A stretch of DNA of 64,000 nt, from contig DATMML010000083.1 of the NCBI GenBank assembly GCA_035570235.1, forward strand, positions 1 through 64,000, read 5' to 3'. Shown piece by piece: positions 1 to 64,000 of the stretch. The translations under genes were made by a program, and so were the position numbers. Position 1 is the first letter of the stretch, and each line of letters starts with the position of its first letter. The DNA is from Vicinamibacteria bacterium (GTDB lineage Bacteria; Acidobacteriota; Vicinamibacteria; Fen-336). Below the pieces are notes generated by a model. It was not told the DNA's origin. It saw nothing but the letters and a program-made list of their open reading frames with translations, and ran no database searches.

Positions 1-62
1 GCTCTCGGTTTGCCGGGACCCGCCGCCGATTTGAGAAGCGGCTGAGGTTGGTTTTTGTAAGC

Positions 63-138
63 TGGTGGACCGCGGGGGGATCGAACCCCCGACCTCCTGA
101 TTGCGAACCAGGCGCTCTCCCAGCTGAGCTAGCGGCCC
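63..138 (-). tRNA. tRNA-Ala (anticodon CGC)
   Basis: On the minus strand this folds as a 76-nt cloverleaf with an encoded 3' CCA. The 7-bp acceptor stem pairs GGGCCGC with GCGGTCC and contains G3:U70, the alanine identity pair. The anticodon stem CCTGG/TCAGG closes the loop TTCGCAA, giving anticodon CGC, which reads GCG. The T loop is GGTTCGATCCC-like. The GCG codon is common in a genome this rich in G+C. No clear terminator is visible in bases 1-62. Confidence 0.96.
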
Positions 139-563
139 GAAGGCAGACAGGATGATGTTACTGGAGGGTTCAGGAGGTTGCAAGGTGCACTCTTCGCCAG
201 TATATGCGCGACATTTGTGACGTGTTGATTGGGGCTCTGGCGGGCCGCGGAGGGTTTCAGGATGGCTCTAGACAATCCCAGGGTATTTCTCCGTAGGCTG
301 AAGGCGATCTGGTACTCGAAGCCCGCGAGCCAAGTATCGTCCTCGGCGTCTGACACGTCGGTTGGTTGTAGCGCGGGCTCGCACGCATCGTTGCTTGGTT
401 GGCTGCCCTCCGACCCCTATTGAATATGTGGATGATCTTGGGGTCCGCCTCCCCGGTTAGGCTGATTGCAAGGGCCTAGCTCTCGCGTTGTTCCGGTCGG
501 GCTCCTTAGAAGCCTACGAGCGCCAAGAGCGCGCGGCGGAGAACGCCGGGACCCTTTTTGGGG
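139..563. other. intergenic region without a recognisable gene
   Basis: Between the tRNA-Ala gene and the stop of the next minus-strand gene I see only short reading frames with no recognisable protein features. No strong repeat or hairpin with a T run was found. Confidence 0.6.
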
Positions 564-2561
564 TCACCTTCCCTCGACGCGTCCCCTGAGAGCCGCGATC
601 AGGCGGGCCTGGAACTCGGGCTGGACGGTCCGCGCGATTGCGAGCGCCTTCTGGGCGTAAAGGGCGGCCTCGTCCGGTCGGCGATTCGCGTCGAGCGCCT
701 GGCCCACCATGGCAAGCACCCGGGCCGAGTCTGGCGCCAGCGTCTCAGCCTGTCGCGCCTCGGCGAGGGCTGCTTCGGGCTCGTTTGACCTGAGGTCCAA
801 GCCGGCCTTCTGGACGTGGCTCAGGGCCGCGGCCAGCGGAAGATCGAAGTGCCCCTCGAACACGAACACACCGTAGTCGATGACGGCCACGGGCTTCAGC
901 GTCTTGAACTGCTCATAGGCGTTCAGGGGGGCCGGCCCGAGTTCAAAGCCGGAGAGGGTGCCGGCACTCATCAGGACGGGGCCGTCGATTGAGGGCGGCA
1001 CGTCGAACGGCACGGAGAAGGAGAGTGCGTCGGGCGTGAGGAGCGGCTTGCACGGAATCCCGTAGTACCGGTAGTCCAGCGGACCTTCGGCGAAGTAGGC
1101 GAACCAGCAGTCCTTCAGGCCACGCGCGTCCGTATAGGCCTTGACCGCCTTGAGCTGCTGGCCCCAGTCCGAAGACGAGTCGCTCAGGTACTTGTGCACG
1201 CTGCTCGGTCCGCCAAAGGCCTCGTTGGCGTAGGCAATGTACGCGGGAAAGGCGTGCAGGACCGAGACCGCCTGAAAGACGAGCAGGGCCAAGACCGCCA
1301 GGAGCCAGGGTCGCCTTCCCTTCACGAGCGCCGAGACCGCTCCGCCGACGGCAGCTGCCATGAACACGTAGACCGGCAAGACGTGCCTGATGCCGATGTT
1401 CATGCCGCCCGTCATGGCGATCACCATGTACACCGTGGCCGGAATCACCATGGTGACGATGCCCCGCCGCTCCTCCACTCTTCCCGTGAACACAGAAAAG
1501 GCGCCCGCTGCGACGAGAACAAGGAACGTCAGCGAGGACTTGATCGCCATCGCGATCGGGAAGAAGAACCAGACGGCGTGGGGGTAAGTCCTGCCGAGCA
1601 CGTAGCTCGGGAAGGCCCTCGCCTCGTACAGGAAGTGCGCGAAGCCGTAGGTGTACGCCTGGGGCAGGAGGTGAAGCCCGTCGGCCGCGGCCAGGAGCCT
1701 CGCCTCGAGGGCACTCGGGACCAGAGCGAGCTCCACCTGCATGGGAGGGTTGAGAGGGGGGCCACCCTCGGCAGGGACGTACCGGAAGCCGTACGAGGCC
1801 CACAGGATCGCGAGGGAAGAGATGGCGATTACGGCAAGTGCCCCGAGGAGCCGCCTCGCAAGCGGTCCCCTCTTCTCGCCGGGGCGCCCTCCCCCGAGCT
1901 TTCGGCCCCAAAAGACCTCGACGAGAGCGAGGAGCGCGAGATCCGGGAAGAGCTGCACCGCGCTGCTCTTGGCGGCGACCGCGAGCCCCACGACGATGCT
2001 GACCGCGGCTAAGGGGAGGAGGCCTGGCTCCTTCAAGTAGCGGTAGAAGAGGTAGACCGCCCAGAACATGAACAACGCCTGGCCCGTGTCGGTCGTGGCG
2101 AGACTCGAGTGCGCCAGGAACGTGGGGTCGAACGCGAGGAGCGCAAGGGCGATCACGCCTGCGGTGACGCCGAACATCTCCTTCGTCGCCCAGAAGACGA
2201 GGAGCGCCGTGAAAAGACCGAGTGCCACCACGGCCATTCGGCTCCGGAAGAGGACCTCCCCTGCTCCCTCCTGGAAGACGAACTCCCGCCCGCCCTCCAT
2301 CTCGTGCATCCGGAGGGGGCGGTTCTGAATCGAGGGCTCCTTCAACTTCATGCCGACGAGGGGAGCCGCAAGCACATACCTCGTGAGGGGCGGATTCAGG
2401 GTGTAGAACCCGTGAGCCCACTGCAGGTACCCGGCGTAGATGTGGGCCGGCTCGTCGAAGGTCGCCGAGTTACGCGAAGCCGCGAAGGTGAGCTGCAGGA
2501 AGAGCGCCAGGAGCAGGCCGGCCACCGCGGAGGAGACTGCCGGGCGACGCATCGCGTTCAT
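564..2561 (-). CDS. GT39/PMT-like membrane glycosyltransferase with TPR tail
   Basis: A 665-residue polytopic membrane protein. An N-terminal signal-anchor helix is followed by a first extracytoplasmic loop with the acidic motif FDEPAHIYAGYLQW, as in GT-C enzymes (ArnT/PMT type) that move a sugar from a polyprenyl-phosphate donor. About ten further hydrophobic segments follow (residues ~90-440). The last ~90 residues are soluble and TPR-like (AGLDLRSNEPEAALAEARQA, then VLAMVGQALDANRRPDEAAL). A GAGGAGG ribosome site lies just before the ATG at 2561. The acceptor cannot be told from sequence. It stands alone, and the next upstream gene is a GH3 glycosidase on the same strand. Confidence 0.75.
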   Translation of the reverse strand: MNAMRRPAVSSAVAGLLLALFLQLTFAASRNSATFDEPAHIYAGYLQWAHGFYTLNPPLTRYVLAAPLVGMKLKEPSIQNRPLRMHEMEGGREFVFQEGAGEVLFRSRMAVVALGLFTALLVFWATKEMFGVTAGVIALALLAFDPTFLAHSSLATTDTGQALFMFWAVYLFYRYLKEPGLLPLAAVSIVVGLAVAAKSSAVQLFPDLALLALVEVFWGRKLGGGRPGEKRGPLARRLLGALAVIAISSLAILWASYGFRYVPAEGGPPLNPPMQVELALVPSALEARLLAAADGLHLLPQAYTYGFAHFLYEARAFPSYVLGRTYPHAVWFFFPIAMAIKSSLTFLVLVAAGAFSVFTGRVEERRGIVTMVIPATVYMVIAMTGGMNIGIRHVLPVYVFMAAAVGGAVSALVKGRRPWLLAVLALLVFQAVSVLHAFPAYIAYANEAFGGPSSVHKYLSDSSSDWGQQLKAVKAYTDARGLKDCWFAYFAEGPLDYRYYGIPCKPLLTPDALSFSVPFDVPPSIDGPVLMSAGTLSGFELGPAPLNAYEQFKTLKPVAVIDYGVFVFEGHFDLPLAAALSHVQKAGLDLRSNEPEAALAEARQAETLAPDSARVLAMVGQALDANRRPDEAALYAQKALAIARTVQPEFQARLIAALRGRVEGR

Positions 2562-2753
2562 GAGAAGACCTCCTCAGGCACAAACGGCGTCGCTAAACCC
2601 ACTCGGCCGCTCCCGGACCACCCTTGGCCCTCTGCGCCGACGGCGAGAATCGCTCCTGACCCTTTTTCTGGACCTCGGGCAGGCGGGGGCCCGACGGCAG
2701 GCCGCCGGCGCAATCTGGCCTCCCGGGCGACCCAAGCGCTCGAGCGCCGTCTC

Positions 2754-5033
2754 CTACTCTGCGCGGAGCGTCGCCTTCAGAAGGTCACGGTCTCGTGACG
2801 ACGGGCCCACGAGGATCTCGAAGTCCCCGGGTTCGACGACGTACTTTCCGTCGGCGTCGACGAGCTCGAAGGACTCCCAGGGCAACCTCACGGTTACCGT
2901 TTTCTTCTCCCCGGGCTCGAGGTGCACCCGAGCGAATCCCTTGAGCGCCTTGCTCACCCAGGTCACCGAGGTGACCACGTCGCTCACGTACACCTGGACG
3001 ATCTCGTCGCCCGCGCGCTTACCGGCGTTCAGCACGTCGACCGAGACCGTGGCGGCCTGGCCGCGGGCGAGGGCGTTCGAGGCCAGCTGCACGTTGCTGT
3101 AGCGGTACTCCGTGTAGCTCAGTCCGTGCCCGAACGGAAAGATCGGCTCTTGGGTGAGGTCCGCGTAACGGCTGCCGTGCTGTCCGCGCACCTGGTTGTA
3201 GAACACCGGCTGCTGGCCCACGTGCACCGGGAAAGAGATCGTGAGCTTGCCCGAGGGGTTCATCTGGCCGAACACGGCCTCGGCGATGGCTCGCCCGCCC
3301 TCCATGCCGGGGTTGAACGCTTCGAGGATCGCCCGGGCGCTCTTCACGGCAGGCGGCAAGACGAGGGGCTTGCTGTTCACGAGCACCACGATCATCGGCT
3401 TGCCCGTCTTTTGGAGGGCGTCGAGGAGAGCCACCTGGCCGCCCTGCATCTCGAGCGTCGCTGTGCTCTTCCCCTCACCGATGAAGTCGAGGTGGTCGCC
3501 GACCACGGCGACCACCGCGTCCGAGGCCAGGGCGGCGGCGACCGCGCCGGGTAGCCCGGAGAGGTCCCCGTTGTTGATCGCGCAGCCCTTCTCGTAGCGG
3601 ACGCTCGTCCCTGCCGGGGCCACCGCCTTGATGCCGTCGAGCACCGTCACCGTCTTGTCCCGTGGATGCTTGCCGGCCTCCGGCGGGTGCTGCGGGGAGC
3701 CGAGCGACCAGTCGCCGAGCTGCTGGAGGTCGTCGTCCGCGTTCGGCCCGATCACCGCGATCGACTTCACCCGGGAGGCGTCGAGGGGTAGCACGCCGTC
3801 GTTCTGGAGCAGCACAAGGCTCTCTCGGGCGGCGTCGAGGACGGCCGCGCGGTGGTCCTTCCGAGCAACCTCGATGGCAGCTTTTTGGAGGTCGGGCCGC
3901 CGCGGGTTCTCGAACAAGCCCATCCGGAACTTGAGACCCAGAATGCGCTTCAAGGGCTCGTCGATCTCCGACTCTTTCATCCGGCCGCTCTTCACGGCCT
4001 CGATCGCCCCCTCGTAGAACTGAGGCGTCGTCATGATGAGGTCGTTCCCGGCGCGCACGGCCATGATCGCGGCGTCGGCGTAGGTCTTAGCAACCTTCTG
4101 CTCGTGGACGAGGCGTCCGACGTTGTCCCAGTCGGTGACGAGGACGCCCTTGAAGCCCCACTGGTCCTTCAGCACGTCCCGGAGGAGCCACTTGTTGGCC
4201 GTCGAAGGCACGCCGTCCATCGACTGGTAGCCCGTCATGAACATCATGGCCCCCGCGCGGGCGGCGCGCTCGAACGGCGGGAGGAAGTAGCTTCTCAGCT
4301 TCCGCCTGGAGATGTCCGCCTCCGAGGCGTCCCGCCCGCCTTGCGTCTCAGAGTAGCCCGCGTAGTGCTTGGCGGTCGCGAGCACGGCGGTCGGATCGTC
4401 GAGCCCCTTGCCCTGGTAGCCGCGGATCAGGGCGGCTCCGAGCTCCCCGATCAAGTACGGGTCCTCGCCGAAGGTCTCGCCGGTCCGCCCCCAACGCAGG
4501 TCTCGGGTCAGGCAGAGCACCGGCGAGAAGGTCTCGTGGATGCCAGTCGGAGCCATCTCCTCCGCGGTGACCCGGCCCATTCGCTCCAGCAGGTCGGGGC
4601 TCCAGCTCGCCGCCATTGCGAGCTGGGTGGGGAAGATGTTCGCGTCCTTCCAGAAGGAGTGGCCGTGGATCCCGTCCTCCCCGACGAGGAGCGGGATGGC
4701 GAGGCGGTTCTTCGCCGCGAGGTCCATCGCGACGGCGATCTTGGCGCCGAGGACGTGGAGCAGCGCCCCGGGCTGACGAGTGTTCACGAACGACAGGTCC
4801 TCGCCCCGAGCATCGAGCATCAACAGCTGGCCGACTTTTTCTTCCAGAGTCATACGCGAGACAAGGTCGAGGACGCGCTCGTCCACGCTCAGCGCGGGAT
4901 TGAGGTACTTCAGCGGTCTGGGCGCATCGGCTGAGGGCCGCGCGCGCGCTTTCGTGGCCGCGCTCTGGGTCCAGACTGGCACCGCCAGGCCAACGCACGC
5001 GCCCACGGCCAGCAGCAGACGAAAATGGTTCAT
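2754..5033 (-). CDS. GH3 family beta-glucosidase/beta-xylosidase
   Basis: A 759-residue secreted glycoside hydrolase family 3 enzyme, predicted to remove terminal beta-linked sugars from oligosaccharides in the periplasm. The start chosen is the ATG at 5033, which follows a GGGGGAGG ribosome site and opens a signal peptide (MNHFRLLLAVGACVGLAVPV); the frame stays open 33 codons upstream. Domain order is GH3 N-terminal barrel (~55-375) with the nucleophile Asp in VLVTDWDNV (D301), GH3 C-terminal domain (~410-620) and a fibronectin-III-like tail (~670-745), the usual BglX arrangement. The divergent TetR gene and its palindrome at 5186 suggest sugar- or ligand-responsive control. Substrate specificity (glucose or xylose) is not determined here. 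Confidence 0.92.
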   Translation of the reverse strand: MNHFRLLLAVGACVGLAVPVWTQSAATKARARPSADAPRPLKYLNPALSVDERVLDLVSRMTLEEKVGQLLMLDARGEDLSFVNTRQPGALLHVLGAKIAVAMDLAAKNRLAIPLLVGEDGIHGHSFWKDANIFPTQLAMAASWSPDLLERMGRVTAEEMAPTGIHETFSPVLCLTRDLRWGRTGETFGEDPYLIGELGAALIRGYQGKGLDDPTAVLATAKHYAGYSETQGGRDASEADISRRKLRSYFLPPFERAARAGAMMFMTGYQSMDGVPSTANKWLLRDVLKDQWGFKGVLVTDWDNVGRLVHEQKVAKTYADAAIMAVRAGNDLIMTTPQFYEGAIEAVKSGRMKESEIDEPLKRILGLKFRMGLFENPRRPDLQKAAIEVARKDHRAAVLDAARESLVLLQNDGVLPLDASRVKSIAVIGPNADDDLQQLGDWSLGSPQHPPEAGKHPRDKTVTVLDGIKAVAPAGTSVRYEKGCAINNGDLSGLPGAVAAALASDAVVAVVGDHLDFIGEGKSTATLEMQGGQVALLDALQKTGKPMIVVLVNSKPLVLPPAVKSARAILEAFNPGMEGGRAIAEAVFGQMNPSGKLTISFPVHVGQQPVFYNQVRGQHGSRYADLTQEPIFPFGHGLSYTEYRYSNVQLASNALARGQAATVSVDVLNAGKRAGDEIVQVYVSDVVTSVTWVSKALKGFARVHLEPGEKKTVTVRLPWESFELVDADGKYVVEPGDFEILVGPSSRDRDLLKATLRAE

Positions 5034-5185
5034 CCTCCCCCCCCTGACCGTCGGCGCCGCGACAGTGCCGAAGGGCCTTCGGCCTCTCTCGAGCTCGTGG
5101 CGCCGCGACACGCGCAAGACCCGCCCCTCCACGAGGCGCGACAGCCGGGTTTACTAGGGGGCTGGCCCAATCGCCCGCATACTAT

Positions 5186-5200
5186 TGGCACTCAGTGCCA
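5186..5200. promoter_or_regulatory. perfect palindrome, probable TetR operator
   Basis: TGGCACTCAGTGCCA is a perfect 7-1-7 inverted repeat between the divergent GH3 and TetR genes. A weak -10-like TACTAT (5180-5185) abuts it on the left, so the palindrome would cover the transcription start of the TetR gene. This is typical of autorepression. That the neighbouring TetR protein binds it is inference. Confidence 0.7.
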
Positions 5201-5218
5201 CTGTCAACATCATGGAAT

Positions 5219-5953
5219 ATGATGGACGCCATGGCGAGGCCAGATCCAAGGCGCCACGAGCGGAAGGCGAGGCCGTTCGCCCGGGCCCTGCCGCCGCTGC
5301 CCACCGCCCTCCGCCAGAGGAAGCGCGAGGTTGTCCGGGTGGCCCTCGCCACCGCCGCGGAGGGGCTCTTTCTTTCGCGCGGCTTCGAGCGCACGACCGT
5401 CGAGCAGATCGCCCACGCCGCGGGTGTGTCCCGCCGGACCTTCTTCCGCTACTACGAGTCCAAGGAGGACGTCCTGGTCGAGCGCTCCGAAAGGCGGGGC
5501 GAACGGCTCTATGCCGAGCTCGCCGAGCGCCCTCCCGGTGAGCCGCCTCTCCTCGCGATCCGCAACGCACTCATCCCAGCCGTCCGCGCGGGGGTCGAGG
5601 ACGCCGAGTTCACTCGCTGGGTGATCCGCGCTCTGCGCGAGAAGAGCCCGCTCCGGCGAGCGATGATGGAGCGGCGCAGTCGCCTGGAGGAGCGGATCGC
5701 CGCCCTCATGGCCGCGCGCCTCCGGTCGGAGCCACGCGACAACACACCGATGCTCCTGGCCTTCGTCACGCGGGCGCTGCACGACACCGCGTTCAACGCC
5801 TGGTACGACCACGAGACGGGCGACGTCACCGGGCTCGTCGACGGGCTGATCGGGCGCCTCCACGCGGCGGTCGCCGAGCTTCCCTCTGAGCTCTGGTCCC
5901 GCGTGTTGCCCCGGGGGAGCACCTCCGCCCGCAGCAAGACCCGCCGGCGCTGA
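5219..5953 (+). CDS. TetR/AcrR family transcriptional regulator
   Basis: A one-component repressor of about 244 residues. The N-terminal helix-turn-helix (roughly residues 35-80) reads TTVEQIAHAAGVSRRTFFRY then YESKEDVL, the canonical TetR_N signature. The C-terminal ~150 residues are a helical ligand-binding domain that cannot be assigned to a subfamily by eye. Possible starts are a GTG at 5195 (inside the operator palindrome, unlikely) and ATGs at 5219, 5222 and 5231; I chose 5219 because it clears the palindrome. No good Shine-Dalgarno sequence is visible. It is divergent from the GH3 glycosidase gene, which may be its target along with itself. The C-terminus is Arg/Ser-rich. Confidence 0.9.
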   Translation: MMDAMARPDPRRHERKARPFARALPPLPTALRQRKREVVRVALATAAEGLFLSRGFERTTVEQIAHAAGVSRRTFFRYYESKEDVLVERSERRGERLYAELAERPPGEPPLLAIRNALIPAVRAGVEDAEFTRWVIRALREKSPLRRAMMERRSRLEERIAALMAARLRSEPRDNTPMLLAFVTRALHDTAFNAWYDHETGDVTGLVDGLIGRLHAAVAELPSELWSRVLPRGSTSARSKTRRR

Positions 5954-6559
5954 GGGGCTCTCGTCCCCCCCGCCCGTTCCCCGGACGCCGAGGCCCCGGC
6001 AACGAGCCGGCCGCTCGTCTTGGTCAGGGATGAGCGACCAAGGGGCACGGCACCCGGCCTGGGCTTTCGCGTGGCACGGGAGAGCCGCAAGCGACCTCCA
6101 CGCTCGAGCTTACGACGGTAGACCTCGTGGCGGGGGCGGGGAAGGCCTTCGAGGCAGCGCTCGGCGCGGACCAACCAGTACTTCATGGTGAGATACTCTG
6201 GTATCAGATGCTGGCGGGGGGAGTCGCTCCCCGCTATATCCGACTGCGCCCGCGGCCGAGCCTATCGTCGGTTCTCGATGGAAGGAATGAACAGACGATG
6301 CCCGACGATGTCAACCGTTTGGTCGCGAGGACGACGATTGAGATCTTGACTCTACGACCAACGATGAGTCTAGGCCTCGGGCTGCCCACCCATCAGTGAT
6401 GGAGGCGTCGAGAGAGGAGCGGTGGGGGGATCTGCTGACTTCACGGGTGTGGGGCTCTGCAACCGCTCCCCGAATGGACCAGCAGTGCCGCCGGTTGCGC
6501 GCCAAACAGCGGATCGATTGTCGACGTTGTCGGCCGCGCTCGCCGGGCTGCCGACCGCG
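5954..6559. other. gene-poor spacer upstream of the LysE exporter
   Basis: About 600 bases with no convincing gene. It contains small inverted repeats: GATAC-N4-GTATC (6192-6205), a 6-bp GGGGAG/CTCCCC hairpin with a TCG loop (6218-6232), and a 7-bp TTGGTCG/CGACCAA pair (6319-6325 and 6355-6361) that brackets a TTGACT (6346-6351) with a poor -10 17 bp later. These may belong to the promoter of the downstream LysE gene, but the evidence is weak. Confidence 0.4.
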
Positions 6560-7147
6560 ATGAGGGAGACGCTGCCCGCCCTGATCGCCTTTGCGGCGGC
6601 GATGAGCTTCACGCCCGGCCCCAACAACACCCTGGTGACGGCTTCGGGTGCGAGCTTCGGGTTCCGCCGTTCGCTTCCGTTGCTACTCGGGGTCGTGCTC
6701 GGCTTTGCCCTGATGGTGGTTGGGCTCGGCGCCGCGCGCTTGTTCCAGGCTCTTCCCGTCCTGCACGAGATCCTGAAGGTCGCGGGATCAATCTACCTGC
6801 TGTGGCTCGCTTGGCGGATTGCGCGGGCTGGCCGCTCCGGCCCGGCGGGCGGCCGGGCCCGACCAATTTCGTTCGTCGAGGCCACGGCGTTCCAGTGGAT
6901 CAACCCTAAGGGCTGGGTGTTCGCGGCCGGCGCCCTGTCGGCTTTCACCACTGTGGGCGGCGACCTGGTCGGCGAGGTCACCGTGATCACTGTCGTGCTC
7001 GCCGTCGCCTGTCTGGCCGGCATCACTACCTGGTGCGCGTTCGGAGTGGCGATCGGCCGCCTGCTGACGTCGGACCGCGCGCTGGCCGCGTTTAATTGGA
7101 GCATGGCCGGCCTGCTGGCGCTCTCGGTTGCGGCGGCCTTCGTCTGA
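6560..7147 (+). CDS. LysE/RhtB family amino-acid exporter
   Basis: A 195-residue inner-membrane protein with about six hydrophobic segments and the LysE-family signature SFTPGPNNTLVTASGASFGF near the N-terminus. Members export basic amino acids, homoserine, threonine or related metabolites. The ATG at 6560 (MRETLPALIAFAAAMSF) is chosen because it places the first membrane helix at the N-terminus as in the family and gives the usual length of ~200. The frame is open upstream to 6422, but the added residues have no membrane or family character. It converges on a MocR-type regulator, a pairing common for LysE exporters. A hairpin between the two stops probably ends both transcripts. Substrate unknown. 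Confidence 0.88.
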   Translation: MRETLPALIAFAAAMSFTPGPNNTLVTASGASFGFRRSLPLLLGVVLGFALMVVGLGAARLFQALPVLHEILKVAGSIYLLWLAWRIARAGRSGPAGGRARPISFVEATAFQWINPKGWVFAAGALSAFTTVGGDLVGEVTVITVVLAVACLAGITTWCAFGVAIGRLLTSDRALAAFNWSMAGLLALSVAAAFV

Positions 7148-7268
7148 TGGCCGGCGGGGGCTCAACGTCAGGCTGGTAGCCCGTGGCCTCCCTGTCGCGA
7201 GAGGCCCTCGTTCCCGGAGCGGCCAGGACTCTGGGTTGCGGTACCGTTTGAATAGAGCCGGCATCGGC

Positions 7269-7292
7269 CCCGGCTGCGTTGTCGCAGCCGGG
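7269..7292. terminator. bidirectional hairpin between convergent genes
   Basis: CCCGGCTGCG-TTGT-CGCAGCCGGG forms a perfect 10-bp stem with a 4-nt loop, in the gap between the LysE stop (7147) and the MocR stop (7294). There is no strong T run on either side, so it may act as a weak or Rho-assisted terminator. Confidence 0.6.
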
Positions 7293-7293
7293 C

Positions 7294-8760
7294 TTAGGGG
7301 AGAGCCGCGGCCATTCGCCTCACTGCTTCCGGGAGCTCGTGTTCGTTCAACCACGCAAAGCTAAATCTCGCAAACGGCTGGGGATGTCCATCGAAAGCGT
7401 AGCGCCGACCGGTGTACCAGGAGACGCCGAACTGGACGCTCCGGCGTGCCCAGGACTCGACATCGACAGAGATGCGGAGGTGGACCCATAGGGCCATTCC
7501 GCCGGGGGCAAGCGTGAAGTCGACGCGGTCCCCGAAGGTCCGGCGCAGGCTGCGGGCCAGGATCTCGCGGCGGGTCGCGTACACGCGTCGCACACGCGCG
7601 ATGTGGCGCTGTAGCTCGCCATCCTCGATCAACGTGGCCACCGCCGCCTCGGTCGCCAGGTCTCCCTGTATATCGAGCAAAGAGCGGATCGCACTCGCGC
7701 TCCGCAGGACGGCCGGCGGGGCGACGACATAGCCGATGCGAAGGCCGGGGGCGAGAGCTTTTGAGAGTGTGCCGATGTACACGACGAGGCCCGGTTCATC
7801 GGTGCTGGCCAATGGAAGTACGGGACGACCGTCGTAGTGGAACTCGTGGTCGTAGTCGTCTTCGATGATCGCAATGTGTCGGGCCCGCGCCAGGGCGAGG
7901 AGGGCCAGGCGTCGCGCCGCCTTCAGGGTCACCGTAGTTGGATACTGATGATGGGGTGTGACGCAGAGGGCGCGGAGCGTCGTGCGGCTGGCCAGTCGGG
8001 AGAGCGCCTCGACATCGATGCCATCGCCGTCGATGGGGACGGGAATGACCGTCGCCCCCGCGGCTCGGAACGCCTCCCAGGACGGGCGATAGCCGAACTG
8101 TTCCACCGCGACGACGTCGCCGGGACGGAGCAACGTCCGGGCAACGAGGGTCAAAGCCATCTGGGAGCCGCGCGTGACGAGCACATCGTCGGCGGCGACG
8201 GACAGGCCCCTCGTGTTCGCGAGCATCGATGCGAGGGCGGTACGGAGCGCGGGGTGTCCCTCGGGATCGCCGTACGCGAGCAGGTCTGGACCGCGTAGGG
8301 CCAAAACGCGCCGATAGGCGCGCCCGATAGCGCGCGTGGGGAGAAGGCGGACGTCAGGCGCGCCATTGCTCAAGTTCAGCGTGCCGGTCGGAAGGCTCGG
8401 CGGGCGAAACGGAGCGGGGGTCGGGGGGAGCGGGAAGGGCAGGGCCGACACGTGTTTAGGGGCTCCCCGCCGCCGTGAGAATGGCCGGCCGGCGGGATGA
8501 ACGATGCTACGCGCGACGAAGGTTCCGCGGCCCGGTGTCGTCTCGAGCCATCCTTCCGCCACGAGCTCGGCCAACGCGGCAAGGACGGTATTGCGATGCA
8601 CCCGGAGGCTGGCCGCGAGCCGCCGGCTGCCCGGCAGCCGGTCCCCCGGGCGCAGGCGTCCACGGTGGATATCGGCGGTCAGGGAGCGCGCGATCTGCAG
8701 GAACGGGGGCAGGGGTGCGGCGCGGTCGACGGCGATTACGAGTTCCCAGGGGGGCGGCAT
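7294..8760 (-). CDS. MocR/PdxR-type regulator (GntR wHTH plus PLP aminotransferase fold)
   Basis: A 488-residue fusion regulator. Residues ~10-80 form a GntR winged helix (RPGDRLPGSRRLAASLRVHR then NTVLAALAELVAEGWL). Residues ~125-480 are a fold-type-I aminotransferase-like domain, with IIEDDYDHEF and the PLP Schiff-base lysine in GTLSKALAPGLRIGY (K334). MocR proteins sense PLP, amino acids or amine adducts and switch genes for vitamin B6, GABA, taurine or exporters. The LysE exporter that it converges on is a likely target. A three-copy TAGACC operator with a good -10 lies directly upstream. The short leader (~8 nt) lacks a Shine-Dalgarno sequence. Confidence 0.92.
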   Translation of the reverse strand: MPPPWELVIAVDRAAPLPPFLQIARSLTADIHRGRLRPGDRLPGSRRLAASLRVHRNTVLAALAELVAEGWLETTPGRGTFVARSIVHPAGRPFSRRRGAPKHVSALPFPLPPTPAPFRPPSLPTGTLNLSNGAPDVRLLPTRAIGRAYRRVLALRGPDLLAYGDPEGHPALRTALASMLANTRGLSVAADDVLVTRGSQMALTLVARTLLRPGDVVAVEQFGYRPSWEAFRAAGATVIPVPIDGDGIDVEALSRLASRTTLRALCVTPHHQYPTTVTLKAARRLALLALARARHIAIIEDDYDHEFHYDGRPVLPLASTDEPGLVVYIGTLSKALAPGLRIGYVVAPPAVLRSASAIRSLLDIQGDLATEAAVATLIEDGELQRHIARVRRVYATRREILARSLRRTFGDRVDFTLAPGGMALWVHLRISVDVESWARRSVQFGVSWYTGRRYAFDGHPQPFARFSFAWLNEHELPEAVRRMAAALP

Positions 8761-8775
8761 TGTTTTGGGCGGGGG

Positions 8776-8805
8776 ATTGTACCGCGGCGAGCATTGGCTG
8801 GTCTA
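8776..8805 (-). promoter_or_regulatory. predicted promoter of the MocR gene
   Basis: On the minus strand TAGACC (8805-8800, 4/6 match to the -35) and TACAAT (8781-8776, 5/6 match to the -10) are separated by 18 bp. Transcription would start about 8 nt before the ATG at 8760. The -35 hexamer is itself part of an operator repeat, which suggests autorepression. Confidence 0.5.
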
Positions 8806-8842
8806 GGGAAAACCAGCAATACGGACCTAGACCGTTAGACCA
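8799..8842. promoter_or_regulatory. MocR operator: three TAGACC/GGTCTA copies
   Basis: TGGTCTAG at 8799-8806 is inverted relative to CTAGACC at 8827-8833 and TTAGACCA at 8835-8842. The last two form an 8-bp-period direct repeat, and 8799-8805 pairs perfectly with 8836-8842 (TGGTCTA/TAGACCA). Mixed direct and inverted half-sites next to the gene are typical for MocR regulators. Binding by this MocR protein is inferred. Confidence 0.65.
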
Positions 8843-9027
8843 GTGTGCCTACACTTGTGTGCTGGGGCCGCGGGTGCATCCCGGGTGACCCGAAGGGGCG
8901 CCTGCATCGCCGCGGGGGCCATACCGGGTGGCGCCGCAGGCACGTACAAAGCGGGGCGGCCCACGGTCAGCGGAGGAAGCCCATCACATGGGGAAGCGCA
9001 CCGTCGGCGTCGACGCTGGCGCGCGGG

Positions 9028-9420
9028 CATTTCGCGACCGCCCTCCTTCTGTATGCTGTCGCCACCGCTCAGTCAAACGACTTGGGGTCACTCGCCCACC
9101 TGTACTTCGAGCTGGCCGACAGAGTAACAGTCGAGTTCACCCCGTCGGTCGGCTTCAACCTAGTGAGCAACGGCCAGAGCAGCTCCGGCGTCGGGCCGGG
9201 CGATGTCACGGTCCAGGGTCAGTACCGGTTGACGCGTTTCGTGAAGGCACCTGGATTCCCACGACCTCGATCGTCATCCAGCTGGAAGCGCGACTTGGGG
9301 GTGGTCTTCGGTACCCTCGTGATGGATACCCCCGCTTCGATCACACCACTCGTGCGCACACCCGGGGAGACTGGCTCACGGTGGCAGGCATCGCTCTGAC
9401 ACGGTTCGCGCATGTGGTAC
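9028..9420 (+). pseudogene. decayed outer-membrane transporter-like gene (frameshifted)
   Basis: Frame 1 encodes a recognisable beta-barrel start: TALLLYAVATAQ, then FELADRVTVEFTPSVGF, then GDVTVQGQYRLTRF, ending near 9240. The expected continuation, FREGTWIPTTSIVIQLE, is present only in another frame from 9237. One base is missing in the run CGTTT-CGTGAA. After ~9290 neither frame gives the usual barrel sequence and both soon stop. The fragment resembles the family of uncharacterised outer-membrane 'transporters' related to phenol/MetA-pathway proteins. It lies just behind the MocR operator, as if it had once been the divergent target. Bases 9421-9708 hold no gene that I can recognise. Confidence 0.65.
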
Positions 9421-9708
9421 CGTAGTTTCATTGGAGCGCCTGACCTAACGCGACCCTCGGCAGCCGGTACGACCAAGCAGAGGCTGCCCAAGGCTATCGG
9501 ACCTGACTCGGCGTCGGTTCGTGTTACCGTGGCGCCCTGACTCGCCGACATGACGGGCGCTACGGCCAGGAGGGCCGGAAGTAAAGCACGTGGAGCGTCG
9601 AGACCCTCGCCGACGTTTGGCGGACGCCGCGGGAAGTGTGAAGGGCACGTTCAGGACCCCGACTCCGATTGGGGACGGTCCTTCGCCGGGTCCGAGAGGA
9701 GACAGACG

Positions 9709-10398
9709 ATGTTTACCCGGCGACTGATTGTCACCGGGGCGCTCTGGTTAATGGGTGCGGGCACTTTTCCCGAGTGCCTCGTCGCGGCGGAGCTGGCAGG
9801 CCGGATCGAAATCGTCGACCGGGATAGCAAGACTGTGCCCGGCGTGGGAGCTGTGGTGTGGCTTCCCGGCGTACCCCCATCGCTCACGGTCGCAAAGGGT
9901 CCTCCCACCGTTGCCTCCAAGGACAAGCGCTTTGAGCCTCACGTCGTCGCGGTGGCGCGGGGAGCCACCGTCGTCTTTCCCAACCTCGACAGGATCCTCC
10001 ACAACGTCTTCAGTCGCACTCCGGGTGCAGAGTTCGACCTCGGCCTCTACCACCAGGGGAAGTCCAAGGATGTCCGATTCATTACGCCTGGGCTCGTGCG
10101 CATATACTGCAACATCCACTCGCAGATGGCGGGCTACGTCATGGTGTTGGATGGTGCTGATTTTGCCGTGGTGAACGAGAACGGGTTGTATCGGATTGAC
10201 GGCGTTCCCGAAGGTCGACGTGAGTTGCGCATCTGGCACGAAAGGGCCGGCGAGACGACCGTCATGGTCCAGGTCCTGAGTGGGGGTCCGACGACCATGA
10301 ACCTGACCCTCGACGCCTCGAGCTACAAGGAGGTGCCCCACAAGAACAAGTATGGGGAGGAGTACCCTCCTGTTCGACGAGATGACGATCGGTACTGA
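9709..10398 (+). CDS. secreted cupredoxin-like protein (methylamine-utilisation-protein type)
   Basis: A 229-residue exported protein. The ATG at 9709 follows GAGAGGAGAC and opens a signal peptide (MFTRRLIVTGALWLMGAGTF). Residues ~28-150 are plastocyanin-like with a complete type-1 copper set: H98 in RILHNVFS, then C134, H137 and M140 in IYCNIHSQM. Residues ~150-210 resemble a small carboxypeptidase-regulatory-like beta domain (GLYRIDGVPEGRRELRIWH). Proteins of this type are often annotated as methylamine utilisation protein, but no methylamine genes are nearby. Its 3' end overlaps the start of the sensor kinase gene, so the two are probably cotranscribed and may act together in the periplasm. 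Confidence 0.82.
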   Translation: MFTRRLIVTGALWLMGAGTFPECLVAAELAGRIEIVDRDSKTVPGVGAVVWLPGVPPSLTVAKGPPTVASKDKRFEPHVVAVARGATVVFPNLDRILHNVFSRTPGAEFDLGLYHQGKSKDVRFITPGLVRIYCNIHSQMAGYVMVLDGADFAVVNENGLYRIDGVPEGRRELRIWHERAGETTVMVQVLSGGPTTMNLTLDASSYKEVPHKNKYGEEYPPVRRDDDRY

Positions 10399-12538
10399 CA
10401 CAACCAAGGTCGGAACACCTGTCCCCCCGGTCGAGGGGACGCCCCCGGCCTCCCAAGTGGCCACTCTGCCGATGGATGGCCTGCAGAAGGAAGAAGATCC
10501 TCCAAGGGGGATCCGGCTCGCCACCCGCCTGTCTCTCACCATTGCCGTGCTTCTCGCCAGCTGTCTATCCCTGGCTCTGGCGTTCGCGACCTGGCGTGCC
10601 AACGAGGTCACGGGGGAGCGGATCCACGAGAACCTAAAGCTCGTCCCCGCCCTCTATAGCAGCTTCGCGGACTCGGAGGCCAGCGCCCGTCGTCAGCAGG
10701 TCAAGTCCTCGGCCGAGCAGCCTGGCACGAGGGCTCTCCTGGCGGAGGTCAGGGCGGGCGCGGAGACGTTCCATGACTCTGCTCAGGACTTCGCGCGCGA
10801 TCTTGGCGCGGAAATGGCGTTCTTTTTCGATTCTCGGGGAGCCCTCCTGGCCCGCAGCGATCGGGCGGCCGGTGAGGAGTCGGGTCGCGATTTCTCCGCC
10901 GTCGCCTGGGTCAAGCGGCCGCTCTCCGACCTCACCGAGTCCTCTGCTTTCATTCTCGACGTGAAGAGGAAGAAAGCCCTCTTCCTTGTCGCGGCCGCGC
11001 CCGTGACCCAGGGTGAGGGGCGCGAACTGAAGCTTAACGGTGTCCTCGCGGCGGCCTTTCCCATTGACGATGCGCGCGCGATGGAGCTGGGGCATCTGAT
11101 GTCGGGAGAGATTGCCTTCGTCGCCAATCTAGCTCCGCGGGGGGCAAGTCCGGAGACCGCGGTGGTGGCCGCCACCGCCCCTTTGCGAGGGGTGGGGTTC
11201 CAGGGCATCCTGGCTTCGACCCGAGCCTTGGAGCCCATCTTCGGGAGGGGAGAGCCCTTTGGGCCGTTGGAGTTCTCGTCGAAGGGCGAGGGCTACATAG
11301 CAACCGCGCTGCCCATCAAATCCGGGAGCGGGGAAGTGATCGCCGCCCTAGTGGTGGCGCGTTCGAAGGACCTGGAACTCGCGGCCTTCCGACAGATCCG
11401 GCGTGGCATCGCCTGGATAGGCGCGTTTGTCCTCATGGCATCCCTACCGATCTCCTCGGCCCTGGCCCGGCGGATTTCCCATCCCATCGAACAGCTGGCG
11501 GCGGGAGCGGAGGCGATTCGCGGTGGCCAACTCGATATCGCGTTGCCGAGAGCGAGGGGCGACGAAGTGGGGACCCTGGCCCGTGCCTTCGCGGCCATGG
11601 TCGCGGAGCTGAAGCAGAAGGCTGCCCTCGAGAAATGGGTGGCGGAGGTCCTCCGCCGACCTGGCGACGTGACGCTGGGATCGCGCGCGGTCCTGGCGGC
11701 GGACCAGGCGCTCCCCGGCTTGGGGGTCGAGAAGTTGTTCGCCAAGCGCTACTACGTGCTCTCCGTGCTCGGGGAGGGCGGCATGGGGAGGGTGTATCGG
11801 GCCCACGATCGGGACCTAGACGAGCAGGTGGCGCTGAAGGTCCTGACCCGAAGCACTTTCGGCGAGGGGACGCAGGCGGAGGAAGTTCTCAAGCAGGAAA
11901 CACGGTTGGCCCGCATGATCACCCATCCCAACGTGGTCCGCGTTTACGACCTGGGCGAATCTGAAGGAAGCCGCTTCCTGACCATGGAGTACGTTCCGGG
12001 CACGACGCTCAGTGAGCTCCTGGACCGACGGGGCAAACTGGACCTTGCCCCCGGGCTGCAGATCGCAAAGCAGATTTGTCGCGGCCTGGCCGCGGTCCAC
12101 AGCGCGAACGTCGTTCACGGAGACCTCAAGCCGCGAAACGTGATGGTGATGGCCAACGGCGTGGTCAAGCTCATGGACTTCGGGGTGGCCCGCGGATCCC
12201 GTGTCGGGGAGAACAAGGAGGGCATTCTCGCGGGATCCGTTCAATACATGAGCCCGGAGCAAGCCCGGGGGGCCGTGCTTGACGCGCGGAGCGACCTCTA
12301 CTCTGCGGGCGTGACTCTTTACGAGATGTTCACGGGGCAACGCCCGTTCGAATCGGAGGATCGGGAGACGCTGTTGAAGATGCATCTCCATGAGGCGCCT
12401 CGCGATCCGCGAACGCTCCGTCCCGAGCTGCCGGACGTTCTCTGCCACGCAATCCTTGCCTGCCTGGCTAAGTCTCGCGTCCAGCGTCCCGCCACCGCCT
12501 CCGACCTGGAGCGGGCACTGCTGAGGGTCAAGATCTGA
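10382..12538 (+). CDS. membrane sensor-HAMP-Ser/Thr protein kinase
   Basis: About 718 residues from the ATG at 10382 (728 if the ATG at 10352 is used); either start overlaps the preceding gene. Order: cytoplasmic N-terminus, a membrane helix (TIAVLLASCLSLALAFATW), a ~270-residue extracytoplasmic sensor region of Cache-like layout, a second helix (IAWIGAFVLMASLPISSALA), a HAMP linker (ISHPIEQLAAGAEAI, GDEVGTLARAFAAM), then a C-terminal eukaryotic-like kinase. The kinase has the glycine loop LGEGGMGRVY, the VALKVL lysine, the catalytic loop HGDLKPRNV and DFGVARG. The sensor-HAMP input usually drives histidine kinases or chemoreceptors; here it feeds a Ser/Thr kinase. Substrates are unknown; neighbours are a cupredoxin, a porin-like protein and a c-di-GMP enzyme. 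Confidence 0.88.
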   Translation: MTIGTDTTKVGTPVPPVEGTPPASQVATLPMDGLQKEEDPPRGIRLATRLSLTIAVLLASCLSLALAFATWRANEVTGERIHENLKLVPALYSSFADSEASARRQQVKSSAEQPGTRALLAEVRAGAETFHDSAQDFARDLGAEMAFFFDSRGALLARSDRAAGEESGRDFSAVAWVKRPLSDLTESSAFILDVKRKKALFLVAAAPVTQGEGRELKLNGVLAAAFPIDDARAMELGHLMSGEIAFVANLAPRGASPETAVVAATAPLRGVGFQGILASTRALEPIFGRGEPFGPLEFSSKGEGYIATALPIKSGSGEVIAALVVARSKDLELAAFRQIRRGIAWIGAFVLMASLPISSALARRISHPIEQLAAGAEAIRGGQLDIALPRARGDEVGTLARAFAAMVAELKQKAALEKWVAEVLRRPGDVTLGSRAVLAADQALPGLGVEKLFAKRYYVLSVLGEGGMGRVYRAHDRDLDEQVALKVLTRSTFGEGTQAEEVLKQETRLARMITHPNVVRVYDLGESEGSRFLTMEYVPGTTLSELLDRRGKLDLAPGLQIAKQICRGLAAVHSANVVHGDLKPRNVMVMANGVVKLMDFGVARGSRVGENKEGILAGSVQYMSPEQARGAVLDARSDLYSAGVTLYEMFTGQRPFESEDRETLLKMHLHEAPRDPRTLRPELPDVLCHAILACLAKSRVQRPATASDLERALLRVKI

Positions 12539-12613
12539 GGCGGACATGGAGGAGGGCCCCCGCTCTCCGATCGCCCCCCGCCCGTCCAGACGAGGACAGA
12601 CCCGGCTCACGCT

Positions 12614-12643
12614 GACCGGACTCGCTCCGACCGGACTCGCTCC
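12614..12643. repeat. 15-bp perfect tandem repeat upstream of -35
   Basis: GACCGGACTCGCTCC occurs twice head to tail (12614-12628 and 12629-12643) and ends exactly at the predicted -35 hexamer of the porin-like gene. Its position suits an activator or response-regulator binding site. It could also be a recent slip duplication. Confidence 0.75.
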
Positions 12644-12672
12644 TTGACGCTGTCGGCGAAGAGCCCTAGGCT
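12644..12672 (+). promoter_or_regulatory. predicted sigma-70-type promoter of the porin-like gene
   Basis: TTGACG (12644-12649, 5/6) and TAGGCT (12667-12672, 3/6) are separated by exactly 17 bp. A GGGGAGGAG ribosome site and the ATG at 12712 follow. The weak -10 and the adjacent direct repeat suggest an activator-dependent promoter. Confidence 0.5.
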
Positions 12673-12711
12673 CTGGGGGCCCCGGATTGAATGATGGGCA
12701 GGGGAGGAGTC

Positions 12712-14091
12712 ATGCAGCGTCGCCCGTATATGGGCGTCATCGTCCTTCTGGCGGCTCTCCTTCCCGCTCGAGTCCTGAGCGGCCAGGAGCAACCGGCGGC
12801 CACTCCCTCGCCGGAGCCGACCCCCGCGCCCAAGCGGTTCCGGATCGGTGGGGAGCTCAAGGCGAACTTCAGACACTCTGCCTCGGAGGAGGTCCTCGTT
12901 CATTTCCCTTTTCCGCCCAGCTTCCTTGCCCCCGGGCAGACCCAGGTCTTCGAGCGCACGACGGCGAAGGGCAGCTCCATCGAAGTGTCGAACGCCGCTT
13001 TGATCGGGGAGGGTGATTTCACGCCCGACATCTCGGCCAAGGTCGAAGTCCACTTCCTGGACCTGTACAACCGCAACCCCACCTCTTCCGATGACCGGAT
13101 CGCGCTCCGCGAGGCCTGGGTCCGGTTCGGTCGAAAGTTCGAAGCGCTCGAGATAGCCCCCGCCACGTCGTTCTATGCGGTCCTGGGCAAGCTCCCCCGT
13201 TTCACCAAGCCTCGGCTTCGGCGCCTGGAGAGTTACGGGCTGTGGTCGACCGCGGTCGGGCGTTTCGAGGAGCTCCAGGTGGAGGTGGGGGGGTCGGTGG
13301 GGCGGAACTTCTACTGGCGCGGCCAGATAGCCAACGGTAACCCGCTCTTCTTCCGGGACCCCAATGCCCTCGCGGGGGACAACGGGACACCGGAGCGCGC
13401 ACCGCAACCCGGGCCACGGCCCATCACGGGAACCCGCCCCATCTACGAGTCGGGCTTTCCTTTTCTCTACGACACCAAGGCGTCGGACGTGAACGTGACC
13501 GGAAACTTCCAGCTGGGAGGCGGCATCGGTTACCGCGTCAGCAACGCCGGGGATACGCGGGCCATCGATGCCCTGGCGTGGTATTTCCACCGGAAGCTGG
13601 CGGACAGCGCGCCGATCCGCGGGACCTTCTACCTGGGCGACCTCACGCTCCTGCGTGGCGTGCTCTTCCCGCTCCCGTTCGAGGGCAACGACAAGTCGGA
13701 ATACGGAGTCAACCTAGAGGGACGCGCGGGGGAACTGCGCCTGTTCAGCCAGTTCGTGCATCAGGACATCGCCAAGCTGGTTCGGCAGGGGGTCGAAATC
13801 GAAGTGGCCTATCGGGTGCCCCTGAACGGCCTGCTCATCTCGGGCGACAACCCCGTGCTGACCTGGATTCAGCCCACCGTGCGCTTCTCCAATATCCACA
13901 ACAAGTTCACCACTCCCTTCTTGAACCCGGCCCCCTCCGTGGGCTTCGACTGGCACAAGTTGGACTTCGGCTTCCGCCTGGGAATCATCCGTGGCCTGGA
14001 CTTCACGGCCGAGTACGCTCGCCTGGACATGATCGTGCCGCCCACTCTGCATCCCGACGAGTGGCTGCTCACGCTCCGCATTGGTTTTTGA
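12712..14091 (+). CDS. outer-membrane porin-like beta-barrel protein
   Basis: A 459-residue exported protein with a signal peptide (MQRRPYMGVIVLLAALLPAR), then a Pro-rich linker and a long run of alternating beta strands ending in the aromatic-terminated strand LLTLRIGF, the usual outer-membrane barrel C-terminus. The layout (RIGGELKANFRHSA, FTPDISAKVEVHFLDLY, EAWVRFGRKF, VLGKLPRF) resembles phosphate-selective-porin/OprO-like proteins, but I cannot assign a ligand. The ATG at 12712 is supported by GGGGAGGAG directly upstream; an in-frame ATG at 12691 lacks one. It has its own promoter behind the kinase gene and converges on the GGDEF-EAL gene 11 bp away. Confidence 0.8.
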   Translation: MQRRPYMGVIVLLAALLPARVLSGQEQPAATPSPEPTPAPKRFRIGGELKANFRHSASEEVLVHFPFPPSFLAPGQTQVFERTTAKGSSIEVSNAALIGEGDFTPDISAKVEVHFLDLYNRNPTSSDDRIALREAWVRFGRKFEALEIAPATSFYAVLGKLPRFTKPRLRRLESYGLWSTAVGRFEELQVEVGGSVGRNFYWRGQIANGNPLFFRDPNALAGDNGTPERAPQPGPRPITGTRPIYESGFPFLYDTKASDVNVTGNFQLGGGIGYRVSNAGDTRAIDALAWYFHRKLADSAPIRGTFYLGDLTLLRGVLFPLPFEGNDKSEYGVNLEGRAGELRLFSQFVHQDIAKLVRQGVEIEVAYRVPLNGLLISGDNPVLTWIQPTVRFSNIHNKFTTPFLNPAPSVGFDWHKLDFGFRLGIIRGLDFTAEYARLDMIVPPTLHPDEWLLTLRIGF

Positions 14092-14102
14092 GGGCCCCGG
14101 GG

Positions 14103-17100
14103 TCAGGCCCGCGGCGGCCACAGGATCGGGACCTCGCCGCTCAAGAGCTCGACCACTCCCTCCGCCGCCATCGGCTTGGAGAAGTGATAGCCCTGGATGA
14201 AATCGCACTCGAGGGCCTGTAGTCGGCCCAGCTGTTCCTCGGTCTCGACTCCCTCGGCGATCACATCCATGCCCAGGTTGCGGGCAAGCCCCACGATCGT
14301 CCGCACCACCATGTCCGAGTGCGGGCTCCCCGCCCCCATTCCGCTGATGAATGAGCGGTCGATCTTGAGGGTGTTGGCGGGGAAGCGGAGCAAGTAACCC
14401 AGCGATGAATAGCCGGTCCCAAAGTCGTCGATACAGACGTGGATCCCGTGGGCTTTGAGCTCGGTGAGCATGGCGGCGGCGGCATCCGGGTTCTCCATGA
14501 GGATGCTCTCCGTAACTTCCAGCTTTAGGCTCCCCGGCGGCAGCTGTGTCTCGCGCACGATCCGGGCCACTTCGGAAACGAGATCGGGCTGCTGGAACTG
14601 CCTTCCGGAGAGGTTAACGCTCATCATCAGAGGCCGGCGGGAGGAAAAGCGAGCCTGCCAGGACCGGAGCTGGCGGCAGGCCTCGCGGAGCACCCAGAGC
14701 CCGATAGGGACGATGAGCCCCGTCTCCTCTGCGACCCTGATGAAGTCGCCCGGAAAGACCAGGCCATGGCCCGGGCGCTGCCATCGGACCAGGGCCTCGA
14801 AACCCGCAACCTGCCCCGAGCGGAGGCACATGATGGGCTGGTAGTGGGCCTGCAGCTCCTCTCGCTCGACCGCCCGATGCAAGTCGTTCACGATCTGGAG
14901 GAGGCCCACGGCCCGGGCGTGCATGGCGGTGTCGAACTCTCGGTGGCGGGCTCGCCCCTCCTCTTTGGCCCGATGCATGGCATTGTCGGCGTCCCGGACG
15001 AGGTCCTCCGCCTTTTGATACCGGGGCTTGTGCAAGGCAATCCCGATGCTGGCGGTGACGAACACCTCCCGGCTGGCGAGCTCGAAAGGGACGCTCAGGG
15101 AGCCCTGTATGCGCTCGGCGACGCGGGCGGGCACCGCCGCCTCCTCGATTTCGTCGATGAGGACGGCGAACTCGTCGCCCCCGAGCCGCGCGACCGAGTC
15201 CGCGGGTCGCAGACAGGTCTCGAGACGACGCGCGATCTGGATGAGGAGCTGGTCCCCCGCGAGGTGGCCGAGGCTTTCGTTGACCACCTTGAAGCGGTCC
15301 ACATCCAGAAGCAGGGCGGCAAACATGTAGCCGGGGCGACGCCGAGCCCGGGCGATACAGATTTCCAGGCGGTCCATGAGCAAGGTGCGGTTGGGGAGTC
15401 CCGTGAGAGCGTCGTGCAGGGCGCCGTGCGCCAGCTGTCGCTCCGCCTTGGCGCGCTCCGTGGTGTCGGCCCCGAGGGCGGCGCCGCCGATGACCTTGCC
15501 CTCGGGGTCGCGCAAGACCGTGTTACTCCAGGAGATCTGCCGCCTTTCCCCTGAACGGGTCAGGATCTCGGTGTCGTCGTGGGGGGATATCACGCCGCTG
15601 TGAATCCGCTCGATGAAGCTGCGCCGGGCCGCTTCCCGTTGGTCCTCGGGGACGAAGCTGTCGAACCAGTTCTGGCCGATGATCTCCTCTTCCCGGCAGC
15701 CCACGAGGTCCAGGAGGTACTCGTTGCCGTAGGTGATTTCGCCGTTGACGTCCAAGAAGAGGGAGATCAGCTGGACGTTATCGAGAATGTCTCTGAGGCG
15801 TCGCTCCGACTCCCGGAGTGCTTCTTCGGCGAGCTTTCGCTCCGTGATGTCGAAAGCGGTCGCCACCGCCGCCGGGAGACCTTCGAGCTCGACCGGCGTC
15901 ATCGTGACATCGGCCCAGCGCGGCTCGCCGCGAAGGCAGGCGAGCTTCAATTCGAATCGGTCGGGTCGGGCCCCCGGGCGCTGCCCCGCCCGGCCCCGCT
16001 CCCGGAACCGTTCCTGCGCATCCACATGAGCCAACTCCCAGAACTTACGTTTCAGAAGCTCGGGCTCCGAGAGGCCGGTCATGGACTTGAGAGCCGGATT
16101 GACATAGCGGAGGCTGTCCCCCTCCAGGATGAAGATCGCCGCCGCCTCCGTCTCCGCCAGGGCCCGGAACTTGGCCTCGCTGGCCCGAAGGGTTCGCTCC
16201 GCTCGCAACTCGTTGCTCACGTCGTGGACGAGGACGAAGCCGGCAGGGCGTTCTCCCAACTTGAGCTCGTGAGTGATGAGCTGAACCCAGATGGGGGTGC
16301 CGTCGCGCCGGCGGTGCTGCCGGACGACGGCCTCGTTGCCTCGTACGGTGGGCGAGACGTGATCGGGGGGATGGGAAGGGTCCGGGGCCGCGGCCAGGTC
16401 GTCGATCGACAGGCCCAGGAACTCCGCCCGCGAGTAGCCATAGTGCTGCAGCGCGGCGTCGTTCACGGCCAGGAATCCTAGGGTCTCGAGGTCGTAGACC
16501 CACATGGGTTGCGGGTTGGCCTCGAACATGCAGCGGTAGCGTTCCTCGGAGGCTCGCACCGCAATTTCCGCGGCCATTCTGTCGCGGAAATCGCGTGCGA
16601 TCAGCACCGCCCCCGCCCCCAGGCCTCCCATGCTTTGGAGGGGGGAGATCGAGACCCTCACGTCCACCCCCTCTCCGGTTCGTGCCCGGAGGCGACCCTC
16701 TTGATCCCTCGCCTCACGGCGTTGGAGAGCGCTGGATAGCGGGCCCGAACCGTCGCTCGAGGTGTCCACCAAGGACGCGACGGGCGCCCCCAGAAGGTCC
16801 GCTTCCCGGTGGCCGAGGAGGGAGGCCGCGGCCTGGTTCAGAAGCCGGATCCTCCCTTCGTCGTCGTAGACGATGAGCGCGTCGGTCATGGTGGCGATGA
16901 TCTGGGGCGCGGCCAGGGCAGGGGTGATGTCCGCCAAGTGGTAGCGCCGGATGGTACGCGCGATGAGGGCGACGAAGGCGAGGACGGGGAGGTAGCCGAA
17001 AGGATAGATGGGGATCCCGTAGGCGGCCACGTAGTCCACGCAGCCCAGGGACGCCGCCGCGAATGCCAGAAGGTACGCGCGACTTCGGAGGCGATGCGTG

Positions 17101-17624
17101 CGGGTCTCGGCTCCGCGGGAGTCGTTCCAGTGCTCGCGCAAGCTGAGGAGTAGCAGGCCGACGAAGGTCAAGCAGTAGGGGAGGGCGGCCGCGCGGTAGC
17201 GGGGATAGTAGCCCCAGGGGTATCGGTGGAGGCCGAGGAGCAACACGTTGGTTCCCAGGAACAGGGCCGAGAAGAGTCCGGAGAGGAGCCAACCCCCCCA
17301 AACGAGCAGCCGACGCCGCTTGTCGGCGTAGGTGACGGCCACGGTGAAGTGGTAGATGGCGGCGGCGATGAAGGGGATCCCGGCGTGCGCGATCTTGGCC
17401 CAAGCCACGGCCACCAGGGGGTCGATGGAGAGAAACATCAGCGAGAAGCAGACGAGCCAAACGTCGATGGTCAAAGGGATGAGGCAAAAGAGGAGCGCGA
17501 CCCGGGAGGCCCGTTCGCGGATGACGATGGATACGCCCAGGAGGAACGTCGCGGCGGCGGTAACAAGGAGCGGAACGGCGTATGCGCTCGGGGCGTAACT
17601 CCCCGGGTCGAGCAGCCTTCCCAT
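14103..17624 (-). CDS. 7TM-PAS(x4)-GGDEF-EAL cyclic-di-GMP enzyme
   Basis: About 1173 residues from the ATG at 17624 (MGRLLDPGSYAPSAYAVPLL); an upstream ATG at 17717 is possible. The N-terminal ~250 residues have about seven membrane helices of the histidine-kinase N-terminal 7TM type. Four PAS domains follow, then GGDEF (around residue 815) with an intact RxxD I-site (RPADSVAR) five residues before it, then EAL (EALVRW near 943, DDFGTGYSSLGYLLRF, AEGVETEEQL). All signature residues of diguanylate cyclase, its product-inhibition site and c-di-GMP phosphodiesterase are present, so both activities are possible. The multi-PAS input suggests redox, light or ligand control. Confidence 0.92.
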   Translation of the reverse strand: MGRLLDPGSYAPSAYAVPLLVTAAATFLLGVSIVIRERASRVALLFCLIPLTIDVWLVCFSLMFLSIDPLVAVAWAKIAHAGIPFIAAAIYHFTVAVTYADKRRRLLVWGGWLLSGLFSALFLGTNVLLLGLHRYPWGYYPRYRAAALPYCLTFVGLLLLSLREHWNDSRGAETRTHRLRSRAYLLAFAAASLGCVDYVAAYGIPIYPFGYLPVLAFVALIARTIRRYHLADITPALAAPQIIATMTDALIVYDDEGRIRLLNQAAASLLGHREADLLGAPVASLVDTSSDGSGPLSSALQRREARDQEGRLRARTGEGVDVRVSISPLQSMGGLGAGAVLIARDFRDRMAAEIAVRASEERYRCMFEANPQPMWVYDLETLGFLAVNDAALQHYGYSRAEFLGLSIDDLAAAPDPSHPPDHVSPTVRGNEAVVRQHRRRDGTPIWVQLITHELKLGERPAGFVLVHDVSNELRAERTLRASEAKFRALAETEAAAIFILEGDSLRYVNPALKSMTGLSEPELLKRKFWELAHVDAQERFRERGRAGQRPGARPDRFELKLACLRGEPRWADVTMTPVELEGLPAAVATAFDITERKLAEEALRESERRLRDILDNVQLISLFLDVNGEITYGNEYLLDLVGCREEEIIGQNWFDSFVPEDQREAARRSFIERIHSGVISPHDDTEILTRSGERRQISWSNTVLRDPEGKVIGGAALGADTTERAKAERQLAHGALHDALTGLPNRTLLMDRLEICIARARRRPGYMFAALLLDVDRFKVVNESLGHLAGDQLLIQIARRLETCLRPADSVARLGGDEFAVLIDEIEEAAVPARVAERIQGSLSVPFELASREVFVTASIGIALHKPRYQKAEDLVRDADNAMHRAKEEGRARHREFDTAMHARAVGLLQIVNDLHRAVEREELQAHYQPIMCLRSGQVAGFEALVRWQRPGHGLVFPGDFIRVAEETGLIVPIGLWVLREACRQLRSWQARFSSRRPLMMSVNLSGRQFQQPDLVSEVARIVRETQLPPGSLKLEVTESILMENPDAAAAMLTELKAHGIHVCIDDFGTGYSSLGYLLRFPANTLKIDRSFISGMGAGSPHSDMVVRTIVGLARNLGMDVIAEGVETEEQLGRLQALECDFIQGYHFSKPMAAEGVVELLSGEVPILWPPRA

Positions 17625-17892
17625 CAGATCGAGCCTCGGGTCACCTGGGAAACAGGATAGCCGGTCTTGAGGAGCGGGGACAGCGCTCGCCCCGGGGAAG
17701 GGCAGAGCTGGGCTCATCGCTCGGCCCCCACCGTGTATCAGGGAGGGGTCCGTATATAACTAATGGGCAGGGACTTAGGAGAACACCGATCGCTCGCGAG
17801 TGTGGCCTACCCCCTTTTCGTTCCCTGGGGGCACGGCCGAAACCGACGGCTTGACCCCGATCTTTCTCTCGACGTAGGCTCCGGAGAGTTGC

Positions 17893-18375
17893 ATGGACAC
17901 CATCAAGGAACTTCTGGTCAACGGCACCCGGCATTCCATCGACGTGGGCCCGGAGCGGAGCCTGCTGGGCGTCCTGCGCGATGAGCTTGAGCTGACGGGC
18001 ACCAAATACGGGTGCGGCGAGGGCCAGTGCGGCGCCTGCACGGTTCTCGTGGACGGCCAGGCCGCGCGGTCCTGTTTGATCAAGGTGGGCAGTGCCGTCG
18101 GGAAGGCGATCACCACCATCGAGGGGCTGGAGAAGAACGGCCAGCTCCATCCCCTCCAGGCCGCGTTCCTGGAGGCGGGCGCGATGCAGTGCGGCTACTG
18201 TACGGCGGGCATGATCATGGCAGGCGTCGCCCTTCTCGGGAAAATCCCGGAACCCGGGGAGCGGGATGTCGCGCGGGCGCTCGAAGGCAACCTCTGCCGC
18301 TGCGGCACGTATCCCCGGATCGTGACCGCGGTGTGCGCGGCAGCTCGATCTCGAGCGAGGTCGTCCCATGACTGA
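17893..18375 (+). CDS. molybdenum hydroxylase [2Fe-2S] small subunit
   Basis: A 160-residue ferredoxin-type subunit of the xanthine dehydrogenase/isoquinoline 1-oxidoreductase (IorA-like) family, carrying electrons from the molybdenum centre. The plant-type cluster motif is CGEGQCGACTVLVDG with a further Cys in ARSCLIK. The C-terminal helical domain has the second cluster motif CGYCTAGM and NLCRCGTYPRI. Length is normal for the family. Its last codons overlap the large-subunit start by 8 nt, so the two are translationally coupled. No FAD subunit is adjacent, consistent with a two-subunit IorAB-type enzyme that passes electrons to another acceptor. Substrate unknown. Confidence 0.93.
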   Translation: MDTIKELLVNGTRHSIDVGPERSLLGVLRDELELTGTKYGCGEGQCGACTVLVDGQAARSCLIKVGSAVGKAITTIEGLEKNGQLHPLQAAFLEAGAMQCGYCTAGMIMAGVALLGKIPEPGERDVARALEGNLCRCGTYPRIVTAVCAAARSRARSSHD

Positions 18376-20530
18376 GACACGGGAGCCAAACCCTCGGCCC
18401 GAGGTGGAGCGCTACGAGCTCTTCGCCCGACCCGGTTACCGCTTCGACCTCGGGCGGCGCGACTTCTGCAAGATCCTGGGGGGTGGCGTCGTCGTGACCG
18501 TGGCCCTCGACCCTGCCTTGGCGCTCCAGGAGTCCGGAGGTGCCCGCCGGAGTTCCGGGGACGCGATGCCCCGGGAGCTCGGCGCCTGGCTGCACGTCGC
18601 GGCAGACGGGGCCGTGACCGTCTACACGGGCAAGGCGGAGATGGGGCAAAACATCCGCACCTCGCTCGCCCAGGTCGTGGCCGAGGAGCTGCGCGTGCCC
18701 CTCCCGGCCATCACGATGATCATGGCGGACACCGCGCAGACTCCCTTCGACATGGGGACCTTCGGAAGTCGCACCACGCCCTACATGGCCCCCCAGTTGC
18801 GGAGGGCGGCCGCCGCGGCGCGCGAGCTGCTCATCGGCCTCGCGGCCGAGAAATGGGGGGTCGATCGGGCGTCGGTGGAGGCGGGGGATGGCAGGGTGGG
18901 CCACCCTCCGACGAGGCGTTCGCTAAGCTTTGGCGAGCTCACCCGGGGCCAGAAGCTCGTGAGAACGATCGGCGAGAGCGAGCCCACCAGCCCGCCCGAG
19001 CGCTGGACCATCGCCGGGCAGTCGATTGCCAAGGTGAACGGCCGCCAAATCGTGACCGGGAAGCACAAGTACACATCGGACCTCACGCGCCCGGGCATGC
19101 TCCACGGGAAGGTGCTCCGGCCTCCCAGTTTCGGGGCCGCGCTCCTGTCCCTGGATGCCCGGGAAGCGGAAGCCATCCCCGGTGCTACCGTCGTCCGCGA
19201 CGGGGAGTTCGTGGGCGTCGCTGCGCCCACCGAGCCGATCGCCTCCCGCGCCCGCGACGCGATCCACGCCGAATGGAAGGCCGCCGCCCAGCCGTCGGGA
19301 AGACAGATCTTCGAGTACCTCAAGAAGAACCCGGTGGACGGCCAGGGGTTCGATGCGCGGTCGCGTCACGTCGTGGGCTCCGTCGAGGAGGGCCTCGCGG
19401 AGGCGGGGACGAAGCTGGAGACTACGTACACGGTGGCCTACATCGCCCACGTTCCCCTGGAGCCACGGGCCGCGGTGGCGGAGTGGGGGGAGGGGGGGTT
19501 GACGGTCTGGACGGGAACGCAGCGCCCCTTCGGGGTCCAGGCCGAGCTGGCCGAGGCCTTCAGGCTGACCCTGGACAAGGTGCGCGTGATCGTCCCCGAC
19601 ACCGGCTCCGGCTATGGCGGCAAGCACACCGGCGAAGCGGCCGTAGAGGCGGCGCGCCTGGCCAAAGCCGCCGGCCATCCGGTCAAGCTGGTCTGGACGC
19701 GGGAAGAGGAGTTTACCTGGGCCTACTTCCGTCCCGCAGGGGTGATCGAGGTGCGCAGCGGTGCGCGAGCCGACGGCACGCTCCTGGCATGGGAGTTCCA
19801 CAACTACAACTCCGGCCCTTCCGCGATCCACACCCCCTACGAGGTACCCCACCAGAAGATCGAGTTCCATCCTGCCCGCTCGCCCCTGCGGCAGGGGTCC
19901 TATCGGGGCCTGGCCGCCACCGCCAACCACTTCGCGCGCGAGACGCACATGGACGAGCTGGCCTCGGCCCTGGGTCTAAGTCCCCTGGAGTTCCGCCTCC
20001 GCAACCTGAAGGACGCTCGCCTGCGCGCCGTCCTCGAGGCGGCCGCCGAGCGCTTCGGCTGGGGGAAGGCAAAAGCCTCCCCGGAGCGCGGCTTCGGCCT
20101 GGCCTGCGGGGTGGAGAAGGGAGGGTACCTGGCCAGCTGCGCGGAGGTGTCCGTCTCGCGCCCCGCGGGCGAGGTTCGGGTCGTGCGCGTGGTGACGGCT
20201 TTCGAATGCGGCGCCATCCTGAACCCGGACCACCTCCAGAACCAGGTGGAAGGGGCCGTGATCATGGGCTTGGGGGGTGCGCTCTTCGAGGCCATCGAGT
20301 CCGAGGGCGGAGAGATCCTCAACCCCCGGCTTTCCGGCTATCGTGTGCCCCGCTTCAAGGACGTACCCCTTCTGGAGACCGTACTCCTCGACCGCAAGGA
20401 CCTGCCCTCGGCGGGGGCAGGGGAGACGCCGATCGTGGGCGTGGCGCCCGCGCTGGGGAACGCCTTGTTCTCGGCCACGGGCCTCCGTCTTAGGTCGCTG
20501 CCCCTCGCGCCCCGCGGCTTGCCCGCCTAG
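18368..20530 (+). CDS. molybdopterin-binding aldehyde oxidase/IorB-like large subunit, Tat-exported
   Basis: A 720-residue catalytic subunit of the xanthine oxidase family, IorB type. Near the N-terminus GRRDFCKILGGGVVVTVAL fits a twin-arginine signal (RRxFxK followed by a hydrophobic stretch), implying folding with cofactor and export. Molybdopterin-family motifs include TGKAEMGQNIRTSLAQVVAE, GSGYGGKHTGEAAVEAARLA and the C-terminal GAGETPIVGVAPALGNALF with the conserved active-site Glu. It overlaps the FeS subunit gene by 8 nt. Converging on it is a TonB receptor, and further on lies a Tat-exported FAD oxidase, which hints at a shared role in using a nitrogen heterocycle or aldehyde. That link is inference. 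Confidence 0.9.
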   Translation: MTETREPNPRPEVERYELFARPGYRFDLGRRDFCKILGGGVVVTVALDPALALQESGGARRSSGDAMPRELGAWLHVAADGAVTVYTGKAEMGQNIRTSLAQVVAEELRVPLPAITMIMADTAQTPFDMGTFGSRTTPYMAPQLRRAAAAARELLIGLAAEKWGVDRASVEAGDGRVGHPPTRRSLSFGELTRGQKLVRTIGESEPTSPPERWTIAGQSIAKVNGRQIVTGKHKYTSDLTRPGMLHGKVLRPPSFGAALLSLDAREAEAIPGATVVRDGEFVGVAAPTEPIASRARDAIHAEWKAAAQPSGRQIFEYLKKNPVDGQGFDARSRHVVGSVEEGLAEAGTKLETTYTVAYIAHVPLEPRAAVAEWGEGGLTVWTGTQRPFGVQAELAEAFRLTLDKVRVIVPDTGSGYGGKHTGEAAVEAARLAKAAGHPVKLVWTREEEFTWAYFRPAGVIEVRSGARADGTLLAWEFHNYNSGPSAIHTPYEVPHQKIEFHPARSPLRQGSYRGLAATANHFARETHMDELASALGLSPLEFRLRNLKDARLRAVLEAAAERFGWGKAKASPERGFGLACGVEKGGYLASCAEVSVSRPAGEVRVVRVVTAFECGAILNPDHLQNQVEGAVIMGLGGALFEAIESEGGEILNPRLSGYRVPRFKDVPLLETVLLDRKDLPSAGAGETPIVGVAPALGNALFSATGLRLRSLPLAPRGLPA

Positions 20531-20619
20531 TCCAACGTCGGGGACTCCTCCCTCGCGGCCGGAGTGGGCAGGGGACGGCCCCGACTCACCCGTGCCCCTG
20601 TGCGGTCCGAGGACCCGCC

Positions 20620-23271
20620 CTAGAAATCCACGCGGGCGACAAGGCCAAACGTCCGCGGCTGGTTGGTCAGGTAACCGATGCGGGCCCGGGTGCCGCGCTC
20701 ACGGTCCAGGGCCAGCAGGGCCCGCTCGTCCGTCAAGTTGTCACCGTAGAGGCTCACGTCCCACTTGCCCCGGCGAATCCCCACCCGCGCGTTGAGGATG
20801 TTGTAGGCGGGCATGATGGGGGTGTAGGAGAAGAATTGCTGGGTCAGGGGGCCGCCGATGGTGTTGGCCCCGAACGACGTCATGTCCAGCGTGCCCGGAG
20901 CGAGGTTGGAGGGGAAGGCGACAACATCGTCGCCGACCTGGGTCAGGCGCGAGCCGATGTGCTGGAAGGAGCCGGTCAGGTAGCCCGCCCACCCCTGCTT
21001 CATCTGCCAATGGTAGGTTGCGGCGGCCGCCATCTGGAACTGGGGCACGCTGGGCAGGCGGCCCCCGCTCTGGAGGCCCTGCACGACACTGACCGAGCCG
21101 TCAGGAGCGGTGGAAGTCAGAGTCGACTGCAAGGTGGCGCTGTCGTAGCTGGCGGAGATGGCGAAGTCGAAGTCCTTGGTGGGGGCCGCGCTCAGCTCCA
21201 CCTCCCCGCCTAGGCTGCGGGACTTCGGCACGTTGAAGATGAGGCGGGACGAGCAGGAGCCCGCGGTCACCGTGGCCTGGAGATCTCGGATGTCCATGTA
21301 GAAGGCGGAGACGTTGAACGAGCCGCGTCCGCCCAGGATCCGGGACTTGGAGCCGAGCTCATAGTCCCAGGCCGTCTCGTCCTTCCAGGCCGTGCGCCCG
21401 CCGAAGGTTACGAGGTCCTGGGGGGTGCAGAGAGGAGCGTTGATGGGGTCGTTGATCCCTCCCAGCCGGAAGCCCTTGGAGACCTGGGCATTCACGTTCG
21501 TGGTGTCGCTCGCCTTGTAGCTGAAGATGATGCGCGGGGCCACGCCGTTGGCGGTGGTGGTGCCCGGCTGCGACACCGGGTTGCCGTGCCCGTCGTCCCC
21601 GAAAATGCCGTCGAAGACCTGGGCCTTGTCCTCGCTGAAGTGGTAGTAGCGCAATCCCCCGGTCAGGCTGAAGCGGTCCTGGGTCCAGGTGGCCTCGCCA
21701 AAGCCCGCAAACTGGTCGAGCTTGTAGCCAAGGCTGGAGAAGAAGAGAACGTTGAAGGGGGCGAAGGTCTCCTTGCTGGGAATGCCGCTCAACTCCGTGA
21801 AGTTGGCAACGTGCAGCTGCTGGCCGTAGGTGCGCTTGGTGTTGGCGTAGAAGCCCCCGAGCACCCACCGGATCTGACCCTTGCCCCCGGCCAGGCGCAG
21901 TTCCTCCGTCCATGTCTTGGCGGGGTCGGTGAGGTCGTTCAACGGAGCGTTCAGGGTGTAGATGCTCGGGGGGAGGCCGATGCTGCCGCCGGTGATGCTC
22001 GAGGTCAAAGCCCCCGCATCGCGGACCACGAGGACCTTGCGATGGGTGTAGGAAGTGATCGAGGTCAAGGCTACGGTCCCGAAGTTGTAGTTGATGTTGA
22101 GGTCGCCCAGGTAGAAATCGTCCGTATAGGGCTCCGCAACCTGGGTGAATTGCTGGCGGGGCCCGAGGGTCACGGGGGGACGGGTGGTGGTGTAGGGATT
22201 GGCCAGGATGTTGAAGGCATCGACGCGGTTCCAGCCATCCATGGTCACACGCTGATAGACGAAGCGGGGAGTGATGCTCAGGCGGTCGCTGGGAGCGAAG
22301 AGGAAGGTGATCCGCCCGCCCTCCCGCTCCCCGCTGTTCACGTTCTTCTTCACGCTCAGGTTGGGCTGTACGGCGTCGATGAAGCCCCCCAACCGGTTGT
22401 AGTAGGCCAGCGCGCGCACGGCCGCGGTATCGCTCAGTTTCAGGTTGCCGCCCAGCTTGAAGTCCCCCCCGAAGTCACCGCCGTGCAGGGCGTTGCCCCC
22501 GAATTCCGCGAACCCCTTGTTGCCGGAGATCTCCGGCTGGTTGGTGATGTAGCGGAGGGTTCCCGACTCGGAGCCGGAGCCGAAGAGCGTGCCCTGGGGC
22601 CCGCGCAAGACCTCGACCCGGTTCATGTCGAAAAGATCGATATCCGGGGTAAAGAGGGAGAGGGAAATCACGGATTCGTCCAGGTAGGCGCCCACCTGCT
22701 CCTTGACCCCCGGCTGGTCGCGCGCAATCTGCCCGGACGATACGCCGCGCATCGCGACCTGGCTTTGGCCGGGGCCCAGGTTCTGGATCGTGAACCCGGC
22801 CACGTTGGCGGCCAGGGATTCGATGCCGTCGATGCTGCGCTCTCGCAACGTTTCCTCGGTGGCGGCGGCCACGGAGAAGGGAGTGTTCTGGATACTCTCC
22901 TCTCTCTTCATGGCCGTGACCGTGATCTCCTCCTCGAGCTTGGTCTCGAGGGAGAAATCTGCGGTCACCGTCGCGCCGCCGTCGACCTTCAGGTCCTTGC
23001 GGGTCTGTTTGCCGAACCCTTTGAGGGTCACGGCCACGGAGTAGACGCCGGGAGGCAGGCTGATCGTGTAGCTGCCGTTGGCGGTGGAGGTTACGGACTT
23101 CGTGGCGCTGGTGGTCTGGTTGATGGCCGTAATTGTCGCCCCGGGGACGGTGCTCCCGCTGGGGTCGCGCACGGTTCCGCCAATGCTCCCCGCGGACTGG
23201 GCGAGCGCGGGCACGGCAGACAGCGCGGAGAGAAGGGCGAGAGACCACACCCACACCCGTGATTTCAACAT
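20620..23271 (-). CDS. TonB-dependent outer-membrane receptor
   Basis: An 883-residue receptor. The ATG at 23271 follows GAGGAGG and opens a signal peptide (MLKSRVWVWSLALLSALSAV, then PALAQ). Order: carboxypeptidase-regulatory-like domain (~25-110; GSIGGTVRDPSGSTVPGATI), TonB box/plug (ITVTAMKREESIQNTPFSVA; plug to ~250), and a 22-stranded barrel to the C-terminal strand PRTFGLVARVDF. The plug+barrel layout is like receptors that import large or scarce substrates; the domain-fused form is frequent in Acidobacteriota. It is divergent from the FAD oxidase gene and convergent with the molybdenum hydroxylase, so it may import their substrate. Confidence 0.93.
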   Translation of the reverse strand: MLKSRVWVWSLALLSALSAVPALAQSAGSIGGTVRDPSGSTVPGATITAINQTTSATKSVTSTANGSYTISLPPGVYSVAVTLKGFGKQTRKDLKVDGGATVTADFSLETKLEEEITVTAMKREESIQNTPFSVAAATEETLRERSIDGIESLAANVAGFTIQNLGPGQSQVAMRGVSSGQIARDQPGVKEQVGAYLDESVISLSLFTPDIDLFDMNRVEVLRGPQGTLFGSGSESGTLRYITNQPEISGNKGFAEFGGNALHGGDFGGDFKLGGNLKLSDTAAVRALAYYNRLGGFIDAVQPNLSVKKNVNSGEREGGRITFLFAPSDRLSITPRFVYQRVTMDGWNRVDAFNILANPYTTTRPPVTLGPRQQFTQVAEPYTDDFYLGDLNINYNFGTVALTSITSYTHRKVLVVRDAGALTSSITGGSIGLPPSIYTLNAPLNDLTDPAKTWTEELRLAGGKGQIRWVLGGFYANTKRTYGQQLHVANFTELSGIPSKETFAPFNVLFFSSLGYKLDQFAGFGEATWTQDRFSLTGGLRYYHFSEDKAQVFDGIFGDDGHGNPVSQPGTTTANGVAPRIIFSYKASDTTNVNAQVSKGFRLGGINDPINAPLCTPQDLVTFGGRTAWKDETAWDYELGSKSRILGGRGSFNVSAFYMDIRDLQATVTAGSCSSRLIFNVPKSRSLGGEVELSAAPTKDFDFAISASYDSATLQSTLTSTAPDGSVSVVQGLQSGGRLPSVPQFQMAAAATYHWQMKQGWAGYLTGSFQHIGSRLTQVGDDVVAFPSNLAPGTLDMTSFGANTIGGPLTQQFFSYTPIMPAYNILNARVGIRRGKWDVSLYGDNLTDERALLALDRERGTRARIGYLTNQPRTFGLVARVDF

Positions 23272-23447
23272 GATGCCTCCTCGTCGTGATTGCTTGGCCG
23301 AAACCAAGAAGTTGCGTTTCCGTGACGGCGGCTCGTGCATCTTCATACGGCCGCGCGTGAGCTTTGTCAAGGGCGGGCACCGGGGGGCGGACGCGCATAC
23401 GCAGGTGAGAGAGCGAGTTGCGAGGCGGGAGGGGTAGCCTAGGGGCT

Positions 23448-23479
23448 GGAGGGAGGCGGCCATGGAGGGAGGCGGCCAT
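23448..23479. repeat. 16-bp tandem duplication in the divergent promoter region
   Basis: GGAGGGAGGCGGCCAT occurs twice head to tail (23448-23463 and 23464-23479) in the 335-bp region between the divergent TonB-receptor and FAD-oxidase genes. Each copy contains a purine-rich stretch and ends in CAT. The rest of 23272-23606 contains no gene I can recognise. Confidence 0.8.
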
Positions 23480-23606
23480 TGCCGTGGGGGCGGGAGAGGG
23501 GTATGGTCTCGGCCCGGGCGGAGCCCGAGCCCGGGGCGCCGGGTGGCGGGGAGCGGCCACTACCGCCGTTCGCGCCGCCGAGGGCTTTGCCCCGAGGGAG
23601 CAAGGA

Positions 23607-24860
23607 ATGAATACGACACGCCGTGGCTTCGTTCGGACGGCCGGGGCCGGCGCCCTGGGAACTGCACTCCTCCCCCGGCTTGTTCGTGGCCAGGCTCCGG
23701 CCATGCCCCGGAGCCAAGAGTTCGACGTAGCCGTGGTGGGGGCCGGGGTCTTTGGCTCTTGGATCGCATACCAGCTGCAGCGCGCAGGCCGCCGGGTCGC
23801 CCTGATCGATGCCTACGGGCCCGGCAATGCCCGGGCGAGCTCGGGTGGGCAGACCCGGGTCATCCGCATGGGCTACGGAGACAAAGAGATCTACACGCGG
23901 TGGTCCCTCCGCTCGCTGGAGTTGTGGAAGGACGTGTTGCGGGAGGCGGGTCGGCCTGCGCTCTTCCAGCGGACGGGGGTGCTCTGGATGGCGCGGGAGC
24001 TCGACTCCCTCACCACGAAGACGATCGCTACCCTCGAACGGCTCGGGGTCAACCACGAACGTCTCGAACGCACCGTGCTCGAGGCCCGCTGGCCGCAAGT
24101 CGGTTGGGGCCCCATCACCTGGGCCATCTACGAGCCCGAGAGCGGCCTTCTGGCCGCTTTTCTGGCCGTCCAGACCGTGGCCGAGATGGCCAGGAAGGCG
24201 GGGGCCACCTATCTGGAAGAGAGCGTGCTCGCCCCCGTGGCCAAGGGGGGGCTGGCCGCCGTCACTACCCGCTCCGGCAAGACTGTCTCCGCGAAGACGT
24301 TTGTTTTTGCGGCCGGCCCTTGGCTGGCCAAGCTGGTCCCGGAGGTTCTCGGCGACCGGATCTTCCCCACCCGGCAGGAGGTCCTCTACTTCGGGGTACC
24401 CCCCGGGGACGAGCGCTTTTCCTGCCTGGCCCTGCCCATCTGGGTGGACTTCGCGGAAGAAATCTATGGCATACCCGACTTCCAGGGGCGGGGTTTCAAG
24501 GTCGCTCCTGACCGCCATGGTCCCCCCGTCGACCCCGACTCCCTCGAGCGGGTTCCGAGCCCGGAGGCCGTCGCTCGCGTGCGTGAGTTCGTGGGCCGCC
24601 GCTTCCCCGCCCTCCGGGAGGCGCCCATCGTGGGTTCCGAGGTGTGCCAGTACGAGAACACCTCAAACGGGGATTTCCTCATCGACCGGCACCCGGAATG
24701 GGAGAACGCCTGGCTAGTGGGTGGGGGCTCCGGCCACGGCTTCAAGCACGGACCGGCGGTGGGGGAGTACGTGGCCGCGCGGATAGCGGACGGGAAGCCC
24801 GTGGAGGCAAAGTTCAGCCTGGCCACCAAGGAGAGGGTTCAGGCGCGGACCGTCTTCTAA
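23607..24860 (+). CDS. Tat-exported FAD-dependent oxidoreductase (sarcosine/N-methyltryptophan oxidase-like)
   Basis: A 417-residue flavoprotein of the D-amino-acid oxidase superfamily. The ATG at 23607 is preceded by GCAAGGAA and opens a twin-arginine signal (TTRRGFVRTAGAGALGTALL). The dinucleotide-binding fold starts at FDVAVVGAGVFGSWIAYQLQ, with the second acidic residue in VALIDAYGPGNARASSGGQT. The C-terminal part carries ENTSNGDFLIDRHPEWENAW and GGGSGHGFKHGPAVGEYVA as in monomeric sarcosine/N-methyl-L-tryptophan oxidases, which use O2 and cofactor to demethylate secondary amines. Export by Tat is unusual for the soluble enzymes of this family and matches the Tat-type signal on the nearby molybdenum hydroxylase. 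Confidence 0.88.
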   Translation: MNTTRRGFVRTAGAGALGTALLPRLVRGQAPAMPRSQEFDVAVVGAGVFGSWIAYQLQRAGRRVALIDAYGPGNARASSGGQTRVIRMGYGDKEIYTRWSLRSLELWKDVLREAGRPALFQRTGVLWMARELDSLTTKTIATLERLGVNHERLERTVLEARWPQVGWGPITWAIYEPESGLLAAFLAVQTVAEMARKAGATYLEESVLAPVAKGGLAAVTTRSGKTVSAKTFVFAAGPWLAKLVPEVLGDRIFPTRQEVLYFGVPPGDERFSCLALPIWVDFAEEIYGIPDFQGRGFKVAPDRHGPPVDPDSLERVPSPEAVARVREFVGRRFPALREAPIVGSEVCQYENTSNGDFLIDRHPEWENAWLVGGGSGHGFKHGPAVGEYVAARIADGKPVEAKFSLATKERVQARTVF

Positions 24861-24909
24861 ACGGGATCTCCGGTTTTCGCTCCCCTCCCCGGCCGCCGCG
24901 GGCCTTGCC

Positions 24910-25623
24910 TCAAGGGCGAGCGAGCTCTTCGAGGACGGCGTCGAAGGGGTAGAACCCCGTGCGATCCGCGATCCACTCCCCGGCAAGGACGGCACCCAGG
25001 GCAAAGCCCCGTCGCGAGCGAGCCCGGTGCTCGAGCAGTATCTCGTCCGCCCCGGAGTCGAATCCCACCGTGTGCTCGCCCACGATGCCGCCCGCCCGAA
25101 CGGAGGCCACGTGGAAGGCGTCGGGGGGAAGAGCCCCCTCCAGTCGAGTGGCGGCCCGGTGGCGGGCTCCCCCCGCCTCCTCTAGGATCGAAGTCAGGAC
25201 GCGGGCCGTACCGGAAGGCGCGTCCTTCTTCTGGCGGTGGTGGCGCTCGAGGATGTAGGGATCGTAGTCCGTGAAGGGGGCGAGGGTTTTCGCCGCCTGG
25301 CGCACGATTCGGTAGAAGAGGTTGACGCCTATGGAGAAGTTAGCGGCATGGACCAATCCCCCCCCCGAGGTCTCCACCAGCATCCGTATCTCGTCCAGGT
25401 GGCCGCTCCAGCCCGTGGTCCCCACCACGTATCGGCTGCCCGCCACCAGAGCCGCGGCCACGTTCGCCACCACCGAGCTCGGGGCCGTGAAGTCGATCCC
25501 CACCACGCAGCCGGGCGGGTAGGCGGTCCCGCGGCTGGCGATCACGGGCAGGTGGCCCCGCTCCAGCAACACCGTCTCCACCTCGCGCCCCATCTTGCCG
25601 TAGCCGACCACCGCCATCTTCAA
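24910..25623 (-). CDS. dapB: 4-hydroxy-tetrahydrodipicolinate reductase
   Basis: A 237-residue enzyme of lysine and diaminopimelate synthesis, reducing 4-hydroxy-tetrahydrodipicolinate with NAD(P)H. The N-terminal Rossmann motif is VVGYGKMGREVETVLLERG, a short form of the usual GxxGxMG. The catalytic region is ERHHRQKKDAPSGTA, with the HH pair and the catalytic lysine. Length is at the short end of the family (usually ~240-275). The start codon overlaps the lysC stop by 4 nt (ATGA), the third gene of an asd-lysC-dapB transcript. No dapA is in the window. Confidence 0.93.
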   Translation of the reverse strand: MKMAVVGYGKMGREVETVLLERGHLPVIASRGTAYPPGCVVGIDFTAPSSVVANVAAALVAGSRYVVGTTGWSGHLDEIRMLVETSGGGLVHAANFSIGVNLFYRIVRQAAKTLAPFTDYDPYILERHHRQKKDAPSGTARVLTSILEEAGGARHRAATRLEGALPPDAFHVASVRAGGIVGEHTVGFDSGADEILLEHRARSRRGFALGAVLAGEWIADRTGFYPFDAVLEELARP

Positions 25624-26981
25624 GGCTGGCCCCTCTCGAAGAACTCCCGGTGCAGCAGACGTACGGCCCGCTCCGCGTCCGCGTCCGCCACCACGAAGGA
25701 GACGTTCACGTCCGAGGCCCCAAACGAGATCATGACCACGTTCACGGAGGAGAGGGCCTGGAATATGCGGCCCGCCAGCCCGGAACGCCGCACGAAGCCG
25801 CGGCCTACCACGCTGACGATGGCCATGGCGGAAATGACCCGGACCTCACCAAGAGAGGCCAGGTCGGCCTGGACGGCGGACAGGGCGGCGGGGTTGTCCA
25901 CGGTCAGGGAAATGGAGACTTCGGAGGTGGCGATGAGATCGACAGGCGTGCGGTGACGGGCAAAGACCTCGAACACCTGGGCCACGAAACCGTGGGCCAT
26001 CAGCATGCGGGGCTGGGCGATCAGAATGACGGAGATCCCCTTCTTGAAGGCGATGGCGCGGGGCTCGCCTTCCGCCCCCGGGGCGGCGGCCGTGATGAGG
26101 GTGCCGGGAGCGGCGGGGTTCAGGGAATTGAGGATGATGACGGGGATTCCCCTCTCCACCGCGGGCTTGATGCTCGCGGGGTGAAGGACCTTGGCCCCGA
26201 AGTAGGCCAGCTCGGCCGCCTCGTCGAAGCTGATTTTGGGTATGACCCGCGCCCCCGGGAAGACCCGCGGGTCCAGCGTCATTATGCCGTCCACATCCGT
26301 CCAGATCTGGATCTCCTCGGCGGGGAGCAGGGAGCCGAAGACGGAGGCCGACCAGTCTGAGCCCCCGCGGCCGAGGGTCGTGGCGACACCCTCCCGGGTG
26401 CTGCCGATGAACCCGCCCAGGACGGGGATGATCCCCTCCTCCGCCAGCGGCCGCACGTTTTCCCTAACCCGTGCCCCCGTCTCCTCCAGCAAGGGCTGGG
26501 CGCGGCCGAAGGAATCGTCGGTGAGGAGCACGCTACGGGCGTCGAGGGCGCGGGCGGGGACATCGGCCTGCTGGAGGGCGGCGGCCACGATCTCGCAGGA
26601 AACGCGCTCGCCCATGCCGGCGATGGCGTCCAGGGAGCGGGGGGTCAGCTCCTCCAGGTAGTGCACGCCGGTGTACAGGATTCGCAACTCGGCCAGCACT
26701 TCCTCCACCTGGGCGAGGAGCCGGTTGCGGACCTCTCCCGCGGGGATGAGGTCGCGGATGGTGTCGTTGTGCCGGGCCTGCATCTCCTGAACGACGGCGT
26801 CGCTCGCGGGGTCGCGGGCGAGCGCGGCGCGGGCCCCGCGGATCAGGAGGTCGGTGACTCCGGCCAGGGCGGAAACGACCACGACCGGCCTGCGCTCCCG
26901 CCGCTCCCGGACGCGTGCCACCAAGTTCAGGATGCGCTGGGCGGACCCCACCGAGGTCCCCCCGAACTTCATCACGATCAT
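25620..26981 (-). CDS. lysC: aspartate kinase
   Basis: A 453-residue aspartokinase, phosphorylating aspartate as the first committed step to lysine, threonine and methionine. The N-terminal motif KFGGTSVGSAQRI and the internal GRGGSDWSASVFGSLL belong to the catalytic kinase fold. Two ACT domains occupy the C-terminal ~150 residues (ISVILIAQPRMLMAHGFVAQ; VNVVMISFGASDVNVSFVVA), where lysine or threonine usually inhibits. It is a monofunctional enzyme rather than a fused homoserine dehydrogenase. Stop/start overlaps of 4 nt with both asd and dapB indicate translational coupling. Confidence 0.95.
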   Translation of the reverse strand: MIVMKFGGTSVGSAQRILNLVARVRERRERRPVVVVSALAGVTDLLIRGARAALARDPASDAVVQEMQARHNDTIRDLIPAGEVRNRLLAQVEEVLAELRILYTGVHYLEELTPRSLDAIAGMGERVSCEIVAAALQQADVPARALDARSVLLTDDSFGRAQPLLEETGARVRENVRPLAEEGIIPVLGGFIGSTREGVATTLGRGGSDWSASVFGSLLPAEEIQIWTDVDGIMTLDPRVFPGARVIPKISFDEAAELAYFGAKVLHPASIKPAVERGIPVIILNSLNPAAPGTLITAAAPGAEGEPRAIAFKKGISVILIAQPRMLMAHGFVAQVFEVFARHRTPVDLIATSEVSISLTVDNPAALSAVQADLASLGEVRVISAMAIVSVVGRGFVRRSGLAGRIFQALSSVNVVMISFGASDVNVSFVVADADAERAVRLLHREFFERGQP

Positions 26982-28027
26982 GGGAGCAGGCCCCGGGCCT
27001 GGAGGAGCTCCGCGTTCAGAATGGCGGCCCCCGCGGCGCCCCGGATCGTGTTGTGTACGAGGGCCTCTAGGCGCAGGTCGAAGACCTTGTCCTCGCGGAT
27101 GCGTCCGACGGAGACCGCCATCCCGCCCTCCCGGTCTCGGTCCCGCCGGGGCTGGGGCCGGTCGGGCTCCGTCAGCACGTGAATGGGCTGCCGGGGCGCG
27201 CTGGGCAGGCGGCGCTCCTGGGGCTCTCCCCGGAAGTCGGCGAGGACGCGGGAGGCCTGGGCGGGGGTGGCCCGGGTGCGCAAACGCACGAAGATGGCCA
27301 TCGTGTGCCCGTCGACAACCGCCACGCGGTGAACGGAGGACGAGACCGGAAACGGGGCGGGAGAGAAGGCCCCCTGGGCAAAACCGCCCAGGATCTTCTG
27401 GGGTTCGCTCTCGATCTTCTCCTCTTCGCCGCCGCCGATGAAGGGGAGGACGTTGTCCTCGATGTCCAGGGAGGCGACGCCCGGATAGCCCGCTCCGGAG
27501 AGGGCTTGGAGGGTGACTACGACCACCGACTCCAGGCCGAAGGCCCGATGGAGGGGGGCGAGGGCCAAGACCAGGCCGACCACGCTGCAGTTGGGGTTGG
27601 TGAGGATGTATCCGCCACCCGTGCGCCGGCGCTGCCCCTCCAGGGCCGCCAGGTGGTCGGCGTTGATCTCAGGGACGAGGAGCGGCACGTCTGGATCCAT
27701 GCGGTGGTTCCGGGAGTTGGTAACCACGGCGTGGCCCTTGGCGGCCAACGCGGCCTCCGCCTCGCCCGCCACGGAGGAATCCAGGCCCGAGAAGAGGAGG
27801 GGGGAGCGAAAGGGGGAGTCGAGCGAGGAGACGACGCGCTCGCTCACGCTCGGGGGCACGGATCCGGGCAAGCGCCAGGTGCAGGCCTCGCCGTAGGGCT
27901 TGCCCGCGGAGCGGTCGGAGGCAGCGAGCTCGGCCACCTCGAACCAGGGATGATCGGCCAGGAGCTGGATGAATCGCTGTCCGACGGCGCCGGTGGCGCC
28001 CAGGACGGCGACCGGGGTCTTGGGCAT
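26978..28027 (-). CDS. asd: aspartate-semialdehyde dehydrogenase
   Basis: A ~349-residue enzyme that reduces aspartyl phosphate to the semialdehyde. The NADPH-binding start is VAVLGATGAVGQRFIQLLAD; the catalytic Cys is in TNPNCSVVG (C147) and the active-site His region is SSVHRVAVVDGHTM. I used the ATG at 28027 because it puts the glycine motif at the usual distance from the N-terminus. The ATG at 28045 sits directly after GGAGGG (too close) and cannot be excluded. First gene of the asd-lysC-dapB operon, with divergent dgt 56 bp away. Confidence 0.94.
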   Translation of the reverse strand: MPKTPVAVLGATGAVGQRFIQLLADHPWFEVAELAASDRSAGKPYGEACTWRLPGSVPPSVSERVVSSLDSPFRSPLLFSGLDSSVAGEAEAALAAKGHAVVTNSRNHRMDPDVPLLVPEINADHLAALEGQRRRTGGGYILTNPNCSVVGLVLALAPLHRAFGLESVVVVTLQALSGAGYPGVASLDIEDNVLPFIGGGEEEKIESEPQKILGGFAQGAFSPAPFPVSSSVHRVAVVDGHTMAIFVRLRTRATPAQASRVLADFRGEPQERRLPSAPRQPIHVLTEPDRPQPRRDRDREGGMAVSVGRIREDKVFDLRLEALVHNTIRGAAGAAILNAELLQARGLLP

Positions 28028-28083
28028 GCAACAAGTGTAGTGCATCCCTCCCGGCAGTAGAATCGGACGCGGGAGGTAGGGGG

Positions 28084-29238
28084 ATGGTCCTCATCGACCG
28101 GCGGGCCCAGGAGAATCGGGAGGAGGAGCAGCTCGCGCCTTACGGGATGCGGAGCGCGCGCAGCCGCGGGCGCCGATATCCCGAGGAGGAGCACCCCCTG
28201 CGCACCTGCTTCCAGCGCGACCGTGACCGGGTGATCCACAGCTCGTCTTTCCGTCGCCTGGAGTACAAGACCCAGGTCTTCGTCAACCACGAGGGGGACA
28301 ACTACCGGACTCGGTTGACCCACAGCCTGGAAGGGGCCCAGATCGGCCGCACGGTGGCCCGGGCCCTGGCCCTGAACGAGGAACTGACAGAGTGCCTGGT
28401 TCTGGGGCATGACCTCGGCCACACGCCCTTCGGCCACTCGGGCGAGCGGGTGATGGACGAGCTGATGAAGGACCACGGCGGCTTTGAGCACAACCGGCAG
28501 ACCCTGCGCATCTTGGAGGTGCTGGAGCAACGCGACCCGCGCTTCCCGGGTCTCAACCTGACGTGGGAGGTGCGGGAGGGGATCATCAAGCACCAGCCGG
28601 AGAGCGACGCCAGCGCGCCCGCGGAGTACGCGCCCGGGGAAGCTCCCACCCTGGAGGCCCAGCTCGTGGATTTCGTGGATGAGATCGCCTACAACAATCA
28701 CGACGTCGACGACGGCCTGAGCTCCGGCATGTTCACACTGGACCAGATCCGCTGCGTGGACCTTTTTCGGGAGGCCCACGACGCAGCCCTGACCCAGGGG
28801 ATCGAGGACGAGCGCATCCTCCGCCATCAGGTGGTGCGCCGGATCATCAACCGCTGTACGGAAGAGCTTCTATCCGCCTCCTTGCGTAACCTGGAGGAGG
28901 CGCAGATCCAGTCGCTCGACGACGTGAGGCATGTCGGGCGGCGGTTGATTTCATACTCGGCGGCAATGGCGGCCCGAGTGCGGGAGCTGAAGGATTTCCT
29001 GCTCAAGAACATGTACCGCCACTACCGCGTGGTTCGAATGGGGGACAAAGCGGGGCGGATCCTGCGCGCCCTCTTCCAGTCCTTCGTGAGCGAACCGCGG
29101 CAGCTGCCCCCGCGCTACCACGAACAGATCGAGCGAGAGGGCGCTCACCGGGTGGTCTGCGACTACATCGCGGGCATGACCGACCGCTTCGCGGTCGACG
29201 AGCATCAGAAGCTGTTCGATCCTCTGGTCCGGGTCTGA
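28084..29238 (+). CDS. dgt: dGTP triphosphohydrolase (HD superfamily)
   Basis: A 384-residue dNTP triphosphohydrolase, splitting dGTP (or other dNTPs) to the nucleoside and triphosphate. The HD metal-binding motif is CLVLGHDLGHTPFGHSGERV; upstream conserved residues include HSSSFRRLEYKTQVF and NYRTRLTHSLE, with VDEIAYNNHDVDDG later, all canonical for Dgt. A GGGAGGTAGGGGG stretch before the ATG at 28084 gives a ribosome site. It runs divergently from asd and converges on panC. Length is that of the non-enterobacterial subclass (~380). Confidence 0.94.
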   Translation: MVLIDRRAQENREEEQLAPYGMRSARSRGRRYPEEEHPLRTCFQRDRDRVIHSSSFRRLEYKTQVFVNHEGDNYRTRLTHSLEGAQIGRTVARALALNEELTECLVLGHDLGHTPFGHSGERVMDELMKDHGGFEHNRQTLRILEVLEQRDPRFPGLNLTWEVREGIIKHQPESDASAPAEYAPGEAPTLEAQLVDFVDEIAYNNHDVDDGLSSGMFTLDQIRCVDLFREAHDAALTQGIEDERILRHQVVRRIINRCTEELLSASLRNLEEAQIQSLDDVRHVGRRLISYSAAMAARVRELKDFLLKNMYRHYRVVRMGDKAGRILRALFQSFVSEPRQLPPRYHEQIEREGAHRVVCDYIAGMTDRFAVDEHQKLFDPLVRV

Positions 29239-29310
29239 GGCCCTCGGCCGTACGCGAACCTCATCGCCCCGGGCGGCTTCAGACGCTTGGGAAAGAGATT
29301 GGCCCGGCCT

Positions 29311-30141
29311 TCAGAGCCGGAGGTTGTCGATGAGGCGGGTGGGCCCGAAGAAAACGGCCATGGAAATGAGCAGGGGTGGGTGGGCGTGGTCCCGCTCCTG
29401 CAGGGTGTCGGGGTCGGCCACGCTGACATAGTCGACACGCGCCAGGGGCTCGCGGGCGAGCATGTCCGTCATGGCGCGGCGCAGGCCCTCGGCGTCGCGC
29501 TCGCCCGCGGCCCAGCGATCGCGGGCCGCGCACAGCGCCCGGAAGAGAACGGGGGCGGCGCGCCGTTCCTCGGCGGATAGGTAGCTGTTTCGGCTGCTCA
29601 AGGCCACCCCGTCGGGCTCGCGGACGATGGGGCAGCCGCAGACCTCCACCGGCAAGTCTAGGTCCCGCACCATGTGGCGAATCACGGCGAGCTGCTGAGC
29701 GTCCTTCTCCCCAAAATACGCGCGGTCCGGCCGGAAGAGGTGGAAGAGCTTGAGGACCACGGTGGCCACGGCCCGAAAGTGGCCGGGTCGGCGCGCCCCC
29801 TCCAAGGGAGCGGCGATGCGTCCCACGTCCACGGTGGTCTCGAAGCCGGGGGGATACATCTCCTGGACGGAGGGAGCGAACAGGACATCGCAGCCCGCCT
29901 CCTCGAGCAGGCGCTGGTCGCGGGGCAAATCGCGCGGGTAGCGGCCCAAGTCCTCCTGGGGGCCGAACTGGGCGGGGTTGACGAACAGGCTTGCCGCCAC
30001 CCGGTCGTTCTCCCTGCGGGCCCGGTCGAGGAGGGAACGGTGGCCCGCGTGGAGGTAGCCCATGGTGGGGACGAGGCCGAGGGGGGCCCCGCTCTGGCCC
30101 CGCCACTCCCGCAGCGCGGGAATGGCGGTGAGGGTCTTCAC
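29311..30141 (-). CDS. panC: pantothenate synthetase
   Basis: A 276-residue ligase joining pantoate and beta-alanine with ATP. Motifs: GLVPTMGYLHAGHRSLLDRA (the HxGH nucleotide-binding site), SLFVNPAQFGP, RPDRAYFGEKDAQQLAVIRH, and the KMSKS-like SSRNSYLS. Full length. The start overlaps panE by 4 nt, so it is the last gene of panB-panE-panC. It converges on dgt with a 72-bp gap. Confidence 0.96.
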   Translation of the reverse strand: MKTLTAIPALREWRGQSGAPLGLVPTMGYLHAGHRSLLDRARRENDRVAASLFVNPAQFGPQEDLGRYPRDLPRDQRLLEEAGCDVLFAPSVQEMYPPGFETTVDVGRIAAPLEGARRPGHFRAVATVVLKLFHLFRPDRAYFGEKDAQQLAVIRHMVRDLDLPVEVCGCPIVREPDGVALSSRNSYLSAEERRAAPVLFRALCAARDRWAAGERDAEGLRRAMTDMLAREPLARVDYVSVADPDTLQERDHAHPPLLISMAVFFGPTRLIDNLRL

Positions 30142-31097
30142 ACGCCCGCGCTGGGCGCGGGAGGAGGCAGGGGGCGTCCCTCCCGCTCCCGCACCCGACG
30201 CCAGAGATACTCGTTGACGGGGGTGGGCACGCCAACCGCCTGCGCCTCCGCGATGACGGCGCCGTTCAGGGCGTCGATCTCCGTCTGCGCTCCCCGCTCG
30301 AGGTCCTGGAGCATGGACGAGCGGTTGCTGGCCGTGCTCTTCGCGACCTCCACCGCAAGCGCGGCGGCGTCGGCGCCCAGGTGTATCCCCTTGGCGGTGG
30401 CGACCACCCCTACCTCTTCCGCGGCCCGGATCAGCGTGTCCAGGGGCTGGGGCCCCTCGAGGAGGGCGCCGTTGGGCCGGCCGGTGAGGGCGGAGAGGGG
30501 GTTGATGGCGCAGTTCACGATCAGCTTGCGCCAGATGGTCTGCTCGATCTCAGCCGTTACCTCCGTCTGGATCCGGGAGGCGCGGAGAAGGTCGGCCAGC
30601 GGCGCCAGCGGGCCGGAGGCCCCCGCGTCAGCGCCGAGCACGATGCGGCCGGGGACGACCCGGACCCAACCGGGCCCGAGGGTGTTCGCTCCCATCAAGG
30701 CTACCCCCTGGGCTACCCGTCCGGGCGCGGCCACCTCCAGCAGTTCGCGATTGCCGAGGCCATTTTGGAGGGTGACGGCGAGGCCCCGGGGCAGGAGGCA
30801 GCGGGCGGCGACCCGCGCGACGGTGTCGGTCTGGTGGCTCTTGACGAGCACGAGCACAAAGTCGGCGGGACCCAGGGGGCCGAAAAGCGATGAAACCCCG
30901 ACCTTGGCCGACCACGTTCCCGCCCCATCCTCCACGGTGACGCCATGGAGGGCGATCTCGTCGAGGGCTTCGCGCCACGTCCCGACCAGGGTGACCAAGG
31001 CCCGCCCGAAACGGGCCAGTCGCCCCCCGAGCGCGCAGGCCATGGCGCCCGTGCCCAGGACGTGCACGCGCGGGCGCCGGCGGGAGGCGGCAACCAC
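30138..31097 (-). CDS. panE: 2-dehydropantoate 2-reductase
   Basis: A 319-residue ketopantoate reductase, using NADPH to make pantoate for pantothenate. The N-terminal nucleotide-binding motif is VHVLGTGAMACALGGRLARF. The ApbA C-terminal domain has IWRKLIVNCAINPLSALTGR, with the catalytic lysine K in WRKL and an Asn/Ser cluster that positions the substrate, and ATSNRSSMLQDLERGAQTEI. Length is usual. It begins 3 nt after the panB stop and overlaps panC by 4 nt. Confidence 0.95.
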   Translation of the reverse strand: MVAASRRRPRVHVLGTGAMACALGGRLARFGRALVTLVGTWREALDEIALHGVTVEDGAGTWSAKVGVSSLFGPLGPADFVLVLVKSHQTDTVARVAARCLLPRGLAVTLQNGLGNRELLEVAAPGRVAQGVALMGANTLGPGWVRVVPGRIVLGADAGASGPLAPLADLLRASRIQTEVTAEIEQTIWRKLIVNCAINPLSALTGRPNGALLEGPQPLDTLIRAAEEVGVVATAKGIHLGADAAALAVEVAKSTASNRSSMLQDLERGAQTEIDALNGAVIAEAQAVGVPTPVNEYLWRRVREREGRPLPPPAPSAGV

Positions 31098-31100
31098 GGG

Positions 31101-32015
31101 CTACCGGCTCGCGGCGGTGACGGGTAGTTCCTCGCCCAGGGAGGCCAGGAACGCCTCCCACTCCTCGGTGGGGAGGTTGTAGGCGTGCTCCGGTCCTGGG
31201 AAGAGCCCCGCCACCACGTCTGCGCGAAAGGCGGCAAAGGCGGTGGCCATGGCCTGGCCGAGGTCGGCGTAGCGCTTGGCGAAGCGGGGGGTAAACCGGT
31301 CGTAGAGCCCGAGGAGATCGTGGGTCACGAGCACTTGGCCGCTGGTGCCAGGCCCGGCGCCAATGCCGATCGTAGGCACCTCCAGCCGCTCCGTGATGTA
31401 GGCGGCGAGCCGCGCGGGGACGCTCTCCAGGACGATGGAGAAGCAGCCCGAGTCTTCGAGGGTTAGGGCATCCTCGAGGAGCGCCCGCGCGGCCTCCGCC
31501 GTCCGGCCCTGGACGCGCCAGCCCCCGAGCTGGTTCAGGCTCTGGGGAGTGAGACCGAGGTGGCCCTGGACGGGGATCCCCGCTTGGACGATGGCCTTGA
31601 CCGCGGGGGCGACGGACCGTCCGCCTTCCAGCTTGACCGCGTTCATGCCCGCTTCCTGCAGGAACCGGCCCGCGTTGCGCACGGCTTCAGCGACGTCCGC
31701 CTGGTAGCTCATGAAGGGCATATCGCCGATGAGGAGCGGGGTTGTCGCCCCCCGGCTGACCGCGCGGGCGTGGTGGAGCATCTCGTTCATGGTCACGGAG
31801 AGGGTGTCGGGATGGCCCAGGACGACCATGGCGAGAGAGTCGCCGACGAGGATGGCGTCGACACCCGCCGCGTCGAGGGCGTGGGCCGTCGGGTAGTCGT
31901 AGGCGGTCAGCACCGCGATCGGTTCCCCGCGGCGACGTTTGTCTCGAAAGGCAGCGACTGTGACCTTCGGGCGTGGATCGGACGAGGCGTCACTCCCCGC
32001 GAGCCGCGTGCTCAT
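31101..32015 (-). CDS. panB: 3-methyl-2-oxobutanoate hydroxymethyltransferase
   Basis: A 304-residue enzyme that transfers a hydroxymethyl group from methylene-tetrahydrofolate to 2-oxoisovalerate, the first committed pantothenate step. Family motifs are VLTAYDYPTAHALDAAGVDA, VGDSLAMVVLGHPDTLSVT, DMPFMSYQ and KLEGG, then the C-terminal GIGAGPGTSGQVLVTHDLLG. The ATG at 32015 follows GGAGGG; the frame is open upstream but that part lacks family sequence. First gene of panB-panE-panC, running divergently from the hydrolase gene at 32402. Confidence 0.95.
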   Translation of the reverse strand: MSTRLAGSDASSDPRPKVTVAAFRDKRRRGEPIAVLTAYDYPTAHALDAAGVDAILVGDSLAMVVLGHPDTLSVTMNEMLHHARAVSRGATTPLLIGDMPFMSYQADVAEAVRNAGRFLQEAGMNAVKLEGGRSVAPAVKAIVQAGIPVQGHLGLTPQSLNQLGGWRVQGRTAEAARALLEDALTLEDSGCFSIVLESVPARLAAYITERLEVPTIGIGAGPGTSGQVLVTHDLLGLYDRFTPRFAKRYADLGQAMATAFAAFRADVVAGLFPGPEHAYNLPTEEWEAFLASLGEELPVTAASR

Positions 32016-32401
32016 AGCATCCCTCCGGGGAAGGCCATGCAGAGGGGCTCGTAGGACCGTCTGGTCAATCCGGGGGGGGCGTCCCGGTCCCCGCGGGGAT
32101 CCGGGCGGCGAGTCCACAATCGCATGGTGCACTCCCACTCGCCGCCCCGAGAATGGGGTCGGCGGCACTAAACACGGTATCACGGCCCCATGGCGCCGGC
32201 CACTCGGTTCAAACGGCCCGCCCTTCAGACCCTTTCTGGCCGCGCCCTGTATGATTCTGCGGGACGAAGCCACCCCGCGCGGGAGGCGTAGCTGAACGTG
32301 AACCGGAGGAGGGCGAGTCGGGTCGGCGGGCGACCCCGGGCGGAGATTCAAGGGACGGCCAAAGGCGCAGGCGGGCGGCCGCGGCCGAGCCGGAGGGACC
32401 G
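32016..32401. other. divergent intergenic region, panB and P1 hydrolase
   Basis: About 385 bp with no recognisable gene. It must hold promoters for the pan operon (leftward) and the hydrolase (rightward); I could not pick out convincing hexamers. A GGAGGG ribosome site precedes the hydrolase ATG. Confidence 0.45.
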
Positions 32402-33490
32402 ATGGGGCAGATGGATCGGAGGGATTTCGGTCGGGTACTCGCTGCGGGTGTGGCCGGCGCTCTCGCTGCGCCCTCTGCGGAGGCGGTGGCACCTGTCGGG
32501 CCGGGGGGCGGGCTGACGGAGGTGGCGGGCATCAAGGTGGGCCACTTCACAGACAGCCGTCGGCCCACCGGGTGCACGGTAGTCCTGACGGAGGAGGGAG
32601 CGGTCTGCGGCGTGGACGTCCGAGGGGGGGCGCCGGGCACCCGCGAGACGGACCTTTTGGCTCCCGTGAGCATGGTGCCCACGGTCCATGCCCTCGTGCT
32701 CTCCGGAGGGAGCGCCTTCGGGCTCGATAGCGCCACCGGGGTCATGCGCTATCTCGAGGAACGGCGAATTGGGTTTGAGGTGGGAGTGGGGCGAGTGCCG
32801 ATCGTGCCCGCCGCGATCCTGTTCGACCTCGGACTCGGTGACTGGACGGTGCGGCCGGACGCGGCCGCGGGCCAAGCCGCAGCGCGAGCGGCGAGCGCGG
32901 GTCCAGTGGCGGAGGGGAACGTGGGGGCGGGGGCGGGGGCCACGGTGGGAAAGTTGTTCGGGCCCGAGCGGGCCATGAAGAGCGGCCTTGGAACCGCCGC
33001 GGTCAAGCTTCCGGGGGGAGTCGTGGTGGCCGCGTTGGTGGCGGTGAACGCCTGGGGCGACGTGAGCGATCCCTGGACTGGAGCGCTGGTGGCGGGGGCA
33101 CGTGACGCCGACGGCCGGCGCTTGCACGGCACCATCCGGGCGCTGCTCGAAGGTTACGGACCGGGCCGGGGCGCGACGGAAGGCCAAAACACGACGATCG
33201 GTGTCGTGGCGACCAACGTCTCCTTGACGAAAGCGCAGGCCACAAAAGTCGCGCAGATGGCCCACGACGGCCTGGCTCGCACCGTGCAGCCTGCGCACAC
33301 GCCCTGGGACGGGGACACCCTCTTCGCAGTCTCGACGGGGGCGATCCGCATGGCGACGCCGGACCTGGTGGTGGGCATCGTCGCGGCCGAGGCCGTCGCC
33401 CGCGCGGTTCTGCGCGCGGTCCAACTGGCCAAGGGACTCCCCGGCCTGCCCGCGGCCGCCGATCTCGCTCCCTCGCGAGGGTCGGGATAG
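32402..33490 (+). CDS. P1/DmpA-type Ntn-hydrolase, NylC-like, Tat-type signal
   Basis: A 362-residue member of the DmpA/NylC peptidase S58 family, whose precursors cut themselves into two chains to expose an N-terminal nucleophile. The predicted cut is N263-T264 in EGQNTTIGVVATNVSL, which would give Thr264 as nucleophile as in NylC, the nylon-oligomer endo-amidase, rather than Ser as in DmpA aminopeptidase. The start MGQMDRRDFGRVLAAGVAGA looks like a Tat signal (RRDFGR). Natural substrates are probably amide-linked oligomers or peptides; nylon oligomer activity should not be assumed. Next to it on the right begins the 11-bp repeat array. Confidence 0.9.
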   Translation: MGQMDRRDFGRVLAAGVAGALAAPSAEAVAPVGPGGGLTEVAGIKVGHFTDSRRPTGCTVVLTEEGAVCGVDVRGGAPGTRETDLLAPVSMVPTVHALVLSGGSAFGLDSATGVMRYLEERRIGFEVGVGRVPIVPAAILFDLGLGDWTVRPDAAAGQAAARAASAGPVAEGNVGAGAGATVGKLFGPERAMKSGLGTAAVKLPGGVVVAALVAVNAWGDVSDPWTGALVAGARDADGRRLHGTIRALLEGYGPGRGATEGQNTTIGVVATNVSLTKAQATKVAQMAHDGLARTVQPAHTPWDGDTLFAVSTGAIRMATPDLVVGIVAAEAVARAVLRAVQLAKGLPGLPAAADLAPSRGSG

Positions 33491-33494
33491 GAGC

Positions 33495-33694
33495 GGTGGA
33501 AAAGCTGTTGAGGGTCTGTGAACGCCCTGTGGGTCTTCTGGTCAAGCCTGCGGAAAACGCGTGGATATCTCGGAAAAGGACGGGCGCGCGAGGGCTGACC
33601 CTTGAAGGCATCGGGACCCGGGGGGGGCGGTGCAAATGCTGTGGAAGGCCTGTGCGTTCTTTGTGGGAGGGTTGTGCAAGAACTGTGGAGAATG
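33495..33694 (+). repeat. 11-bp-phased TGTG array, DnaA-box-like
   Basis: Fourteen units fill the gap between two genes. Cluster 1 begins at 33495, 33506, 33517, 33528, 33539, 33549, 33560 and 33571; cluster 2 begins at 33629, 33640, 33651, 33662, 33673 and 33684. All steps are 11 bp except one of 10. Typical units are GGTGGAAAAGC, TGTGGGTCTTC, CGTGGATATCT, TGTGGAAGGCC, TGTGCAAGAAC and TGTGGAGAATG. The first nine bases approach TGTGGATAA, the DnaA box read on this strand (33684 matches 8 of 9). The 11-bp period is not a multiple of three, so this is not a protein repeat. Role is inferred: a DnaA-binding site (origin or titration locus) or another phased protein array. Confidence 0.75.
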
Positions 33695-33714
33695 GGTAGG
33701 GGGAAGGCACCCTC

Positions 33715-35388
33715 GTGAGGGTCACGGCCGCGATCCTGCTCCTCGTGGCCAGCGCCACCTTGACCGCGGCCCTGGGCGCGCTCTTGGTGGGCTCGCTGAC
33801 GGTGGGGGTCTCTTGCTTGAGCTTGGGCCTCGGCCTGCTCGCCCTGACCGCGGCCTACCGGGCGTGCGGATCCACGCTGAGCCGGACGCCGCTTCGGCCC
33901 TTCGACTACTTGGCCGGCGTCCTATTCCTCGTCGCCGCCCTGCGGCAGTTCGGCTGGATCTGCTTCCGGCGGGGCGACACAGCCTACACACTGCTTCCAT
34001 TCAACTACGGTGACCTGCCGCTCCACTGGACCTACATCGAGTACTTCGCGAACGGGGCGCCCTTCTGGCCGGAGAACCCGATCTTCACGGGGCAGAGGCT
34101 CCGTTATCCCTTTGGCGTGGATCTCTTCACCGCCCTCTTCGTCACTCTCCGGGTCTCCTTGCCTGGTCTCCTCGAGGTCATGGGCCTCGTCGCGTCCGTG
34201 CTGGCGCTCGTCGCCCTTCTTCGCTGGGGGCGGGGCTTCGCGGTGGGGGCCTTCCTCTTCTCAGGCGGTCTGGCCGCCCTCGGTGCGGGGCCCGGCCCCG
34301 AAGCGGGCGGCCCCGCCGAGCTGGCCTGGAAGAACCTGTTCCTGGCCCTTTTCGTCCCCCAGCGCGGGTTCCTCTTCGCGCTCCCGGCGGGCCTGATCCT
34401 TCTCTGGAGCTGGCGCGAGCGCCTTCTTCGGGGCAGCCGCGGGCTGCCCGCCTGGGTAGAGGGGGCGGTCTGGGGCGCGCTGCCGCTCTTCCACCTCCAC
34501 ACCTTCATCTTCATTTCCGTGATTTTCGGCCTCTGGAGCCTGGGGGGCGGGAGGGGCCAGCCGTGGCGGGGGCCATTGCTCTGGGCACTCGTCCCCGCGA
34601 GCTGGAGCGTTTGGGAGGTGACGGATCACTTTGCCGCCGCGTCCCTGGTGGGCTGGACGCCGGGCTGGATGATGGGGGCCCAGAACCCGCTCGTCTTCCT
34701 GGCCGTGAACTTCGTCTTCTTTCTGCCCCTCGTCCTCTGGGCGGCGGCGCGGGCGATTCGGCGCGGAGACCGCGGCCATCTCCTGCTGCTGGGGCCGGGC
34801 CTTTTGCTCTTCGCGGCTCTGTTCTTCGTGAGGGTCGCCCCCTGGGCGTGGGACAACACCAAGATGATGGTGTGGTGTTATCTGCTCGTGCTTCCCGCGG
34901 TGGGGGAGTTGGTGATCGACGCCCTGGCGCCTGGGCCGCGGAGCCTGATGCTCCTCGCCGTGTTCCTGCCCGGCATCGCTTCCGTGGTCGAGGCGTCGGT
35001 CGGCTCGGGGCCGCCCCTCGAAATCTTCAGGGTGAGCGAGCGGGAGGCGGTCTGCTCCGCCCTCTCGCCGCTCCCCATCCGGGACCGGGTCGCCACCGCC
35101 CCGACCTTCAATCATCCCGTGGCCCTCTGCGGCCATCCCTTGGTGGCCGGCTACGCCGGTCACCTCTGGAGCCACGGGATCGCCGCCGAGCCTGTGACCG
35201 CTCGCCTCGGAGACCTGATGATGGGGAGGCCGGGCTGGGAGGAGGCGGCGCGGGCGGTGGGCGCCCGCTACCTGTTCTGGGGCGCACGAGAGGAGAGGGA
35301 GTTCCCGACGAGCGACCGGCCGTGGGAGACCGCCCGCCGCCCTCTCGCCCGGGGCTCGTGGGGGATGCTCTACGATCTAGGGGAGTAG
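33715..35388 (+). CDS. large polytopic membrane protein, GT-C-like, function unknown
   Basis: A 557-residue integral membrane protein with about twelve hydrophobic segments, starting at a GTG 21 bp after the end of the TGTG array. The first loop contains an acidic pattern (GWICFRRGDTAYTLLPFNYG) and aromatic residues in the style of GT-C glycosyltransferases, but I cannot recognise a defined family. The C-terminal ~130 residues are soluble, with VAGYAGHLWSHG and GARYLFWGAREEREFPTS, as in uncharacterised membrane proteins that act on surface sugars. It overlaps the convergent asparaginase gene by 19 nt at the 3' end. Confidence 0.6.
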   Translation: MRVTAAILLLVASATLTAALGALLVGSLTVGVSCLSLGLGLLALTAAYRACGSTLSRTPLRPFDYLAGVLFLVAALRQFGWICFRRGDTAYTLLPFNYGDLPLHWTYIEYFANGAPFWPENPIFTGQRLRYPFGVDLFTALFVTLRVSLPGLLEVMGLVASVLALVALLRWGRGFAVGAFLFSGGLAALGAGPGPEAGGPAELAWKNLFLALFVPQRGFLFALPAGLILLWSWRERLLRGSRGLPAWVEGAVWGALPLFHLHTFIFISVIFGLWSLGGGRGQPWRGPLLWALVPASWSVWEVTDHFAAASLVGWTPGWMMGAQNPLVFLAVNFVFFLPLVLWAAARAIRRGDRGHLLLLGPGLLLFAALFFVRVAPWAWDNTKMMVWCYLLVLPAVGELVIDALAPGPRSLMLLAVFLPGIASVVEASVGSGPPLEIFRVSEREAVCSALSPLPIRDRVATAPTFNHPVALCGHPLVAGYAGHLWSHGIAAEPVTARLGDLMMGRPGWEEAARAVGARYLFWGAREEREFPTSDRPWETARRPLARGSWGMLYDLGE

Positions 35389-36374
35389 GTGCCGTCGCCC
35401 TCGAAGATCCGCCGGATCTCGAGCGGATCCGGCGTGAGGCCGAGGGCGACCATGAGCTTGATGCGGGCCTTGGGCCCGGGGAGATCCCCGCCCAGGATGA
35501 CCCCCATCTCCCGGAGCATCCGCCCACCCCCCTCGTAACCGTAGGCGGGGGAAACCCGGCCCTCCGCGCAGCGGGAGGCCAAGATGATGGGCAGGCGGGA
35601 GGCCAGGGCAGAGCGCAGGCCGGGCAGCGCGGAGGGGGGGACGTTGCCGCAGCCGGTGGCTTCCACGACCAGGCCTCTCGCTCCCCGCGCCACCGAGGCC
35701 CGGATCAGGGCGTCGTCAACGCCGGTGGCCATGATGTGCAGATCGACTTCCGCGACCAGACGCTTGGCCCTCAGGCAGGGAGGGTGAAAGGGAGGCCGCC
35801 GATAAACGATCTGCCCGCGATCCAGGACCGCGAGCGGGCCAAGGGGGCTGCGAAAGGCGGCCAGGCTCTGGGTGTGCCACTTGTAGGCCTCGGCCGCGGC
35901 GAGCACCTCCTCGCCCACCGCCACCAGAACCCCCCGGTCCCGCGACGCAGGGTGGACGGCGGTCCGCACCGCGGTCATGAGGTTGGCGGGGCCGTCCCAG
36001 CTCGGCTCGGAGAGGGTGCGCATCGCGCCGCAGAAGACGACGGGCTTGGGGCTGTCGAGGGTGAGGTCCAGGAGGAAGGCGGTCTCCTCGAGGGTGTCGG
36101 TCCCGTGGGTGACCACGAGCCCATCCACGCTCGGATCTTCCAGCACCGAGGCCACCCGTGCCTTGAGCCGCCACATCCAGTGCGGCGTCACGTGGGGGCC
36201 GGGAAGACGGGCGTAGTCCTCCAATACGAGTCGGGCCTCGCGGCGGAGGCCGTGCACGCGGGAGACGATCTCCTCCCCGGAGAGGGAGGGCACCGCCGCT
36301 CCCGTGCCGGGGTCCACACGCATGGAAATCGTCCCCCCCGTGAAGATCACGTGCACCGTGCGTCGTGCGCTCAC
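35370..36374 (-). CDS. ansA: L-asparaginase, bacterial type I-like
   Basis: A 334-residue amidohydrolase hydrolysing asparagine to aspartate and ammonia. The GTG start (36374) overlaps the DMT-transporter stop by 4 nt. The first conserved Thr motif is VIFTGGTISM (T12, T15) and the second is VVTHGTDTLEETAFLL (the TD pair). A conserved lysine is expected in the middle region. No signal peptide is visible, so the enzyme is cytoplasmic. Last gene of the coupled thrC-alaX-DMT-ansA run. Substrate could include related amides. Overlaps a convergent gene's tail by 19 nt. Confidence 0.9.
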   Translation of the reverse strand: MSARRTVHVIFTGGTISMRVDPGTGAAVPSLSGEEIVSRVHGLRREARLVLEDYARLPGPHVTPHWMWRLKARVASVLEDPSVDGLVVTHGTDTLEETAFLLDLTLDSPKPVVFCGAMRTLSEPSWDGPANLMTAVRTAVHPASRDRGVLVAVGEEVLAAAEAYKWHTQSLAAFRSPLGPLAVLDRGQIVYRRPPFHPPCLRAKRLVAEVDLHIMATGVDDALIRASVARGARGLVVEATGCGNVPPSALPGLRSALASRLPIILASRCAEGRVSPAYGYEGGGRMLREMGVILGGDLPGPKARIKLMVALGLTPDPLEIRRIFEGDGTYSPRS

Positions 36375-37231
36375 GCACGCCCCCGTAGGACGAGGGCGAG
36401 GGCTGCGAACACGAGCGCGCCCCCCGCCAGGGTCCACCGCCCGGGAACCTCCCCGAAGACGATGTAGGCGAGTAGGGAAGCGGCCACCGGCTCCCCTAGA
36501 AGGAACAGGCCCACCGTGGGGGCGGGGAGGCGGCGCAGCGACTGGTTCACCAAGCCGTGGCCGGCCAGGGTGGGCACGAGGGCGAGGGCGAGGAAGAGAC
36601 CGAAGGTCCGTGGGCTGTACCCGGTCAGGGGCACTCCAAAGGGGAGGCAAAGGAGGGCGAGGCTGAAGGCAGCCGTGGACCAGACGCCGAAGACGTAGGC
36701 ATTCAAAGGGAGGGCCGCGCGCAAGCCCCGGCCGATAACGTGATAGAGGGCGAGGGTGCCTGCCCCGACCACGGCCAGGAGGTTGCCGCCCAGGGAGCCG
36801 GGAGTACCTGCCCAATCCCCGGCCGCGATGAGCGCGGCGCCCCCCAGGGCCAGACCGATGGCACCCAGCACGAGCCGGGAGACGCTCTCCCCCAAGAAGA
36901 CACGCGAGAGGCCGACGGCGAAGAGGGGGGCGGTGTTGACGAGCAGAACCGAGGACGCGATCGAGGTGTAGGACAAGCTGGCCACCCAGGTCGCGAAGTG
37001 GAGGGCCAAGGCGGCGCCCGCGGCCAAGAGAACGGCTCGCTGTCGGGGAAGGAGCGTGGCCCAGGCCCGACGGGCCGGTGCGAAGGCGAAGGGGGCGAGG
37101 CAGAGCGCGGCCAGGAAGATTCGGTAGAAGGAGACGGCCAAGGGCGGGGCCTGCGCCAGCCGGACGAGAATCGAGCCGAAGGACACAAGGAGGACGGCGA
37201 GGGCCAGCGGGAGGTAGGGCGAGACGGTCAT
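36371..37231 (-). CDS. EamA/DMT family transporter
   Basis: A 286-residue inner-membrane protein with about ten helices in two EamA repeats: SYTSIASSVLLVNTAPLFAV and SQ-like RRLPAPTVGLFLLGEPVAAS, ending in LAGGALVFAALALVLRGRA. DMT proteins export metabolites such as threonine, homoserine, cysteine or purines. It lies between AlaX and the asparaginase gene with 4-nt overlaps on both sides (upstream ATGA, downstream GTGA), which suggests amino-acid export linked to the threonine-synthase operon. Confidence 0.88.
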   Translation of the reverse strand: MTVSPYLPLALAVLLVSFGSILVRLAQAPPLAVSFYRIFLAALCLAPFAFAPARRAWATLLPRQRAVLLAAGAALALHFATWVASLSYTSIASSVLLVNTAPLFAVGLSRVFLGESVSRLVLGAIGLALGGAALIAAGDWAGTPGSLGGNLLAVVGAGTLALYHVIGRGLRAALPLNAYVFGVWSTAAFSLALLCLPFGVPLTGYSPRTFGLFLALALVPTLAGHGLVNQSLRRLPAPTVGLFLLGEPVAASLLAYIVFGEVPGRWTLAGGALVFAALALVLRGRA

Positions 37232-38433
37232 CCGGCCTTCGTGCGGACCGCGTCGGCGGCGCGGGCCAGGGCCTCGTCCAGAAGGGCCGGCCGCTCGCCG
37301 CCGCCCTGGGCCAGGTCACCCCGGCCCCCTCCGCGGCCGCCCAGGGTCTCCACCGCCGCCTTGAGGAGGGCGGGGATGTCGTGGGGTAGGCCCGGGGATT
37401 GCGCGAACACCAGATGGGCTTTGTCCCCCCGGCTGCCCAAGAGAGCCACACAGGGGGAGAGAGCCACGAGTTGCGTGGCCAGGGTTCGCAAGTCCTCCGG
37501 GGGCCAGCGTTCGTAGACCGAGACCACCACCGCGGGCGGGGCCGCGGTGGCGAGCAGGCGCCGGGCCTCGCCCTCGAGGGCCCGCTCTTGGAGCACACGG
37601 CACTGCCGAGTGGACTCGGCGAGGGCAGCCAGGGCCCGCTGCGCCGCTTCCGGAAGTCCCGGGAGCGGCGCGCAGAGGAGGGCGCCCAGGCGGTCGAGCA
37701 CCGCCGTCCGCTCGCCAAAGGTCGCCAGCGCCCGGTGCCCGCAGACGAAGCGGACGCGGCTCCCGCCCTTGTAGCGCTCCCGGCCGAGCACCAGAACCAC
37801 TCCCACCTCCGCGGTGGAGCGCGGGTGGGTCCCTCCGCAGGGCTGGAGGTCGAAGCCCTGGGCCTCCACCAGGCGAATCGCCTCTCCCGCCTCCGGCGGG
37901 GGCTCCACGCCCAGGGCTCGGGCTTCGGCCCGGCTAACCACCTTGACCTCCACCGGCCTCGCCTCCCATACCACCCCGTTGGTCCGGACCTCGGCGAGGC
38001 GGACCTGCTCCTCACTCACCTCGCGGTCGAGGTCGATGGAGGAGGCCTCCGCTCCGAGGTGGAAGCTCACCGTGTGGGCAGAGAAAAGGTCGGAGAACGC
38101 GCGCGACAGGAGATGCTGCCCGTGATGCTGCTGCCGGTGGTCCCGCCGCCGCTCCCCGTCCACCTGCCCCCGCACCCGTGATTCCTTCAGGGGGGCGGCC
38201 AGCACGTGCAGGACCTCGTGAGCCTCCTCGATGACGGCCAGGACGGGCACGCCGGAGAGAGTGCCGGTGTCGAAGGGTTGGCCGCCGCTCTCCGGGTAGA
38301 ACGCGGTCCGGTCGAGGGTCACGGCCAAGCGCCCCTCGTGTTGCCGGCGGCCCGTAACCGTGGCCTCGAAGTCGAGCAGGTAGGGATCGTGGTGGTAGAG
38401 GCGCTCGGTCCGGGGGAGGGCCGGCGACGTCAC
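37228..38433 (-). CDS. AlaX-type trans-editing alanyl-tRNA hydrolase with DHHA1
   Basis: A 401-residue free-standing editing protein. It hydrolyses mischarged Ser- or Gly-tRNA-Ala, relieving mistranslation. DRTAFYPESGGQPFD is the editing-domain motif (~40-55), with zinc ligands in DHRQQHHGQHLLSRAF (HxxxH at H103/H107) and CGGTHPRSTAEVG (near residue 200). A C-terminal DHHA1-like region of ~140 residues ends in ARAADAVRTKAG. The GTG start at 38433 overlaps the thrC stop by 4 nt (GTGA). It sits in an operon with threonine synthase, a DMT exporter and an asparaginase. Confidence 0.9.
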   Translation of the reverse strand: MTSPALPRTERLYHHDPYLLDFEATVTGRRQHEGRLAVTLDRTAFYPESGGQPFDTGTLSGVPVLAVIEEAHEVLHVLAAPLKESRVRGQVDGERRRDHRQQHHGQHLLSRAFSDLFSAHTVSFHLGAEASSIDLDREVSEEQVRLAEVRTNGVVWEARPVEVKVVSRAEARALGVEPPPEAGEAIRLVEAQGFDLQPCGGTHPRSTAEVGVVLVLGRERYKGGSRVRFVCGHRALATFGERTAVLDRLGALLCAPLPGLPEAAQRALAALAESTRQCRVLQERALEGEARRLLATAAPPAVVVSVYERWPPEDLRTLATQLVALSPCVALLGSRGDKAHLVFAQSPGLPHDIPALLKAAVETLGGRGGGRGDLAQGGGERPALLDEALARAADAVRTKAG

Positions 38434-39599
38434 CAGAGGGGCGCCAGGTTCTCGACGTACTTGAAGGCCGTTCCCGTGTTGAAGACCACCACCGTGTCGT
38501 CGGGCGTGATGTGGCCCGACGCCTTGAGCCGGCGCAAGGCGCTCACGCAAGCCCCGCCCTCGGGGCCGGCGAAGATGCCCTCCTGGGCGGAGGCGTCGCG
38601 CACCCCCTGCACGATCTCGGCCTCGGAGACGGCCACCCCCGCGCCCCGGCTCTCGCGCAGGGCCTTCAAGATCAGGAAGTCGCCGAGGGCCTTGGGGACG
38701 CGCAGGCCATGGGCAAGAGTGTTCGCCCCCTCCCAAAGCGGGGCCTCGTCCCGTCCCTCGGAGAACGCCTTCACGATAGGGGCGCAGCCCTCAGCCTGGA
38801 CGGCGTACATCCTCGGGCGCGAGGCGCCCACGAAGCCCATGGTCTCCAGCTCCTGGAAGGCCTTCCACATGCCGATGAGGCCGGTCCCTCCCCCGGTGGG
38901 GTACAGGACGGCATCCGGCAGCTTCCAGCCCATCTGCTCGGCCAGCTCGTAGCCCATGGTCTTCTTGCCCTCCAGCCGGTAGGGCTCCTTGAGGGTGGCG
39001 CATTCGTACCAGCCATGCTCCTGGGCGAGCTGGGCACAGAGGCGGCCGGCGTCGGTGATGAGCCCGGGCACGGTCTGTACGTGGGCACCGTAGGCCTCGG
39101 CCTCCATGATGAAGACGCGCGCCACGTCCTGGGGGATGAAGATGTGGGCCTTGAGCCCTCCCCGGGCGGCGTAGGCGGCCAGCGCGCTGCCCGCGTTGCC
39201 GGCGGAGGGCAGGCAGACATCGGTCGCGCCCAGAGCCCTGGCCATCGACACCGCCACCGACAGGCCGCGGGCCTTGAAGGAGCCCGTCGGGTTACCGCCC
39301 TCGTCCTTGATGAAGAGGTGGGGGAGGCCGAGGAGGGTGCCAAGGCGCGGAGCGGGGAGGAGGGGCGTGAAGCCCTCGCCCAGGGTGATCAGGTGTTCCG
39401 GGCTCTCGAGGGGAAGCACCTCGCGGTAGCGCCAGAGGTTGGGGGCGCGCAAGGAGAGGTGGCCCGGCCGCATGTCCTTGGCCGCGCTCTCCAGGTCGTA
39501 GCGGGCGAAGAGCGGAGCGCCGCACTGGCAGAGGTTCCAGCGCTGTCCAGGCGGAAAACGTCGGTCGCACTTCGTGCATTCGAGGTGGACGATCGGCAC
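38430..39599 (-). CDS. thrC: threonine synthase
   Basis: A 389-residue PLP enzyme turning O-phosphohomoserine into threonine. The PLP lysine is in NPTGSFKARGLS (K109), with the phosphate loop YPTGGGTGLIGM. The N-terminal zinc ribbon (C8, C11, C24, C26 in CTKC and CQC) is present as in longer type I threonine synthases of this subfamily. The ATG at 39599 opens MPIVHLECTKC. It is the head of a run that continues with alaX, a DMT transporter and ansA. It points away from a TPR pseudogene. Confidence 0.93.
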   Translation of the reverse strand: MPIVHLECTKCDRRFPPGQRWNLCQCGAPLFARYDLESAAKDMRPGHLSLRAPNLWRYREVLPLESPEHLITLGEGFTPLLPAPRLGTLLGLPHLFIKDEGGNPTGSFKARGLSVAVSMARALGATDVCLPSAGNAGSALAAYAARGGLKAHIFIPQDVARVFIMEAEAYGAHVQTVPGLITDAGRLCAQLAQEHGWYECATLKEPYRLEGKKTMGYELAEQMGWKLPDAVLYPTGGGTGLIGMWKAFQELETMGFVGASRPRMYAVQAEGCAPIVKAFSEGRDEAPLWEGANTLAHGLRVPKALGDFLILKALRESRGAGVAVSEAEIVQGVRDASAQEGIFAGPEGGACVSALRRLKASGHITPDDTVVVFNTGTAFKYVENLAPLW

Positions 39600-39649
39600 G
39601 CGCCGATTATACGACCCTCGGCCGCGGTCGAGAGAGCAGGGTGGCGAGG

Positions 39650-39912
39650 GACCCTCCTTGGCGGACCCCTTCTTGGCTCTGGGGAGCGCCTACTACCGCT
39701 CAGGCGCGCTCGGGGACGCCGAGCGCGAGTATCTGGCGGGTATCAAGGTGAAACCCGGCTTCGGCGAAGCCCACAACAACCTGGCCGTCGTTTAAATGCT
39801 CACCGGCCGCTTCGACGAGGCAGAGGGGGAGATCAGGCTGGCCGAGAAGGCTGGCTTCAAGGTCAGCCCGAAGTTCAAGGACGATCTGGCGCGGCGCTCG
39901 AAGGGGCAATAG
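39650..39912 (+). pseudogene. TPR-protein remnant with in-frame stop
   Basis: On the plus strand, ADPFLALGSAYYRSGALGDA, then EREYLAGIKVKPGFGEAHNN, LAVV-stop and MLTGRFDEAEGEIRLAEKAG, FKVSPKFKDDLARRSKGQ are one continuous reading frame broken by a TAA at 39793-39795. The two halves are in the same frame and read naturally as a TPR (AHNNLAVVY-MLTGRFDEAE), where the tyrosine codon TAC/TAT has become TAA. No start codon or N-terminal part remains. It is the last ~85 residues of an ancestral tetratricopeptide protein. Bases 39600-39650 have no gene. Confidence 0.8.
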
Positions 39913-39944
39913 CCGGCGGGGGCTTTTCTGCCCGGGGAGAGCAG

Positions 39945-39960
39945 GGCACGGCGGCGTGCC
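39945..39960 (-). terminator. hairpin after frr
   Basis: GGCACG-GCGG-CGTGCC (6-bp stem, 4-nt loop) begins right behind the frr stop. There is no U run after the stem on the minus strand, so it is only a weak candidate for ending the ribosomal operon. Confidence 0.4.
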
Positions 39961-39962
39961 TT

Positions 39963-40523
39963 TCAGACCTCGAGGATCTCGGCTTCCTTTTTCTTGAGGG
40001 CGGCGTTGATCTCCTCGATGTGCTGGTCGGTGAGCTTTTGCACCTCGGCCACCGCGTGCTTCTCGTCGTCCTCGCTGACCTGGTGGTCCTTGAGGAGCTT
40101 CTTGAGGTGGTCGTTGACGTCGCGCCGCACGTTGCGGATGGCCACCCGCCCATCCTCCGCGCTTTTGTGGGCGTGCTTGACCAGGGTCTTCCTCCGTTCC
40201 TCGGTGAGGGAGGGGATGGGGATGCGGATGATCTTGCCGTCGTTCTGGGGGTTCAGGTCCAAGTCTGAGGTGCGGATGGCTTTCTCGATAGCGGGGAGCA
40301 GGGAGGGATCCCAGGGCTGGAGGGTGATGAGGGTGGGGTCGGGGGTGCCTAGGTTTCCCACCTGGTTGAGGGGGGTCGGGTTGCCGTAGTAGTCGACCCG
40401 AATCCCGTCCAGCATGGACAGAGAGGCCCGTCCCGTCCGCATGGTCGCCAACTCGCGGAGCACGGTCTCCACGGAGGTATGCATCCGCTGCTTCGCGTCC
40501 GCGATCAGAGGTTTGATGGCCAT
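39963..40523 (-). CDS. frr: ribosome recycling factor
   Basis: A 186-residue protein that, with EF-G, releases ribosomes from mRNA after termination. The sequence follows the RRF pattern from MAIKPLIADAKQRMHTSVET through RTGRASLSMLDGIRVDYYG, TPLNQVGNLGTPDP and PSLTEERRKTLVKHAHKSAE to the C-terminal helix. Full length for the family. Last gene of rplM-rpsI-rpsB-tsf-pyrH-frr, 3 bp after the pyrH stop. Confidence 0.97.
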   Translation of the reverse strand: MAIKPLIADAKQRMHTSVETVLRELATMRTGRASLSMLDGIRVDYYGNPTPLNQVGNLGTPDPTLITLQPWDPSLLPAIEKAIRTSDLDLNPQNDGKIIRIPIPSLTEERRKTLVKHAHKSAEDGRVAIRNVRRDVNDHLKKLLKDHQVSEDDEKHAVAEVQKLTDQHIEEINAALKKKEAEILEV

Positions 40524-40526
40524 GGG

Positions 40527-41258
40527 CTACTCCTTGACGAGGGTCCCGATTTTCTCGCCGAGCACGATCCGGCGCAGGTTCCCCTTGCGCTTGAGATCGT
40601 AAACGATGATCGGGAGGCGGTTGTCCATGCAGAGAGAGATGGCGGTGGTGTCCATCACCTTCAGGCCCTTCTGCAGCACCTCGAAGTAGGTCAGGCGGTC
40701 GAACTTCTTCGCCTTCGGGTTCTTCATGGGATCCGCGTCATAGATGCCGTCCACTTTCGTCCCTTTGAGGATGATGTCGGCCTTGACCTCCATGGCCCGG
40801 AGGGCGGCGGCGGTGTCGGTAGAGAAGTAGGGGTTGCCGGTACCGGCCGCGAATATGGCCACCCTCTTCTTCTCCATGTGGCGGATGGCGCGGCGCCGGA
40901 TGAAGGGCTCCGCCACCTCTTGCATCTCGATGGCGGAGAGCACGCGGGTGAAGACGCCCACCCGCTCGAGAGCGTCCTGGAGGGAGAGGGCATTGATCAC
41001 GGTGGCGAGCATGCCCATGTGGTCGGCGGAAATGCGGTCCATCCCGGAGGCGCTGTCGGAGACCCCGCGGAAGATGTTGCCCCCTCCCACCACGGCCGCG
41101 ATTTCCAGACCCAGGTCGTGGATCTCCTTGATCTCCCCCGCCAGGTAGTCGGTGAAGGCCCGGTCTATGCCGAAGGCTTTGTCATCCCCCAGCAGAGCCT
41201 CGCCGGAGAGCTTGAGCAGGATCCGGTGGTAGGCGAGGGCCTTCTTGGCGCCGGGCAT
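40527..41258 (-). CDS. pyrH: uridylate kinase
   Basis: A 243-residue UMP kinase, converting UMP to UDP with ATP as part of pyrimidine nucleotide synthesis. The N-terminal [15 protein letters not shown] loop and the [11 protein letters not shown] phosphate-binding motif are canonical, with [17 protein letters not shown] and [20 protein letters not shown] in the later UMP/ATP region. Hexameric bacterial form, regulated by GTP/UTP in the family. Positioned between tsf and frr as in many bacteria. Confidence 0.97.
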
Positions 41259-41283
41259 GGTGCTCCTGCCGTCCGCCCTAATC

Positions 41284-41970
41284 CTACCGCGGAGCCGGCG
41301 CTGACCGAAGACCCTCCGGGTCCGGATCCGGGCGGGCGGATGTTACTCCCTGGCCCGGATCATCCCCGCTAGCGGGGTCCTCGCCCAGCCGGAAGCGGGA
41401 GAAGCGGCGGACGACAATGTTTTCCTTCAGAAGGGCGATCTTCTCCTGCACCAGGTCGCCCACCGTAATCTTGCCGTCCTTCACGAAGGGCTGCTCGAGG
41501 AGGCAGAAGGCGGCGTAGAAGTCCTTCAGCTTGCCCTCCGCCATCCGCTCCTGGACGGACGCCGGCTTGCCCTGGGCGGCGGCCTGGGCCCGGTAGATCT
41601 CCTTCTCCTTCTCGAGGACCGCGGCCGGGACGTTCTCCTTCGCGAGATAGAGCGGAGCAGCGGCCGCGATGTGCATGGCGGCGTCCTTCACCAGAGCCTG
41701 AAACTCCGCGGTCTTGGCCACGAAGTCGGTCTCGCAGTTGATCTCCAGCAGCACCCCGATCCTACCCCCGGGATGGATGTAGGACCCGACCAGTCCTTCG
41801 CACGCCGCGCGGCCGGCCTTCTTGGCCGCCGCGGCCAGGCCCTTCTTGCGGAGAATCTCGCGGGCGCTCTGGGCGTCGCCCTTGGCCTCGACGAGCGCCG
41901 ACTTGCACTCCATCATGCCCGCGCCCGTCTCCTCGCGGAGCCTGCGCACCATATCCGCCGAAATGCTCAT
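41284..41970 (-). CDS. tsf: elongation factor Ts
   Basis: A 228-residue guanine exchange factor for EF-Tu. The N-terminal UBA-like motif ([20 protein letters not shown]) and the core [20 protein letters not shown] and [20 protein letters not shown] are canonical of the shorter EF-Ts class (~200 residues). The last ~35 residues are an Asp/Pro-rich tail ([15 protein letters not shown]) not in the usual family and probably disordered. Located between rpsB and pyrH. Confidence 0.95.
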
Positions 41971-42057
41971 GGATAATTCCTCATTGAAGGCGATGAGCCG
42001 TCACGAATGTCGGGACGACGGTCCCGCGACCGTCCCCGGCCGAGCTCGACCCCGCCC

Positions 42058-42846
42058 TCAGGCGGGGGTGGTGGGGGCGACGACCGGGGGCCGGGGCTTG
42101 GGCCGTCGCACCTCGGCCGCTTCGCCGCCCGTTGTCGCCGGGTCCGGCGTCCGCGCCTCGCGGAGACCGCGGCCGGCAAGCACCGCGTCCGCCATTCGGC
42201 TGGCGAAGAGGCGTATGGCGCGCAAAGCGTCGTCGTTACCCGGTATCACCACGTCCACCTCGTCGGGGTCGCAGTTCGTGTCCACTACGCCCACCACCGG
42301 GATCCTCAGCTTGCGGGCTTCGGCCACCGCGATCGCCTCCTTGCGGGTGTCGATCACGAAGACGGCATCCGGCACCGACTTCATGGTCTTGATGCCCTGG
42401 AGGTTTCGCTCGAGCTTGCCCCGCTCTTTCTCGAGGTGGGCGATCTCCTTCTTGGTCAGCCGCTCGTGGCGCCCGTCCGTCGACATGAGCTCGAGCTCCT
42501 TCAGCCGGTCCAGGCTCTTGCGCACGGTGACGAAGTTGGTCAGGAGCCCGCCCAGCCAGCGCTCATTCACATACGGCATCCCGCACCGCTTGGCCTCCTC
42601 GGCGATGGCCTCCTGCGCCTGGCGTTTGGTGCCGACGAAGAGGAGGGTCTTGCCTTGGGCGGCCAGATCCTGCACGTACTGCAGGGCGTCCTGGAGCAGG
42701 CGGTGGGTCTTCTGGAGGTCGACAATATAGATGCCGTTGCGCTCCCCGAAGATGTAATCCTTCATCTTCGGGTTCCAGCGGCGGGTCTGGTGGCCGAAGT
42801 GGACCCCCGCCTCCAGAAGCTCCTTCATGGTCACGGTCGTAGACAA
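42058..42846 (-). CDS. rpsB: 30S ribosomal protein S2
   Basis: A 262-residue S2 protein. Signatures are [59 protein letters not shown] and [20 protein letters not shown], all normal. A Pro/Ala/Arg-rich C-terminal extension of about 30 residues follows the core. Its ATG at 42846 is preceded by AAGGAGG. In an operon between rpsI and tsf. Confidence 0.97.
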
Positions 42847-42917
42847 AACTGCCTCCTTAACGCGTCAGCCCCGGGCCGCGGCGGTCCGAGGGCTTTCCGG
42901 CCCCGCAGGGCTCGAAA

Positions 42918-43319
42918 TCAACGCTTGCTGAACTGGAACCGACGGCGGGCCCCCTTCTGCCCGTACTTCTTGCGCTCCTTGATGCGGGCGTCCCTGGTAA
43001 GGAAGCCGGCCTTCTTGAGCTTGCCCCGGAGTTCCAGGTTGAATACGCAGAGGGCGCGGGAGATGCCGTGCCGTAGGGCCCCGGCCTGGGAGGACACTCC
43101 CCCCCCATGGATGACGGCCAGGACGTCGAACTTGTCGGTCGTCTCCGTCAGCGCGAACGGCTGCCGGACGAGCATCTTCAGGGCCTCGTGGCCGCCGAAG
43201 AACTCCTCCATGTTGCGCTCGTTCAGCTTCATCTCCCCCGTGCCTGGGCGGAGGTGGACACGAGCGATCGAGGTCTTGCGCTTGCCGGTGCCGTAATACT
43301 CTAGGGCGGTCGTGCTCAA
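42918..43319 (-). CDS. rpsI: 30S ribosomal protein S9
   Basis: A 133-residue S9 protein with the signature [18 protein letters not shown], the [19 protein letters not shown] core and the C-terminal basic [20 protein letters not shown], whose last arginine contacts the P-site tRNA in the family. Full length. It begins 13 nt after the rplM stop, the invariant rplM-rpsI pairing. Confidence 0.97.
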
Positions 43320-43332
43320 TGCTCCCCTCTCC

Positions 43333-43764
43333 TCACTTGACGGGCATCGCCAGGGGCTTCTGGGCTTGGTGGGGGTGGTGGTCGCCCGCGTAGACCTTCA
43401 GCTTCTGGAACATGGCCCGTCCCAGCTTGGTCTTGGGGAGCATCCCCCGGATCGCCTCTTCGACCACGCGCGCGGGGTTTTTCCTTCTCAAGTCGCCCGC
43501 CGCCACTGATTTCAGGCCCCCCACGTATCCCGTGTGGTGCCGGTAGAGCTTGTCCGTTGCCTTTCTTCCCGTGAGGTGAACCAGAGCGGCGTTGATTACG
43601 ATCACGTGATCACCTGTGTCCAGGAAGGGCGTGTAGATCGGCTTCCGCTTGCCGGTGAGCGCGGACGCGGCGATCGCGGCCAGCTTGCCGAGGACCTTGC
43701 CCTTGGCGTCGATCACGAACCACTTCCGCTCCAGGGGGTCGGCCTTCGGTATGTAAGTCGGCAT
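43333..43764 (-). CDS. rplM: 50S ribosomal protein L13
   Basis: A 143-residue L13 protein. Motifs are [73 protein letters not shown] and [20 protein letters not shown]. First gene of the six-gene block; a strong promoter lies upstream (43811-43839). Its ATG at 43764 follows GAGGGATACC. Confidence 0.97.
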
Positions 43765-43810
43765 CCGGTATCCCTCGTGCGCGTCTCCCGCGCGCGCTGC
43801 AAACCTTTAA

Positions 43811-43839
43811 CTTATAAAGCATCACGGCCGCTCTGTCAA
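43811..43839 (-). promoter_or_regulatory. strong promoter of the rplM operon
   Basis: On the minus strand TTGACA (43839-43834, perfect -35) and TATAAG (43816-43811, 5/6 match to the -10) are separated by exactly 17 bp. This gives a near-consensus housekeeping promoter with a predicted start near 43804, about 40 nt before the rplM ATG. Confidence 0.88.
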
Positions 43840-43899
43840 GGGTATCCCCTGGATTTGCGGCACCTTCCGGGCTCCTTGTGAGGGGAGCGCCCCCCCGCC

Positions 43900-44727
43900 T
43901 CAGCGTAGACGGGCGTGGTCCAAGGCCGGAAGCTCGCGGCGGATCCGGTCCTGGCGCGGGAAGTCGAGCTCGGCCAGAGCCACGCCTTCCCCCTCGGGCG
44001 CCTGGGCCAGGACCGCGCCCCAAGGGTCGACGATCATGGCCTGTCCGTGAGAGGCCCGACCCGGCCCGTGGGTGCCGACTTGGGCCGGGGCCAGCACGTA
44101 GGCGAGGTTCTCGATCGCCCGGGCGCGCAGCAGCACTTCCCAGTGGGCCTTGCCCGTTCGCTCCGTGAAGGCGGAGGGGACGGCCAGGACGCGGGCCCCC
44201 CGGCGGGTCAGCTCGCGGTAGAGCTCGGGGAAGCGCAGGTCGTAGCAGATCGAGAGGCCCATCGGTCCGAAGGGCGCCTCGGCGAGGACCACTTCGTCGC
44301 CGGGCACGACGGAACGCGACTCCTTGAGGTGCTCCATCCCCGGCAAGTCGATGTCGAAAAGGTGTATCTTGCGGTAGACGGCCAGGGTGCGGCCGTCCGG
44401 ACCCAGGAGAAGGGATGTGTTGCGGACGCGCGAGTCGCCGGACACCTTCTCCGGGATGCTCCCGAGCAGGAGGGTGATTCTCAGGCGGCGGGCTAGGTTG
44501 GACATGCGGCCCACCCAAGGCCCGTCGAGCGCCTGGGCTTCCGGCACCGGCTGGCCCTCCGCGCGCAGGTAAGCGAAGTTCTCGGGCAGGCCAACGAGGG
44601 CGGCGCCGCGGGAAGCGGCCTCCTCGACCAGCCCTTCCGCCGCAGCCAGGTTCCGCTCCGCGTCCGCGGTGGACGTCATTTGCACGGCGGCGGCGAGGAT
44701 ACGACCGTTCCCGCTGGTTGGCGTCAT
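43900..44727 (-). CDS. carbon-nitrogen hydrolase (nitrilase superfamily, Nit1-like)
   Basis: A 275-residue amidase. The catalytic triad is E49 (LVGLPENFAYL), K120 (VYRKIHLFD) and C161 (LSICYDLRFPELYREL). The sequence resembles omega-amidase/deaminated-glutathione amidase (Nit1 group), which cleaves amides such as deaminated glutathione in a metabolite-repair role. The ATG at 44727 follows AAGGAGGG and overlaps the nth stop by 4 nt (ATGA), so it is cotranscribed with nth. Exact substrate unproven. Confidence 0.88.
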   Translation of the reverse strand: MTPTSGNGRILAAAVQMTSTADAERNLAAAEGLVEEAASRGAALVGLPENFAYLRAEGQPVPEAQALDGPWVGRMSNLARRLRITLLLGSIPEKVSGDSRVRNTSLLLGPDGRTLAVYRKIHLFDIDLPGMEHLKESRSVVPGDEVVLAEAPFGPMGLSICYDLRFPELYRELTRRGARVLAVPSAFTERTGKAHWEVLLRARAIENLAYVLAPAQVGTHGPGRASHGQAMIVDPWGAVLAQAPEGEGVALAELDFPRQDRIRRELPALDHARLR

Positions 44728-45509
44728 CGCGCCCTCCTTGGGCTCCGGCCCGCGGCCCGCGGAGGCCCCTCGCTCGCGGCCCAGGCCTGACGGCTCTCCC
44801 AACGGCAGAGGCCAAAGAGCGGGCAAGCCCCGCAGGCCGGCCGCCGAGCATCGCACACCTTGCGGCCGTGGAAGATGATGAGGTCGGTGGTGCGGGTCCA
44901 GCGTTCGCGGGGGATCAGCTTCATGAGCTGGGCCTCGACCGCCACCGGGTCGTCGTCGGCCACGAGGCCTAAGCGATTCGCCACCCGGAGCACGTGGGTG
45001 TCCACCGCGATCCCCTCGTTGACGCCGAAGGCATGTCCGAGGACGACGTTGGCGGTCTTGCGGCCGATGCCGGGCAACTGGACGAGCGCGTCCATGCTCG
45101 GGGGAACCGCACCGCCGTGACGCGCCACGAGTCCCTGGGCAAAGCCGACCAGGCTGCGCGCCTTGGCGCGGAAGAAGCCGGTCGAGCGGATGATGTCTTC
45201 GAGCTCCGCGGAAGGGGCAGCGGCGAGGGCGGCGGGGGTGGGGAAGCGAGCGAACAGGCGGGGGGTGACCATGTTCACGCGCTCGTCGGTGCACTGGGCG
45301 GAAAGGATGGTGGCCACCGCGAGCTGGAAGGGGTTGGCGTAGGACAGGGCGCAGGTGGCCTCCGGGTGGGCCTTCTCCAGGATGTCGAGGATCCGCGTCG
45401 CGAAGCCCGTGGTCGGGCGTGGCTTGCGCGGCCGGGGTCTGACCGAGCCGAGGCGGCGCGACACGCCCCTGCGCGCGGTCCGGCTCTTCCCGGGGGCCCT
45501 CATCCGCAA
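44724..45509 (-). CDS. nth: endonuclease III
   Basis: A 261-residue DNA glycosylase/AP lyase that removes oxidised pyrimidines. The helix-hairpin-helix has LPGIGRKTANVVLGHAFG (catalytic Lys in GRKT), followed by VDTHVLRVANRLGL with the catalytic Asp. The [4Fe-4S] motif is C-x6-C-x2-C-x5-C in CDARRPACGACPLFGLC. The first ~30 residues are a basic Arg/Pro-rich extension. Start 45509 or 45503 (both ATG). It sits between dinB and the nitrilase gene, in a DNA-repair run. Confidence 0.95.
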   Translation of the reverse strand: MRMRAPGKSRTARRGVSRRLGSVRPRPRKPRPTTGFATRILDILEKAHPEATCALSYANPFQLAVATILSAQCTDERVNMVTPRLFARFPTPAALAAAPSAELEDIIRSTGFFRAKARSLVGFAQGLVARHGGAVPPSMDALVQLPGIGRKTANVVLGHAFGVNEGIAVDTHVLRVANRLGLVADDDPVAVEAQLMKLIPRERWTRTTDLIIFHGRKVCDARRPACGACPLFGLCRWESRQAWAASEGPPRAAGRSPRRAR

Positions 45510-45523
45510 GATTCTAGCCCGGC

Positions 45524-46615
45524 TCAGCGGCGGGCGGCCTCGAAGGCCTCGGGGAAGAGGAGAGACTGGGAGTCCGGGCGCTCGAGGCGGCCAAGGCGGA
45601 CCCGGAGCCCACGCACGCTTGGGCCCGGCTCGAGGAGGGGACCGGCCAAGGCTCGGACCACAGAGCGGAGGGTCTCCTCATCGGAGACCCCCGGGCTGAA
45701 ACTGTCGCTCCGGCGCACGGCATCCGCGGACCGCTGCACCTCGACCGTCACCTGGCGAGTGCGGAGATTGAAGCCGCGGAGCCGCCGGCAGGCGCGGCTC
45801 GCCAGGCCCTCCACCACCGCCTCCAGCGCCGTCCGGTCCGATCGCCGGTCCCGGATGGTCACCTCTTCCAGGATCCAGGCGGGGGGGGCGGTGACGGGGA
45901 TCGGCTCCTCGTGCTCGCCGCGGGCGGCCGCCCGGAGACGGGGGGCGGCGGCGGCCCCCACGACGGCGGCGAGCGCGGATTCCTCGGCCTGCCCCACATG
46001 CCCGAGGGTCGTGAGACCCGCCCGCCGCAGGGCCGCCTCCAGGTGCGGGGGGAGGGCGGCCAGGAACGACAGGGGCTGACCGCTCAGGAAGGACGCTTCG
46101 TAGCCCGGCAGGACGAGCAGAAATCCACGCGGCCGGGCCCAAGAGGAGGCAGCCCGGGCGCCCAGGCGGGACGAGGCCATCCCCAGCGAGGCGTCGAGCC
46201 CGAGCCGGCGTTGGATTTCGTCCTTGATCTTCTCCGCGGCCGGGACCGGGTTGGGGCCGGACGGATCCTCGGGCGTGAGGTCCACGTAGGCCTCGTCGGC
46301 CGAAGGCCGCAGCACGCGGCGGCTGGCCGCGAGCAGGATCGCGGTCACATCGTCGCTGAAGCGGCTGTAGGTGTCGAGATCGCCGCGGCGAAAGACGCCT
46401 TGGGGGCAGAGGCGACCAGCCTTGGCCAGGGATTGCCCGGGGCGCACGCCGGCCAGGCGGGCCTCTGGACTGGCCGCGGCCACGAGGGCAGACGAAGCGT
46501 CGTCCCCCCCGACGATGACCGGGCGTCCGCGCAGGCCCGGATCCAAGCTCCGCTCGACGGAGACGAAGAAAGGATCAAGGTCAACGTGCAGGATCCGCCG
46601 CCGACGTTCGCTCAC
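45524..46615 (-). CDS. dinB: DNA polymerase IV (Y-family)
   Basis: A 363-residue error-prone polymerase for translesion synthesis. Catalytic motifs are RILHVDLDPFFVSVERSLDP (first Asp) and PSADEAYVDLTPEDP (the acidic pair). The thumb HhH region and a C-terminal little-finger domain with SDSFSPGVSDEETLRSV follow. It ends in ESGGQ-like LLFPEAFEAARR without a clear clamp-binding motif. Next to lexA, which probably controls it, but no lexA-type repeat is seen before its start. Confidence 0.93.
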   Translation of the reverse strand: MSERRRRILHVDLDPFFVSVERSLDPGLRGRPVIVGGDDASSALVAAASPEARLAGVRPGQSLAKAGRLCPQGVFRRGDLDTYSRFSDDVTAILLAASRRVLRPSADEAYVDLTPEDPSGPNPVPAAEKIKDEIQRRLGLDASLGMASSRLGARAASSWARPRGFLLVLPGYEASFLSGQPLSFLAALPPHLEAALRRAGLTTLGHVGQAEESALAAVVGAAAAPRLRAAARGEHEEPIPVTAPPAWILEEVTIRDRRSDRTALEAVVEGLASRACRRLRGFNLRTRQVTVEVQRSADAVRRSDSFSPGVSDEETLRSVVRALAGPLLEPGPSVRGLRVRLGRLERPDSQSLLFPEAFEAARR

Positions 46616-46664
46616 GTGACAAGCATAGGACGGGACCCAGCCGTAGCGGGTCCGCCGCCGGCGG

Positions 46665-46973
46665 TCAGTGCAGGGGGCCTTTGGGGGGGGCGAAGGAGTC
46701 TTGGTAGAGGCGGAAGTTCTCCTGGAGGGCGGCGATGAGGCCGGGGATCATCTGCACGGGTACGACCATGCGGGCCCGGACGGGCGCTTTCACGATGTGG
46801 GTCGTCTGGGCTTGCTGGACCTCGCGCTCGCTGATGGGCAGCATCTCGCAGAAGGTCAGGGTGAAGTCGAAGGGCGAGTTCTGGATCGAGCAGAAGTTGC
46901 TATAGACGCGGGGGACGTTCGAGGTCTCGTCGGGCACGACCGTGAAATTGACGGATTTCTTCTCGTTCTCCAT
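46665..46973 (-). CDS. DUF3467 family protein
   Basis: A 102-residue small acidic protein of the DUF3467 family, recognised from RVYSNFCSIQNSPFDFTLTF then CEMLP, and RMVVPVQMIPGLIAALQENF. The family is widespread in bacteria with no established function. It lies between dinB and lexA on the same strand, with its own spacing (~36 bp) from lexA's stop, and may be cotranscribed with lexA. Confidence 0.88.
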   Translation of the reverse strand: MENEKKSVNFTVVPDETSNVPRVYSNFCSIQNSPFDFTLTFCEMLPISEREVQQAQTTHIVKAPVRARMVVPVQMIPGLIAALQENFRLYQDSFAPPKGPLH

Positions 46974-47009
46974 GGGGTGGGCGGGCCTCCGGCGGCCAGT
47001 TTACTGCGT

Positions 47010-47615
47010 CTAGTACTTGCGGAGCACGCCGATGACGACCCCCTGGACCCGGAGGTCGCCCTCGTCCACGAGAATTGGCCTCATCCGGGCGTTGGCGGGC
47101 TGAAGCCGCACACGCCCATCTGCTTCGCGATAGAGCTTCTTCAGGGTAACGTTCTCGCCCTCCAGGAGGGCGATCACCATCTCTCCGTCGCGAGCGACCT
47201 TCCGGTTCTCGACGATGACGTAGTCGCCGTCCCGGATCTGCTCGTCGATCATCGAGTCTCCCTTGACCTGGAGGACGTAGGTCTCCCCCCGTCCCAGCAT
47301 GTCCTCGGGTACGTAGATGGTCTCGGTGGACTCAATGGCCTCTATGGGGGTCCCGGCCGCGACCCTTCCCAGCAGGGGCAGTTCCACGGCGCGGACCACG
47401 ACCTCGGTGGGGACCAGCTCGAGGGCCCGGCTTCGGTTCCAGGCCCGCTTGATGAGGCCCTTCCCCTGCAGGTTGGTGAGGTGCTTGTGGACGGTGGCCA
47501 GGGAACTGAGCCCGAAGTGATCACCGATCTCTTCGATGGTGGGAGCGTAGCCTTTGCGGTCGATGTGCCGGGTGAGAAAGTCCAGGATCTCTTTCTGGCG
47601 CCGGGTCAGATGCAC
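47010..47615 (-). CDS. lexA: LexA repressor
   Basis: A 201-residue SOS repressor/protease. The N-terminal winged helix is LTRRQKEILDFLTRHIDRKG then YAPTIEEIGDHFG. The auto-cleavage site is A87-G88 in GRVAAGTPIEA, with catalytic S121 (VKGDSMIDEQI) and the lysine in NVTLKKLY (K159). The GTG at 47615 is the start; no Shine-Dalgarno sequence precedes it, and the predicted promoter would begin transcription almost at the start codon (leaderless). A tandem repeat within this promoter is the probable LexA operator. Confidence 0.95.
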   Translation of the reverse strand: MHLTRRQKEILDFLTRHIDRKGYAPTIEEIGDHFGLSSLATVHKHLTNLQGKGLIKRAWNRSRALELVPTEVVVRAVELPLLGRVAAGTPIEAIESTETIYVPEDMLGRGETYVLQVKGDSMIDEQIRDGDYVIVENRKVARDGEMVIALLEGENVTLKKLYREADGRVRLQPANARMRPILVDEGDLRVQGVVIGVLRKY

Positions 47616-47622
47616 GACCGAC

Positions 47623-47651
47623 AGCTTAGGCGAAACTTAGGCGAAAGTCAA
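47623..47651 (-). promoter_or_regulatory. lexA promoter overlapped by an 11-bp tandem operator
   Basis: TTGACT (47651-47646) and TAAGCT (47628-47623) are separated by exactly 17 bp. CTTAGGCGAAA occurs twice head to tail (47625-47635 and 47636-47646 on plus; TTTCGCCTAAG twice on minus), filling the spacer and the -10. Its period of 11 bp equals that of the alphaproteobacterial LexA box GTTC-N7-GTTC. LexA binding is inferred. Confidence 0.7.
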
Positions 47652-47668
47652 GCCGGGGTCGCGATCGG

Positions 47669-48523
47669 TCAGGGCTTCGCGCGCCCAGATCGATGGCTCG
47701 GCAGGGGCGAGGCGGGCGGGCCCGCGCGCGCGACCGGACCGCGATCCGAGAACGTGTGGCGGACGCTGGGGGGGATCGAGGACGGGACCGACTGCCCCCG
47801 GAAGGCGTGGCGGCGGACGGAGAAGCGGGGCAACGCTACAAAGCCGCCATAGGGCAGGTAGGGGACTCCCGCCGCACCGTAACCCAGGCCCATGCCGCCG
47901 TAGCCGGCTTCGGCCTGCTGGGCCTCGGCTTCCGCGGCGCGCGCTCGGGCCTCGGCCTCACGCGCCCGGGCCTCGGCCTCGCGTGCCCTGGCCTCGCCCT
48001 CCACCCGAGCCCCGTACGCGGCATCCGCCTCCGCCTCCTCGCGCAAAAGCGCGGCATGCTCCGCCAGCGTCACCCAGCGCCCGTCGAAGGGAACCAGGCC
48101 GCGGGCGCGATACCCTTCTTCGGCGCTGGCCCAGTGATCGCCCACGAGGACCCGGCCCAGGGCTTCATTGGCCTCGCCGTTGGCGGGGTCGATCGAGAGA
48201 GCGTGCGTGAAAGCCTCGCGCGACTGGGTGAGCAGGTCCTGCTGACGGGCCCACCGTCCCAGGGCCAGCCAGCCCGCGAGGTCAGTGCGGGAGAGTCCCG
48301 AGGCACGCTCGCGATAGAGGGCGAGGGGAGTGGGGCCTTCCTGGATGGCGAGTACGCGCGAAAGGGGCAGGGTGACAAGCCCGGGCCCCACCTCTACGAC
48401 GACGGACGACGCCGTGCGCTCGACGATGACACCCGTCACCTTGCCGCCTCCCTTGAGCAAGACTTCGTCCGCACCCGCCAGGGTCGGGGTAAAGCAGAGA
48501 AGAACCAGGACGGCTCGGCGCAT
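47669..48523 (-). CDS. secreted TPR/coiled-coil protein of unknown function
   Basis: A 284-residue exported protein with a signal peptide (MRRAVLVLLCFTPTLAGADE) at the ATG 48523. Residues ~20-65 form a small beta domain (DEVLLKGGGKVTGVIVERTA) of the type found in periplasmic SH3-like segments. A TPR-like region (~80-130; REAFTHALSIDPANGEANEA) is followed by about 40 residues of heptad-rich Ala/Glu/Arg (AREAEAR repeated), encoded by a 21-bp repeat at 47939-48001. The C-terminal ~60 residues are Gly/Pro/Ser-rich. It may be a scaffold. Divergent from the membrane protein at 48609. Confidence 0.55.
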   Translation of the reverse strand: MRRAVLVLLCFTPTLAGADEVLLKGGGKVTGVIVERTASSVVVEVGPGLVTLPLSRVLAIQEGPTPLALYRERASGLSRTDLAGWLALGRWARQQDLLTQSREAFTHALSIDPANGEANEALGRVLVGDHWASAEEGYRARGLVPFDGRWVTLAEHAALLREEAEADAAYGARVEGEARAREAEARAREAEARARAAEAEAQQAEAGYGGMGLGYGAAGVPYLPYGGFVALPRFSVRRHAFRGQSVPSSIPPSVRHTFSDRGPVARAGPPASPLPSHRSGRAKP

Positions 48524-48608
48524 GGCACCCTCCTGCTCCACTATGAACCTCAGGCCCGGAGGGGTCAACGGGAAAAGCGATCCCTGGAGGGTAGAATGCC
48601 CAGCGCCC

Positions 48609-50744
48609 ATGGTGCGCCGGACGACGTGGACGTCTGCGGCCGGATGGGCGACCTTGGCTGCCGTGGCGTGCCTGGCCCTAGGTGGGGCGGCGGCCCGCCC
48701 GAATGGGCTTCTCCTGGGCGTGCCGGGCGTCGCCGGCCTCCTCCTGATCATCCTCGGTTCGACTGCGGCGGCAACCTGGGGGGCTGCCTCCTCCGTGGGC
48801 ATGGCCGGCCTGGGCCTGCTCTTGCCGCTGCTGCTCCTCCTGTCCGGCTTGCCTCTCCCGGGGGTGCGGGCGGTTTCCGGGCCTCCCCTTTTCGCCCTTG
48901 TGCTGGCGGTGGTGGCGGTCGTCCTAAGCCAGGCGGCCCCTCGGCTCTCCCGCGCGGTCTTCCTGCCCGTCGTCTTCTTGCTTTACGCCGGCATCGCCGC
49001 CCGCTCGCAACTCCAGGTTGGGCCCGAGGGTGATGAGCCGCAGTACCTCATGGTGGCGGACAGCCTTTGGCATGAGGGCAACCTTTCGCCAGAGAAGGGG
49101 TTTTCCGAGGGCCGGTACCTGGCCTTTCATGACGGCCCGCTCGCCCCTCACTACCGGGTCCGGGGCAAGGGCGGACAGATCTACTCGCTCCACGCGGTGG
49201 GCCTCTCCCTCCTCATCTTGCCGGTTTATGCGCTAGGAGGTTATCCGGCTGCCTCCTTTTTCATGGCCCTCCTTACGGCCCTCCTGGCCTGGCAGATTCG
49301 GGAGTTATTGCGGACCGGCACCGGATCCGACCCCTTGGCGGAGGGAATGGGGTGGGTTGTCGCGTTGAGCCCTCCGCTCATCCACTATGCAGGCCTGATC
49401 TTCACCGAGGTGCCCGCGGCGCTGATCCTCGCCACCGTGCTCCGGCAGGCCCAAGACGTGAAGGGTTGGAAGTTACAGACCGCCCTCGGCTTGGGCATGG
49501 GGTTGGCCTTCTTGCCCTGGCTGAACATCCGATACGCTCCTCTAGCCCTCATCCTGCTCGTTTACGGCCTTTGGAGCCGGCCAGGGCGGTCCCGGTCCCT
49601 GGCTTTAGCCCTTCCGAGTCTGGTTTCCGCGCTGGGAATCGCCGCGTATCATTCCGTCCTTTATGGATTTTTTGACCCTCGCCGGGTCTACGGTCGGCGG
49701 CCCGAGATATCGCTCACCAACGTTCCCGAGGGTTTGCCGGGTCTTTTGCTGGATCAGGAGTTTGGCCTGCTGGTGTACGCCCCCCTCTTTGTTCTGGCCC
49801 TTCCCGGGTTTTGGTCGCATTGGCGCAAAGATCGCAAGCAGTCAATCACGTCGATGGCCCTCCTGGCCGTGGTTTTCTTGACCGCCGCCTCGTGGCCGAT
49901 GTGGCGAGGGGGCTTCAACCCCCCTGCCCGGTTCCTCGTGCCCGTTATCCCAATCCTGGCCCTGCTCAGCAGCCTGGCCGTCCAGCGGGGACTGGGAGCG
50001 GGGGGGGCCCTTCTCATCGGGTGGAGCCTTTGGGCCGGCGTTCTGGGGGCCTGGGAGCCCCGCCTGGTCCACCGCGATCGGGACGACACCGCGCCCCTCT
50101 TCAGGGCCTATTCCGGGGCTGAGGAGTGGACGCGGCTGCTTCCCGGCCATGTCCTTGCAGATCCTGACCGTTACCGCCTGAGCCTGGTCTGGGGCGCCGC
50201 GCTCGTGCTGGCCGTCAGCCGACGGCGATCGCCGGCGACCCCGACCCGAATGGCTGCGGCCTCGCTGGGCCTCATTGCGGCTGCCGGCATCGCCTCGTCC
50301 CTGTCGCACGCTCGGGTGGGCGGCCGGGATGCAGTGCGGTTGATTGGGCAGCGGGCGCTCGAAGTGCCGGGCTGGGCTTGGGCGGGCCCGGCCGCCCGTT
50401 GGGGTCCCTCGGATCTCGCCTGGGGGCCCCTTTACGAGCCTCATCGGCATCCCGAGGGCGCCGAACTGGGTAGCCGTTTGACGCTGCCCGCTGGGCGGTA
50501 TCGGATCGTTCTTGAAGCGGAAAATCTAGCTCCGACGCAATCTTCCCCTGTCCTCGTCGCACGCCCGGACGCTCCTGGGGCGCCGGAGGGCCTCTGGCCC
50601 TTGGCCCCGGTGGGTCCCGGCTGGACCGGCGTCTTCGAGGTGCGGCAGGGCGGAGCCGTGACCCTTCTTGTCCGGGGGGGAGGGCCTTTCCTTCTGCACT
50701 CATTGAGCTTAGAGCCTCAACCCTCGAGAGTAGATCCGGTCTAA
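48609..50744 (+). CDS. large polytopic membrane protein, GT-C/mannosyltransferase-like
   Basis: A 711-residue membrane protein with about ten to twelve helices in the first ~500 residues (GLGLLLPLLLLLSGLPLPGV; AVFLPVVFLLYAGIAA). The first large loop contains the acidic motif GPEGDEPQYLMVADSLWH, matching the donor-binding DE region of GT-C enzymes. The C-terminal ~170 residues are soluble and beta-rich. The ATG at 48609 gives the most plausible start; longer in-frame starts would lie antisense to the neighbouring gene. It probably transfers a sugar outside the membrane; substrate unknown. Confidence 0.7.
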   Translation: MVRRTTWTSAAGWATLAAVACLALGGAAARPNGLLLGVPGVAGLLLIILGSTAAATWGAASSVGMAGLGLLLPLLLLLSGLPLPGVRAVSGPPLFALVLAVVAVVLSQAAPRLSRAVFLPVVFLLYAGIAARSQLQVGPEGDEPQYLMVADSLWHEGNLSPEKGFSEGRYLAFHDGPLAPHYRVRGKGGQIYSLHAVGLSLLILPVYALGGYPAASFFMALLTALLAWQIRELLRTGTGSDPLAEGMGWVVALSPPLIHYAGLIFTEVPAALILATVLRQAQDVKGWKLQTALGLGMGLAFLPWLNIRYAPLALILLVYGLWSRPGRSRSLALALPSLVSALGIAAYHSVLYGFFDPRRVYGRRPEISLTNVPEGLPGLLLDQEFGLLVYAPLFVLALPGFWSHWRKDRKQSITSMALLAVVFLTAASWPMWRGGFNPPARFLVPVIPILALLSSLAVQRGLGAGGALLIGWSLWAGVLGAWEPRLVHRDRDDTAPLFRAYSGAEEWTRLLPGHVLADPDRYRLSLVWGAALVLAVSRRRSPATPTRMAAASLGLIAAAGIASSLSHARVGGRDAVRLIGQRALEVPGWAWAGPAARWGPSDLAWGPLYEPHRHPEGAELGSRLTLPAGRYRIVLEAENLAPTQSSPVLVARPDAPGAPEGLWPLAPVGPGWTGVFEVRQGGAVTLLVRGGGPFLLHSLSLEPQPSRVDPV

Positions 50745-50768
50745 TCCACCGAGGGGAGGAGGACACCG

Positions 50769-51293
50769 ATGAAAAGGCACCTCTTGTTGGCGATGGGCGT
50801 GCTCGCCGCGGGCGGAGCGGCTTTGGCCGCCCTCCCGGATCCCGATCCCGCGGCGGCGGGCCCGGATATGGCGCGGATGCAACAGCAGGCGGGGCTCACG
50901 GATGCCCAGGTCACCCAGCTTAAGAAACTCTGGGGCGACCAGCGAAAACTGGCCATCCGACGGCGGGCTGACATGGCGATCGCCCGTATGGAGATGGAGG
51001 AGCTGCTCGATGTCCCCTCTATCGACGAGAAGGCCCTGAACGCCAAGGTGAAAGAGCTGAGCGACTTGCAGGCGGCGACCCTGCGCTCGCGGGTGGATGC
51101 CCAGCTGGCCCTCCGGAAGGTCGTCACCCCCGACCAGCACCAAAAACTCCGAAATCTGCTCCGCGAGCAGCGGTGGCGCGGACGGGAAGGTCCTCCGCAG
51201 CGGGGCGAGCGCCGGCCCGGGCCGGGTGGGGCGGGCGGGGGAGACCGTGAGAGGGATGACGAGGGGGCGGACACGCCGGGGGCGCCTCGTTGA
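50769..51293 (+). CDS. Spy/CpxP-like periplasmic protein
   Basis: A 174-residue exported protein with a signal peptide (MKRHLLLAMGVLAAGGAALA) after a GGGGAGGAGG ribosome site. The mature part is all-alpha: GLTDAQVTQLKKLWGDQRKL and KVVTPDQHQKLRNLLREQRW are LTxxQ-like motifs as in Spy and CpxP stress chaperones. The C-terminal ~40 residues are basic and Gly/Arg-rich. It precedes an ECF sigma/anti-sigma pair and a second Spy-like protein, so it may be part of that regulon. Confidence 0.8.
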   Translation: MKRHLLLAMGVLAAGGAALAALPDPDPAAAGPDMARMQQQAGLTDAQVTQLKKLWGDQRKLAIRRRADMAIARMEMEELLDVPSIDEKALNAKVKELSDLQAATLRSRVDAQLALRKVVTPDQHQKLRNLLREQRWRGREGPPQRGERRPGPGGAGGGDRERDDEGADTPGAPR

Positions 51294-51317
51294 CAGCCTG
51301 CTAAGCTCGGTGCGACA

Positions 51318-51944
51318 GTGGGTTCCACCGTGACCGCAGAGACGCTCGTTTCACCCTTCGCCCTGGCCGTGGCCGGGGAGAGGCCGCCCGCCTTGGGGTC
51401 GCGCCTCCACGTGGAGGACCGCGAGGCCGTCGAGGCCTGCCAGGGCGGGGAGCGCGAGGCCTTCGACCGGCTCGTGGAAAGGTATCAGCGGGACGTCTAT
51501 CGGCTCTGCTACCGCTACGTGAACAACCACGAGGACGCCAACGACATGGCCCAGGAGGTGTTCATCAAGGCATACCGGGCCTTGGGCCGTTTCCGGGGCG
51601 ACAGCTCGTTCTCGACCTGGCTCTACCGGATCGCGGTCAACACCTGTCTCAACTTTCGCGCCTCCCGCCGCCCTCCGGGGGAGGAGCTTCCCGAGGGCCT
51701 TCCGGACACCTCGGCGGCCGTGGGGGAGCAGCTGGAGAGGGAGGAACAAGCGCGGCGGGTTCGCGAGGCCGTCCGCCGTTTGCCCGAGAAGCAGCGCGCC
51801 ACCTTGATCCTGAAGATCTACAACGACCTCACGCATCAAGAGGTGGCCGTCATTCTTGGCTCGACGGTGGGGACGGTGAAGGCAAACCTCTTCCATGCCC
51901 TTGGAAACCTCCGGCGCATCCTGGCCGTGGCGGGCGGGGAGTGA
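51318..51944 (+). CDS. ECF-type RNA polymerase sigma factor
   Basis: A 208-residue sigma factor of the extracytoplasmic-function group. Region 2 is AFDRLVERYQRDVYRLCYRY then NHEDANDMAQEVFIKAYRAL with the core FRGDSSFSTWLYRIAVNTCL, and region 4 is RRLPEKQRATLILKIYNDLT then HQEVAVILGSTVGTVKANLF, the helix-turn-helix for the -35. The start is GTG at 51318 (or GTG at 51330). The stop overlaps the anti-sigma start by 4 nt, giving tight pairing of sigma factor and inhibitor. Confidence 0.93.
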   Translation: MGSTVTAETLVSPFALAVAGERPPALGSRLHVEDREAVEACQGGEREAFDRLVERYQRDVYRLCYRYVNNHEDANDMAQEVFIKAYRALGRFRGDSSFSTWLYRIAVNTCLNFRASRRPPGEELPEGLPDTSAAVGEQLEREEQARRVREAVRRLPEKQRATLILKIYNDLTHQEVAVILGSTVGTVKANLFHALGNLRRILAVAGGE

Positions 51945-52486
51945 AGTCGATGGCAAAGCACCTGTCGGAAGAGAGACTGCTGGATGTCGTGGAAGGCGCC
52001 GCGGATGGGGACGCGCGCGCGCACGTGACCGTCTGCTCCGCCTGTCGGCGCCGCGTGGACGAAGCTGCGCTCGGCCTCGCTCTCGCCCACGAGGCGGAGG
52101 TGCCGGAACCAACCCCGCTGTATTGGGAGGCCTTCCGGCGCCAGGTGGGCCGGCGCCTCGTCAGCGAGGATCGGACCTCCTGGTGGTGGAGGCTGGTTCC
52201 CCTGCTGGCCGCGGCCGCCGCCCTCGTGGTCATCGTTCCCAGCCTCAGGGCGCCTGCGGTCGCCCCGGGGTCGCTAGCCCCGGTCGTCCCCGCCTGGTCG
52301 GCGCTGCCCCCTTCGGAGGAGGATCCGGGATGGGTCGTTCTCCAGGGCCTGGCGGCATCGGATCCGGAGCTGGCTCCGCCGAGGGAGGGCCGGGGCGTGG
52401 CCGAGCTTTTGGGCGACCTGTCGGAGGAGGAGAGCCTGGCCTTGACCGATGCGCTGCGAAAGAAACTGAAGGAGGGCGAGCTGTGA
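51941..52486 (+). CDS. zinc-finger anti-sigma factor, single-pass membrane
   Basis: A 181-residue protein (GTG 51941; ATG at 51950 also possible) with the ZAS/zf-HC2 motif DARAHVTVCSACRRRVDEAA (His-x3-Cys-x2-Cys), which binds the cognate ECF sigma factor. One membrane helix is LVPLLAAAAALVVIVPSL near residue 90, so the C-terminus lies in the periplasm. It overlaps the sigma-factor stop (GTGA) and the next gene's GTG start by 4 nt, so all three are one translational unit. Confidence 0.9.
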   Translation: MKSMAKHLSEERLLDVVEGAADGDARAHVTVCSACRRRVDEAALGLALAHEAEVPEPTPLYWEAFRRQVGRRLVSEDRTSWWWRLVPLLAAAAALVVIVPSLRAPAVAPGSLAPVVPAWSALPPSEEDPGWVVLQGLAASDPELAPPREGRGVAELLGDLSEEESLALTDALRKKLKEGEL

Positions 52487-53007
52487 GCTCTCTCCTCCTG
52501 GTCGCCGGCCTCGCCCTTCTGAGCGCCGCTGGTCCCACCCAGACTCCCGGCCCCCCCGCGCCCCGCAGCGGCCCGGGCTTGGAGGCGGCGAAGATGATCG
52601 ATGCCTACATCGTGAGCAACCTCCAGGAGAGCCTCGGTCTCAGCGACGAGCAGTTCGTGAAGCTGCTGCCGCTGGTTCGCCATCTTCAGAGCGACCGCCG
52701 TGACTTCGTGCAGCGGCGCAACAAGACGGTGCGGGAGCTGCGACGGGAGCTGAACTCGGGCACGGCCACCGAGCCGCAGGTGCTGGACACCTTGCGGGAG
52801 CTGAAGGCACTGGAGAGCGACGGGCCTTGGAAGGTCCAAAAGAGCCTGGAGGCGATCGACGCCGCCCTGACCCCTCTCCAGCAGGCCAAGTTCCGGGTTC
52901 TCGAGATCGAGGTCGAGCAGAAGATCCGGGAGCTCATGAACCAGATACGCCGCCAGGGACAGCCTGCGGACCGTCCCCCCCGGGATCGCCCGGCCCAGGA
53001 CCCCTGA
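52483..53007 (+). CDS. second Spy/CnrX-like periplasmic sensor protein
   Basis: A 174-residue exported all-alpha protein starting at a GTG that overlaps the anti-sigma stop (signal-like MSSLLLVAGLALLSAAGP). The Spy-type motifs are SLGLSDEQFVKLLPLVRHLQ and ALTPLQQAKFRVLEIEVEQK, with long helices between. The arrangement ECF sigma, anti-sigma, periplasmic helical protein resembles systems such as CnrYXH, where the periplasmic member senses metal or envelope stress. No metal-binding cluster is evident, so the signal is unknown. Confidence 0.78.
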   Translation: MSSLLLVAGLALLSAAGPTQTPGPPAPRSGPGLEAAKMIDAYIVSNLQESLGLSDEQFVKLLPLVRHLQSDRRDFVQRRNKTVRELRRELNSGTATEPQVLDTLRELKALESDGPWKVQKSLEAIDAALTPLQQAKFRVLEIEVEQKIRELMNQIRRQGQPADRPPRDRPAQDP

Positions 53008-53079
53008 CCCGCTAGCGGAGGCTTGGCGAGCGGTCCGGAGGCTTGCCGCTCTTTCGGTCGTCCCCTATACTGCGGCGTC

Positions 53080-54036
53080 ATGGCAAAGAGCAGCGGCGGC
53101 CAGGGACGAGGGCCGAGGACCGGAAAGCCGGGGAAGACCTCGCCCGCAAAGCCGGCGCGGAGGCCCGTGAAGCCTCCCGTCGCGGCAAAGGCGGCTAAGG
53201 CCAAGCCCAGAAAAGGCGGCCCCGGGCCGCGCCCCGCGCGCGGGGAGGGTCCTGCCAAGGCGGGTGAGCGCCCAGGCGCCTCCCGGCCGGGCCGGAGGAG
53301 GGGAGACATCGGCCGCCGCCCTCCGGTGGCCAAGGCGGCACCCCCCGCCCCGCGCGACGAGAATGCGCTCAGCGAGGAAGACGCCATCCGATCCGCTAAG
53401 TTCCTTCCCCGCGATCTGCCCCCGCGTCTGTTCGAGGAGGAGCGTTTCCTCTTCCCGGAGAGCTACGGCGTCAACCGCGTCCGGCTCCTGGTCAAGGATC
53501 CGGAATGGCTCTTCGCCTATTGGGATGTGAACCCGGCATCGTTGGGCGATCTGGGCCAGGGCCTGGGGGAGCGGGCGCTAGCGGTGTCGCGGCTCACCCT
53601 GCGCATCAAGGATCCTGTCCACGGCGGCTCGAGCGACATCCTCCTGCCCCCGGGAGCCCGCTGGTGGTACGTCCGGGGCGATTCCGCTTCCCGCTCCTAC
53701 CGGGCCGAGCTCGGCGTGACCCTGCCTTCGGGCGAGTTCCGTCGGCTGGCGGAGAGCAACACCGTGGTGACTCCGCGCGTGGGGCCATCCTCGCAAAGAG
53801 CCACCCGCCGGATAACCTATAGCCAAGTGCCGGCCATGCCCCCGCAAGCGCCGGGGACGGGAGAGGCGGACGAGAGCCGGACGTCCCCCGGTCAGGCGGT
53901 CGGGCCCTGGCAGGGGCCGTCCGGCGACGGACTCCGCTCCGGACCGGGCGCGCCCCGCGAGCCCACCCCGGCCGGGCCGGGTGGGGCGAGCGACGCCTTC
54001 TCGCCGGGCGGGGCCAGCGACGTCTTTCGGCGCTAG
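53080..54036 (+). CDS. DUF4912 family protein
   Basis: A 318-residue protein. The first ~90 residues are Lys/Pro/Ala-rich and disordered, then a DUF4912 domain: EERFLFPESYGVNRVRLLVK and DPEWLFAYWDVNPASLGDLG, a fold resembling carbohydrate-binding or immunoglobulin-like modules. The C-terminal ~70 residues are again Pro/Gly-rich. DUF4912 genes are commonly next to GH57 alpha-glucan enzymes, and here the GH57 branching enzyme begins 9 nt later, so it probably assists that enzyme in glycogen metabolism. Confidence 0.85.
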   Translation: MAKSSGGQGRGPRTGKPGKTSPAKPARRPVKPPVAAKAAKAKPRKGGPGPRPARGEGPAKAGERPGASRPGRRRGDIGRRPPVAKAAPPAPRDENALSEEDAIRSAKFLPRDLPPRLFEEERFLFPESYGVNRVRLLVKDPEWLFAYWDVNPASLGDLGQGLGERALAVSRLTLRIKDPVHGGSSDILLPPGARWWYVRGDSASRSYRAELGVTLPSGEFRRLAESNTVVTPRVGPSSQRATRRITYSQVPAMPPQAPGTGEADESRTSPGQAVGPWQGPSGDGLRSGPGAPREPTPAGPGGASDAFSPGGASDVFRR

Positions 54037-54045
54037 AAGCCCTTT

Positions 54046-55635
54046 ATGCCTGCCGGGTACTGGTGTCCGGTCCTCCACGCCCACCTTCCGTACGTGCGGC
54101 ATCCCGAGTACCCGCAGTTCCTCGAAGAGGACTGGTTCTTCGAAGGGCTGACCGAGACCTACGTCCCTCTCGTGGCGGCCCTCGACGGCCTACTCGCGGA
54201 TGGCGTGGACTATCGGCTCACCATGACGCTCTCGCCCCCGCTCATTTCCATGATGACGGACGGGCTCCTTATCGCCCGGTACCACCGCTACCTGGACAGC
54301 CTCCTGGACCTGGCTGGGCGCGAGGTGGAACGGACGCGGCACGCCGACCACCGCTTCCACGACGTGGCCCAATTCTACGTTCACGAGTTCGGCCGGATCC
54401 GGCACGTCTTCCGCGATGTCTACGGCTCGAACCTGCTCCAGGCTTTCCGCAAACACCGTGACGCAGGCAAGCTGGAGATCATCACCTGCGGCGCCACCCA
54501 CGGGTTCCTGCCCCTCATGGATCCCGTGCCCCAGGCCGTGCGCGCCCAGGTGCATGTGGCGGCCCAGCACTACCGAAAGCATCTCGACCGCGATCCCATA
54601 GGAATCTGGCTCCCCGAGTGCGGGTACTTCCCGGGGCACGAGACCTTCCTCCGGGAGGTCGGCCTCCGCTTCAGCTTCCTGGAGGCCCACGGGCTCACCG
54701 ACGGCCACCCCCGGCCCAGCTACGGGGTCCACGCCCCGATTGTCTCCCCGGGGGGCATCGTCTTTTTCGGTCGGGACATGGAGTCCTCGCGACAGGTGTG
54801 GAGCGCGGAGTCGGGCTACCCCGGGGACCCTGACTACCGCGAGTTCTACAAGGACGTGGGGTGGGAGCTTCCCCTCGACTACCTGGCGGACTTCCTGGGG
54901 GGCGGTCCGCGCCGAAACCTGGGGATCAAGTACTACCGGGTCACGGGCAAGGTGGGGCTGGGGGACAAGCAGCCCTACGTTCGCGCCTGGGCCCTGGAGA
55001 AGGCCGCCACCCACGCCGGCAACTTCCTCCAGAACCGCCAGAAGCAGGTGCAGCACTTGGCGGGGACGATCAGCCGCCCGCCAATCGTGGTGAGCCCGTA
55101 CGACGCGGAGCTCTTCGGGCACTGGTGGTTCGAGGGCCCGGATTTCCTGAACTACCTCTTCCGCAAGATGCACTTCGACCAGGAGGTGGTGAAGCCCATC
55201 ACGCCCTCGGAATTCCTCCAAAAGTTCCCGGAGCTCGAGGTCGTCCAGCCCCCCATGTGCACCTGGGGGGCCAAGGGCTATGCGGAGGTGTGGCTGAATC
55301 CGGGCAACGACTGGATCTACCCTCACCTGGACATGGCCGCCGAGCGCATGGTGGAGCTGGCCCGGCGCTACCCGGCGCCGAACGATCGCGAGCGACGGGC
55401 CCTGAATCAGGCGGCCCGGGAGCTGCTCCTCGCCCAGGCTTCCGACTGGGCTTTCATCATGAAGACGGGCACCACCGTGGAGTACGCCAAGAAGAAGACC
55501 CGGGACCACATCGCGCGGTTTGACTACCTCTACCGCGTGCTCTCCGGCGGGTTCCTGGAGGAGCCGATCCTCCGGGAGTTCGAAGACCGCGACAACATCT
55601 TCCCCGACATCGACTATCGGGTGTACACGCCGTAG
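54046..55635 (+). CDS. GH57 1,4-alpha-glucan branching enzyme (DUF1957)
   Basis: A 529-residue family 57 glycoside hydrolase. It transfers alpha-1,4 chain segments to form alpha-1,6 branches in glycogen. The N-terminal GH57 motif is WCPVLHAHLPYVRHPEYPQF; the nucleophile is E191 (GIWLPECGYFPG) and the acid/base D353 (VVSPYDAELFGHWWFEG). The C-terminal DUF1957 helical domain includes WGAKGYAEVWLNPGNDWIYP. Full length for the ~530-residue branching subtype. Cotranscribed with the DUF4912 gene. Confidence 0.93.
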   Translation: MPAGYWCPVLHAHLPYVRHPEYPQFLEEDWFFEGLTETYVPLVAALDGLLADGVDYRLTMTLSPPLISMMTDGLLIARYHRYLDSLLDLAGREVERTRHADHRFHDVAQFYVHEFGRIRHVFRDVYGSNLLQAFRKHRDAGKLEIITCGATHGFLPLMDPVPQAVRAQVHVAAQHYRKHLDRDPIGIWLPECGYFPGHETFLREVGLRFSFLEAHGLTDGHPRPSYGVHAPIVSPGGIVFFGRDMESSRQVWSAESGYPGDPDYREFYKDVGWELPLDYLADFLGGGPRRNLGIKYYRVTGKVGLGDKQPYVRAWALEKAATHAGNFLQNRQKQVQHLAGTISRPPIVVSPYDAELFGHWWFEGPDFLNYLFRKMHFDQEVVKPITPSEFLQKFPELEVVQPPMCTWGAKGYAEVWLNPGNDWIYPHLDMAAERMVELARRYPAPNDRERRALNQAARELLLAQASDWAFIMKTGTTVEYAKKKTRDHIARFDYLYRVLSGGFLEEPILREFEDRDNIFPDIDYRVYTP

Positions 55636-55897
55636 GGGGTGTGGCTTTCGAACTGGGACAGGAGCGTTTTCCGCCCGGCGCCGTCTCGTTCTCTCCCCTC
55701 GAATCGACCGGACGAATTGCGGGCGAGCCATTCCGACTGTGAGCCTCGGTCGGTTCGGCGGTCCTTGACAGGCTCTCGGGCCGCGTAGTACGGTCCCCAC
55801 ATCCCTCGGCCTCTCTCGGTTCCTGCACGCGCGGGGATCCGTTTCGCTGCCGTTGTCCGCCACCGCTGAAGGGCGGCCCGCTCACGAGGAGTCTGCC

Positions 55898-57862
55898 ATG
55901 GCTCGCGTCCTTTCTTTCTTCGGAGTCCCGCTTGGAGTCCTGGGCCTCCTCTGCGCTCCGGCCCAGGGTCAAGAAGTCGACGCTTCCGCCGGACCTGCCC
56001 CGGAGCAGGCTGAGGTCACAGGAGCGGTCCACCACGATGCCTCCCTGCCCCTCTGGCTCTTGCCCCCGGCCGCGCGGGTCCCTCGCCCTGACCACGAAAC
56101 CAAGCCCCTGCCCCGTCCCCTTCGAGTCGGACCCCCGCTCGCCGACCAGGCGCTGCAGGCGGACGTGGCTCCGGCGCTTGCACCCGCCCCGCGCGTAAAC
56201 GTGGACGGAGTGGGAGACGGTTTCAGCGGCCCGTCGGGCACATTCGTCGTCAACTCCGCCCCCTCCGACTCGAATGGAGACGTGGGCCCGAACCACTATG
56301 TGGAGACGGTCAACACCGACTTCGCGGTCTTCGACAAGACCGGCGCGCCGGTTTTTGGCCCGGTGCCGATCAACACCCTCTGGAGCGGCTTCGGGGGGGA
56401 CTGCCAGGCGAACAACGATGGCGACCCCATCGTGAGCTATGACCGGATCGCCGACCGCTGGGTCATCACGCAGTTTTCGGTCACGGGCGCGAACGGGACC
56501 ACGAGACCGTTCCTGCAGTGCGTGGCCGTGTCCAAGACCCCTGATCCGACGGGCGCGTACTACCGCTACGCGTTTCCTTACGCGAGCTTTAATGACTACT
56601 CCAAGCTCTCGGTGTGGCCGGACGCCTACTACATCACCTTCAACATGTTCGATCCCACGGGGACGCTGTTCCAGGGGGCCAAGGCCTGCGCCTACGACCG
56701 GGCGAAGATGTTGCTCGGTCTGCCCGCCACGCAGCAGTGCTTCAGCACCAGCGTCTTCTTTGGCGGGCTGCTCCCCGCCCACGTCAACAGTGCGCTTCTC
56801 CCCCCCGCCGGCGCGCCCAACCCGCTCGTAGCCCTGGGGGCGGCCGTGAACCAGCTCGCGGTCTGGAAGTTCCACACGGACTGGACAACCCCCGCCAACA
56901 GCACGTTCACGGGGCCCACGACGCTCTCCACCGCGGCCTTCAGCGAGGCCTGCGGCCTCTCGGGACCCTGTATCCCACAGCTGGGAGGGGGCTCGCTCGA
57001 CTCCCTGGGGGACCGTCTCATGTACCGCCTCGGCTACCGCAACTTCGCCGACGGCCACCAGTCGCTGGTCGTCAACCATTCGGTCACCGCGGGATCGAGC
57101 ATCGGCGTGCGATGGTACGAGCTTCGCCTCGACGCGGGCGGTAACCCAAGCCTCTTCCAGCAAGGCACCTATGCGCCCGATGCTAACTACCGCTGGATGG
57201 GTTCGATTGCCCAGGATAGGGACGGCAACCTGGCCCTGGGCTTCAGCGTTTCCGGCTCCGGGTTGAAGCCGCAGATCCACTACACGGGTCGGCTCGCCGG
57301 CGACCCGGCGGGACAGATGACACAGGGAGAAGGGGCCATCATCGACGGGGCCGGGGCCCAGGGTGCCAGCCTCCAGCGGTGGGGCGACTACTCGATGATG
57401 GCGATCGACCCCAGCGACGACTGTACGTTCTGGTACACCAACCAGTACCTTCCCGCGGACGGCACCTTCAACTGGCGGACCCGCATCGGCTCCTTCCGCT
57501 TCCCGGAGTGCGGGACTACCGCGCCCGTCATCACCCTCAGGATCAACGGGCAACATCCGACCCCGCCCGTGGTCACGGTCAGCGGCCCCACCCTGCTGAC
57601 TCTGGATGTGTCGCCCGGCACCCTCACCGCTCCCGTCGATTGGTACTGGGCGTTTGACTTCAACGGAACGCTCTTCTGGGTGACCTCGGGTGGCATCTCG
57701 ACCACGCCCGCGCCGTGGTTCCACGCGCCCCCCGTGGCCTTGACCAACGTGACGCTTTTCAACCTTACCTTGCCCCCCGCCAGTACCATCACCAACCTCG
57801 TCTTCATGGCGGATGGGGCGAGCGCCCTGAGCTTCGACTTCATCACGGCAACGCGACCCTAG
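55898..57862 (+). CDS. large secreted beta-rich protein, function unknown
   Basis: A 654-residue exported protein with a signal peptide (MARVLSFFGVPLGVLGLLCA) and the CACGAGGAG ribosome site before the ATG at 55898. After a ~100-residue Pro-rich segment come repeated blocks such as SNGDVGPNHYVETVNTDFAV, RIADRWVITQFSVTG and MAIDPSDDCTFWYTNQYLPA, resembling beta-propeller-like secreted proteins with aromatic-Asp signatures. The C-terminal ~100 residues are an immunoglobulin-like fold. No catalytic motif was recognised. It ends just before the minus-strand run that begins at 57894. Confidence 0.55.
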   Translation: MARVLSFFGVPLGVLGLLCAPAQGQEVDASAGPAPEQAEVTGAVHHDASLPLWLLPPAARVPRPDHETKPLPRPLRVGPPLADQALQADVAPALAPAPRVNVDGVGDGFSGPSGTFVVNSAPSDSNGDVGPNHYVETVNTDFAVFDKTGAPVFGPVPINTLWSGFGGDCQANNDGDPIVSYDRIADRWVITQFSVTGANGTTRPFLQCVAVSKTPDPTGAYYRYAFPYASFNDYSKLSVWPDAYYITFNMFDPTGTLFQGAKACAYDRAKMLLGLPATQQCFSTSVFFGGLLPAHVNSALLPPAGAPNPLVALGAAVNQLAVWKFHTDWTTPANSTFTGPTTLSTAAFSEACGLSGPCIPQLGGGSLDSLGDRLMYRLGYRNFADGHQSLVVNHSVTAGSSIGVRWYELRLDAGGNPSLFQQGTYAPDANYRWMGSIAQDRDGNLALGFSVSGSGLKPQIHYTGRLAGDPAGQMTQGEGAIIDGAGAQGASLQRWGDYSMMAIDPSDDCTFWYTNQYLPADGTFNWRTRIGSFRFPECGTTAPVITLRINGQHPTPPVVTVSGPTLLTLDVSPGTLTAPVDWYWAFDFNGTLFWVTSGGISTTPAPWFHAPPVALTNVTLFNLTLPPASTITNLVFMADGASALSFDFITATRP

Positions 57863-57893
57863 GCCAAAGAAGGGTTCAGCCAGGCCCACGCGA

Positions 57894-58529
57894 TCAGCTT
57901 GGGGGGCTCCCCGAGCTCTGCTTGTGCGGAGCGGTCAAGGAACGCCAGAGGTGCCTTGCCCCCTGGAAGAGAAGGCCGGTTAGCCCCCAGATCGAGACCA
58001 GGGGGTCGAGCACGTAGTCCCAGAGGTTGGTGGATTCGTGCCCGCCGAGGGCGTAGGCGAGAACGGCCCCGGCCAGGCAAAGGCTCACCAGGGGCAGCCG
58101 TTGAAGCCAGGCGGCCAGGGCCAGGAGCAGCACCAAGCCGACGAACCAGGGCGTGGCGTAGCCCAGGCGGTAGGGGTCGACGGGGCCGAGGCCCAGGGCA
58201 AAAGGATAGAGGGCGAGGCCGCCCCCGGCCACGACGCCTTGGAGGGCGAGCCGGCTCCGGGGGTCGATGGGGCCCCAGCCAAAGAACGGCCGGCCGAGCG
58301 CGCGCAGGAGCAAAACGGTGGTGGTGAGGCTCAGGTCGCCCAGGACGCCACGGACATAGCCGGCGGGCGTTAGCCCCCCGAGGGGGGCCAGGGCGAGGAT
58401 GGCGGTCGCCGCCAAGAGGAGGGCAAGGCCGGCGCGGGGGAGGCGGCGGACCCCGGGCCAGAGCAGGGGCGCGGCCGCGATCAGGAGGGCGGCGCTCCAA
58501 AGCCCGGCGAGATCAGTGGGGCTCGGCAT
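57894..58529 (-). CDS. small polytopic membrane protein
   Basis: A 211-residue protein (ATG at 58529; an upstream ATG at 58538 would add three residues) with about six hydrophobic helices, among them SAALLIAAAPLLWPGV and GLALLLAATAILAL. No recognised family. It overlaps the end of the sialidase-like gene by 17 nt, so it is cotranslated and probably assists in the same surface-glycan function. Confidence 0.65.
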   Translation of the reverse strand: MPSPTDLAGLWSAALLIAAAPLLWPGVRRLPRAGLALLLAATAILALAPLGGLTPAGYVRGVLGDLSLTTTVLLLRALGRPFFGWGPIDPRSRLALQGVVAGGGLALYPFALGLGPVDPYRLGYATPWFVGLVLLLALAAWLQRLPLVSLCLAGAVLAYALGGHESTNLWDYVLDPLVSIWGLTGLLFQGARHLWRSLTAPHKQSSGSPPS

Positions 58530-59838
58530 GGGAAGCACCCGACAGCTGTTGGTCCAGCCAGGCCCGATTGAAACGGACGTGCTTGATGAGCGTCCGGTTC
58601 CAGGCGTAGACCAGGTGAAAGTCTCCGTCTCGGGTCTGGATCAGGGACGGGTACGAGAACTCGAAATGATACCGGTCGCCCCAGCGCATGGCCCGCTTGA
58701 CGGCGGGGCCGTAGGCGCTGGGGTCGGCGAGGGCGGAGTCCGAGGCGCGGGCCAGCCGCTCGATGATCCGGAGATAGCGCCCCTCGTCGGGGGGCCGTTC
58801 CCGCCGGGCCAGTTGGTCCTCCAGCTGATGCACGGTCTCCCAGCTTTCCCCGCCGTCCCCGGAGATCACCAAGGACAAAGCGTCCCGGTCGACCTCGATG
58901 TTGTTGAGGGCGACCAGGAGTCGACCGTCGGGCAGCACCACCCCGGAGAGGGCGGCGTCCGGGTTGGACAGGGTCGACCAGGTCGGTCGGGTCCAGTGCT
59001 GTCCCGCGTCCCGGGTCACGCACCGGACCACGCGAGGGTGCCGTTCGGGGCCCGCGTAGCGCATGAGGGCCACCGCCTCGCTCGGGCCTCTCACCAGGAC
59101 CACCGGCTGCAGGCCGAAGCCGCTGGGGCTCAGCCGCTGTTTGTCGATGACCCGGCCCGCCCCGTCCAGGCGCAGGAGCTCTGCGAACTGGCCGATGAAC
59201 TCATGGTAGACGGGGAGGCCCATGGTTCCATCGGCGTAGAGGAAGGGCGCCCCCCGGACGAGGGTGCTCACGTTGACGAAGGGAGAGGTGATGAGCCGTC
59301 GAGGGGCACTCCAGGCCTCTCCCTCGTCGGAGGAGGTCATGGCGGTGATGGAGCTGCCGGCCCAGCCCCCCACCGAGACCGTGACGTAGAAGAGCCACAG
59401 CCTTCCGTCCGCGGCGCGGCCCGCGGTGGGGTTCCCGACCTTCTTGACGAGCCGCCGCACCGAGGCCTGCGTGCTCTCCCGGCTCGCGACCGTGGTCTCC
59501 CCGCTCCAACCGCCCCGATGGGGGTCGAAGACGGCGCTTCGGATCTCGACGTCCTCCGCTCCTTCGCGGCTGCCCGCATACCAGAAAGCACGCACGCGCC
59601 CGTCCTTGAGCTCCACCAGGGAGGCGGCGTGGGCCTGGGTGTTGTTGCGGGCGGAGACGAAGGCGCTGTCGAAGCGGGGCTCGTCGGGCCCCCGCTCTAC
59701 CGGGGAAGAGGCTCGAAAGGGTGCGGGGGGGAGACCGGGGTTTCTCAGGATGGCCGCGCCAAATGAGAAGAGGATGAGGGCGAGGAGGAGGGGCGGACGA
59801 GAGGGGGCGCCGCCGGGCGCGTTCGTGCCCATCATCAT
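58513..59838 (-). CDS. sialidase-fold (BNR) protein, membrane-anchored
   Basis: A 441-residue protein starting at one of three consecutive ATGs (59838-59830), the first sharing one base with the preceding stop. It has an N-terminal anchor (PLLLALILFSFGAAILRN), then six-bladed propeller repeats of the sialidase/BNR type: HAASLVELKDGRVRAFWYAG, SREGAEDVEIRS, RPTW and GDGGESWETVHQLEDQ. The Asp-box SxDxGxxW is visible in TSSDEGEAWSAPRR and SGDGGESW. The family includes exo-alpha-sialidases; catalytic residues cannot be fixed by eye. Confidence 0.85.
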   Translation of the reverse strand: MMMGTNAPGGAPSRPPLLLALILFSFGAAILRNPGLPPAPFRASSPVERGPDEPRFDSAFVSARNNTQAHAASLVELKDGRVRAFWYAGSREGAEDVEIRSAVFDPHRGGWSGETTVASRESTQASVRRLVKKVGNPTAGRAADGRLWLFYVTVSVGGWAGSSITAMTSSDEGEAWSAPRRLITSPFVNVSTLVRGAPFLYADGTMGLPVYHEFIGQFAELLRLDGAGRVIDKQRLSPSGFGLQPVVLVRGPSEAVALMRYAGPERHPRVVRCVTRDAGQHWTRPTWSTLSNPDAALSGVVLPDGRLLVALNNIEVDRDALSLVISGDGGESWETVHQLEDQLARRERPPDEGRYLRIIERLARASDSALADPSAYGPAVKRAMRWGDRYHFEFSYPSLIQTRDGDFHLVYAWNRTLIKHVRFNRAWLDQQLSGASHAEPH

Positions 59839-61592
59839 CAACGGGGGCTCGAGCTAGGGGCGGGGTCCCCGGGGCCGGAAGCGCGGGGCGGGGAGGCGAG
59901 CAGGAGCTCCTTGATGAAGAGCTGACGATCGATCCCCCCGAGGAGGAGCTCCCGCAGCTCGCGCGAGTTGTGGCGCCCCTTTAGATCCAAGCGCTGGCCG
60001 AGGAGGGTGGCCTCCGGCGGGATCGGGTCCGCGAGGGCCTGGCGGACGGCCACGATGGGAAACCGTGCGAGGAGCGCGGGGGCGGTTGACTCCGGCCCTT
60101 CGCGGTAGCCGCGCAGGTCCGCGCCGGGGAGCAAGAAGCGATAGCGCTCATCGCCCGCGATGAAGTCGTAGGGTACCCCCACCTCCTTGCCCTTGAGGTA
60201 CTGCTGAATCTGCGGCTGGTAACGGCCCCGGGGGCCCTCGAAGGGCCGGAGGAAGGCGGCGAAGCACAAGAATCCCAGGAGGATGGGGGCGTGGACGCAG
60301 GCATGGGTGAGTCGTGGCCGGCCCAGACCGACGAGAACCACGGCTTCGGTGCCCAGCAGGAGCAGCCAGTGTCCCCACCCAAAGGGCGGCATGCCGCCGG
60401 CGGCGGCCTCTTGCAGCCGGACCGACAAGTACGCGATCCCCGTCACCACCGTCGCGGTCAGAAGGAGGGTGAGGACAAACGCCCGCCTGCTGATCCGGTG
60501 CCAGTTGAGGGCGAGGAGAACGGCCAGCGCGGGCATGGCGGGCAGGAGGTAGCGGCTCGACCGCTGGCTCGGAAGACTGAAGGTCAGAAACAGGGTGAAG
60601 ACCCAAATCCAGAGCAGTTTTTCCTCGTCCGTCAACTCGTGGCGCCTCTTGAAGGCGATCAGGAAGAGCGCCAACACCGGGACGGCGAGCAGGCCGGCGT
60701 TCACGGGATAGCCGAGGGCCAGGCTCCAGATGCTGGAGGCGCCGCTCAGGAGCTGCCGCCAGTAGCCGCCCGGGGAGGCAAACTTGCCGAGGTTCTCGGC
60801 AAGGACAAACTCCCTCCAAATGGCCCCCGGATCCGGGTCGAGGAGGAACCAACTACTGAAGAGGGCGAGGGAGATCGACGTGGCGAGCACGACCTTCTGC
60901 GCGTCCTTGGTCAGAAACTCCGCGAGCCGGTAGCGGCGGTGGTGCCAATACCACCAAGCGAGGCCGAGGCTGGCGGGTGCGGCGAGGGCAAACGACTTGT
61001 AAAGGAGGGCGAGGCCAATCGCCAAGCCGGCGAGGATGGGGAAGACGAAGCGGGAGTCGAAGGCGAACGGGTGCCAGTAGAGAAGAGCGAAGAAAGGCAG
61101 TCCGAGCCACAAGACCTCGGCCGGACTTGTGAGAAAGGGTCGCCCAAAGCGATAGGTGCTGAAGAAGGCCATGAAGCTCAACCCGCCCAAAAAGCCCGTC
61201 TCCAGGCGATGGGACAGCTTCCAGGCGAGCAGGAACACTGTCGCCGCCGTGAGCAGGGTATAGAGGACGCTGGGGTAACGGAGGTTCCACAGGGTCCAGT
61301 CTCGCCCCCCGTCCGTAGAGGCGATCCCTTGCCAGAACAGCAGCGGGGGCTTGGTGTTGCGCATGTCGGGCAGTTCCGACCGGAGGGGCAGGAGCCGGCC
61401 GCTGAGCGCGGTCAGGCGCGCGATGTGCTCGTAGGGGCACTCATCGCCGTTCTTGGGGATGTGCTGTCCGTCGAGGCCGTAGAAATACGCACCCACGGCC
61501 AGCAGGGCGACGAGTGCGTGCCAGGCGAGGCCCGACGGGCCCCCCGTGGGGCCCACGGAAACCGGCGTCTTGGCGGAGGGATCGCCGCTCAT
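59838..61592 (-). CDS. ArnT-like GT39 glycosyltransferase
   Basis: A 584-residue membrane GT-C enzyme. After a short N-terminus the first helix (ALVALLAVGAYFYGL) leads to the donor-site motif NGDECPYEHIARLT with the Asp/Glu pair, then about eleven helices. The acceptor region has SSRYLLPAMPALAVLLALNW, as in ArnT/PMT. The C-terminal ~150 residues are soluble. These enzymes add a polyprenyl-phosphate sugar to lipid A or proteins. Start is the ATG at 61592. It is followed by the sialidase-like gene; the stop overlaps its first ATG by one base. Confidence 0.88.
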   Translation of the reverse strand: MSGDPSAKTPVSVGPTGGPSGLAWHALVALLAVGAYFYGLDGQHIPKNGDECPYEHIARLTALSGRLLPLRSELPDMRNTKPPLLFWQGIASTDGGRDWTLWNLRYPSVLYTLLTAATVFLLAWKLSHRLETGFLGGLSFMAFFSTYRFGRPFLTSPAEVLWLGLPFFALLYWHPFAFDSRFVFPILAGLAIGLALLYKSFALAAPASLGLAWWYWHHRRYRLAEFLTKDAQKVVLATSISLALFSSWFLLDPDPGAIWREFVLAENLGKFASPGGYWRQLLSGASSIWSLALGYPVNAGLLAVPVLALFLIAFKRRHELTDEEKLLWIWVFTLFLTFSLPSQRSSRYLLPAMPALAVLLALNWHRISRRAFVLTLLLTATVVTGIAYLSVRLQEAAAGGMPPFGWGHWLLLLGTEAVVLVGLGRPRLTHACVHAPILLGFLCFAAFLRPFEGPRGRYQPQIQQYLKGKEVGVPYDFIAGDERYRFLLPGADLRGYREGPESTAPALLARFPIVAVRQALADPIPPEATLLGQRLDLKGRHNSRELRELLLGGIDRQLFIKELLLASPPRASGPGDPAPSSSPR

Positions 61593-61636
61593 GGGTGGCC
61601 CCGGGGCGTCGTCCGCTCGCCCACGGTTGGAGCCGG

Positions 61637-63025
61637 CTATGGTTGGCTCCGGGTCTCCCCGCCGGACCCCGCCGCGTCCGCGGTCGGTACCAGCGAGTCC
61701 GCGGTCTGCGGCGGGGTGGGGGCGCTCAGGAGCTCTCCCCGGAGGCTCAGCCGCTGGGCGCGGGCGCCCAGGAGCTCCTCCTGGGCGCGAACGACCTCGT
61801 CGTGGGCGTCCGCGACCGCGACCTCCCGGCTCTCCACCTCCGCGGCCCGGGCGCGGCCTTCGGCCTCGAGGGTCCGGGCCACTTGAAGCTCCCCCTGCGC
61901 CACTCCCTCCGCGCGGCGAGCAAGGCTCGTGCGGGCGGTGGCGCGGGCGAGGGCGGCCTCCGCCCGCCGCACCTGCAACTCGAGCTCTGACTCCCGGGCC
62001 CGGCGTCGGGCCAGGACCCCCTCTCGGTCGGCCTGGACGCGGGCGGCGGCGTCCGCGGCGCGGCCGCCCGTCCAAAGGGGGAGCCCGACCCAGAGGCCCG
62101 CGCTCCAGTTGTCGGCCTTGAAGGTCCGATAGAAATCGTCGTATCCGGAGTAATGCACGAGCCGGGAATACTGGGCGGCGACGTTCACGACTGGCGCCCA
62201 CCACCGACCACGCCAGGTCTCGGCCCGCTCCAGGCTGTGGGCGGCCGCGTCCAGCCCGCGGAGCTCCCCGTCGGCCGTCCGCGCCAGGGCCAGGTCGTCG
62301 CCTTCTCGGGAGTCGGGCAGGCTGGTCAGGGGATCGCCGAGGAGGCGCAAGGGGGTGTTCGCGGCCCAGCCGATGAGCAGGCGCAGCTCGAGCTGGTCGA
62401 GGTCGCGGTCGGATTCGCGGTCGAGCCGGGTCTGGCGGGCCTGGGCCTCCAGGAGGGCGGCGCGCTCCACCTCGAGCGGTGTGGCGCGCCCCTCCGCGAG
62501 CAGGGCCTCCGCCTGCGCGCGGAGCCGGCCGTAGGCCTCGAGGCGCCGCTGGGCATCCGCGAGCCGGGCTTCGTCGGCCCAGCATCGGCCGTAGGCCGCC
62601 ACCACCGCCCGCGCGGTCGTGACCCGGGCGGCCTCGAGGCGCGCCCGCGCCAACGACCACCGGGAGCGTGCCTCGTAGGCGTCGGCGCGACGGGCGGGAT
62701 CGAAGAGGGCCTTTCGGACCTCGACCTCCGCGATGGCGGGAAGCCGACCACCCGTTCCTCCGGGTAGGCCCTGGGCGTAGCCCGGTGTCGTGGTCAGCAC
62801 GGCCTCGGGGTTGAGGGCGTCCTCGGCCAGGCGCGCGCCGGCCGCCCCTTCGTTCTCGTTCGCGAAGGCCACGGCCACCTCGGGGGCGTGGGCGAGGGCG
62901 AGCTCGATCGCCCGCTCCAGGCTGATCGGCTCGGGGGCTTGGGCCCGGCTGGAAGGGCCGAAGGCAGAGACCATGACGGCCAGGATCGGCGCCCAGGTCC
63001 AGGGGAAGAAGGAACGGTCATTCAT
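61637..63025 (-). CDS. TolC-like outer-membrane efflux protein
   Basis: A 462-residue outer-membrane channel with a signal peptide (MNDRSFFPWTWAPILAVMVS). Two OEP repeats: SLERAIELALAHAPEVAVAF opens repeat one, and RKALFDPARRADAYEARSRW and AVVAAYGRCWADEARLADAQ are the long helices. The second repeat ends near QLRAEELLGARAQRLSLRGE. It is the exit duct for an efflux pump, here with the adjacent MacB-like permease. The ATG at 63025 overlaps the permease stop by 8 nt. Confidence 0.92.
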   Translation of the reverse strand: MNDRSFFPWTWAPILAVMVSAFGPSSRAQAPEPISLERAIELALAHAPEVAVAFANENEGAAGARLAEDALNPEAVLTTTPGYAQGLPGGTGGRLPAIAEVEVRKALFDPARRADAYEARSRWSLARARLEAARVTTARAVVAAYGRCWADEARLADAQRRLEAYGRLRAQAEALLAEGRATPLEVERAALLEAQARQTRLDRESDRDLDQLELRLLIGWAANTPLRLLGDPLTSLPDSREGDDLALARTADGELRGLDAAAHSLERAETWRGRWWAPVVNVAAQYSRLVHYSGYDDFYRTFKADNWSAGLWVGLPLWTGGRAADAAARVQADREGVLARRRARESELELQVRRAEAALARATARTSLARRAEGVAQGELQVARTLEAEGRARAAEVESREVAVADAHDEVVRAQEELLGARAQRLSLRGELLSAPTPPQTADSLVPTADAAGSGGETRSQP

Positions 63026-64000
63026 GGCGAAGGGCCTCCACGGGATCGAAGGATGCGGCGCGCCGGGCGGGCACGACCCCGAACAGCACCGTGACGCAGC
63101 AGGAGAAGAGTACGGCCAAGAGGGCGGAGGCCATGGAGATGGACACCGCGACCTCGGGCCAGACGAGCTGGGCGAGGAGGGGAAGACCGAGGCCGATGGC
63201 CGCCCCCGCGGCGGAACCGGCACCGCCGAGCAGGAGCGCCTCCAGCAGGAATTGGGCGAGGATGTCGCTCCGGCGGGCCCCCAGGGACTTTCGGAGTCCG
63301 ATCTCGCGTGTTCGCTGCTCCACGGAGACGAGGAGCACGTTCATGATGCCGACCCCCCCCACGAGCACGGAGACCGCGGCCACGATCACGAACACCCCCA
63401 TGAGGCCCCAGGAGATGCGGTTGGCCATTCCGATCACGGTGGCCATGCTCTCGACCTCATAGCGGGAGCCGCTGTGATGGCGTTCGGCCAGGATCTGGCG
63501 GGCCGCCTGGGAAGCGTTCGCGATCTGCTGGAAGTCGCGGACCTCGGCGAAGAGCGTGCTGACCCTGCGCTCGGGCGTGAACAGCCAAGCGGTCGTGATG
63601 GGGACGAAGATCGAATCGGGAGTCACGTCGCCCTGCCCCAGGGTGTCCACCGGCTCCTCGAACTCGCCCACCACTGCGAACGCCACCCCCAGATTGCGGA
63701 CCATCTTGTCGGGGGAGTCGTCGTTGGCGAAGAGCTCCTCGTACAGGTGGCGGTTGACCACGCACACTTTGGCCCGCGTGCGGACGTCGTCCTCGTCCAA
63801 AAAGCGCCCGCGCAGCACGCGCAGGTTCTTGCGGACCCGGGGATAGTTCGCGGTCGTGCCGAGGACGGTCAGGTCCACCATGCGGGCGAGGGCGGGGGTC
63901 TGGCCGTGGAGGATGAGCAGGGGGGTCACGCCGGAGAAAAGGTCGGTACGCTCCAACCAGGCGGTCAGGTCGCCTTCGTTGATGCGGTCGCTGAGATCGC
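63018..64000 (-). CDS. MacB-like ABC transporter permease (partial at window edge)
   Basis: At least 327 residues of a FtsX/MacB-type permease; the reading frame (DLSDRINEGDLTAWLERTDL) stays open to the window end at 64000, so the N-terminus is missing. The visible part includes a periplasmic core (VDLTVLGTTANYPRVRKNLR) and three C-terminal helices: GVFVIVAAVSVLVGGVGIMN, EQRTREIGLRKSLGARRSDI (the coupling motif) and SSCCVTVLFGVVPARRAASF. Its ATPase and periplasmic adaptor presumably lie beyond the window. With the TolC-like gene this forms an export system. Confidence 0.92.
   Translation of the reverse strand, partial: DLSDRINEGDLTAWLERTDLFSGVTPLLILHGQTPALARMVDLTVLGTTANYPRVRKNLRVLRGRFLDEDDVRTRAKVCVVNRHLYEELFANDDSPDKMVRNLGVAFAVVGEFEEPVDTLGQGDVTPDSIFVPITTAWLFTPERRVSTLFAEVRDFQQIANASQAARQILAERHHSGSRYEVESMATVIGMANRISWGLMGVFVIVAAVSVLVGGVGIMNVLLVSVEQRTREIGLRKSLGARRSDILAQFLLEALLLGGAGSAAGAAIGLGLPLLAQLVWPEVAVSISMASALLAVLFSCCVTVLFGVVPARRAASFDPVEALRHE

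Follow-up and report, generated by a model that had tools for sequence, protein, structure and literature searches.

The array and its flanking genes

The locus lies in a stretch of 64,000 nucleotides from a Vicinamibacteria bacterium (the window, by which we mean the whole stretch of DNA analysed). There, two blocks of degenerate TGTGGAAAA-like units, all on the + strand, occupy a 224-bp gap (33491-33714) between a peptidase gene and a membrane-protein gene.

28084..29238, + strand: dgt, HD-domain dNTP triphosphohydrolase (Pfam HD and HD_assoc; synteny)
32402..33490, + strand: NylC-like peptidase S58 gene, left flank (Pfam PF03576)
33495, 33506, 33517, 33528, 33549, 33560, 33629, 33640, 33662, 33673, 33684, + strand: starts of the supported units (relatives-only matrix)
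33495..33570, + strand: first block, with supported units 33495, 33506, 33517, 33528, 33549 and 33560
33582..33628, no strand: G+C-rich spacer of 47 bp without units (sequence and relatives-based matrix)
33629..33694, + strand: second block, with 33629, 33640, 33651 (weak), 33662, 33673 and 33684 in consecutive 11-bp steps
33715..35388, + strand: multi-pass membrane protein, right flank (no Pfam match)
35370..36374, - strand: asparaginase-type gene (tblastn, 72-78% identity in the family)

The downstream side of dgt is the position where the array is conserved across the order, and in many relatives the asparaginase-type gene borders the array on the right, with its 3' end towards it. The membrane-protein gene (33715-35388) is patchily distributed within the family, and at its 3' end it shares 19 bp with the convergent asparaginase gene.

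A preliminary description of the window had claimed 14 units in one orientation, every step but one being 11 bp, in the gap between the S58/NylC-like and membrane-protein ORFs. The units do fill that gap, where the blocks as first described span 33495-33581 and 33629-33694. Using a matrix made from relatives, with the window genome left out, 11 of the 14 units were supported, all on one strand (their positions were derived from the spacings in the leave-one-out unit table). The candidate at 33651 is weak (2.4 bits), yet in phase, and those at 33539 (-5.6 bits) and 33571 (-12 bits) are not units. The steps in the gap are indeed 11 bp apart from one of 10, to which a 58-bp break between the blocks has to be added. 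The single orientation stands, as no unit was detected on the opposite strand of the gap with the relatives-based matrix. The unit sequences in the first block are GGTGGAAAA at 33495, TGTTGAGGG at 33506 (weak), TGCGGAAAA at 33549 and CGTGGATAT at 33560. The last of these matches the DnaA box at 7/9 positions and TGTGGAGAA at 33684 at 8/9, both as originally quoted. Single units are degenerate, and in the window array only those at 33495, 33549, 33640 and 33684 exceed 11 bits.

The phased-chain score of the second block was 40.6 bits, compared with 7.3 +/- 3.0 in dinucleotide shuffles of the gap (maximum 23.2), and 0/1000 shuffles attained it. The window array had the highest such score in the 323 kb scanned of its genome, most of which was covered by pattern search alone, and it is one of the weaker arrays when compared with relatives. 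Together with the control patterns given below, the shuffles and the genome scan rule out chance or base composition as the source of the array. A scan for the single 9-mer TGTGGAWAA with 1 mismatch gave 8 matches in 64 kb against 5.0 expected; the significance of the array lies in its phasing, single orientation and conservation, not in single 9-mer matches. Tandem Repeats Finder and a general repeat search reported nothing at the array, which such tools miss because its units are degenerate. An RNA element was ruled out, since no Rfam family exceeded the threshold in the gap (one chance miRNA match, E 0.69) and the gap folded no better than shuffled sequence (z +0.61). A protein repeat was excluded from the start, correctly, because an 11-bp step passes through all three frames, and a coding gap was rejected because the gap is non-coding in relatives whose flanking genes converge.

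Unit, phase and position in relatives

The consensus of 179 orthologous units is CTGTGGAAAAG, which on the other strand is the DnaA box TTTTCCACA; the extended unit consensus is C-TGTGGAAAA-G. The consensus fits the DnaA-box pattern TTWTNCACA (TGTGNAWAA on the other strand), single units being degenerate, and the original description of the units as degenerate DnaA boxes agrees with this. Leave-one-out matrices applied to 16 gaps (4416 bp) found the array strand to carry 173 units and the opposite strand 15, a bias to be read with the caveat that the array strand is G-rich and that a matrix read backwards also favours it (64 vs 18 sites). Over 200 steps in the 16 gaps the mean step was 11.000 bp, in line with the helical phasing first suggested, and 144/148 spacings of up to 35 bp fell within 1 bp of a multiple of 11, in a set where several gaps were located via the 11-bp pattern and the unit caller omits spacings below 8. 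Eight of the gaps (G003, G005, G009, G010, G011, G013, G014 and G015) were also reached independently via dgt. Relaxed B-DNA has a pitch of 10.5 bp; a pitch of 11.0, not 10.5, would suit protein-protein contact on 9-bp boxes with 2-bp linkers.

A three-unit pattern with 11-bp steps matched 15/21 genomes at up to 2 mismatches, with 0 matches for the same pattern read backwards. At 3 mismatches it reached further family members, and the control gave single matches in three class-level genomes. Both families examined in the order (f1 and f2) carry the orthologous array beyond dgt, with 4 to 19 detected units in each gap. The gap of G012, between the same two genes as in the window, has 19 in one direction, mostly 21-22 bp apart, a spacing that is dominant there and also common in G006; 17 units were detected in G006 and 18 in G008. 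The preliminary description had made its DnaA reading depend on the 11-bp spacing being kept in relatives, and it is kept. The gap DNA had no BLAST-level match in 60 relatives, so only the units and their phase are conserved.

Homology mapping showed the array at a constant place, with dgt on one side and the asparaginase-type gene on the other, while the adjoining genes vary.

NylC, array, membrane protein: G000 (window genome), G006, G012
panB, array, membrane protein: G008
NylC, array, asparaginase: G002, G005, G011, G013
dgt, array, asparaginase: G003, G009, G010
NylC, array, membrane protein, array, asparaginase: G007 (the membrane-protein gene flanked by arrays)

The NylC-like gene is thus not beside the array in G003, G009 and G010, nor is the membrane-protein gene in G002, G003, G005, G009, G010, G011 and G013. 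These same seven genomes and G001 have the array where two genes converge, between their 3' ends. In G001 it adjoins frr at the end of the same gene block, where an ORF and frr converge and leave no promoter side. Wherever dgt was mapped next to the array, the two had the same relative orientation. The other family of the order has the array beyond dgt too, in G014 (weak) and G015. G004 is the only family member without an array at dgt, and it has a three-unit array elsewhere. Box clusters beyond dgt in class-mate family f3 proved to be apparent only, with almost no true cores on inspection.

The array unit at dnaA

The absence of a nearby dnaA had been remarked on at the outset; none lies in the window, and the dnaA of the window genome is on another contig (C103:133747-135036), encoding a DnaA with N-terminal, AAA+ and HTH domains (Pfam). 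We take the ORFs beside it to be rnpA/rpmH. When the 323 kb were ranked by the array matrix, trained without the window genome, the dnaA-promoter boxes came directly after two arrays.

C103:135188 and 135211, upstream of dnaA: dnaA-promoter boxes (array matrix)

The block conserved in the family upstream of dnaA reads TTTTCCACAnnTGTTGAAATCTCTGTGYAAAA and is followed in most members by an A+T-rich tract. Its boxes include TGTTGA and TGTGCA variants, both of which are also found as array units. Here the family probably has its origin or the region of dnaA autoregulation. We regard the array, its phasing, its single orientation, its positional conservation and the consensus that it shares with the dnaA-promoter boxes of its genome as established.

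Class-mate family f3 (L163, L164) has a 10-11-bp-phased array of 5 units (45-49 bits) between dnaA and dnaN, where many origins lie. It resembles the window array in unit and phasing, whereas the window array lies away from dnaA.

Alternative readings and the candidate role

The preliminary description had also considered that the array might be the chromosomal origin, which in this order would be uncoupled from dnaA. Some origins are unlinked to dnaA, the boxes, densely packed in phase and in one direction, look like the half of oriC on which DnaA oligomerises, the f3 array of the same type sits between dnaA and dnaN, and the position is kept across the order. However, the gene-corrected GC3 skew of the + strand stays positive across the array on its 139-kb contig (+0.077 on the left; +0.041, +0.042 and +0.036 on the right), and the binned GC skew on this contig (C83) shows one distant bin near zero and no switch at the array. 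In G013, about 170 kb on one side of the array mostly match in skew sign, with only 19 kb on the other side. These skew values are to be read against a class in which GC skew is weak, too weak in the sampled complete class-mate genome G035 to place its origin, shows no clear pattern near the f5 and f7 arrays and does not switch at dnaA either. An A+T-rich stretch is also lacking: the maximum A+T content over 40 bp is 0.42-0.57 near the arrays and 0.57-0.80 upstream of dnaA, and the value at the array of the window genome (0.50) equals the median of its 800-bp windows. The dnaA region has both conserved boxes and the A+T-rich tract, and the array is not linked to dnaA, dnaN or other origin genes. 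As it has neither an A+T-rich stretch nor a GC-skew switch, the array is probably not oriC, and we consider the origin reading quite unlikely. The array probably lies away from the origin, a placement based on skew, base composition and the dnaA region in a genome of 138 contigs.

It was further proposed that the array controls the next gene, as an operator through which DnaA or another protein would regulate transcription. DnaA also acts as a transcription factor, and the array is directly upstream of the membrane-protein gene in G000, G006, G012 and G008. However, the 3' ends that converge on it are those of dgt (G003, G009, G010) or NylC (G002, G005, G011, G013) with asparaginase opposite and the membrane-protein gene absent; G001 has no promoter side, and G007 carries the array on both sides of the membrane-protein gene. 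Convergent flanks argue against a promoter-operator role in those relatives and make such a role very unlikely in general. The units might instead bind a different filament-forming or nucleoid protein whose site resembles the DnaA box by chance. Each unit is degenerate over half its length, the C before it carries as much information as some positions of the box, and the sequence alone gives no specificity. Against this, the units have the DnaA box as their consensus, their matrix also recovers the dnaA-promoter boxes, and class-mates show this architecture at dnaA-dnaN, so that we rate another protein as unlikely. Remnant iterons of an integrated plasmid-type replicon, with direct repeats of 21-22 bp, would account for the spacing in G012 and G006, and iteron arrays are one-directional. 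Yet no replication-initiator gene was seen beside the array, its position is conserved across two families, and only 9-10 bp of each step are conserved, with the DnaA box as the unit, which makes iterons hardly credible.

The explanation that we favour, and judge reasonably probable, is that the array is a conserved DnaA-box cluster outside the origin, to which DnaA would bind in a cooperative manner, for titration or in the way of datA. An array of boxes that probably lies away from the origin and keeps its position in relatives, as expected of such a cluster, was found in both f1 and f2. Among the roles first suggested, that of a DnaA titration or regulatory locus is supported. From the sequences compared, we infer that DnaA may bind, oligomerise and tune initiation at the array. 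Weak DnaA boxes (TTTTCCACA-like; TGTGGAAAA on the + strand) would be placed head to tail in 11-bp steps, each made of a 9-bp box and a 2-bp linker, and this spacing would let DnaA protomers bind cooperatively and touch each other as a filament. The array would most likely act on the pool of free DnaA by lowering or converting it. It could titrate DnaA or keep it in reserve, being replicated once per cycle, as with the DnaA-box clusters of B. subtilis, or it could promote DnaA-ATP turnover, like E. coli datA. More tentatively, and with less than even confidence, we suggest that this Acidobacteriota order has a locus dedicated to DnaA control. It would be a long track for a DnaA filament, running in one direction with a pitch of 11 bp and kept beyond dgt whatever the surrounding genes, and it would switch or sequester DnaA through an architecture for which neither E. 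coli nor B. subtilis has a described counterpart.

Control of replication initiation is known mainly from these two species. In B. subtilis, deletion of six DnaA-box clusters outside oriC caused early initiation (PMC13220808). Like the array, these clusters hold several boxes away from the origin and are thought to lower free DnaA, but the array differs in its strict 11-bp phasing, its one orientation, its up to 19 detected units and its one syntenic place in two families, often between convergent genes. The E. coli locus datA both titrates DnaA and stimulates the hydrolysis of its ATP (PMC5835720). It is likewise a non-coding DnaA-binding locus away from oriC (binding at the array being predicted), but it needs two separated boxes, a neighbour and an IHF site between, whereas the array is long and uniform. 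Titration by the E. coli chromosome, with an excess of boxes near the origin, has also been described (PMC12371093). Low-affinity sites 2 bp apart in E. coli oriC bind DnaA cooperatively (PMC6727663), and Thermotoga maritima DnaA pairs best on same-facing boxes with a 2-bp gap (PMC10316083). The array shares one orientation and 2-bp linkers suited to cooperative binding with the oriC sites of both species; however, those sites are part of an origin that has an unwinding element, whereas the array has no A+T-rich stretch or skew switch and in relatives is much longer than either oriC box set.

DnaA-box clusters outside the origin are already known as a kind. As far as the literature search shows, none has been described with this strict 11-bp one-directional layout, with this length or synteny, or from this phylum; among the titles and abstracts of open-access literature on Acidobacteria, oriC and the DnaA box, no study of origins or DnaA sites in the phylum was found. 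If the favoured reading is true, a syntenic and regular DnaA array outside the origin would offer a natural system in which to test the titration model and the geometry of DnaA filaments on weak boxes spaced by 2 bp, and the 4 to 19 units detected at the same place among relatives would form a ready-made dose series.

Phased arrays also occur at other places. A second one in the window genome (G000:C49:2115-2157; L104, L111) has 4 units and 34.8 bits, and its flanks are presumably a mechanosensitive-channel-like ORF and a zinc-ribbon ORF. Two congeneric relatives carry seven-unit arrays of 47-49 bits, near 5637 in L159 (G006:C30) and at about 5350-5430 in L160 (G012:C126), beside a gene that we take to encode 2-oxoglutarate dehydrogenase E1. 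In families f5, f7 and f11 (L190-L194, near 1500), phased arrays of 4-5 units lie upstream of a different asparaginase gene, 33-37% identical to that of the window, and not beyond its end as in the order of the window. The recurrence of an asparaginase neighbour may be a coincidence.
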